A stretch of 32,512 nt of DNA, taken from NCBI GenBank assembly GCA_009787345.1, contig WRGF01000205.1, forward strand, positions 1 through 32,512, read 5' to 3'. Shown here piece after piece: positions 1-32,512 of this stretch (positions are counted from its first letter, which is position 1; each line of letters begins with the position of its first letter). A model generated the notes under the pieces. The model did no database searches, was not told the DNA's origin, and saw only the letters and a program-made list of their open reading frames with translations. The DNA is from Turicibacter sp. Lineage in GTDB: Bacteria > Bacillota_I > Bacilli_A > MOL361 > Turicibacteraceae. A program made the translations under genes and the position numbers.

Positions 1-2
1 TG

Positions 3-599
3 GCGGGAACCGCCTTATTACTGGCAGGTTGCCAAGAGGGGGCAGAGGTAGCTGAACAAGAAGCACCACAAGCCGAACCGGCAACAGCTTATGAGCCGGC
101 AGAAACGGTGGCTCCGATTACTGTCGCTGAAATCCAGCAATTCCAAACTGACTGGGGGAACGGTTTGGTTGCTATCAGCACTGCTTTTGCTGACGGCGAA
201 GATTATGTGACGGTAGCAGCTGGCGTGCTTGAAGATTTATATGGGCATGATTACAATGATGGCGTGGTTTTATTTAACCCGACCATTACCCAAGAAGTCG
301 TTTTCCGCCACGATTGGGAAGGGGCAGCCTCTTACTTCATCGGGACATCTTCCCCAGCAGCTGTCATGTCTGAAGATGGGCAAGGGTTTGCTACGATGCC
401 ATGGGTAGAAGTAAACTTCTTGAATGACTGGCAATACATCGTCAATGCTGACACAGCCATTGGCATGGGGACAGTTGAAATCACTAACGCAGAGGGTGAC
501 ATTACAACTGTAGAAAAAACAATGGGCTGGCTTCGTGGGACGGATGGAAACATCCGCTTGAACTTGCACCACTCAGCGGTACCATTCGGAAACCGCTAG
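3..599 (+). CDS. Surface lipoprotein, NTF2/SnoaL-like domain (5' truncated)
   Basis: The gene begins before the window. The open frame runs from base 3 and shows the end of a lipoprotein signal peptide: a leucine-rich stretch and a lipobox L-A-G-C, with the lipidated cysteine codon at 30-32. A Glu/Ala/Pro/Gln-rich linker of about 25 residues follows, then a globular domain of about 155 residues. A GTG at 108 lies inside this frame and would drop the signal peptide, so it is not the true start. The domain (aromatic-rich, with a PWVEVNF strand, an AIGMG strand and a C-terminal LHHSAVPF ending) resembles NTF2/SnoaL-fold proteins of the ketosteroid-isomerase-like type; this is recognition from memory, not a search. 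No enzymatic role can be assigned. It is probably anchored to the outer face of the membrane. A strong hairpin terminator follows the stop directly. Confidence 0.75.
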   Translation, partial: AGTALLLAGCQEGAEVAEQEAPQAEPATAYEPAETVAPITVAEIQQFQTDWGNGLVAISTAFADGEDYVTVAAGVLEDLYGHDYNDGVVLFNPTITQEVVFRHDWEGAASYFIGTSSPAAVMSEDGQGFATMPWVEVNFLNDWQYIVNADTAIGMGTVEITNAEGDITTVEKTMGWLRGTDGNIRLNLHHSAVPFGNR

Positions 600-611
600 T
601 AAATTATAAAA

Positions 612-652
612 AAGATAGCCCCTGTCCAAAATGTGGACAGGGGCTATCTTTT
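612..652. terminator. Bidirectional intrinsic terminator
   Basis: A perfect 16-bp stem (612-627 with 635-650) with a 7-nt loop is followed by a T run on the plus strand and preceded by an A run, so it can stop transcription from both the lipoprotein gene and the convergent VOC gene, whose stop codon is only a few bases away. Confidence 0.9.
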
Positions 653-653
653 T

Positions 654-1048
654 TTATTCATGAAGTTCCAGGGGCAACCCGTCAGGGTCAAAGAAAAATG
701 TCAGCTTCTTTCCAGTGTAATCGTCGTAGCGGATAGGTTCGCAGCCGACCCCGCAGCTTTTTAAATAGGCAATGGTTTCCTCGATGCAAGGCGTAAAAAG
801 ACACAAGTGGCGAAGCCCGGCAGCTTCGGCACTTTCGGCCAACCCGGTCTTTTGGGGGCATCGGGCTTAATGAACAATTCAAGCTCCATGGCACCCATTT
901 GCAGGTCCAGCTTGATGTCGCCCTTTTTTGGCCGGTGGTTTTCCCTAATGATGGGAAGCCCTAAAATGTCCACATAAAAATGTTTGCTCGCTTCGTAGTT
1001 TGAACCAATAACGGCGATGTGATGAATTTTAGTGAAATGGCTGCACAT
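654..1048 (-). pseudogene. VOC/glyoxalase-family protein, frameshifted
   Basis: Two minus-strand frames together make one vicinal-oxygen-chelate protein of about 131 residues, the normal length of small glyoxalase-like proteins. The N-terminal part (from ATG 1048) contains KIHHIAVIG, HFYVDILGLPIIRE and MELELF; the C-terminal part contains AAGLRHLCLF and the classic ending FFFDPDGLPLELHE. The frame switches near 838-845, where one base appears to be missing after the codons for KRPG: adding one T would restore a continuous reading with the expected sequence PGLAESAEAAGLRH. The start overlaps the upstream gene stop as TGATG and has a GGAGGG Shine-Dalgarno about 9 nt away, so it was the third gene of the exporter operon. 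A TTG one codon upstream is a worse start. Substrate unknown. A sequencing or assembly error is the main alternative to true decay. Confidence 0.8.
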
Positions 1049-1500
1049 CAAGAGGCCCTCCTATTGGGAATATTGCGGACGTTGTAATACATCCGCACGA
1101 TGGATGATAATATAATGGTCCCAAATGCCAAAGCGCCGGCAATGGAAACGGTTTGGACCAGGTTGCTGAGGAAATTTTGGGTATCCCCGGCGATGAAGTG
1201 AAGCATGGTGAAATAAATCCCGCCGCCTGGGACAAAGGGAATCAGTCCCGGGATGAGCAAAACGGTGACCGGGACTTTCCTTACCCGGGCCATCACCTCG
1301 GAAAATAAGGAGATAGCCAAAGCAGCGAAGAAATTGGCGACCACTTCGCCGCTGCCTAAAAAATGGCTCATGCCATAGGCAAGGGTGCCCAAAGCGCCCC
1401 CAAGGGCGGCGAAAAACATGATTTTCCCCCGGACGTTGAAAAGGATGGAAAACCCGATGCAAGTCAGGAATGCGTAAAACATTTGTAATAAGAGTGCCAT
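1048..1500 (-). CDS. ThrE-like exporter, small subunit (YjjB/DUF3815 type)
   Basis: A 150-residue protein made almost only of hydrophobic helices (about four or five), matching the small half of split threonine/serine exporters, called ThrE_2 or YjjB. It begins MALLLQMFYAFLTCIGFSILFN and carries a glycine/proline-rich loop (LLIPGLIPFVPGGG) typical of the family; this IPGxxPxVPG motif also occurs in the large subunit. Together with the preceding gene it should form a membrane exporter for small amino acids or, by analogy with Escherichia coli YjjPB, succinate. An upstream GTG-like extension of 17 codons exists but lies inside the partner gene and lacks a ribosome site; ATG at 1500 is preceded by GGGGGG at good spacing and overlaps the partner stop as TGATG, indicating translational coupling. 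Confidence 0.88.
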   Translation of the reverse strand: MALLLQMFYAFLTCIGFSILFNVRGKIMFFAALGGALGTLAYGMSHFLGSGEVVANFFAALAISLFSEVMARVRKVPVTVLLIPGLIPFVPGGGIYFTMLHFIAGDTQNFLSNLVQTVSIAGALAFGTIILSSIVRMYYNVRNIPNRRAS

Positions 1501-2255
1501 CAGCTTGTCCCCCCTAATGAAAGCGGGATGCCGATGCCAAGGGCGATACAAGTGGCGGTCAGCACGGCTTCCGTCATTTTAGCCTGCCCGGCGACCAGGT
1601 CCCCTGCCATCAGATCCCTGACGGCGTTGGTAAGCGCCACCCCAGGGACAAGGGGCATGATGGTCCCGATGATGACCGCATCAAGGTCATGGGCTGCCCC
1701 GATGGATAAAAACAGCAAGGCCAGGACTGACACGCTGGCACTGTCCAAGATGGTGATGAAAAATGGATTGCCACCAAGCTTGGATAGGCGGGTGTCGACG
1801 ATTTTTAGGACACAGCCAATAAAAAGGGAAACAGCCGCATCCACCAGCCCGCCCCCGAAGAACAAGGTAAAACTGGAAGTGGTCAGGGCGTAGCCCAGCA
1901 TATCCACGATAAAACTGTAGTCGGGCCTCAAGTTGATTGCCTTTAACGTTTCTTTGACCACATCAATGTCCAAGGTCAGGCTGACCGTTTCCCGGCAAAG
2001 GCGGTTCAGGCGTTCGACTTTATCTAAATTGACGCTTCGCTTATGGATGCGCTTGATGCGGCTAAGGCTTCGGTTGTCTGGGGTGGTAATGGTTATCATG
2101 ATGGCGGTGGTGGCGGCATAGACATCCACCCGGGCAACGCCATAAGCCTTTGCCACCCGTTCGATGGAATCTTCCACCCGGTAAGTTTCAGCCCCGTTTT
2201 CAAGCATCAGCTTGCCTAGGTGGCCCATTACGTCCAATAAGTCATGGAATTTCAT
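1500..2255 (-). CDS. ThrE-like exporter, large subunit (YjjP/DUF1212 type)
   Basis: A 251-residue protein with a soluble N-terminal domain of about 115 residues followed by about five membrane helices. The N-terminal region has the family hallmark NGAETYRVEDSIERVAKAYG and the following VDVYAATTAIMITI strand; the membrane part includes the MPLVPGVALTNAVRDLMAGD motif characteristic of ThrE/YjjP proteins. It is the large half of a split export system whose other half is the next gene downstream, coupled by a 1-nt stop/start overlap. Substrate is likely an amino acid (threonine/serine) or a dicarboxylate; the sequence cannot decide. The start is supported by AAGGAG about 10 nt upstream. First gene of a three-gene minus-strand operon with its own promoter in the spacer shared with the cold-shock gene. 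Confidence 0.9.
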   Translation of the reverse strand: MKFHDLLDVMGHLGKLMLENGAETYRVEDSIERVAKAYGVARVDVYAATTAIMITITTPDNRSLSRIKRIHKRSVNLDKVERLNRLCRETVSLTLDIDVVKETLKAINLRPDYSFIVDMLGYALTTSSFTLFFGGGLVDAAVSLFIGCVLKIVDTRLSKLGGNPFFITILDSASVSVLALLFLSIGAAHDLDAVIIGTIMPLVPGVALTNAVRDLMAGDLVAGQAKMTEAVLTATCIALGIGIPLSLGGTS

Positions 2256-2285
2256 AAGATTTGTGCTCCTTGAGATGATGATACC

Positions 2286-2297
2286 TTTATTTTACCA
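2286..2297 (-). promoter_or_regulatory. Extended -10 promoter of the ThrE-like operon
   Basis: On the minus strand TGGTAAAAT is an extended -10 element (hexamer at 2289-2294), about 35 nt ahead of the ATG at 2255. No good -35 hexamer is visible at 16-18 nt; the TG extension may compensate. Confidence 0.5.
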
Positions 2298-2337
2298 TAG
2301 AAATGGCTAAAAAAACCAAAAAAATAGAATAATCCCA

Positions 2338-2366
2338 TTGCCAACCCCAAAATCCTGTGTTATAAT
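2338..2366 (+). promoter_or_regulatory. Promoter P1 of the cold-shock gene
   Basis: TTGCCA (2338-2343), a 17-nt spacer and a perfect TATAAT (2361-2366) preceded by TGT make a near-consensus sigma-A promoter with extended -10. Predicted start near 2373, leaving a leader of about 120 nt before the ATG, as in cspA-type genes whose leader acts as an RNA thermosensor. Confidence 0.8.
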
Positions 2367-2409
2367 TAGACTAACTTAATGTTTTTTGATTTTTCAAATA
2401 TGAGAATAA

Positions 2410-2437
2410 GTGACATCACGTTTTGCCGCATTATAAT
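2410..2437 (+). promoter_or_regulatory. Possible second promoter P2 of the cold-shock gene
   Basis: GTGACA (2410-2415), 16-nt spacer and perfect TATAAT (2432-2437) inside the long leader from P1. It would give a short leader of about 50 nt lacking the 5' part of the P1 leader. Confidence 0.5.
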
Positions 2438-2492
2438 CACAAGTTTTGAAAAAGGCACCGCATTAAGAAATAATTTTTAGGAGGTACCTAAC

Positions 2493-2693
2493 ATGACTCA
2501 AGGTACAGTTAAATGGTTCAACGCAGAAAAAGGATTCGGATTTATCACTGTTGAAGGAGAAAACGACGTATTCGCTCACTTCTCCGCAATTACTGGAGAC
2601 GGCTTCAAGTCTTTGGAAGAAGGACAAAAAGTTGAATTCGAAATCGTAGAAGGGGCTCGCGGGCCACAAGCTTCTAACATTGTTAAATTATAA
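2493..2693 (+). CDS. csp: CspA-family cold-shock protein
   Basis: A 66-residue single OB-fold nucleic-acid-binding protein of standard length. It starts [18 protein letters not shown], containing the RNP-1 motif KGFGFI, followed by RNP-2 (VFAHFSAI), and ends [12 protein letters not shown]; all surface aromatic residues that stack on single-stranded RNA or DNA are present. Such proteins act as RNA chaperones and antiterminators in the cytoplasm. The Shine-Dalgarno AGGAGG (2479-2484) is perfectly placed. Codon use is strongly biased towards A/T-ending preferred codons compared with neighbours, consistent with high expression. Two promoter-like sequences precede it and a strong terminator follows, so it is a single-gene unit. 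Confidence 0.97.
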
Positions 2694-2710
2694 TTTTAAC
2701 GCTGCGATAA

Positions 2711-2754
2711 AAATCACCCCACTGGATGAATTTCCGGTGGGGTGATTTTTTTGC
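2711..2754 (+). terminator. Intrinsic terminator of csp
   Basis: 15-bp stem (2711-2725 with 2734-2748; one G-U pair), 8-nt loop and a run of T from 2746 onwards. Confidence 0.92.
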
Positions 2755-2781
2755 ATAAACATTCCCTTTTTCGACTTTTTT

Positions 2782-2790
2782 TGGTAAAAT
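2782..2790 (+). promoter_or_regulatory. Extended -10 of the kinase pseudogene
   Basis: TGGTAAAAT (hexamer 2785-2790) lies 30 nt ahead of the ATG at 2821. No convincing -35. The same TGG-TAAAAT element precedes ddl and the exporter operon. Confidence 0.45.
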
Positions 2791-2820
2791 ATAACTATTG
2801 AGTGAATAGGGGGAGAATTT

Positions 2821-4425
2821 ATGGATGAGTGCCTGATCAACGAAAAAGATTTGAAAATGCAGGGGAGCCTGCTTCACGTGATAAACCAAGTCGCTAAAAA
2901 ATTGCTAGTGGGGGAGCGAGCCAGCGTTGGTCCGGAACAGCTTCAAGAAGGGATGGGAGCCATTGGCGGTTTTTTAGGGGTTGAGCGGGTAAAAATGTGG
3001 CGCATCCAGTCCCATGAAGGTGTCCCTCATTTCGTTTTGGCCTTTGAATGGCTGAGTGGCAGCTGCATCGGGGAACAGCCATTAGTCGGGCTTAAGTTTC
3101 CTTTAACCCATAACCCCATTAGTTTGAAAAATTCAACCGCCATGAACATGTGTGCTTTACCTTATCCGAAATGAATGCCCAGGACCGGGAAAGCTTAGAG
3201 CCTTTTGGGGTGAAAACAATGCTGATGACCCCGCTGTTTTTGAAAAGTGAGCTGATTGGTTTTTTTAGCATCGATGATTGCAAGCGTGAGCGCTTTTTTT
3301 CGGATGGCGAGATTGAGATGGTGGAAACCACGGCAGTCATGCTGGCCAGTTATTTCAACCAGATCGAACAGGTACGCCGGGATGCCCAGCAGGATGCCCT
3401 GCTTTTGGAATTGAATTCGAAGTTGGAGGATGCTTTAGGGGAGGCCTTAAAGGCTGGGCGCGCCAAAAGCGACTTTTTATCTGTGATGAGCCATGAGATG
3501 CGCACGCCCCTAAGTGCCATCATCGGCATGACTGCCCTTGGGTTACCGGCTAGGGAGCTGGCAAAAAAAAATAACGCCCTGCAAAAAATCGACCAAGCGT
3601 CCAAATATCTTTTGGGCATTGTCAACAACGTCCTTGAAATGTCAAAAATCGAATTGATTGCCTCTGAATTTTGCCTAAGGGAAATGGTCAAAAAAATTGA
3701 ATCCGTGGTGGGGATTTCCATGGCTAAAAAAACCATCAGAAGGAAAGCGGGCTAGGTAGTATCAAATCCCAAATCCTGTTCGTGGTCAGTGACAATGGTA
3801 CCGGTATTTCTAAAATTCAGCAACAAAAGCTGTTTCAGATGTTTGAGTAGGCAGGCAACAGCAAGGGGGGCAGCGGTCTCGGGCTAGCGATTTCCAAGCG
3901 GCTCGTCAGGTTGATGGGGGGAAGCGGCATCGAAGTTGCCTCACAAGTGGGCAAGGGTTCCAAATTTAGTTTTTCCCTTGATTTTTCGTGTTCTGCCAAG
4001 GAGCTGGAGGGCAACTGCAACCTGGTCGCCGAGATGCCCACACCCCATGAATTTTCAGGCAAGCGCCTGCTCTTGGCGGAGGATATCGACATCAATCAAG
4101 AAATTATCCTTTCCTTATTTGAAGGGAGCGATTTTGCCATCGATGTTGCCCAAAACGGGGTGGAAGCCATCGAAAAAGTCCAAAACGCCAAGCAGCCTTA
4201 TGATTTGGTTTTAATGGATGTGAAAATGCCTGAAATGGACGGCCTAGAGGCGACCCGCCTCATCCGCAGGTGGCCCGGGGCCGCCCAAAAGACACCTATC
4301 ATTGCCATGACTGCCAACGTGTTCACCGATGATGTCCTCGCTTGTTTGGAAGCGGGGATGGACGAGCACATCGGAAGCCCATCGACTTTGGGGAAATGCT
4401 GGGAAAAGTCCGGAAATTGATATAA
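2821..4425 (+). pseudogene. Hybrid histidine kinase (GAF-HisKA-HATPase-REC), multiply broken
   Basis: Pieces of one hybrid sensor kinase lie in three frames. A GAF domain starts at ATG 2821 (Shine-Dalgarno GGGGGAG) and changes frame near 3145-3150. The GAF end, a coiled linker and a HisKA domain with the phospho-acceptor motif MSHEMRTPLSAIIGMT (about 3487-3534) run to TAG 3753-3755. The ATPase domain resumes in another frame with VVSDNGTGIS and GGSGLGLAISKRLV, but the N-box segment is missing and an in-frame TAG stands at 3847-3849. A C-terminal receiver domain (LLLAEDIDIN, LVLMDVKMPEMDG, PIIAMTAN) follows, and a last frameshift near 4372 removes the conserved Lys-Pro: shifting by one base restores KPIDFGEMLGKVRKLI and stop TAA 4423-4425. 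So there are two single-base frameshifts, an internal deletion with frame change, and a nonsense mutation. It cannot make a functional kinase, though an isolated receiver fragment could be translated. Confidence 0.9.
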
Positions 4426-4430
4426 AAATA

Positions 4431-4476
4431 GGGTGTTGCAGCAAGCGATGTACCAGCTTGTTGCAACACCCTTTTT
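4431..4476. terminator. Bidirectional intrinsic terminator
   Basis: 16-bp stem (4431-4446 with 4456-4471, one G-U) and a T run on the plus strand; the A run on its left gives a T run for the minus-strand small ORF that ends at 4484. Confidence 0.9.
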
Positions 4477-4483
4477 CAAAGGA

Positions 4484-4624
4484 TTAAGGAAGAAAGCTAA
4501 CGTTCCTGACGGGAACAAAATGATACGGTGTCGGTGTGTATCCCGGCCCCAGCAAGTCGAGGATAGCGACAATCAATAAGACGAAAAACGCAAATTGGAT
4601 GGCATTTTTAAGGATAGGTTTCAT
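4484..4624 (-). CDS. Small single-pass membrane protein, 46 residues
   Basis: A short ORF starting at ATG 4624 with an excellent Shine-Dalgarno (AGGAGG, about 8 nt upstream). It encodes three basic N-terminal residues (MKPILKN), one hydrophobic helix of about 18 residues (AIQFAFFVLLIVAILDLL) and a proline-rich tail (GPGYTPTPYHFVPVRNVSF). A longer in-frame start exists at 4729 but has no ribosome site and would extend through non-hydrophobic sequence. The stop lies just before a bidirectional terminator, so the ORF has the setting of a real gene. Positive-inside rule predicts N-terminus in, tail outside. No family recognised; function unknown. Confidence 0.65.
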   Translation of the reverse strand: MKPILKNAIQFAFFVLLIVAILDLLGPGYTPTPYHFVPVRNVSFLP

Positions 4625-4749
4625 GTGTTGGCCTCCTAAAAGTAAGTTAATTCTAAAAGTGGCTTCGGGATAATTTATGCTTCCGGCGCAATTAAAAGAA
4701 CCTTTTGTACGCAATAGAAATATTCGCATAGACTAACAGTGGGGAAAAG

Positions 4750-4758
4750 TGGTAAAAT
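4750..4758 (+). promoter_or_regulatory. Extended -10 promoter of ddl
   Basis: TGGTAAAAT (hexamer 4753-4758), about 80 nt ahead of the ddl start. The leader contains an imperfect hairpin (4781-4788 with 4801-4808). A TTGACA at 4766-4771 has no matching -10 and was not used. Confidence 0.5.
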
Positions 4759-4839
4759 AGATAAGTTGACAATACCTAGTCCCCTCCCGCAACCATGCAT
4801 GGGAGAGGTCTGATAAATGAGATGAGGAAGGTGATTTCG

Positions 4840-5742
4840 ATGCGAATCGGTGTATTAATGGGTGGGATTTCCAGCGAACGCGAGATTTCCTTGAATTCGG
4901 GCAGGTTGATCATTGAAAACATAGACAAAGAAAAATTTGAGGCGGTGCCCATCGTCATAGATAAAAAAGAGGACGTTTTCACCAAGTGTCAGGGCATTGA
5001 TTTTGCCCTGAACGTCCTGCACGGGAAGTTTGGGGAAGACGGGGGGGTCCAGACCATTTTGGAGGCCCTGGGCATCCCGTATTCCGGTTGCGGGCCCCTT
5101 GCTTCGGCACTGGCCATGGACAAGGACCTGACCAAAAAAATCCTGAAAGCCTCCGGCATCCGCACGGCCCGTTGGGTCATGTCTTCGTCTGTTGATGATA
5201 TTGACTATGCGGGACTAGATGCTATTGGCTATCCATTTTTCGTAAAGCCCAATAGCGGTGGCTCATCCGTTGCCACGAACCTGGTCAAAACCCGCGAAGG
5301 GATTGCCCCGGCTGTTTTGGAAGCCTTGAAATACGACAAAGAAGTCATGATTGAGGAATACATCAAAGGGGATGAAATCTCCACCCCGGTCATCGACGGC
5401 AAGGTCTACCCAGTAGTAGCCATCAAGCCAAAAGGGGAATTCTTCGACATCAAAGCCAAGTATGAAATCGGGGCTTCCGAGGAATTCGTGGTGGAACTGG
5501 AGCCAGCCCTTCAAAAAGAAGTCAATGAAATGCTCCTTGCTACTTGGAAGGAACTGAAACTGGAAGGCTATGCCCGCATCGACATGCTCATCCGGGATAA
5601 TGTTCCTTACCTTCTTGAAATCAATACTCTGCCAGGGATGGGCCCAACAGGCTTGATGCCCCAAAGCTTCATGTCCAAAGGGCATACCTACGCAGACTTG
5701 GTGGCGACTTTAATCGAGGTGTCACAAAAAATCGAAAGATAA
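4840..5742 (+). CDS. ddl: D-alanine--D-alanine ligase
   Basis: A 300-residue ATP-grasp ligase that joins two D-alanines using ATP, providing the dipeptide that MurF adds to the peptidoglycan precursor. Visible family motifs: MRIGVLMGGISSEREIS at the N-terminus, LHGKFGEDGGVQ, the ATP-grasp loop KPNSGGSSV, EEYIKGDEIS, the metal-binding RIDMLI and LEINTLPGM with the catalytic Glu and Asn, and the final MLPQS-like stretch LMPQSFMSKG. Length is close to the short (DdlB-like) form. ATG 4840 is chosen because the homologous N-terminus begins there and AAGGTGA stands 8 nt upstream; in-frame ATGs at 4795 and 4822 add non-homologous residues. Single-gene unit with its own promoter and a large terminator. 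Confidence 0.96.
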   Translation: MRIGVLMGGISSEREISLNSGRLIIENIDKEKFEAVPIVIDKKEDVFTKCQGIDFALNVLHGKFGEDGGVQTILEALGIPYSGCGPLASALAMDKDLTKKILKASGIRTARWVMSSSVDDIDYAGLDAIGYPFFVKPNSGGSSVATNLVKTREGIAPAVLEALKYDKEVMIEEYIKGDEISTPVIDGKVYPVVAIKPKGEFFDIKAKYEIGASEEFVVELEPALQKEVNEMLLATWKELKLEGYARIDMLIRDNVPYLLEINTLPGMGPTGLMPQSFMSKGHTYADLVATLIEVSQKIER

Positions 5743-5747
5743 CAGCA

Positions 5748-5796
5748 AGCTATCAAAAAAGAGCGTTCGGCAAGCGAACGTTCTTTTTTGATAGCT
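5748..5796. terminator. Long hairpin terminator after ddl
   Basis: 22-bp stem (5748-5769 with 5775-5796, one G-U) with a 5-nt loop. The A/T tracts are inside the stem, so the inner GC-rich hairpin followed by TTTTTT works as terminator in both directions. Confidence 0.88.
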
Positions 5797-5840
5797 GTGT
5801 AGAAGCCGATGGGGATTACAACGTAAAATTGTACAAAAAT

Positions 5841-5884
5841 AGGATGCCAAAGAAGTGGTTTTCTTCTTTGGCATCCTTTTTTTT
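5841..5884. terminator. Bidirectional intrinsic terminator of the MMPL gene
   Basis: Perfect 15-bp stem (5841-5855 with 5863-5877), loop of 7 nt, T run to the right and an A-rich stretch (5834-5839) to the left, giving T residues for minus-strand transcripts ending after 5883. Confidence 0.88.
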
Positions 5885-8360
5885 AGTGGCTGCTGGCTTT
5901 GGCTTTCGTTACCCATTTATCAAAGATGGCAATCAAGCTCGGGAGGACGAAGACGGAAATCAGCGTCCCGATGAGGCAGCCTTGAGCGATGAGCAGCAAG
6001 ATAGCAGAAATGGAGGCATTGATGTTGACGAACACGAGGCCTGTGACAAAGGTGACCAACACGATGATGAGCCCGGAAGTCAGGATGGTGGAGATGGAGT
6101 TGTCAAGGGCGTTGATGATGGCGTCCTTGACCCCGAACGCCTGTCGTGCTTCCACGTAGTTGGCTGTCAGCAAGATGCCATAGTCGATGACCCGGCTCTT
6201 TAATAGCACTTGGGCGATGATGAGGGGCAGGTACATGATCCCGCCTTCTTCAAAATAGATAATGCCCATGGTGATGTATACGGCGGCCTGGATGACGAAC
6301 ACCAAGATGACGGCAACCGGGAGGGATTTAAAGGAGAGGGCGGTGACGAAGAAGAAGGCCACTGCAGTCAGGATGGTGATGAAGGAATGCTCCGATGGGA
6401 AGCTTAGGGACATCTCGTGTGGCATGGCGGAGGCTCCTAAAATGAAGGATTCCCCTTCCAGTGCCGCATTTAGTCCATCTTGAAGACTTTCGATAAAGGA
6501 AGTGGTGACATCACCCTCGATGGGCAAATCCGTGCGGATGATGGCCCGTGAAAAGTCAGGGCCCACAAACGCCTGCCGACCGGCTTCCATTTCAGACACC
6601 CCGTCTGCCAACTGCCCCAAAAGCTCTGGGGTAAACATGGGCTCAAACAACGGGTTTTGCGAGAAATCGTCCATTAGGTAAGCCATGAAAGCAGGGAGGG
6701 TCATGGTACCCTCAGGCATCCCATCATGGGTAATGGCATGAAGGTATAATAACTGGGTAATGACAACAGGTTCCATCCCTAATAATTCGGAGAGTTCCTC
6801 AGGCCCCATCACGGCAGCCAACATAGCGGGCTCCATCATGGCAACCATTCCGGCAAGCCCGTCCATTTGGGTGGGTTCCATGGAGGCGGCGAATAACGGG
6901 TTTGTGGCCACCACTTCTGGGAGGAAACCTAAGAACTCGCCTAAAGCTATGGGCCGTACCGGTTCCCCGGAGGCATTTTTCAAAATAAGGGCGATGGTTT
7001 CAGCATCCATCCCAAGGGCATAAGAAATTTCTTCGGCGGTCAGTTCTTGCCCCAAGGTGTTGCCATAAGCCGTGACTTCGAGGACGCCAAGGGTTTGTTC
7101 CAAGCTTTCGACCAAGGATCCAAGGGCGGCTTCGTCGGCATTTTCATAAAGGATGACGAAGCTGTTGTCCAAATCGAATACATGGTGGACGGGGTCGGCC
7201 CCGGTTTCGGAATAAGTGATCAAAATCCCTTGCTGAAGGTAGATGGAAATCCCAAAGAGCACCAAGAATACGGCCAGCACCCCGAAACGGATTTTATGGG
7301 AAAATGTCCCCACCTTCGCCATGTTAAGTTTCAAGACAGGCTTGGCGGTCCGCTCGATGAGGGAGTCAAACAGCAGGATGAGGGCCGGCATGGCGGCAAA
7401 GACGCACACGAGGCTGATGGCGACCCCTTTGGCGATGACAAAGCCGATGTCGGCACCGATGCGAAAACTCATAAAGGCAAGCATGAGCATCCCGACGATG
7501 GTGGTAAACGCAATCCATGAAATGACGGAAAAGCTATTTTGGATGGTTGCTTTCATGGCCTTTTTTGAATCGCCAACTGCCTGTTTTTCCATCCGGTAAC
7601 GGTTCAGGAAGATGATGGAATAGTCCATGGACAGCACCACCTGCAAGAGGGCGGCAATCATCATGGTCACGTCGCTGACATGTTCAAAAATCACATTGGT
7701 TCCCAGGTTGATAAGGATGGCGATCCCGATGTTGATAAAGAAAATCACCGGTTCGAACCACGAGGCGCACATGGCGAATAAAATCAGGGTCAGGATAATC
7801 ACCGTGGGGATGGCGATGAATAGCATCATGTTATCCGGCACCGGGTCAACCCCTTCAAGGCTTCCGCTTAAGTGGATGGAGTATTGCGCAAACTGGGCAT
7901 GGATGGCATCCAAAACCCCATCGGACTCCCCAAGTTCAAGGGAATAAAGGGTAAAATCCCCTTCGCTTTGGTAAGCCACACCGTCGACACCGGCAAGTTC
8001 GGACAACTGGTCCAAAACAGTGGCAATTTCCGACGTCCCAAGCCCTTCAAACATCACATAAAGGGAAGCCCCGTTATCGTCAAACTGTTCCTGTAGGATT
8101 TCAAGGCCGGCCCGGACGTTAGAATCTTCCGGCAAGTAGACGGTCATGTCCGTATTGATCTGGACGAGGCCCATAAAATAAATGTTGACTGCGGCAAACA
8201 CCGCGGCAATGGCAAAGAGCCAGTTGCGTTTTTCCAAGATAAATGCTGCCAATTTCTTCACGCTCCCAAATTTGCTGGCGGTTTCTGAATAGGGAAACCG
8301 GTTCATTTTTTCACTAACTTTCATTTTACCAGTTTCCACAGGTGTTTGGCCTGATTCCAC
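5883..8360 (-). CDS. MMPL/RND-superfamily membrane transporter
   Basis: An 825-residue membrane protein with the duplicated RND layout: a first helix near residues 47-65, a large outside domain (about 66-185), a bundle of six helices (about 187-340), a helix near 370, a second, larger outside domain (about 390-640) rich in short repeats of leucine/methionine/glutamate, and five more helices to the end. Motifs in the helix bundles (MDYSIIFLNRY, and RVIDYGILLTANYVEAR) carry the membrane Asp and Arg/Tyr pattern of MMPL proteins that power export with protons. Substrate unknown: lipids, antimicrobial peptides or surface polymers are exported by relatives. GTG 8360 has AGGA about 9 nt upstream; ATG 8324 (MKVSEKMNRF) is possible but lacks a clear ribosome site. 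Monocistronic, ended by a hairpin at 5841-5884. Confidence 0.88.
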   Translation of the reverse strand: MESGQTPVETGKMKVSEKMNRFPYSETASKFGSVKKLAAFILEKRNWLFAIAAVFAAVNIYFMGLVQINTDMTVYLPEDSNVRAGLEILQEQFDDNGASLYVMFEGLGTSEIATVLDQLSELAGVDGVAYQSEGDFTLYSLELGESDGVLDAIHAQFAQYSIHLSGSLEGVDPVPDNMMLFIAIPTVIILTLILFAMCASWFEPVIFFINIGIAILINLGTNVIFEHVSDVTMMIAALLQVVLSMDYSIIFLNRYRMEKQAVGDSKKAMKATIQNSFSVISWIAFTTIVGMLMLAFMSFRIGADIGFVIAKGVAISLVCVFAAMPALILLFDSLIERTAKPVLKLNMAKVGTFSHKIRFGVLAVFLVLFGISIYLQQGILITYSETGADPVHHVFDLDNSFVILYENADEAALGSLVESLEQTLGVLEVTAYGNTLGQELTAEEISYALGMDAETIALILKNASGEPVRPIALGEFLGFLPEVVATNPLFAASMEPTQMDGLAGMVAMMEPAMLAAVMGPEELSELLGMEPVVITQLLYLHAITHDGMPEGTMTLPAFMAYLMDDFSQNPLFEPMFTPELLGQLADGVSEMEAGRQAFVGPDFSRAIIRTDLPIEGDVTTSFIESLQDGLNAALEGESFILGASAMPHEMSLSFPSEHSFITILTAVAFFFVTALSFKSLPVAVILVFVIQAAVYITMGIIYFEEGGIMYLPLIIAQVLLKSRVIDYGILLTANYVEARQAFGVKDAIINALDNSISTILTSGLIIVLVTFVTGLVFVNINASISAILLLIAQGCLIGTLISVFVLPSLIAIFDKWVTKAKASSH

Positions 8361-8389
8361 CGAATTTCCTAACTATTTCCTAAGTTTCG

Positions 8390-8398
8390 TGGTATAAT
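8390..8398 (+). promoter_or_regulatory. Extended -10 promoter of the DUF4190-like gene
   Basis: TGGTATAAT, a perfect -10 (8393-8398) with TG extension, 34 nt ahead of the ATG. No clear -35 at the usual distance. Confidence 0.65.
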
Positions 8399-8431
8399 CT
8401 TATGGAATGACAAAATTTGGGAGGGTGTATG

Positions 8432-8680
8432 ATGGAAGATAAAAAAGTAGTAATGGGCTGGGTCAGCTTCGGGCTGGGGATTGCCACTTGGGTGTTGGTA
8501 TGGTTTTCGATCGTGTTCTCTCCAGCGGCAGTGGTATTGGGGATTTTATCCTTATTGAAGGAAAAGAAGCACTGGAGCGCCATTGTCGGGCTGACACTTG
8601 GCGGGCTATCTTTGATAACCATGATTTTGGGCATCATCTTCCTTGATGATTTGCTGAATATCATGGAAACCTTATCTTAA
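8432..8680 (+). CDS. Small two-helix membrane protein, DUF4190-like
   Basis: An 82-residue protein with two hydrophobic hairpin segments separated by a charged loop (LLKEKKHWSAIVG), the pattern of DUF4190 proteins: a first segment GWVSFGLGIATWVLVW leading into VVLGILSLL, and a second GLTLGGLSLITMILGII. Family members are often fused to other domains or found alone; their role is not established. Shine-Dalgarno GGGAGGG (8418-8424) favours ATG 8432 (spacing 7) over ATG 8429 (spacing 4). It has its own promoter and terminator and is surrounded by unrelated genes. Confidence 0.8.
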   Translation: MEDKKVVMGWVSFGLGIATWVLVWFSIVFSPAAVVLGILSLLKEKKHWSAIVGLTLGGLSLITMILGIIFLDDLLNIMETLS

Positions 8681-8696
8681 CGGGTTGTCCTAGCCC

Positions 8697-8741
8697 AAAA
8701 AGGGAGGCACGAAGGCGTTTTTCCTTCGTGCCTCCCTTTTT
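8697..8741. terminator. Intrinsic terminator
   Basis: Perfect 19-bp inverted repeat (8697-8715 with 8723-8741), 7-nt loop, with A run left and T run right. Confidence 0.93.
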
Positions 8742-8754
8742 ATAAAATTCCCCC

Positions 8755-8783
8755 TTGTGCAAACGGCTAGGATGGTCTATAAT
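8755..8783 (+). promoter_or_regulatory. Promoter of the 6-phospho-beta-glucosidase gene
   Basis: TTGTGC (8755-8760), 17-nt spacer, perfect TATAAT (8778-8783); transcription should start near 8790. No convincing catabolite (cre) palindrome or antiterminator (RAT-terminator) structure was seen in the short leader. Confidence 0.75.
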
Positions 8784-8807
8784 AAAAGTATAGACTTTTT
8801 CTGCTAA

Positions 8808-10349
<1,542 letters not shown>

Positions 10350-10357
10350 ATAATAGG

Positions 10358-10389
10358 AGAGGGTCCGAAGCTAAGGATCCTCTTTTTTT
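10358..10389 (+). terminator. Intrinsic terminator
   Basis: 9-bp stem (10358-10366 with 10375-10383, one G-U), 8-nt loop and a T run. Confidence 0.85.
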
Positions 10390-10428
10390 GGATTGTTTTT
10401 TTTCACCCTAGGTAGCAAACGGGTTTCG

Positions 10429-10437
10429 TGTTATAAT
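10429..10437 (+). promoter_or_regulatory. Extended -10 promoter of murF
   Basis: TGTTATAAT with perfect -10 (10432-10437). Predicted start near 10444, which is exactly the foot of the hairpin described next. No good -35. Confidence 0.6.
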
Positions 10438-10445
10438 AGAAACAG

Positions 10446-10503
10446 GGCGTGCATCAAAGCTGCCAAGGGACGCTTGGGATTTTTGATGCACGCCTTATTT
10501 TTA
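10446..10503 (+). promoter_or_regulatory. Terminator-like hairpin in the murF leader (possible attenuator)
   Basis: A perfect 13-bp stem (10446-10458 with 10482-10494) encloses a smaller hairpin (10463-10467 with 10473-10477) and is followed by TTATTTTT. It begins within a few bases of the predicted transcription start and ends about 20 nt before the murF Shine-Dalgarno. It could stop most transcripts unless antiterminated, protect the 5' end of the mRNA, or be a tiny RNA. No competing antiterminator stem is obvious. Confidence 0.7.
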
Positions 10504-10520
10504 AAGTGGAGGTTATTTGG

Positions 10521-11876
10521 ATGATTAAGAGAAACTTGCAAGAAATTCAGGAAATGGTGTCCGGATGGGGACTGGCACCCGAATTTGCAGATACGGTGGC
10601 AACAGGGGTGCAAATCGATTCGAGGGCAATTGAAGCCGGCAACCTGTACATCCCCATCATCGGGGCCAAGGTCGATGGCCATACATTCGCCGAAGGGGCA
10701 TTTAGCCAAGGCGCTGCCGCCACCCTTTGGCAAGAGGGCATCTCCGGTGCACCGGCAGGGCAGGCTGTCATTACCGTTAAAAATACCGAAGCGGCTTTGC
10801 AGCATTTAGCCACCGCCTACAGAAATCAGTTGGAGTTAAAAATCGTTGGCATCACGGGCTCCAATGGAAAAACGTCCACCAAGGATATTTTGTCGGGGAT
10901 TTTATCGGCAGCATTCCGGGTCCACAAAACAGAGGGGAATTTCAACTCGGAATTCGGGATGCCCCTGACCATCTTGCGGGCGCCAAAGGACACCCAGGTG
11001 TGCGTACTTGAGATGGGGATGCGGGGACTTGGGCAAATCAGCCTATTATCAAAAATTGCCCGCCCCGATGCGGCCATCATCACCAACATCGGCGAGGCCC
11101 ACATCGAGGAACTGGGGTCCAGGGAGAACATTTCCATCGCCAAATTCGAGATTACCGACGGGCTTTCAGAAGGCGGGATTTTCGTCTACCCGGGTGAGGA
11201 ACCGCTCTTAATGGATAAGGCGAAGGGCCTTGGACTGCAAAAGTATACCTTTGGGGAATCTGCTAAGAACGATTTTTATCCCATGGAAATGGGGATTTTA
11301 GAAGAGGGTATGTCCTTTAAGGTGCCTGGTTACGGGGCTGATATCCACTTGCCGGTCCTTGGCAAGCATAATGTGATGAACACCTTGGCAGCCATCGCCG
11401 TTGCCCGCCATTTCGGGATGCCATTTGAAAAAATCCAAGAAGGGCTTTCAACGTTTCAGATGAGCAGCATGCGCATGGAGGTCACAAAAGCAAAAAACGG
11501 GCTGACCCTTATCAACGATGCTTATAATTCAAGCCCCACCTCCGTCAAGGCGACCCTTGATTTGTTAGGCTCCCTCAAGGGCTATCAAAAAAAAATCGCC
11601 GTTTTGGCGGACATGCTTGAACTGGGCGAAAATTCAGCGGCTTATCACGCAGAGGTCGGAGCGATGATCGACCCGTCGGAAGTGGATGTGGTCTTTACCT
11701 ATGGCCCGATGGCCAACACCTACTTGGCGGCGGCGTCAAAAGTGGCAGATACCCGCACCTTTGAGGATAAGGCCGAGTTGGCAAAGGCACTTTCCAGGCT
11801 TGCCGGTGAAGGGGACATCGCCCTGGTCAAAGGATCCCGCGGCATGCGCCTGGAAGATGTGGTTTTAAGCCTCTAA
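10521..11876 (+). CDS. murF: UDP-N-acetylmuramoyl-tripeptide--D-alanyl-D-alanine ligase
   Basis: A 451-residue Mur ligase that adds D-Ala-D-Ala to UDP-MurNAc-tripeptide in the cytoplasm, the last soluble step before the lipid stage. Domains in order: an N-terminal substrate domain with TGVQIDSRAIEAGNLYIPIIG (about 28-48), the central ATPase with P-loop GITGSNGKTSTK (about 110-121) and TNIGEAHIEELGSRENI, and a C-terminal Rossmann-like domain containing INDAYNSSPTS and LVKGSRGMRLE near the end. Full length. ATG 10521 has GGAGG at 10508-10512; in-frame sequence upstream crosses the leader hairpin and is not homologous. In many Bacillota ddl and murF are adjacent; here about 4.8 kb with three unrelated genes lies between them. 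Confidence 0.95.
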   Translation: MIKRNLQEIQEMVSGWGLAPEFADTVATGVQIDSRAIEAGNLYIPIIGAKVDGHTFAEGAFSQGAAATLWQEGISGAPAGQAVITVKNTEAALQHLATAYRNQLELKIVGITGSNGKTSTKDILSGILSAAFRVHKTEGNFNSEFGMPLTILRAPKDTQVCVLEMGMRGLGQISLLSKIARPDAAIITNIGEAHIEELGSRENISIAKFEITDGLSEGGIFVYPGEEPLLMDKAKGLGLQKYTFGESAKNDFYPMEMGILEEGMSFKVPGYGADIHLPVLGKHNVMNTLAAIAVARHFGMPFEKIQEGLSTFQMSSMRMEVTKAKNGLTLINDAYNSSPTSVKATLDLLGSLKGYQKKIAVLADMLELGENSAAYHAEVGAMIDPSEVDVVFTYGPMANTYLAAASKVADTRTFEDKAELAKALSRLAGEGDIALVKGSRGMRLEDVVLSL

Positions 11877-11924
11877 TCCGGTCATAATCCCGCCCACCCG
11901 CTCATATTATCTAGGGTAGGGGGG

Positions 11925-12599
11925 ATGGACGTGAAAAAATGGTTGACGGGCGATGGCTTTTTAAAACTTTGCTTCGCCTTCTTTTTAGTGTCGATGCTAT
12001 ACTTTTTGGCAACGGGCAGTTTGTTCCGGGCGGCTGAAAGCCTGGTCGGTGTCCTTGCCCTCCCTTTGTTTTGGAACGTCCAAAAGCGCTTCGTCCTCCA
12101 GTTTCCCATTGCCCTCAAGCTTTATTTAGGGCTCTTCATCTTCGCAGCCATATTCCTTGGCGAGATGGGAAGCTTTTATTACCGCTTTCCCCTTTGGGAC
12201 AACGCCTTGCACCTTTCCAGTGGGTTTGTGGTGGCGGCTTTGGGTTATTCGCTGGTGGATGTTGCCAAATACCGGATAGGGGTAGGGCTGAAGTCCGTGT
12301 TTGCCCTGTCATTTGCGATGATGGTTGGCACGGCATGGGAATTCATCGAGTTTTTTATGGACTTTTTCACGGGATCCAACATGCAAAAATTCATGCTTGA
12401 GGATGGCATGGCCTTCGTGGGCGAGCAGGCACTTTTGGACACCATGCAAGACCTGCTGGAATGCGCCCTCGGGGCAGGGATTTTGCTGCTTTTGGTTTTA
12501 TTGGAACGAAAATTCAAGTGGCGCGCGCTGGACTGGTTTTTGGTTAGGGGCAAAGGTTCGGATATGGTTTTGAAGCCAGAAGGGGCTGATTCCGTTTAA
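11925..12599 (+). CDS. Multi-pass membrane protein, DUF2238/YjdF-like
   Basis: A membrane protein of about 222-224 residues with about six hydrophobic helices. Conserved-looking polar motifs sit at helix ends: PLWDNALHLSSGF (about 88-100), GTAWEFIEFFMD (about 144-155) and LLDTMQDLLECALGA (about 180-194). This Asp/His, Glu-x-x-Glu and Asp-x-x-x-Asp arrangement resembles the DUF2238 (YjdF) family of unknown function; this is recognition from memory. The start is ambiguous: ATG 11925 touches the G run directly and would use AGGG at 11913-11916, while GTG 11931 (VKKWLTGD) has GGGGGG at ideal spacing and may be the real start. It follows murF by about 50 nt and may be cotranscribed. No clean terminator follows; only a T run after a GC-rich patch around 12617-12630. 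Confidence 0.75.
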   Translation: MDVKKWLTGDGFLKLCFAFFLVSMLYFLATGSLFRAAESLVGVLALPLFWNVQKRFVLQFPIALKLYLGLFIFAAIFLGEMGSFYYRFPLWDNALHLSSGFVVAALGYSLVDVAKYRIGVGLKSVFALSFAMMVGTAWEFIEFFMDFFTGSNMQKFMLEDGMAFVGEQALLDTMQDLLECALGAGILLLLVLLERKFKWRALDWFLVRGKGSDMVLKPEGADSV

Positions 12600-12691
12600 G
12601 GACGGAATTATCCCCTCCTGGCCTTTTTTTGTATAGGCAGGCCAAAAAATGGAAAAGCTAAACTGAAATTTTTGATAAAGGTGTGAGGCTT

Positions 12692-14584
12692 ATGGATAAA
12701 AAATTACCAAAAGAGGCATATGGCGGCTGCGAGGGGCAGGATTATGCCCCATATGTGCAAGGCGCAAAAGAAGGCGGGGGCAATGGGGCGGTCATGCTGG
12801 TGGGAATCCTGTTGGCAGTTGTCTTTGCCGCTTCCACGGCTTATTCCGGGATGAAGTCGGGACTTACGGTCGCTGCCGGGATACCGGGCTCTATTATCGG
12901 TTCCGCCTTGGTAAGCGCAACTGCCCGCAAAAAAGGGATTTTTGGGAAAAACTTGGTACAGGGCATGGCCAGCGGCGGGGAATCCATCGCCTCTGGGATT
13001 ATTTTTGTCTTGCCGGCAATCATCCTTATCGGCACCAACTTTTCCTTTTGGGAAGGGGCATTGGTAAGTGCGGCCGGCGTGCTTTTTGGCATTGGGGTCA
13101 CTTCCCTGGTGCAAAAATACTTGATGGTCCAAGAACATGGGAAGCTGATGTACCCCGAATCCATGGCCATATCGGAAACCCTTGTCGCCGGGGAAGTGGG
13201 CGGAGCCGCCATGAAATACATGGGCATCGGCTTTGCGTTAGGCGGCGTCCTGACCGCCATCTCAAGCGGGATCTTCAATTGGTTCAACAATGTGGTCAGC
13301 TATACCGGCCGTGCGGCTTACCGCTGGCGCTTCGAGCTTGAAGTGAACCCGCTTTTGGTGGGGATTGGCTTCATCGTGGGGATGGAAACGTCCCTGACCA
13401 TGTTTGCAGGCTCCATCCTTTCTTATTTTGGCATCATCCCCCTCATCGCTTATTTTGCTGAGATGGCAGGGCCAGAGGCCTTTATGTGGAACAATAGCGG
13501 CAACTTGATCAACGCCATGGACTTTGGCACCATCAGCGGCTCTTATGTCCGCTACATTGGTGCGGGGATGATGCTTTGCGGCGGCATCATCGGAGCCATC
13601 CGCCTCATCCCGACCATTGTTTCGTCTGTCCGGGAAACCGTCGGGGCAAAAAGCGCCGAAAATTCACCCCTTGGCATGGTATTCATCGGCGTGGGTGCTA
13701 TTTTAGGCTTCATCATGGCCTTCTTGTTCACCAGAAGTTTTCCCATGGCACTCCTCGGCGGCATCCTTACCCTGATTTTTTCGTTGCTATTTGCCATCGT
13801 TTCGGGGCGGCTGACAGGGACGGTCGGGACATCCAACCTGCCGGTGTCCGGGATGACCATCGCGGCTTTGGTCGTCGTCACCCTCATTTTCGTCGGCATG
13901 AGCTGGACATCATTGGAAGCCAACCGTTCCCTTTTGTTGTTTGGGACTTTCATTGTCGTGGCGGTTTCCACAGCGGGCGGCTATTGCCAATCCCAAAAGG
14001 TAACGTTTATCTTGGGCGGCAATAAAAATGAAATGCTCCGCTTCTTCTCGGTGGCAGCCTTAGTGGGTGTCCTCACCGTTGTAGGGACTATCATGATCCT
14101 TCATGCTGAGCTGCAAAATACCGTCGATCCCCAATTTGCTTTGCCGCAGGCCAACCTGATGGCAACTTTGACCTCAGGCATCATGCAAGGGAACCTGCCA
14201 AGTGTCATGATCATCGTAGGCGTCGTCATGGCCCTGGTCTGCTTCTTGTTGAAACTCCCTATTATGACCGTGGCCATTGGCTTTTACCTCCCCATCGCCA
14301 CTACCTCCATCATTTTGGTAGGTGCCCTCATCCGGGCATTTGTTGAGCATACCACCAAGGATAAAAGATTGCTGGAGTCTAAAGTAGCAAACGGCGTCAG
14401 CCTTTCATCAGGCCTTGTTGCCGGTGGTTCCATCATCGGGCTCTTGGGCATCATCCTGCAATTATCCGGCGTGCTCCATGCCGGGGCGCCTTCTGGTTTT
14501 TTCAGTGGCAACTTCATGGCCATTATTTTATTGGCAGCCCTGGTCCTTTGTACCCTCATCCCGATACAAAATTCCCGCCATTAG
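12692..14584 (+). CDS. OPT-family oligopeptide/metal-chelate transporter
   Basis: A 630-residue integral membrane protein with about 15 predicted helices, matching the bacterial short branch of the oligopeptide transporter (OPT) family. Features include an N-terminal hydrophilic YGGCEGQDYAPYV segment, GMKSGLTVAAGIPGSIIGSAL in the first helices, ASGGESIASGIIFVLPA, the LMYPESMAISETLVAG motif seen in bacterial OPT proteins, and a C-terminal KLPIMTVAIGFYLPI helix. OPT members import oligopeptides or metal chelates with protons; which one cannot be told from sequence. ATG 12692 preceded by GTGAGG is preferred to the GTG at 12683, which is part of that ribosome site. The gene end overlaps the promoter of cdd. 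Confidence 0.92.
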   Translation: MDKKLPKEAYGGCEGQDYAPYVQGAKEGGGNGAVMLVGILLAVVFAASTAYSGMKSGLTVAAGIPGSIIGSALVSATARKKGIFGKNLVQGMASGGESIASGIIFVLPAIILIGTNFSFWEGALVSAAGVLFGIGVTSLVQKYLMVQEHGKLMYPESMAISETLVAGEVGGAAMKYMGIGFALGGVLTAISSGIFNWFNNVVSYTGRAAYRWRFELEVNPLLVGIGFIVGMETSLTMFAGSILSYFGIIPLIAYFAEMAGPEAFMWNNSGNLINAMDFGTISGSYVRYIGAGMMLCGGIIGAIRLIPTIVSSVRETVGAKSAENSPLGMVFIGVGAILGFIMAFLFTRSFPMALLGGILTLIFSLLFAIVSGRLTGTVGTSNLPVSGMTIAALVVVTLIFVGMSWTSLEANRSLLLFGTFIVVAVSTAGGYCQSQKVTFILGGNKNEMLRFFSVAALVGVLTVVGTIMILHAELQNTVDPQFALPQANLMATLTSGIMQGNLPSVMIIVGVVMALVCFLLKLPIMTVAIGFYLPIATTSIILVGALIRAFVEHTTKDKRLLESKVANGVSLSSGLVAGGSIIGLLGIILQLSGVLHAGAPSGFFSGNFMAIILLAALVLCTLIPIQNSRH

Positions 14585-14593
14585 TGGTATAAT
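14585..14593 (+). promoter_or_regulatory. Extended -10 promoter of cdd
   Basis: TGGTATAAT (perfect hexamer 14588-14593) begins at the first base after the OPT stop codon; start predicted near 14600, 32 nt before the cdd ATG. Confidence 0.65.
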
Positions 14594-14631
14594 GATGGGG
14601 AAGGCAATCATTATTGGGAGGAAGTGTAAAC

Positions 14632-15030
14632 ATGAATGAAAACCAGTTAATGGGCTATGCACGGGAAGCGCTTGGCAATAGCTATTCCCCTTATTCAAAT
14701 TTTCCGGTAGGGGCGGCCATCCTTTGCAAAGACGGCAACATCATTACCGGTGTCAACGTAGAAAATGCATCCTTCGGGGGAACCAACTGTGCGGAGCGCA
14801 GCGCGATCTTTACGGCAGTGGGCAAAGGGTATAAAAAGGGGGATTTCTTAGCCATTGCGGTGGCTGGGAAGACGAAGGGCTTCTTGCCCCCTTGCTGCAT
14901 CTGCCGGCAGGTGATGGTGGAATTTTTTGAACCGGATGCCCCCGTTTACCTGACCAATGGCACCCAAGAAATTCAGGTGCATTCCTTGAAGGACTTGGTG
15001 CCCCTCTCATTTGACAAGTTGGACATCTAA
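14632..15030 (+). CDS. cdd: Cytidine deaminase
   Basis: A 132-residue enzyme that deaminates cytidine and deoxycytidine to uridine and deoxyuridine in pyrimidine salvage; the short tetrameric form. Motifs: YSPYSNFPVGAA (about 18-29), FGGTNCAERSAI with zinc ligand C53 and catalytic E55, and PPCCICRQVM with zinc ligands C88 and C91. The usual Gly after the first Cys of PCGxCRQ is a Cys here, a small oddity, but the spacing of ligands is preserved. ATG 14632 has GGGAGG (14615-14620) upstream; the in-frame GTG-type start at 14614 falls on the ribosome site. Terminated by a stable hairpin. Confidence 0.95.
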   Translation: MNENQLMGYAREALGNSYSPYSNFPVGAAILCKDGNIITGVNVENASFGGTNCAERSAIFTAVGKGYKKGDFLAIAVAGKTKGFLPPCCICRQVMVEFFEPDAPVYLTNGTQEIQVHSLKDLVPLSFDKLDI

Positions 15031-15044
15031 CTGGCGCCCCACCT

Positions 15045-15082
15045 AAAAACAGGCGTGACGGCCTTTCACCGAGCCTGTTTTT
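15045..15082. terminator. Intrinsic terminator of cdd
   Basis: 10-bp stem AAAAACAGGC/GCCTGTTTTT (15045-15054 with 15073-15082) with an inner GTGA/TCAC pairing. Confidence 0.88.
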
Positions 15083-15141
15083 ATGCGTCTTGCAACAAAT
15101 AATTCTTAGTTTATTTGACGAAAAATGTCTATTGGAATTTC

Positions 15142-15170
15142 TTGAAAAAACTTCCTGGCCAGGATATAAT
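15142..15170 (+). promoter_or_regulatory. Near-consensus promoter upstream of a decayed stretch
   Basis: TTGAAA (15142-15147), 17-nt spacer, perfect TATAAT (15165-15170). One of the best promoters of the window, yet it is followed only by short or broken ORFs. Confidence 0.8.
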
Positions 15171-15226
15171 TTATAGGTAGATTTGCAGGATTGCCACGAA
15201 GCAGCCCGAATAAAGGAGTATTTTGC

Positions 15227-15399
15227 ATGCAGGTTTTAGTATCAAGGAAATATCGCTTTAAGGAGCCCGCCTCATTGGCACTTCAAAAAAATTATCCCAG
15301 GTTAAAATGGAACTGACAGGTTTGGCCCATCAGTTTGGCAACCAGACGCACGGCATATCCATGGAAGAGCGGACCCTAAAAATCAGTCAAGGCGGCTAG
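15227..15399 (+). pseudogene. Short unrecognised ORF, apparently frameshifted
   Basis: An AAGGAG Shine-Dalgarno (15213-15218) precedes ATG 15227, which opens a frame of only 29 codons (MQVLVSRKYRFKEPASL...) ending at TGA 15314-15316. A second frame, entered at ATG 15307, continues for 30 codons (MELTGLAHQFGNQTHGISM...) to TAG 15397-15399. The second piece has no ribosome site of its own, so together they look like one coding sequence of about 57 residues broken by a frameshift, or the head of a longer decayed gene. No family recognised. A weak hairpin with a T run follows at once. Confidence 0.35.
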
Positions 15400-15412
15400 C
15401 TTTGGCTTTTTT
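15388..15412 (+). terminator. Weak terminator-like hairpin
   Basis: 6-bp stem CAAGGC/GCTTTG (15388-15393 with 15399-15404, one G-U), loop GGCTA, then TTTTTT at 15407-15412. Would define a transcript of about 235 nt from the promoter at 15142-15170. Confidence 0.4.
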
Positions 15413-15587
15413 GCTATCTATCACGCCATTTCCTAAAATGCATCGTTGGCAAAAGGTATAAAATCCATGACAAATGGAAAAAATAGGATTAACTTACATC
15501 AGGGCACCTCTCATAACTCCAATACACCCGTATGAGCGAGTTCTTAGGGATACCCAGCATTGAAAGCAGGTGGACCAGTTGTATAAA

Positions 15588-15917
15588 ATGAATCGGCATT
15601 TATGGGCGAAAGCCCGCCTTTATTTTCGGGAATCAGGGGCAGGCGAAGTCAGCCTAAAAGACGGAGCCCTAAGGCAAGAAGGGGGCGGGCACCTGTCCAT
15701 TGAAAAAACCGGGTTAAAAAATCTTCCCAAAAGCGCCTTTATGGCAGCTGCCAAAACAAGCAAAGGGAGCGTTGTCGGGGGAATGACCCCAGATGGCTGG
15801 GGGATTGGGCTTTACCCCCATTGGAAAAAAATAATCCTTGCGCTCCTAGTAAATCAATTTACCCTCCGCTGGTTAGTCAAACGGCTGTTGAAAAAATACA
15901 AAATTCGACAAAGCTAA
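15588..15917 (+). CDS. Hypothetical protein, uncertain
   Basis: An ORF of 109 codons from ATG 15588 (or 115 from GTG 15570). The product is basic, with a middle part rich in Gly/Lys (SLKDGALRQEGGGHLSIEKTG) and one hydrophobic stretch near the C-terminus (KKIILALLVNQFTLRWLVKRLL) followed by a lysine-rich tail. No motif of a known family was recognised. The ribosome site is poor (AGGTGG about 13 nt before the ATG), no good promoter is adjacent, and the preceding 170 nt (15400-15570) carry no gene that I can see. It could be a real small membrane-associated protein, the tail of a decayed gene whose head is the broken ORF at 15227-15399, or a chance ORF. Confidence 0.35.
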   Translation: MNRHLWAKARLYFRESGAGEVSLKDGALRQEGGGHLSIEKTGLKNLPKSAFMAAAKTSKGSVVGGMTPDGWGIGLYPHWKKIILALLVNQFTLRWLVKRLLKKYKIRQS

Positions 15918-16062
15918 AAAAACTTATTGGCAGCTTTGGCTTATTTTCGTTTTATCTGTCAGAGGCAGACTTTTTTGACATAAATTGGCTGTTCCTTTAC
16001 GGCTATATTTATGTTTATTTGTCAAATAGTTCTGGTTAAAATTTCCAAGTGTTTTTTCTCCC

Positions 16063-16091
16063 TTGCCCCGCTTTTAGGATTTCATTATAAT
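16063..16091 (+). promoter_or_regulatory. Promoter of the AAC(3)-like gene
   Basis: TTGCCC (16063-16068), 17-nt spacer, perfect TATAAT (16086-16091), start near 16098, 29 nt before the ATG. Confidence 0.78.
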
Positions 16092-16126
16092 AGCAGTAGC
16101 AAATGAAATTGGGGAGATGATTAATC

Positions 16127-16882
16127 ATGCAATGGATTACCAAGGAAGATATTATAAGCCAATTGGCAGCACTGGATTTAAATGAGGAGGAAATACTGTT
16201 GGTCTATGGGGATGTGCCTGAGGATTCCCGCATTGTCGGCGGTGTCCAAACAGTAATGGAAGCTATTTTTGAGGCAGTAGGGATGCATACGACCATCGTC
16301 ATGCCAGCCCATCGACTGACACCCAAACCGGTGTTTTTTGACCCGTCCATCCCGAAGGATGTCAGGGGGCATGTCCCGGCATTTGATGTGAATTTGACAC
16401 CTGTTGTTTCGACGAACCTGTCCCAGGCCTTTGCGATGCACAAAAGCTCAGTACGCAGCAATCATCCTTTGGCGTCATTTCTTGCAATTGGCCACAAAGC
16501 AGCCTGGTTGATGAAGGGGCACGACAAGCACTCCATGTTCGGCAACGGGTCGCCTTTGGAAAAAGCATATGCGCAAGGGGCAAAGCTTTTATGCATCGGA
16601 GTGGATGCCAACCGCCTGACCGCCCTTCATTTACTGAACTATCTCAATGGAAAAGATGAAACTTTCGTTTATGAAGCACCCGTAGTCAATGGCGGCGAAA
16701 AGGAAGTGGTTGCATTTAAGGACCTTAAACTTGATGCTAGTGCCTATGGCGGCCTCTTAGAAAAATATGCCCAGAAATTCCAGTCTGCCAAAGTGGAAAT
16801 CGGCAATTTTTCAGCCACGTTATTTGATTACCGTGAACTCATTGATTTTGGCGCAAGCGAAATCGGGACCGAAGCGGGTTAA
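16127..16882 (+). CDS. AAC(3)-family N-acetyltransferase (YokD-like)
   Basis: A 251-residue member of the antibiotic acetyltransferase family, which transfers acetyl from acetyl-CoA to the 3-amino group of aminoglycosides; many chromosomal members such as Bacillus YokD have no proven resistance role. Family features: N-terminal TKEDIISQLAALDL and GDVPEDSRIVGGVQTVMEAI, the conserved TIVMPAHRLTPKPVFFDPS region, RSNHPLASFLAIG, and GNGSPLEKAYAQGAKLLCIGV. The region where true AAC(3) enzymes read HxSxxS-G at residue 30-35 is altered (LLVYGDVPEDSRIVGG), so activity on drugs is uncertain. Length is slightly below the usual 260-270. Shine-Dalgarno GGGGAG (16111-16116). Native-looking composition and its own promoter argue for a core gene rather than an acquired cassette. 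Confidence 0.85.
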   Translation: MQWITKEDIISQLAALDLNEEEILLVYGDVPEDSRIVGGVQTVMEAIFEAVGMHTTIVMPAHRLTPKPVFFDPSIPKDVRGHVPAFDVNLTPVVSTNLSQAFAMHKSSVRSNHPLASFLAIGHKAAWLMKGHDKHSMFGNGSPLEKAYAQGAKLLCIGVDANRLTALHLLNYLNGKDETFVYEAPVVNGGEKEVVAFKDLKLDASAYGGLLEKYAQKFQSAKVEIGNFSATLFDYRELIDFGASEIGTEAG

Positions 16883-16900
16883 TTGCAGATTCATGAATAA

Positions 16901-16946
16901 CCTCCTTTTGAAAAGGGAATCCTATTAAGGAGGGCCGCTTTGGCCC
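16901..16946 (+). repeat. Two overlapping inverted repeats upstream of the small helical gene
   Basis: CCTCCTT (16901-16907) pairs with AAGGAGG (16927-16933); the end of that arm overlaps a second hairpin GGGCC/GGCCC (16932-16936 with 16942-16946). The two cannot form fully together. No T run follows, so this is not an ordinary terminator. Confidence 0.45.
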
Positions 16947-16971
16947 AACACCCCATAAGGAGTGACGGCTG

Positions 16972-17172
16972 ATGAATAGGCAAAAACCTGTCCACTTAAA
17001 ACAAAAAATTGCGCAAACAGCCCGACGGGCATCAAACGTGGCGATGTCGGCAACACAAAAAGCCCAGGACGGGCTAGAAGAGTTTGCAGACGATTTTGTA
17101 GCCAAAGCAGCCCATGTGGCTGACAAGCTTGAAAATGCTAAGGAAAGCCTTGCTGAAAAGTTTCGCAAGTAA
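16972..17172 (+). CDS. Small amphipathic helical protein, 66 residues
   Basis: A 66-residue, highly charged, alanine-rich protein without hydrophobic segment or cysteine. After a basic N-terminus (MNRQKPVHLKQKI) the sequence is a run of heptad-like amphipathic helix (AQKAQDGLEEFADDFVAKA, then VADKLENAKESLAEKF), like small LEA/apolipoprotein-type or YtxH-like cytoplasmic stress proteins. That likeness is compositional, not a family assignment. Shine-Dalgarno AAGGAG (16957-16962) at 9 nt from the ATG and a terminator right after the stop make it a convincing gene. It may be cotranscribed with the acetyltransferase 90 nt upstream, with the inverted repeats between them. Confidence 0.75.
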   Translation: MNRQKPVHLKQKIAQTARRASNVAMSATQKAQDGLEEFADDFVAKAAHVADKLENAKESLAEKFRK

Positions 17173-17177
17173 TCCAA

Positions 17178-17207
17178 CTAAAAGCCGCCAGACTGGGCGG
17201 CTTTTAG
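17178..17207. terminator. Intrinsic terminator
   Basis: Perfect 12-bp stem (17178-17189 with 17196-17207), 6-nt loop, T run inside the distal arm. Confidence 0.88.
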
Positions 17208-17306
17208 CAATTAAACGAAGAAAAAATGACTTTTCAGTGCATATTTTTTGCAAATTTTTCATGCTCGTGTTAACCTTAAAGTACAGGATGTTGAGGAGGA
17301 GCAAGG

Positions 17307-17990
17307 ATGAAAATAGAAATTTGGTCGGACTTTATGTGTCCGTTTTGTTACATGGGGCAGCAGCGCCTTCAAAAAGCCATTGAAAAATTTGGCCATGAAG
17401 TGGAAGTTGTTTACCGCACGTTCCAACTGTTCCCGGGTTTTAGGCCCCAGTTGGGAAAAAACCTTTATGAAAGCATTGCCCTGTTCAAAGGTGCCGATGT
17501 CGGGGACATTGCCAAACTGCATGATCGCCTGGCCCAGACCGGGAAACTTGAAGGGCTTGAATTTAACTTTGGCCAGGTCGTCCCGACGGATACTACCGAT
17601 GCATTGAGGTTGATTCATTTTGCAAAAGAAATGGGGAAATCCGAAGAATTCATCGCAGCGGTTTTCAAAGGCTATTTCACAGATGTTTTAGATATTGGGG
17701 ATCACTTGACCCTCATCCAATTGGCTGACAGCGTTGGCCTTGACCCGCAGCTGGTAGAACAGGTGTTATTAAGCGGGGCTTATACCGAGGAACTTGAGAA
17801 AGACCGTCAAACAGGCCAGGCCATCGGGGTAAAAGGCGTTCCTTTTTACGTCATCGACAACCGGTACGCCATTTCAGGTGCCCAAGAATCGGCTGTTTTC
17901 CTAGAAGTGCTGGAAAAAGCACGCCTTGAAGAAGAGGAAGATGGCGGTTCCCAGTGCTGTTCCGACTGTACTTGCGGCAAACGGGGTTAA
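17307..17990 (+). CDS. DsbA/FrnE-family thiol oxidoreductase with Cys-rich tail
   Basis: A 227-residue cytoplasmic thioredoxin-fold protein of the DsbA (FrnE/YwbO-like) family. The active site is C11-P-F-C14 in WSDFMCPFCYMG, the cis-proline loop is VKGVPFYV, and a helical insertion lies between, as in DsbA. There is no signal peptide, so it acts inside the cell, likely in disulphide or oxidative-stress chemistry. After the fold it carries an acidic linker (LEEEEDGG) and a tail with four cysteines C217, C218, C221 and C223 (QCCSDCTCGKRG), absent from typical relatives, which may bind metal or act as a second redox pair. Shine-Dalgarno GAGGAGGAG just upstream of ATG 17307. Weak promoter TTGCAA-N17-TAACCT at 17248-17276. 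Confidence 0.88.
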   Translation: MKIEIWSDFMCPFCYMGQQRLQKAIEKFGHEVEVVYRTFQLFPGFRPQLGKNLYESIALFKGADVGDIAKLHDRLAQTGKLEGLEFNFGQVVPTDTTDALRLIHFAKEMGKSEEFIAAVFKGYFTDVLDIGDHLTLIQLADSVGLDPQLVEQVLLSGAYTEELEKDRQTGQAIGVKGVPFYVIDNRYAISGAQESAVFLEVLEKARLEEEEDGGSQCCSDCTCGKRG

Positions 17991-18070
17991 AAAGAAAGAT
18001 TTATAGGAACCTTTTCGTTACAAAAAATGCGAAAGCACTGGAATTTCCCAGGAGCTTTGCCATCAAATTA

Positions 18071-18117
18071 AAATTCCGCAAGGCCCAGCGATTGAATTTC
18101 ACTGCCTTGCGGATTTT
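18071..18117. terminator. Hairpin between convergent dsbA-like and veg genes
   Basis: AAATTCCGCAAGGC (18071-18084) pairs with GCCTTGCGGATTT (18104-18116) with one bulge; A-rich left and T-rich right flanks allow termination from both sides. A second imperfect hairpin lies at 18029-18062. Confidence 0.75.
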
Positions 18118-18125
18118 GTGATGCC

Positions 18126-18362
18126 TTAATCGACCTGAAGCTCTATGTATCCGGTCAAGATGTCGGAATAGTTATAAGAAACCCGCCCAACTGATTTAGG
18201 GGTCAGGTCCTGGTCAATGTCGATGACAAAAACGGAAGGGTAGACGCTTGATAACGTGCCGGTGTGCTCTACTACCACGTTTCTTGGTTCATAGGCTGTA
18301 AGTGTGACCGTCTTTCCAAGGTGTTTGCTCAGGGCGTGCCTGATGTCTTTTAAGCTTTTCAT
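18126..18362 (-). CDS. veg: Veg-family protein
   Basis: A 78-residue protein homologous to Bacillus subtilis Veg (DUF1021), a small highly expressed protein reported to stimulate biofilm genes. It has the family pattern LKDIRHALSKHLGKTVTLTA, YPSVFVIDIDQD, and RVSYNYSDILTGYIEL near the C-terminus; Veg of B. subtilis shows the same YPSVFVI-LDQD and RVSYSYADILT strings. The predicted fold is a small SH3-like beta barrel. The C-terminal tail is shorter than in Bacillus. Shine-Dalgarno AAGGAGAG at good spacing. It lies 58 nt downstream of the ABC transporter gene on the same strand; no clean promoter was found for it, so partial cotranscription is possible. Confidence 0.93.
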   Translation of the reverse strand: MKSLKDIRHALSKHLGKTVTLTAYEPRNVVVEHTGTLSSVYPSVFVIDIDQDLTPKSVGRVSYNYSDILTGYIELQVD

Positions 18363-18420
18363 AACATTCTCTCCTTTAATATAAACTAAAGCACGCTGGT
18401 TTTTTACGAAACTACGTTGC

Positions 18421-20778
18421 TTATTCGGAACGAAGTGCTTCCACTGGGTCTTTTTTAGCCGCCATACGTGCCGGGATCATCCCGCCAAGCAACGTCAGGA
18501 CAAGGCTTAGGCCTACCAAGAAGATGGCATGGACCGGATTAAGCTGCGCGACGTTGGCTAAATCCGTAGCCCCCTCTATGGCCTGGTTGATTGGCAATTG
18601 CAGCGCATAGGTAATCAGTATTGCCAAGGCACCCGAGCAAGCACCGATAATAAAGGTTTCAGCATTAAAGACGCGGGTAATGTCTTTTTTTCGTGCCCCC
18701 AGTGCCCGAAGGACACCAATTTCCTTCGTCCGTTCAATAACAGAAATATACGTAATGATTGCAATCATAATGAGCGACACCACCAATGAAATGGCTGCGA
18801 AAGCGATAAGGACCATAGTGATGGCGCTCATGATGCCGCCGGTCATATCCGTCATGGTTGCCGCAAGGTCAGTGTAGACGATGCGGTATTCTTCCGGTTG
18901 GCCTGTATTGAAGTCGTTCAGGTAGCTTAAGATCGCATCCTTCGATTCAAAATCTGTTGGGTAAATGAAGATGATGAATGGCGTCGGGTCCCCCCCAAGG
19001 AAAGTGACAAAGGAGTCGCGCCCGGCCTCATCCAATGGCTCTAAAGTCATCACGTTGAAATCCGCTTCCCGCTGGGCTTCGACGATTTCAGAGGTATTTT
19101 CGATGTCGATAAGCCTTTGGACCAGGGCATCGCTATAGGCCACGCCGCTGTTTAACAAACCGATGGAAACGTCTGGGTTCAAACGGACAATCCCTGAAAT
19201 CCTCAACGTTATGTTGCCATCGGCCCCAAATGCTTCATCCAGGTCCTGGTTAGGCAAGAAATTGCCCATTTCGGTCTGGAAGTAGAAATTGTCATTAGGC
19301 ACAAGCAATATCTCAGTCCCGACAATTTCCTCAAAATCAAGGGAGCCTTCCACCTCTACGTCAAAGCCAAGGTTCCTCAGGACATTCAAGTCGATGCGGT
19401 TCCATTCATCAACGACCAAGAGCAAATCGGTTTCATCGCTTGGGTAGGCACCCGCCAGCAAATCGTAATTGGACTCCAGCCAGCTTGTTTCTTCGTTTTC
19501 ATCCAGGCTGACCGGGAAGGAGCTGAGCCCGGTGCCAGCAGGCATCCCACCCATCATCGGGCCGTCGGTCGAGGACTGGGAACTAAAGCTGACCGGCTGC
19601 ACCTGCCCGCCGACATCCCTTAAAAGGTTCATGTTGACGATGCGCGTGAACCCGATGCTCCTTACAATAGCCGGGTCGAACCCATCAAGATGCCCCATAA
19701 ATTCATCGGAGAAAACATTGTTGTGAATCATCATGGAGTCAGCCGGGTCAAACAAGAAGATGGCGTCGCTGTCCCGCTGTGCCTCCCGGGCGGCCTGCCT
19801 TTCATCTGCACCTTCCCGCCTGGCCTGGATGGACTCTGCGTCGATGTTCATGGCCTGCTGGGAGACGATGATTGGGAATTCGGACAGGGCGTTTTCCTGG
19901 AATTGGTCGATTTGGACTTGGAAGCCGTTGGAAAGGCTTAAAATCAAAGCGATGCCGATAATCCCGATGGAAGAGGCGAAAGCGGTCAGGGCCGTGCGCC
20001 ATTTTTTGGTAGCGATGTTGCGGGCGGAAAGCATCAGCGCCGTGAAGAAGCTCATGCTCGTATGCTTGAGGGCATAATTGCTGCTTGCCGCTGCCGTTGG
20101 ATGGTAAGGGTTTGTGTCATCAACAACGACCCCATCTTTAAAGCGCACGGTCCGGTCGGCATATTCCTCGGCAAGCTCCGGGTTATGGGTAACCATGATG
20201 ACCAGCTTGTCCTCGGCGATTTCCTTGATCAAATCCATGATCTGCTGGGAGGTGGTCGTATCAAGCGCCCCTGTCGGTTCATCGGCTAAAATAATGTCTG
20301 GGTCATTGGCAAGGGCCCGTGCGATGGCCACCCGCTGCATCTGGCCGCCGGATAACTGGTTGGGCCGTTTATGGACATGGTCTTTCAAGCCCACACGCTC
20401 AAGCACCTCAAGGGCCTTCGCTTTTTTCTTGGCAGCGCCGACGCCGGATAAGGTCATCCCCATCTCCACATTATCGATCAGGCTCAAATGGGAAATCAGG
20501 TTATAGCTTTGGAAAACGAAGCCTACGGAATTGTTGCGGTAGGCATCCCAGTCCTTATCTTTGAAATCCTTCGTGGACTTTCCATTGATGAACAAATCCC
20601 CCGCATCGTAATGGTCCAATCCGCCAATAATATTAAGGCAGGTCGTCTTTCCGGAACCTGATGGGCCCAAGATGGCAACGAACTCGCTTTTTCGAAAGCT
20701 TAAGTCCACCCCTTTAAGGGCCTGCTGGGTAAATTCCCCTACGGTATAGCTTTTGGCAACGCCTTTTAATGTCAACAT
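18421..20778 (-). CDS. MacB/LolD-FtsX-type ABC transporter, ATPase-permease fusion
   Basis: A 785-residue fusion of ABC ATPase and FtsX-like permease. ATPase (about 1-225): Walker A GPSGSGKT (38-45), signature [16 protein letters not shown], Walker [14 protein letters not shown]-loop MVTHN. A first membrane helix at about 262-285 ([15 protein letters not shown]) leads to an extracytoplasmic MacB-type domain of about 350 residues, then three helices in the last 140 residues ([38 protein letters not shown] is the typical FtsX pattern). Such mechanotransmission systems export or sense peptides, antibiotics or lipids. It is divergent from an OmpR-type two-component pair, as in peptide-sensing and detoxification modules, although a separate BceB-like 10-helix permease is not present. 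Shine-Dalgarno AGGAGG; promoter at 20835-20864. Confidence 0.92.
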
Positions 20779-20834
20779 CTGTTTATCCTCCTAAAACTCC
20801 AACAAAATAACTTACCTGCTTACTTTACCATGAC

Positions 20835-20864
20835 TTTATAAACCGAATGTGAATTTTGTGTAAA
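20835..20864 (-). promoter_or_regulatory. Promoter of the ABC transporter
   Basis: On the minus strand TTTACA (20859-20864), 18-nt spacer and TATAAA (20835-20840); about 55 nt ahead of the start codon. Confidence 0.65.
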
Positions 20865-20992
20865 CTGATTATTAACTTTCCCAAAACTGCGTTTTCAACA
20901 TCGATTTTTTTTGGATATCTGCTCAAACCCGTTCCTATTGGTCAGAAGTGGGCTTAGCATATCCTCTGCGGCACCCGCCTGTTTTTGGGGGA

Positions 20993-21021
20993 TTGACGAA
21001 GGCATGTCTTTGTGGGAAAAT
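20993..21021 (+). promoter_or_regulatory. Possible promoter of the response regulator operon
   Basis: TTGACG (20993-20998), 17-nt spacer, GAAAAT (21016-21021). Good -35 and poor -10, as is common for activator-dependent promoters. Confidence 0.4.
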
Positions 21022-21049
21022 TAGTGAAAAGAAAAGGAGGCTACCGCCA

Positions 21050-21724
21050 ATGAATACCATTTTGATCGTGGAAGATGACCCGAACATCCGCAAGCTCATG
21101 AAAGAGGTGCTGGCACAACATGGCTATGAAGCGGTTGTTGCCACTGACGGCGAGGATGCCCTTGACGTAATGGATAAAACCCACATCGACCTCATGGTCG
21201 TCGATATTATGATGCCCCGCATGGATGGCTACGAGCTGACGCGGATCCTGAGGGAAAGCGGGTCGCAGGTGCCGATTTTGATGGCTACCGCCAAAGAGGA
21301 TTTTGACTATAAGAAAAAAGGCTTCAATTTCGGGGCGGACGATTACATGACCAAGCCCCTGAACGAAGAAGAGCTCCTATTAAGGATAGGGGCCCTGTTG
21401 CGCCGCTCGAAAATCGCCAATGATTCCGTCTTGTCTGTGGGGGGCACCGCTCTTTTTTACGACGAGCTGGCTGTTTTGGAAAGCGGAAAAGACCGGCAGC
21501 TGCTCCCTAAGAAAGAATTTTTGCTGCTTTTCAAGCTCCTGAGCTACCCCAATAAAATATTTACCCGCCGGCAGCTTATCGACGAAATCTGGAGCATGGA
21601 ATCAGAAACGGATGAGCGGACGGTTGATGTTCACATCAACCGACTGAGGGATCGGTTCAGGGAAAGCCCTGATTTTGAATTGGTTACCGTAAGGGGGCTG
21701 GGTTATAAGGCGGCCCACAAATGA
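21050..21724 (+). CDS. OmpR/PhoB-family response regulator
   Basis: A 224-residue two-domain regulator. Receiver domain (1-120): acidic pocket E8/D9, phospho-acceptor D52 in LMVVDIMMPRMDGYEL, T80, and K102 in DDYMTKPL. C-terminal winged helix (about 130-224): LLPKKEFLLLFKLLSYPNKIFTRRQLIDEIW and the recognition helix TDERTVDVHINRLRDRF, ending VRGLGYKA. It should bind direct repeats near promoters when phosphorylated by the next gene's kinase. ATG 21050 has AAAAGGAGG upstream; the 34 extra in-frame codons from 20948 are not homologous. Stop and kinase start overlap as ATGA. Divergent to the ABC transporter, its probable target. Confidence 0.94.
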   Translation: MNTILIVEDDPNIRKLMKEVLAQHGYEAVVATDGEDALDVMDKTHIDLMVVDIMMPRMDGYELTRILRESGSQVPILMATAKEDFDYKKKGFNFGADDYMTKPLNEEELLLRIGALLRRSKIANDSVLSVGGTALFYDELAVLESGKDRQLLPKKEFLLLFKLLSYPNKIFTRRQLIDEIWSMESETDERTVDVHINRLRDRFRESPDFELVTVRGLGYKAAHK

Positions 21725-22776
21725 GGCGGCCGGAAATCAAATCCATAAAAATGCAGTTGGTCGCGTTTATCTTCTTAATGATGATGATGGCGTCGGTGCT
21801 GACGGGGATTTTGGTCCTGTTATCCATTTACCTTCAGGTTTGGGGGGCTGATGAGGTGCGCTTGGGGCTTCGATTTCCCCTGCACTCCATCACGCTGGTC
21901 TTTTTGATCGTTTCGTCCATTATCGGGTCGTGCCTGTCACTAGGGTTTTCCCAGCGTTTCTTGCATCCCATCTATACCTTGATCGAAGCCATGAAAGAAA
22001 TCCGCAAAGGCAATTACCATGTCCGGGTCAAAGGCGGGGGCAAGAACCAGGAAATCGGGCTCTTGATCCAAAATTTCAACGCCATGGCAGAGGAGCTTGA
22101 AGGGGTGGAAATGCTTAAATCGGATTTCATCAACTATTTTTCCCACGAGTTCAAGACTCCCATCATTTCCATCCAGGGGTTTGCCAAGCAGCTGCAAAAT
22201 GAAAATACCCCCGGGCATAAGCGGGAGGAATACCGTGAAATCATTGTCAAGGAAGCGGAGCGGCTGGTGAAGCTATCTACCAATACCCTATTGTTGACCA
22301 AACTTGAAAGCCAAAAAATCATTACCGACCAAAAATCCTTCCACCTGGACGAACAGATCCGCCACTGCATCCTGCTCCTTCAAAAGGAGTGGGAAGAAAA
22401 AGGGCTGGAGCTTGATTTGGACCTTTCAGAGGCCACCGTTTTTGGCAACGAAGAAATGCTGTCCCAGATCTGGATCAACCTTATCGGCAATGCAGTAGCT
22501 TACAGCAATCCTGGTGGCACCTTGACGGTTTCTTGCAAACCGGACGGGCAGCGGTTCAAAGTGCGCATCCAAGACGAGGGGGTCGGGATGAGCGATGAAG
22601 TCAGCGCCCGGATTTTCGATAAGTTTTATCAGGGGGATGCCTCCCGTTCCACCAAAGGGAATGGCCTAGGGCTTGCCATCGTCAAACGGATCGTCGACCT
22701 GTGCCAAGGCAGCATTTCCGTCAAGAGCCAAGAAGGCAAGGGAGCAGTCTTTATTGTTTACCTGCCGAAGTCATAA
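21721..22776 (+). CDS. Sensor histidine kinase (HAMP-HisKA-HATPase)
   Basis: A 351-residue membrane kinase. Two helices (about 11-38 and 56-76) enclose a very short outside loop of about 17 residues (QVWGADEVRLGLRFPLH), so it has almost no extracellular sensor domain, like intramembrane-sensing kinases that rely on a partner transporter for detection. Then HAMP (about 78-130), HisKA with phospho-accepting H142 in FSHEFKTPIISIQGFAKQL, and HATPase with N257 in NLIGNAVAYS, DEGVGM (285-290) and GNGLGLAIVKRIV. All catalytic boxes are intact. Overlaps the regulator by 4 nt and overlaps the convergent deacetylase gene by 6 nt, with no terminator between them. Confidence 0.94.
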   Translation: MRRPEIKSIKMQLVAFIFLMMMMASVLTGILVLLSIYLQVWGADEVRLGLRFPLHSITLVFLIVSSIIGSCLSLGFSQRFLHPIYTLIEAMKEIRKGNYHVRVKGGGKNQEIGLLIQNFNAMAEELEGVEMLKSDFINYFSHEFKTPIISIQGFAKQLQNENTPGHKREEYREIIVKEAERLVKLSTNTLLLTKLESQKIITDQKSFHLDEQIRHCILLLQKEWEEKGLELDLDLSEATVFGNEEMLSQIWINLIGNAVAYSNPGGTLTVSCKPDGQRFKVRIQDEGVGMSDEVSARIFDKFYQGDASRSTKGNGLGLAIVKRIVDLCQGSISVKSQEGKGAVFIVYLPKS

Positions 22777-23616
22777 ATTAGGTTCGTCTAAAAAATTCAG
22801 GGGAAAATGGATGGCTGGGTTGTAAGGCCTCAGTTCATAACCCTCGGTTTGTAAAAATTCGATGAGATAGGGCAGCGCCTCCACGGTGATGTCCTTTTCA
22901 TGCAGCAAAATGACGGCATGGGGAGAGCGGACCAGGTAGTTCAGGTCATGCTTCACCTGGTTTAACAGCGCATCGACTTCTTCAAGTTCCCAGTCGTGGG
23001 AATCCACGTTCCAGTCCCAGCAAGTAAAGGGCGACGCAGACACCAGCGCCACATGGCCGTCGGTGAACGTCCCCACCGTCCCATAAGGGGCCCGGCACAG
23101 GTTGGTTTCAAAGCCGCCGGTAAGCCGAAAGACCAAATCCTGGAGTTCGGTCATCTCCCCTAAAAAACGCAGGGGGGAAAAATCTTCGTAATAAAGCCGC
23201 TGTACGTCATGGCTCATGGAGTGCAGGCCAATATAATGGCCAACTGATGCCATCCGCAAAAGCAGTTTTTCAGAATCGTTGCGCCCGTTGATGGAATGGC
23301 CCAAAACGAAAAAAGTGCCTTTGACCCCATAATCGTCCAAAATGTCCAAAATGGCAGCGGTGTTCTTTGAGGGGCCGTCGTCGAAGGTCAAAAAAGCGTA
23401 TTTTTGCCCCGGGAGGAGGGCGGTAGCTGGGGTTTCTTCGGATAAAGGAGGTTCGTCACCATCAAAAAAAAACGAACTGTTTTCCATAAAGAGGGGAGGG
23501 CTTGCCGGCATGTCTGGGATAACCATAGGCGGCCGTGCAGTTGGGGTGAGGACCAGCCACAAAAAAATGCCGGATAGGAATATGGCAAACATTTGAATGG
23601 GTTTGAACGATGGCAT
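22771..23616 (-). CDS. NodB-family polysaccharide deacetylase, complete active site
   Basis: A 281-residue protein with an uncleaved signal-anchor (about 6-25), a linker, and a NodB carbohydrate-esterase-4 domain from about 70. All catalytic motifs are present: TFDDGP with base D79 and metal ligand D80; H132 and H136 in GLHSMSHD; R175 in RAPYG; D201 in CWDWNVDSHDW; H239 in ILLHE. It should remove N-acetyl groups from peptidoglycan or another surface polysaccharide outside the cell, which commonly raises lysozyme resistance. Shine-Dalgarno AAGGAGG. Its C-terminus (EGYELRPYNPAIHFPLNFL) matches that of the second NodB gene at 26.1 kb, showing the two are paralogues. The 3' end overlaps the sensor kinase gene. 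Confidence 0.93.
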   Translation of the reverse strand: MPSFKPIQMFAIFLSGIFLWLVLTPTARPPMVIPDMPASPPLFMENSSFFFDGDEPPLSEETPATALLPGQKYAFLTFDDGPSKNTAAILDILDDYGVKGTFFVLGHSINGRNDSEKLLLRMASVGHYIGLHSMSHDVQRLYYEDFSPLRFLGEMTELQDLVFRLTGGFETNLCRAPYGTVGTFTDGHVALVSASPFTCWDWNVDSHDWELEEVDALLNQVKHDLNYLVRSPHAVILLHEKDITVEALPYLIEFLQTEGYELRPYNPAIHFPLNFLDEPNL

Positions 23617-23804
23617 GGGAGGCCTCCTTTGGATTCTTGCAAAATTTATGGCAGATGATGGTCATAATGTGGCAAAAAATGCTAAATTTTATTCCTGAAA
23701 ATGGGCAATTATTCAAAATTAAATGAAGCATGACGGAAAAATGGTAAAAAAACCGACTTTTTGGCACTTTTTTGCAAAAAAGTCTTTCCTTTTGCGTCCA
23801 CAAG

Positions 23805-23813
23805 TGATAATAT
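23805..23813 (+). promoter_or_regulatory. Possible promoter of the non-coding unit
   Basis: TGATAATAT, an extended -10-like element (hexamer TAATAT 23808-23813), with TTTCCT 17 nt upstream as a weak -35. Confidence 0.4.
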
Positions 23814-23818
23814 TTAAG

Positions 23819-24030
23819 AGTACCTTTTGTACAACATATCATTACATTTACCGAACGTGTGCCTAGACAGCTCCCGAGTTCATTCCCCTCTAGCATTGGG
23901 AGTGTGCACTAGTAAGTAACAATACTTCTCTCTTGGACTCACAGTGCCCCCTTATCCCCCCCCTTAAGGCACTGTGAGTTTTCCCGTTCCCAAAACTTTT
24001 GCCCCCGGGCAGTGGTTTGGGATTTTTTTT
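23819..24030 (+). ncRNA. Candidate structured small RNA of about 210 nt
   Basis: This part of the 540-nt spacer between two genes transcribed away from each other has no ORF with a ribosome site. It contains a compound stem CTCCC/GGGAG (23871-23875 with 23898-23902) extended by GTGC/GCAC (23859-23862 with 23906-23909), a perfect 12-bp hairpin (23937-23948 with 23968-23979) with a C8 run in its loop followed by TTTTCCC, and a strong terminator (23989-24030). A -10-like element precedes it. I could not match it to a known RNA; 6S RNA was considered and not supported. Alternatively it is only a long leader with terminators for minus-strand and plus-strand readthrough. Confidence 0.4.
23989..24030 (+). 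terminator. Strong intrinsic terminator
   Basis: CCCAAAAC (23989-23996) pairs with GTTTGGG (24015-24021) with one bulge, inner stem TGCCC/GGGCA (24000-24004 with 24007-24011), then eight T. No gene ends here, so it terminates an upstream non-coding transcript. Confidence 0.8.
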
Positions 24031-24075
24031 GTGGATCCTGCCAAAAAGTGACCCCTTTAGGGAAATGCTGCGTAG

Positions 24076-24081
24076 TATAAT
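24076..24081 (+). promoter_or_regulatory. -10 element upstream of the FRG gene
   Basis: Perfect TATAAT (24076-24081), 75 nt before the ATG; no clear -35 hexamer. Confidence 0.45.
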
Positions 24082-24155
24082 AAAAAGGCAGCCCTTGGGC
24101 TTAAGCCGTTTTTCGCAACAATCCAGGGGTATTTTCAGTCAGGGGAGGGGAGTTG

Positions 24156-25364
24156 ATGCCAGACCGGGGATTTTTGCCCATCGAGGCGCTTTGCCATCAG
24201 GGAATCTACAACACGCATTATGCTGATGCCCTTTTTTTTGAAGTGGACAGCCTGGAAACTTACATCAATTATATTTTAAAGCTATCGGAAAACGGGACGG
24301 AACTGGCTTTTCGGGGCGAGCATGACATCTTTGAGGAAACTTTGGCATCAGTGTTTCGGGTGCCAGGGCCCAAATGCCTCCCGGACATCCTGAAGAAAAA
24401 ATACTACAAGGAAATCGCCCACTCCCTCACGGACATCGAACGGGAAAATTTCATGTCCTATTCCCGCCATCATGGCCTTCCCACCGAACTTTTGGATATG
24501 ACCAGATTGCCGCTATATGCCCTGTATTTCGCCTGTAGCGACCGCTTTCATTCCAACATGGGGGTGGTCCAGGTGTTCAACTTGAAGGAAACCATGCGCC
24601 TTTCGGATTTTGAAACGGACAATTCCTACAATTATCAGATGTTTGACTTGTCCCAGGCCATTTTTAATTACTACCACCAAGGCACCGGCGACCAGTTTCT
24701 GCTAAAATTCACCCGCTTTTTAAGAAAGCACTTGGGGTACACCAAGCGCCTGCTAGGCGAGACGGCCCTCTACTTGTCGGAAATGCTTGCCTTGATGGAG
24801 CCGGATGGCTTAAAAGCCCTGAAAGAGAGGGAGCGGCTGATTTTGGGGCAGGTCCAGGAAGCCGGCGTCAAAGAGGTGGGGCTTGACCGCGCCTGCGGTC
24901 TCATCGTTGAAATGATCGGGAACCCTTTGATCCCTAAAAACCCGGCCATGGAGCAGGTCAAAGAGGAATGGCTTTCGGGGCTTGCAACCGTTGACCAGTC
25001 CCTCATCTGGTCATACATGGAGCTTTTGGGGCTTTCATTTGGGGTCTTGGACCTGGCCCTGGGCGCCGATGTAAAGGGCCGGGGGCTTTCCCTGCCGCCT
25101 TTTCCCGTGGTCCGCTACTCCCCCACAGCCAAATTCGACCGGATGCGGGCCCAAGAAGGGGAATTCTTTTATCAGCTGTACATGATCCGGGACGACGAGG
25201 CGGGCATCCGCCTGATTCCCCAAAAGATCAATTCCAATATCCGCTTCGTCATCAAGGACAAGGCCGCCATAAGGAAGCAGCTCAACACACTGGGCATTAA
25301 CCGCAAGCTGGTGTACCCGGATGCCGATAACATCGCCCGCTACCTGGCAGAATGGGAGTTTTAG
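24156..25364 (+). CDS. FRG-domain protein
   Basis: A 402-residue soluble protein named for the FRG motif: AFRGEHDIFE (51-60), followed by the strongest family block HHGLPTELLDMTRLPLYALYFAC (105-127) and, near the C-terminus, the expected closing block AAIRKQLNTLGINRKLVYPDADNIARYL. Between them lies an unusually long helical insert (about 175-330). FRG proteins are of unproven biochemistry, occur widely in accessory loci, and have been linked to phage-defence and mobile contexts. GGGGAGGGG (24142-24150) supports ATG 24156 rather than the TTG before it. It is followed 80 nt later by an HD-domain gene and, further on, by the McrB-like operon, so a defence-related role is possible but is inference only. 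Confidence 0.85.
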   Translation: MPDRGFLPIEALCHQGIYNTHYADALFFEVDSLETYINYILKLSENGTELAFRGEHDIFEETLASVFRVPGPKCLPDILKKKYYKEIAHSLTDIERENFMSYSRHHGLPTELLDMTRLPLYALYFACSDRFHSNMGVVQVFNLKETMRLSDFETDNSYNYQMFDLSQAIFNYYHQGTGDQFLLKFTRFLRKHLGYTKRLLGETALYLSEMLALMEPDGLKALKERERLILGQVQEAGVKEVGLDRACGLIVEMIGNPLIPKNPAMEQVKEEWLSGLATVDQSLIWSYMELLGLSFGVLDLALGADVKGRGLSLPPFPVVRYSPTAKFDRMRAQEGEFFYQLYMIRDDEAGIRLIPQKINSNIRFVIKDKAAIRKQLNTLGINRKLVYPDADNIARYLAEWEF

Positions 25365-25445
25365 GATAAATCCTAAATTTTACCTTGTGTAATCCGCTTA
25401 AGCGTTGGGCATCCTATGGGAAAGCCCATAAACTGGAGGGACAAT

Positions 25446-25958
25446 ATGAGAAAATGGATTGAAAAGCGCCTGAAGGACATTTATGATGAGGAATTTGTGG
25501 ACATCGTCGAGGATTTGTTGGACCATGTGCTGGTCATTGGCCTGGAAGATTGCCGGCACCATATCAAGACGAGCCGCCTTCAGCATTGCCTGGGCGTTTC
25601 CTACCGCTGCTACCGCATCTGCAAGCGGTTTGGCTGGGATTATGTGTCGGCGGCCCGTGCGGGGGTCCTCCATGATTTTTATCACTATGACAGCGAGACC
25701 GACCATGAGGATAAAGTGGTAGGCCTTAGGCATCTTCGAACCCATCCCCAGCTTGCCCTGAAGAATGCCCGGGACCATTTTGAGCTGAACCCTGTTGAAA
25801 TCGACATCATCGCCAAGCATATGTGGCCCATCACCTTCATGCCTCCCCGCTACAAAGAATCCTGGCTCATCGTCGCCGTTGATAAATACTGCGCCATCAT
25901 TGAATTTTTCCGCATCCACCGTAAAATTGCCCACCGCCGGCACATCCATCACCCATAA
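25446..25958 (+). CDS. HD-domain phosphohydrolase
   Basis: A 170-residue protein with an HD metal-dependent phosphohydrolase domain: first ligand H47 in SRLQHCLGVSYRC, the paired H76-D77 in AGVLHDFYHYD, then conserved-looking HMWPITFMPPRYKESWLIVAVDKYCAIIEFF with the last Asp ligand. The family cleaves phosphate esters or nucleotides; substrate unknown. Similar stand-alone HD proteins are common in Bacillota core genomes. ATG 25446 has GGAGGG at 7-8 nt; the in-frame start at 25416 adds ten residues without homology. The gene is only about 80 nt behind the FRG gene and may share its transcript. A terminator follows. Confidence 0.87.
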   Translation: MRKWIEKRLKDIYDEEFVDIVEDLLDHVLVIGLEDCRHHIKTSRLQHCLGVSYRCYRICKRFGWDYVSAARAGVLHDFYHYDSETDHEDKVVGLRHLRTHPQLALKNARDHFELNPVEIDIIAKHMWPITFMPPRYKESWLIVAVDKYCAIIEFFRIHRKIAHRRHIHHP

Positions 25959-25962
25959 AGTT

Positions 25963-25991
25963 AGGCTGCCGGTCCGTTGCAGCCTTTTTTT
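25963..25991 (+). terminator. Intrinsic terminator
   Basis: 7-bp stem AGGCTGC/GCAGCCT (25963-25969 with 25979-25985), 9-nt loop, run of T. Confidence 0.87.
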
Positions 25992-26046
25992 GTCGAAATT
26001 TTCATCAGTTGGCGTGGGGATTTACATGTTTTATTGTCGGAATTTA

Positions 26047-26055
26047 TGATATAAT
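26047..26055 (+). promoter_or_regulatory. Extended -10 promoter of the second NodB gene
   Basis: TGATATAAT with perfect hexamer (26050-26055), 43 nt before the ATG. TTTACA at 26021-26026 is 23 nt upstream, too far for a standard -35. Confidence 0.6.
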
Positions 26056-26097
26056 TTAAGTCATAATCTTAAAACGCTTCAAGGGAGTGGGGAAAGT

Positions 26098-26973
26098 ATG
26101 TTATCTAGCCGCAAATATCAGCGCACCAGTGTTTTTTCAACTAAAAAGGCGCGCCAAAGGAAAAGGAACCTGGATTTTGTTTATGGGATGTCCGCCATCG
26201 GGATGGCCTTTGCCACGGCGTTTAATTTTGTTGTCGGGCAAGTCATGCCGGTGTCGGGGCTGGTCATGACCGAACTGGATACCCCGCCACTTAATTTCAC
26301 GGAAACGGCCCCGGTCCGCCGGTGGCATAGCAATCAGATGCAGGTGGCTTACCTGAGCTTCAATGACGTGCCGGTGCAAAACTTGGGGCCTATCCTTGAT
26401 ATTTTAGTGGCCCATCAAGTGCCCGCCACCTTTTTTGTCCAAGGATCCCTTATCCAAAACGAACCGCTGATGGCAGGGTACCTGAGGCGGGCCATGGAAG
26501 CGGGGCATTACATCGGGCTCCACTCCATGACCCACAACACTTATTTGCTGTATGTCCAAGAGGGGGCGGCGCAGGCTTTTATGGCTGAAATGGAGGAAGC
26601 CCAGGCAATCTTATACGAGACGACAGGTTACGTTTCCAACTTGGTTCGGGCGCCATTTGGCAGTGCCAACAACTTCTCCCAAGACCACATCGACGCTGTG
26701 CTGGCATCAGATTTTCGGATTTGGGACTGGCATGTGGATTCCCAGGACTGGGTGGCGGGCCAGACCCCATCTGGCATGGTGGATACCCTTCGGTTTGGCA
26801 TGGATATTTGGGGCTGGCCGACGGACGTGGTGGTCTTGTTCCATGGGCGGGCAGTGACCGTTGATGCGTTGCCAGATGCCATCCGCTTTTTTGAGGCCGA
26901 GGGCTTTCGCTTCATGGCTTACGACCCCAACCGGCATTTTACCATGAACATGCTCCAGATACCAGGTTTGTAG
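26098..26973 (+). CDS. NodB-family protein with lost catalytic base (likely pseudoenzyme)
   Basis: A 291-residue paralogue of the deacetylase at 22.8-23.6 kb: signal-anchor helix at about 28-47 after a basic head, then a NodB domain. Aligning by eye, motif 1 TFDDGP has become SFNDVP: the base Asp is N89 and Gly is Val, while metal ligand D90 remains. The other motifs persist: H142 and H146 (GLHSMTHN), R184 (RAPFG), D210 (IWDWHVDSQDW), H249 (VLFHG). Metal and sugar binding may be retained with little or no hydrolysis. The C-terminus EGFRFMAYDPNRHFTMNML mirrors the paralogue. Shine-Dalgarno AGGGAG/GGGGAA upstream of ATG 26098. It is 11 nt ahead of a membrane-anchored partner gene. Frame is intact over the full length, so it is probably selected, not decaying. 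Confidence 0.9.
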   Translation: MLSSRKYQRTSVFSTKKARQRKRNLDFVYGMSAIGMAFATAFNFVVGQVMPVSGLVMTELDTPPLNFTETAPVRRWHSNQMQVAYLSFNDVPVQNLGPILDILVAHQVPATFFVQGSLIQNEPLMAGYLRRAMEAGHYIGLHSMTHNTYLLYVQEGAAQAFMAEMEEAQAILYETTGYVSNLVRAPFGSANNFSQDHIDAVLASDFRIWDWHVDSQDWVAGQTPSGMVDTLRFGMDIWGWPTDVVVLFHGRAVTVDALPDAIRFFEAEGFRFMAYDPNRHFTMNMLQIPGL

Positions 26974-26984
26974 GAGGCGGCTTG

Positions 26985-27644
26985 ATGAGAAAAAATAAAG
27001 TAGGGCTGATGCTCTTGTTGGCCCTTGGCTTGGCAGCCTCTTTGGTCTATGCTTTTAGGTTCAGCAACCCGGCAGTGAGGGCGTACCAATTTGGGCAAAA
27101 CATAGACGATGGCTTGGCGGATGCCGCCCTTTCCTTCCCTAAGCGGCGGGAGGAGCTGTTGGACCTTTTGCAACGGGATGTGGGGGATTTGGTCCGTATC
27201 GGGCAAAACTACGAAGCGGGCCTGAACATTGACCGGGAATTTGCCCATTTCCATGAAACCTATGGCTTGCTTGGGGATTACATCGCCACGGTCACGCCCA
27301 AAGTCGAGGCCATTTACCACCGTTCCGATTTTAACAGGGCACTGGCCCATGCAGGGCGCGCAGGGATCCATGCTTCGGTGGCAACCGGTTTCATCAGCTA
27401 TCAGCAAGAAAGGATGGGGGCCCTTTTGGCAGTCCATGGGGCATTGGCAGGCTTATATGAGGCGCTTTCTAGTTTTGAGGCGATGTTTTTTGAACCCGAC
27501 CCGTGGGTTGCCGTGCCATATTTTCAGGAAGTGCTGGACCGCTTCGACGAAATTGCCGTCCTTCATGACGGGTACTTGGATGCCCTGGGCAGCTATGCCC
27601 GCACCAAGACCGATTTTTACCTTGCCATACGGCAGGGGCGGTAA
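26985..27644 (+). CDS. Membrane-anchored helical protein of unknown function
   Basis: A 219-residue protein with a short basic head (MRKNKVG), one hydrophobic helix of about 18 residues (LMLLLALGLAASLVYAF) and a mostly helical outside domain of about 190 residues with regular leucine/alanine spacing. There is no Cys and no lipobox. No family recognised. Translation starts at ATG 26985 with AGGAGG 8-9 nt upstream (the TTG before it is less likely), only 11 nt after the NodB-like stop, so the two proteins are almost certainly made together and may interact at the outer membrane face. The helical outside domain could hold the NodB-like protein or the wall polymer, which is inference. Confidence 0.8.
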   Translation: MRKNKVGLMLLLALGLAASLVYAFRFSNPAVRAYQFGQNIDDGLADAALSFPKRREELLDLLQRDVGDLVRIGQNYEAGLNIDREFAHFHETYGLLGDYIATVTPKVEAIYHRSDFNRALAHAGRAGIHASVATGFISYQQERMGALLAVHGALAGLYEALSSFEAMFFEPDPWVAVPYFQEVLDRFDEIAVLHDGYLDALGSYARTKTDFYLAIRQGR

Positions 27645-27821
27645 CCAGGTTTATTTTAAGAAACCTTCAGGACTAAATTCCCGAAGCTTCTATTTTTTGC
27701 TCTATGCTGCCCATTCCAACCAGTGCCGGGACGTGCAGCATAAGCCCGCTGTGGCATCCAAAAAAATTACCCCCTCTCGACAAATTTCAATGGGAAAAGA
27801 GGGAATCTGCCTAAAAAGGTA

Positions 27822-27830
27822 TGCTATACT
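27822..27830 (+). promoter_or_regulatory. Extended -10 promoter of the defence-like operon
   Basis: TGCTATACT (hexamer 27825-27830), start near 27837. The 235-nt spacer 27645-27879 otherwise holds a CCCTCT/AGAGGG inverted repeat (27771-27776 with 27798-27803) and no gene. Confidence 0.55.
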
Positions 27831-27888
27831 AGGGGAAAATGAGAAAAATCCATCAAAATAAAGGGGGAAAAGCCTTGGCTTGACACTT

Positions 27889-29322
27889 ATGACAGAAAAA
27901 GAACTAATCGTAAAGTTAATCCACACCGACGAAGATGCCCATTATATTTTCAACGTTTTCAAAGACAACCATAAAAAAGGAAAATTTGCCTTTAAGCGGC
28001 TACGGGCCCAAAAGCTATTAGGGAACAAATCCCAGATTGATGAACTAAGCGCATCCGTCAGGGCACGGTTTGCCGATGGGGGATTAGATGTCCTGCTCTT
28101 GGAATTTTTACAACCGGAAGCCCCTAGCCATTTGCAACAATTCTTGCTGGTACGGGAATTTTATCCGGAATTTTTAAGGGAGAACTGGGATGCCGTCAGG
28201 GAAAATATAGAGCAGAAAAAACCTCCCTTTTCGGGGGTGAGCGCCCATAAGACGGAAGAGCAAGCCCTTCATTTCTACCAGCACCGCTATGGGGAGTTGA
28301 ACGGGGCGGCGCTGAATGCTATCTGGCAGGAAAGCATTCATACCGTCAAAATCGAGCTGAAGCTTTGGGATGTTTTTGAACAGGCGGTGAAGGGCAAAGG
28401 CCTGTTGGGGCTGGACAAACTGCTTGGGGGCGTTGGCCCTGGGGACGGCTTTGAGGTCAGCGTGCGGGAAAGTTATTTTATGGAGCATCGGGACGTTTTG
28501 GCGGATGCGGACATAAGGAGAATGGAACAGGGTTGCCGGGATCAGTTGGTGCGGCTCGCTATCATAACGGTATTTTTAGAGGCAGGGGAGTGCCCAAATG
28601 AGGTGCGCTTGAACCTGATGCGGGAACTGCAGCGGGCTTATTTTCTAGCAAAGACACAGATTTTAGGGCTCGGCACGCTGCTTAGCCTATTAGAAGGGAA
28701 AAATGAGTACGACCAATTAAACCTAAAATATCAACAGTCCCAAAAAGAAAGGACGGCCTTAAGCCAAAAAAACCAGGAAATCAGCCAACAAAACAGCGCC
28801 ATCAAGAGGGGGGACGAAACATTGAAACAACAAATTGCCCATTTAAAACAAGTCATCAATGAACAAAATGAAAAATTGGGCCAATCGGCCCGGTTGCAGG
28901 TGGCCGGCCAGGAGGAGTTGGAAAAAATCGCACAACTTTCCCAAAAGGAGCAGGCCCATTTAAAAAGCCGCCTGCAAAGCTACGAAAACCTGGCGAAGGG
29001 CTACCAGTGGCTATTGTCCCGCGACCTTAGCGTCCACGAAGTGGCGGTGGTCTACAGCTCCCCATTGCTTTACGCCAAGCATATATATCATGAAGTGCTT
29101 TTTATGGGCGTATCCCAGGCGCTAAAAGAGCCATTTAAAGCCCAAAAACTGTTGGTTCAGCTAGTGGGCCTAAGCGGCAAGGAGAAAAAACAGCTGGAAA
29201 AGCTGGCCAGTGCCAAGGGAGTGGAAGCCGTCATGCTTGAAAGCGTGGATGAACGGGATTTGATCATGGACATCGCCTGTTACCTTAAGGAAAGTGAGGG
29301 AGTCTTTCATGAATCAGCTTAG
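27889..29322 (+). CDS. Coiled-coil protein, first gene of McrB/DUF2357 operon
   Basis: A soluble protein of about 477 residues in three parts. N-terminal helical domain (1-270), with a short conserved-looking ELKLWDVFEQAVKGKGLLGLDKLL segment; a long coiled coil (about 270-365) rich in Gln/Lys/Glu heptads (QQSQKERTALSQKNQEIS and QIAHLKQVINEQNEKL); and a C-terminal alpha/beta domain (about 370-477: SVHEVAVVYSSPLLYA, KLLVQLVGLSGKEKKQLEKLA, VEAVMLESVDERDLIMDIA), which looks like a small Rossmann-like unit. No known catalytic motif seen and no family recognised. The ribosome site is poor: AAGGGGG (27861-27867) is 12 nt from TTG 27880 and 21 nt from ATG 27889, so the start may be the TTG. Its end overlaps the McrB-like gene by 14 nt, so both are coupled. 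It is probably the targeting or scaffold subunit (inference). Confidence 0.8.
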   Translation: MTEKELIVKLIHTDEDAHYIFNVFKDNHKKGKFAFKRLRAQKLLGNKSQIDELSASVRARFADGGLDVLLLEFLQPEAPSHLQQFLLVREFYPEFLRENWDAVRENIEQKKPPFSGVSAHKTEEQALHFYQHRYGELNGAALNAIWQESIHTVKIELKLWDVFEQAVKGKGLLGLDKLLGGVGPGDGFEVSVRESYFMEHRDVLADADIRRMEQGCRDQLVRLAIITVFLEAGECPNEVRLNLMRELQRAYFLAKTQILGLGTLLSLLEGKNEYDQLNLKYQQSQKERTALSQKNQEISQQNSAIKRGDETLKQQIAHLKQVINEQNEKLGQSARLQVAGQEELEKIAQLSQKEQAHLKSRLQSYENLAKGYQWLLSRDLSVHEVAVVYSSPLLYAKHIYHEVLFMGVSQALKEPFKAQKLLVQLVGLSGKEKKQLEKLASAKGVEAVMLESVDERDLIMDIACYLKESEGVFHESA

Positions 29323-31267
29323 TTATGAAATCAACCCCCAGTTGAAGTCGGAACTGATGAAATGCCAAAACATCGTCATGTTGGGGCAAATTGCGGCAAA
29401 CAGGCCCCTTTACCCCCGCTCAGGGCTATGGAATGAACCCATCACGCCTATGCGCCAGGGCAATAATATCTTATTTTATGTGGAAGCCTGCTGTAGCGAG
29501 CCCGACCCCATCCTGTCTTTGAAAGGGCGCGAAATCCGGGAAAGCTTTTACATCGGACAAGACGGGGACCAATACGGCGGCATCATCAAAGAACAGACGT
29601 ATTATTTAAAAACCGAGGACGACAAGGTCGCTTACTGGGAAAATGCCCTTGTTGGCAAACTGATCGTCTTCCGCCCGAAAGTCAAGATTAATGGGGACCG
29701 CTACTACCTGAATATCCAGATCCAGTCCATCGAGGACAATGTGGCAGACGGGTTTTCGCCTCGGTTCTTGAGCATCCCCCATAGCGTAAGCGACGGGGAT
29801 GCTTTTAATAACCGTCTCCTTGAGGGTGGCTTTGTCATTTTGAAGGACTACCCCCACCTTAATCAAGATCCCGCCTACATCATCAATGGGGATTACCTGT
29901 ACTTTGGCTTTGGGGCATGGCAAAAGCACCCGACCCAGCATAATGCCTGGCGTGCCAGCGATGGCCTATCAGATATCAAGCGGGTGAAGCTCAGCCAATT
30001 TTTAGCAGAGCTTGAAAGCTGCCTGGTAGATACGACCGCTGCCATCTCATTTTTTAATGAGGAGGCGGAGGAGATGCTAAGGCCCCGATTCGAGGAAATG
30101 GGCGAAAAGCTCATCAAGCGGGACACGGGCCGCCTATCGGTTTTGGAAAAGCCAGGGACCGAGTTTGAGTTTTTGAAGCATTTCAAAGCCTGCACGGTTA
30201 TGGAAAGCCTGGTATACAACGAAAAAGACCTCCTGAATTTCCACATCAGCATGAAAACCAACGCCTTGATAGTCCTTGCGGGCATGTCAGGGACAGGAAA
30301 GACCCGGCTGGCAAAATCCTATGCCAAGACCTTAGGGATAACGGAGCCTGATGGGCGCCTTTTGTTCATGCCCATCTCTCCTAGTTATTTGGAGCCCTCC
30401 GATGTCTTGGGCTATTTGAACCATACGACCGGCAGGTACATGCCATCGGAAACTGGGTTGGTGGATTTGCTGGTGCGTGCCACGAGGCATCCAGAGGAGC
30501 TTCACATGGTCATCTTTGACGAAATGAACCTGTCCCAAGTGGAGCACTGGTTCGCACCGCTCCTTTCTTTATTGGAGTTGAAAACGGAGGAGCGCATCCT
30601 TAACCTTTATAGCAGCCAAACCCCTTGTGCCAATCAAGAAAGCTACCCATCCCAAGTGGGGATTGGCGACAACATCTTGTTTGTGGGGACCGTCAACCTA
30701 GACGAGACCACCAAGGAATTTTCCGACCGCCTGCTCGACCGGGTCAACATGGTCACCATCCAAAAAGGAAGCTTTTTGGAAATGAAGCGCCTGGGAAGAA
30801 AACTTTATCCTGCCCGTACCTTCAGTTTCAGGGAATTTGACAGCTGGCGAAGTACCAGAGGGGGCATTGAAATTTTTGAAGATGCGGAACTGGCATTTTT
30901 TGATAGCCTCCACAGCCTCATCAATCAATACGACAGCCAAAAAGGGGTGTCATACCGCTTCTTGAACCGGTTGGCGCAATACATCGGCAACATTCCCGAG
31001 GGGATGGACGACATGCATCGGCTGACCAAGGGGGAGGCCATCGACCTTGGCATCAAACAGGGGCTTTTGACAAAAATCAAAGGGAACCGCCAGCATGTAG
31101 GCGCCTTGATTGGGGAAATCCCGCAACCGGGGGGGCAGCTGGAAAGCAGCGGGCTATTCGACTTGCTGAAGGACAAGGAATCGGCCCAGGTTTCCGATTT
31201 TATCCATACCCAAAAGGAACTGTACCGAAAGGCCCAGGAACTAGGTATTTATGGATACACCGGCTAG
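29309..31267 (+). CDS. McrB-like AAA+ NTPase with N-terminal recognition domain
   Basis: A 652-residue protein. Residues 1-300 are a beta-rich N-terminal region (IIKEQTYYLKTEDD, KLIVFRPKV, RYYLNIQIQS, DYLYFGFGAW) of unrecognised fold, in the place where McrB proteins carry their modified-base-reading domain. Residues about 305-560 are a MoxR/McrB-clade AAA+ module: Walker A GMSGTGKT (325-332), Walker B VIFDEMNLSQVEHWF (401-415), sensor-1 GTVNLDETTKEFSDRLLDRVN (460-480). The NLDE string stands where McrB has its NTAD guanine-specificity motif, so GTP or ATP use is open. It should form a hexameric motor that loads the nuclease from the next gene. ATG 29309 follows GAGGGAG; the GTG at 29294 is within this site. 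Overlaps both neighbours (14 and 17 nt). Confidence 0.9.
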   Translation: MNQLSYEINPQLKSELMKCQNIVMLGQIAANRPLYPRSGLWNEPITPMRQGNNILFYVEACCSEPDPILSLKGREIRESFYIGQDGDQYGGIIKEQTYYLKTEDDKVAYWENALVGKLIVFRPKVKINGDRYYLNIQIQSIEDNVADGFSPRFLSIPHSVSDGDAFNNRLLEGGFVILKDYPHLNQDPAYIINGDYLYFGFGAWQKHPTQHNAWRASDGLSDIKRVKLSQFLAELESCLVDTTAAISFFNEEAEEMLRPRFEEMGEKLIKRDTGRLSVLEKPGTEFEFLKHFKACTVMESLVYNEKDLLNFHISMKTNALIVLAGMSGTGKTRLAKSYAKTLGITEPDGRLLFMPISPSYLEPSDVLGYLNHTTGRYMPSETGLVDLLVRATRHPEELHMVIFDEMNLSQVEHWFAPLLSLLELKTEERILNLYSSQTPCANQESYPSQVGIGDNILFVGTVNLDETTKEFSDRLLDRVNMVTIQKGSFLEMKRLGRKLYPARTFSFREFDSWRSTRGGIEIFEDAELAFFDSLHSLINQYDSQKGVSYRFLNRLAQYIGNIPEGMDDMHRLTKGEAIDLGIKQGLLTKIKGNRQHVGALIGEIPQPGGQLESSGLFDLLKDKESAQVSDFIHTQKELYRKAQELGIYGYTG

Positions 31268-32512
31268 CCTAAGGTTTGAAAATAGCTTTAAATCCCTGGT
31301 TATCCCATTGAGCCCCGACCGCCATTGGGACCAAAAGCTGTTTAGCCTTTCTGAGCTCATCCCTACCACCCTTACGTTTTTGGGTCCGGGCAAGCTGACC
31401 CTGGAAGAAACCCTCGTCCCCGGCGGGTGCGCTTTGATACAGGACTATATCCCTGGGCGCTATAACCTGGTTTGGGAAACAGGGGAAGGACGGGTTTATG
31501 AAGGTTTTTTTGAAATCCACCCCCATTCCTTAAGCCTGGATGAAATGGCAGGGATGTTTGCAGCCCTGGAAAACAAAGTGCCTGGCATCACCCAAAACCC
31601 GGACTTCAACTCGGGGGCATACCAGGACCTGGGATGGGCTGGCGGCTCTGATTTGAAAATGAGGTATTTAGCCCGCCAAAGCGAAAAAATCGCCTCGGCG
31701 CTTGCCGCTATCCAAAGGCAGCCCATAAAAGCCCTTGGCCAGTCCTATAGCCTTTCACCGAAAAGCAAAAGGCCCACGGCAAAAAGCCAGCGATATGGCC
31801 AAACCCATGGCAGCAGTGCCCTTAATTATGAGCCGGTGAAGTCCCTTACTTTTGATACAGTGGAAAACCGCCAGTTAAAAGGGATGGTGTCTTATTTGTT
31901 GGGACTGGCTGACGGACTCCTGCAACAAGCCATGCAGCAGCAAGCCGCCATCGAGCGGCAATTGTCAAAGACCCGCCAAGAAATTGCGACGCTAAAAAAT
32001 AACCTGGGGCTGTTAGGCGCCAAAAACTTCTCCAAAACGTATTCGGATTGGAAGGGGCGGCTGGAGCTTGGGGAAAGCGAGGAAAGGCGGCTCTTGCGGG
32101 AGGGACAGGCCCACGAGCTTCGCTACGCCCCCTTAAAAGGGTTGAAAACGCAGCTTGGCCTCATAAACTGCGCCCCGTGGTTTTTGAAAGTGCCTGCCCC
32201 CAAGTACGGGGAGTCGCCAAGGAATTTATGGCGCCACCGGGGGTATAGCGAGGTCTATCAAGCCTATTTGGACCTCCAGTCGAAAAATCCAGGTGGGGAA
32301 GGTGCGGGTGCCAGCCATCCGACTTCCAAGCTATTTGAGTTTTACGCTTTCCTTTTGTGCCATGAAATGCTCCTTGCCAGCGGCCTTTCAAGCGAATTGC
32401 CAATGACTGCTATTGTGGCGGGGGATTCCTTCGGTTATTTACACCCCTCCGGTGCCAGGGTGTCCCTGTCATATGACAAGACGGTTGCTGATGTGGCGGC
32501 TGCCCGCCAGTC
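31251..32512 (+). CDS. DUF2357/McrC-like protein, 3' truncated by window end
   Basis: The frame opened by ATG 31251, inside the end of the McrB-like gene (17-nt overlap), stays open for 420 codons to the window edge. The N-terminal part is beta-rich (TLTFLGPGKLTLEE, YNLVWETGEGRVYEGFF), as in DUF2357 proteins that pair with McrB-type motors. It is followed by the hallmark LTFDTVENRQLKGMVSYLL (compare 'YDTPENRFVK' of DUF2357), a helical coiled segment (QQAAIERQLSKTRQEIATL), the LWRHRGYSEVYQAYLDL block and LFEFYAFLLCHEML, which precedes the PD-(D/E)XK nuclease core in relatives. The window ends just before the catalytic Asp and Glu/Lys would appear, so the nuclease itself is not seen. By analogy with McrC it should be the effector. 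Confidence 0.82.
   Translation, partial: MDTPASLRFENSFKSLVIPLSPDRHWDQKLFSLSELIPTTLTFLGPGKLTLEETLVPGGCALIQDYIPGRYNLVWETGEGRVYEGFFEIHPHSLSLDEMAGMFAALENKVPGITQNPDFNSGAYQDLGWAGGSDLKMRYLARQSEKIASALAAIQRQPIKALGQSYSLSPKSKRPTAKSQRYGQTHGSSALNYEPVKSLTFDTVENRQLKGMVSYLLGLADGLLQQAMQQQAAIERQLSKTRQEIATLKNNLGLLGAKNFSKTYSDWKGRLELGESEERRLLREGQAHELRYAPLKGLKTQLGLINCAPWFLKVPAPKYGESPRNLWRHRGYSEVYQAYLDLQSKNPGGEGAGASHPTSKLFEFYAFLLCHEMLLASGLSSELPMTAIVAGDSFGYLHPSGARVSLSYDKTVADVAAARQ

Follow-up and report, generated by a model that had tools for sequence, protein, structure and literature searches.

The locus described here raises the question of what role is left to a polysaccharide deacetylase homologue that carries asparagine at the position of its catalytic base and is coupled to a membrane-anchored partner. 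Peptidoglycan deacetylation controls lysozyme resistance and the access of wall hydrolases, and the tethering and regulation of the deacetylases have only begun to be understood, through PdcF and IpdA of Bacillus anthracis. The window, that is, the whole stretch of 32,512 nucleotides from Turicibacter sp. that was analysed, contains the following features bearing on this question:

26021..26050, + strand: possible sigma-70-type promoter upstream of the pair (TTTACA-18-TATGAT), a consensus match only, of a kind whose count is not above chance
26098..26973, + strand: CE4/NodB polysaccharide deacetylase homologue, a predicted pseudo-deacetylase of 291 aa with an N-terminal membrane anchor and the motif SFNDVP (hereafter the N89 protein)
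26257..26340, + strand: membrane-proximal linker, residues 54-81, L-x-F-x(5)-V-x-x-W-H, proposed from the linker alignment and by analogy to the PdaN N-terminus and PdcF
26356..26376, + strand: degenerate motif 1, residues 87-93 (T87S F88 D89N D90 G91V P92 S93V), with 4/7 otherwise invariant positions changed
26972..26984, + strand: intergenic gap with AGGAGG, likely translational coupling (gap proper 26974-26984, 11 nt)
26985..27644, + strand: single-pass membrane-anchored helical-bundle protein, 219 aa from the ATG, a candidate PdcF/YkyA-like co-factor
22771..23616, - strand: paralogous CE4 deacetylase with TFDDGP intact, without the linker and without a partner gene, probably the active counterpart

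By profile and structure matches, the product of 26098-26973 is a CE4 (NodB) protein of the PgdA/Bc1974 type, the GlcNAc-type branch. It matched Polysacc_deac_1/NodB (PF01522) with an E-value of 2.7e-20 (73 bits versus a cut-off of 23.1), and its closest NCBIfam model was NF045822, the Bc1974-type GlcNAc deacetylase (E 1.4e-38), where it scored under the equivalog cut-off (132.8 versus 400 bits), as did the intact paralogue (156.5). The closest solved structure was Bc1974 (phmmer 7e-31), and the predicted model, an (alpha/beta) barrel, superposes on it (Foldseek E 1.3e-14; TM 0.88 by target), residues 50-79 being of low confidence in the predicted monomer. The reading frame was confirmed as intact: 291 codons with zero internal stops, closed by TAG at 26971-26973, and with a codon-position GC (0.57/0.40/0.66) resembling that of the neighbouring genes.

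Motif 1 of this protein reads S87-F88-N89-D90-V91-P92, in which Asn replaces the Asp that serves as catalytic base; the replacement of TFDDGP by SFNDVP, pointed out in the initial annotation, was seen directly against the relatives and the paralogue. In the alignment TFDDGP was found in 9/9 pair-type relatives and in the window paralogue, N89 and V91 being unique to the 26098-26973 product. It was also read in all 78 additional named homologues, among the matches listed, whose motif could be read, a set partly fetched by the TFDDGPS pattern and to that extent biased toward this motif. Against the nine pair-type relatives and the paralogue, the N89 protein keeps the metal triad D90/H142/H146, R184, D214/D217 and H249. 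All of D90, H142, H146, R184, D210 and H249 had initially been called metal ligands, which holds for the first three; the ligands of CE4 enzymes are the second Asp of motif 1 and the His-His of motif 2 only (PMC4505593, PMC10967932). The other residues have other roles: the motif-3 Arg, here R184, orients the catalytic base (PMC4505593, PMC10967932), and the motif-4 Asp, to be found in VDSQDW (D214/D217) instead of at D210, forms the acid relay with the motif-5 His, the catalytic acid H249 (PMC10967932, PMC4505593).

The alteration is wider than motif 1. Ten of 53 family-invariant positions, as defined on 16 relatives from the same family, are altered in the N89 protein (K82Q, T87S, D89N, G91V, S93V, C183V, Y187F, C208I, E250G and Y270F); T87S, S93V, C183V, Y187F, C208I and E250G come in addition to the losses listed initially. 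The other 43, metal ligands included, are kept at 39% overall identity, and the paralogue alters 3 of the same 53. The changes concentrate in motif 1 (4/7 invariants versus 6/46 elsewhere; one-sided Fisher p 0.018), a result that is supportive only, given small counts and a motif picked because of the finding.

The second gene follows at once: the 11-nt gap to a 219-residue anchored protein, noted initially, was confirmed (gap 26974-26984, ORF 26985-27644), and AGGAGG at 26972-26977 overlaps the deacetylase stop codon, an arrangement in which the two genes are likely translationally coupled. No RNA element was found near the pair by an Rfam scan. The partner had been assigned to no known family, which is true of Pfam and NCBIfam, where it gave no family match. 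AlphaFold (mean pLDDT 89) models it as a helical bundle preceded by an anchor helix at the N-terminus, and a fold search with this model returned generic helical bundles and no significant PDB match. A profile built from ten members gave strong matches in 6/395 genomes of the class, all of one family, and nowhere outside that family among 392 genomes of the phylum; an order-level search likewise added no genomes beyond it.

The relation of the partner to YkyA proteins, the family of PdcF, was approached from both sides. PF10368 (YkyA) weakly matches 4/10 partner relatives (best E 0.0026), and other helical families score equally well. Among ORFs of independently fetched loci, a ranking that leaves out the loci fetched by the partner profile itself (L139-L142), YkyA proteins gave the best partner-profile scores outside the profile's own members, and reciprocally the next best YkyA matches include three partner-family members; an hhalign comparison of the two families gave a probability of 17%, which is not significant. 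These scores are no more than suggestive of shared descent between the partner family and YkyA/PdcF. In the window genome, no PF10368 match was found. Weak partner-profile matches in other families (L139:1402-2067, L140:1306-1971 and L141:105-635) are conserved membrane proteins whose genes adjoin that of another conserved protein (about 440 aa); they look LemA-like by eye, have no CE4 neighbour and were set aside.

Pairing was followed in a collection in which the window genome is the sole member of its genus and seven other genomes belong to its family. The partner family lies directly downstream of a deacetylase in 10/10 loci found, at three genomic locations, with a gap of 11-17 nt in all ten, window included. 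The suggestion of a dedicated partner is borne out in so far as the family occurs only beside a deacetylase at these ten loci, and it resembles PdcF/YkyA (PMC12700454). One pair (pair I), deacetylase then helical protein, lies beside another CE4 gene in five sister-genus genomes, and a second copy (pair II) lies elsewhere in four of the five. In three of the five (L143, L144 and L146) pair I lies between a dehydrogenase-like gene and the CE4 gene, the latter adjoining a large gene read as ptsI. The same CE4-dehydrogenase locus is without the pair in the window genome (L153); across these loci the pair thus occupies three places in the family, always together. The linker L-x-F-x(5)-V-x-x-W-H is common to the N89 protein and the partner-linked relatives in the alignment and missing from the partnerless paralogue; by analogy to PdaN, residues 54-81 are a candidate docking segment for the helical partner.

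Alignment of orthologues had been proposed to see whether Asn and Val are conserved at motif 1, and they are not, since the orthologous pairs all carry Asp. Because every other pair-type deacetylase reads TFDDGP, the Asn at the base position is, on the aligned sequences, specific to this lineage, where it is seen in one genome. A class-level search found no relative above 38% identity outside the family, and a contig search with the single protein found no relative.

Several other elements of the window were recorded alongside the pair. An FRG-domain protein is encoded at 24153-25364, between both deacetylase genes (Pfam E 4e-12; PADLOC PDC-S15 up to 3e-27), and is a candidate defence gene. 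Adjoining the pair on the other side, 27880-32512 holds a three-gene run, a candidate defence system, in which an AAA+ ATPase matches PADLOC PDC-M26A (E 4e-37) and its neighbour, a weak PDC-M26B match, extends off the contig end. Further away, an Rfam match to the cspA thermoregulator lies at 2417-2747 (78.4 bits versus a gathering threshold of 78).

Comparison of the two halves of the pair revealed different tempos. Partner identity is 26% between the window and pair I and 27% between pair I and pair II, and NodB-domain identity is 39% between the N89 protein and pair I and 60% between pair I and pair II; the partner thus diverged at about the normal rate, and it is therefore the deacetylase half, not the partner, that changed fast. 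The paralogue, 2.5 kb from the N89 gene, shares 50% NodB-domain identity with pair I versus 39% for the N89 protein, and keeps 74/92 pair-type invariant positions versus 59/92. In the tree the N89 protein is on a long branch (1.88) and not firmly placed; a sister relation to the paralogue was not rejected (p-AU 0.14).

A fast-evolving deacetylase half, Asp in all orthologous pairs, an Asn known from one genome only and an intact paralogue 2.5 kb away would also be expected if the pair had become redundant after a duplication that left an active copy at 22771-23616, the Asn being a sporadic mutation or one of the first lesions of early decay. We regard this as unlikely, for the 291-codon frame is intact with normal codon-position GC, 43 of 53 family-invariant positions survive with the metal ligands among them at such low overall identity, the partner is itself intact and diverging normally, and the changes cluster in motif 1 instead of being scattered. 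The intact frame and the rates, as read from one genome, fit a shifted or relaxed catalytic constraint with retention of the pair better than simple decay.

As to activity, no description of the activity of SpPgdA D275N was found in a literature search, and PdaA D73N was for that reason used as the analogue. This same Asp-to-Asn change abolished MurNAc deacetylation in PdaA, none being detectable, and SwsB, in which Asn is native at the base position, is not a deacetylase (PMC12444981). By this analogy the N89 protein can likely no longer deacetylate, and the initial call of a pseudoenzyme gains support by inference from both cases. That it is still a deacetylase, perhaps weak or partner-dependent, with the metal alone or a different residue activating the water, would agree with the retention of all remaining catalytic residues and with a partner family that is a candidate activating co-factor (PMC12700454). 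Given the behaviour of PdaA D73N and the further changes near the site (T87, G91, S93 and E250), it is distinctly improbable. Least probable of all, and very unlikely in our estimate, is a switch of chemistry, for example to muramic-delta-lactam cyclisation, in which the protein would catalyse a different reaction on deacetylated peptidoglycan: SwsB with the same native Asn is a lactam cyclase, PdaA D73N retains cyclase activity and the catalytic His essential in both (PMC12444981) is kept here as H249, but SwsB also altered two neighbouring active-site residues, including loss of the base-positioning Arg, the N89 protein belongs to the PgdA/Bc1974 and not the PdaA/SwsB branch, and a SwsB-like role is less likely because R184 is kept and the genome has its own YlxY/SwsB homologue.

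That homologue (L004:1132-2097 on contig C79; 224 bits, below the cut-off) carries the motif LLINVAWG and sits downstream of a polynucleotide-phosphorylase (pnp)-like gene; its presence suggests that the organism may form endospores. The genome also encodes a second base-less CE4 protein, PdaA-like, on contig C209 at about 18.0-18.8 kb (L003:1312-2103), which is more SwsB-like, with TFNMGF as motif 1 (Asp to Asn) and LSPPSG as motif 3 (Arg to Ser). Relatives in the family (L023, L024, L032 and L036) and the other copy in this genome (L001) have TFDCG or TFDAG with LRPPEG.

The explanation we lean towards, with confidence slightly above even, is a PdaN-PdcF-like pair whose enzyme became deacetylase-dead, leaving a co-factor-bound, non-catalytic peptidoglycan-binding unit. 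It builds on the sequence changes, the conserved pairing, the predicted folds and the fast evolution confined to the deacetylase half, from which we infer the loss of activity, a physical complex and the present role. The two genes would be co-transcribed as a deacetylase/co-factor pair of the PdaN-PdcF type, whose deacetylase subunit would have lost its catalytic base in this lineage and with it N-acetyl hydrolysis. The N89 protein would retain the barrel, the metal site, the remaining glycan-binding groove and the membrane-proximal linker, and the helical partner, anchored in the membrane, would grip the NodB domain via that linker. The complex would then stabilise the wall or modulate active deacetylases, e.g. 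the paralogue at 22771-23616, rather than deacetylate. A wall-polymer receptor or a regulator of the active paralogue, the roles proposed initially, is a possibility for the N89 protein. Retention of the binding surface can be read from the alignment no further than the linker, because the pair-type invariants are better conserved in the paralogue.

A more specific form, which we hold to be rather doubtful, is a split of functions after duplication: 22771-23616 would have kept catalysis but given up the partner and the linker, and 26098-26973 would have kept these two, given up catalysis and become a dedicated regulator, either through occupation of acetylated wall glycan or through holding or titrating the sole PdcF-like co-factor found in the genome, so that the dead paralogue would set where or how much the active deacetylases work.

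Both halves of the preferred reading, a deacetylase-dead enzyme and its co-factor, are already known, as Asp-to-Asn CE4 proteins and as CE4 deacetylases with a helical tether or co-factor. For the latter, the YkyA protein PdcF of B. anthracis serves the CE4 GlcNAc deacetylase PdaN as co-factor and probably as tether; an effect in B. subtilis requires the two together, and in AF3 models the N-terminus of PdaN, otherwise of low confidence, becomes ordered by PdcF (PMC12700454). The corresponding region of the N89 protein is residues 50-79, the low-confidence part of its monomer model. The window pair resembles PdaN and PdcF in combining a CE4 protein, flexible at its membrane-proximal N-terminus, with a small membrane-tethered helical-bundle protein (PMC12700454), and in gene adjacency, as in several Bacilli; its own CE4 gene is coupled directly to its partner (11-nt gap, anchor helix and bundle model). 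In Paenibacillus alvei, Sporosarcina and the sister-genus genome G003, too, a YkyA-family (PF10368) lipoprotein gene was found immediately after a CE4 gene. PdaN is, however, an active deacetylase whereas the window counterpart is without the base Asp, and PdcF is a lipoprotein matched by PF10368 whereas the window partner has a transmembrane-helix anchor and is unmatched.

Among base-altered CE4 proteins, SwsB/YlxY (TIGR02873) shares the natural Asp-to-Asn change at the catalytic base but differs in its branch, an extra N-terminal domain, loss of the base-positioning Arg and its function as a spore lactam cyclase; the N89 protein scores 45.5 bits against that model (cut-off 391.5) and keeps R184. 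BA3943 (PDB 7bkf) was deposited under the title CE4 family pseudoenzyme. We assume it probably to fall in the SwsB/YlxY group. BA0150 (PDB 4m1b) likewise has a CE4 fold with altered motif 1 and is considered catalytically inert (PMC6115787, PMC10967932), but its motif 2 is altered and no metal is bound, whereas the metal triad of the N89 protein is intact. BA0330 and BA0331 of B. anthracis are wall-stabilising surface CE4 proteins in which no deacetylase activity was detectable, and their catalytic Asp is dispensable for complementation (PMC4505593); unlike the N89 protein they are of NodB2 type with an Fn3 domain, and that Asp is present. Against this background the N89 protein is probably a genuine pseudoenzyme, of a known kind and unusually paired, and what is new is the combination: a base-less enzyme that retains a co-factor-like partner, near a base-intact, partnerless paralogue. 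If true, the SwsB-type Asp-to-Asn change would have arisen independently in the GlcNAc-type branch, and a dead enzyme with the co-factor beside an active-looking enzyme without it would allow the non-catalytic contribution of the co-factor to be studied cleanly.
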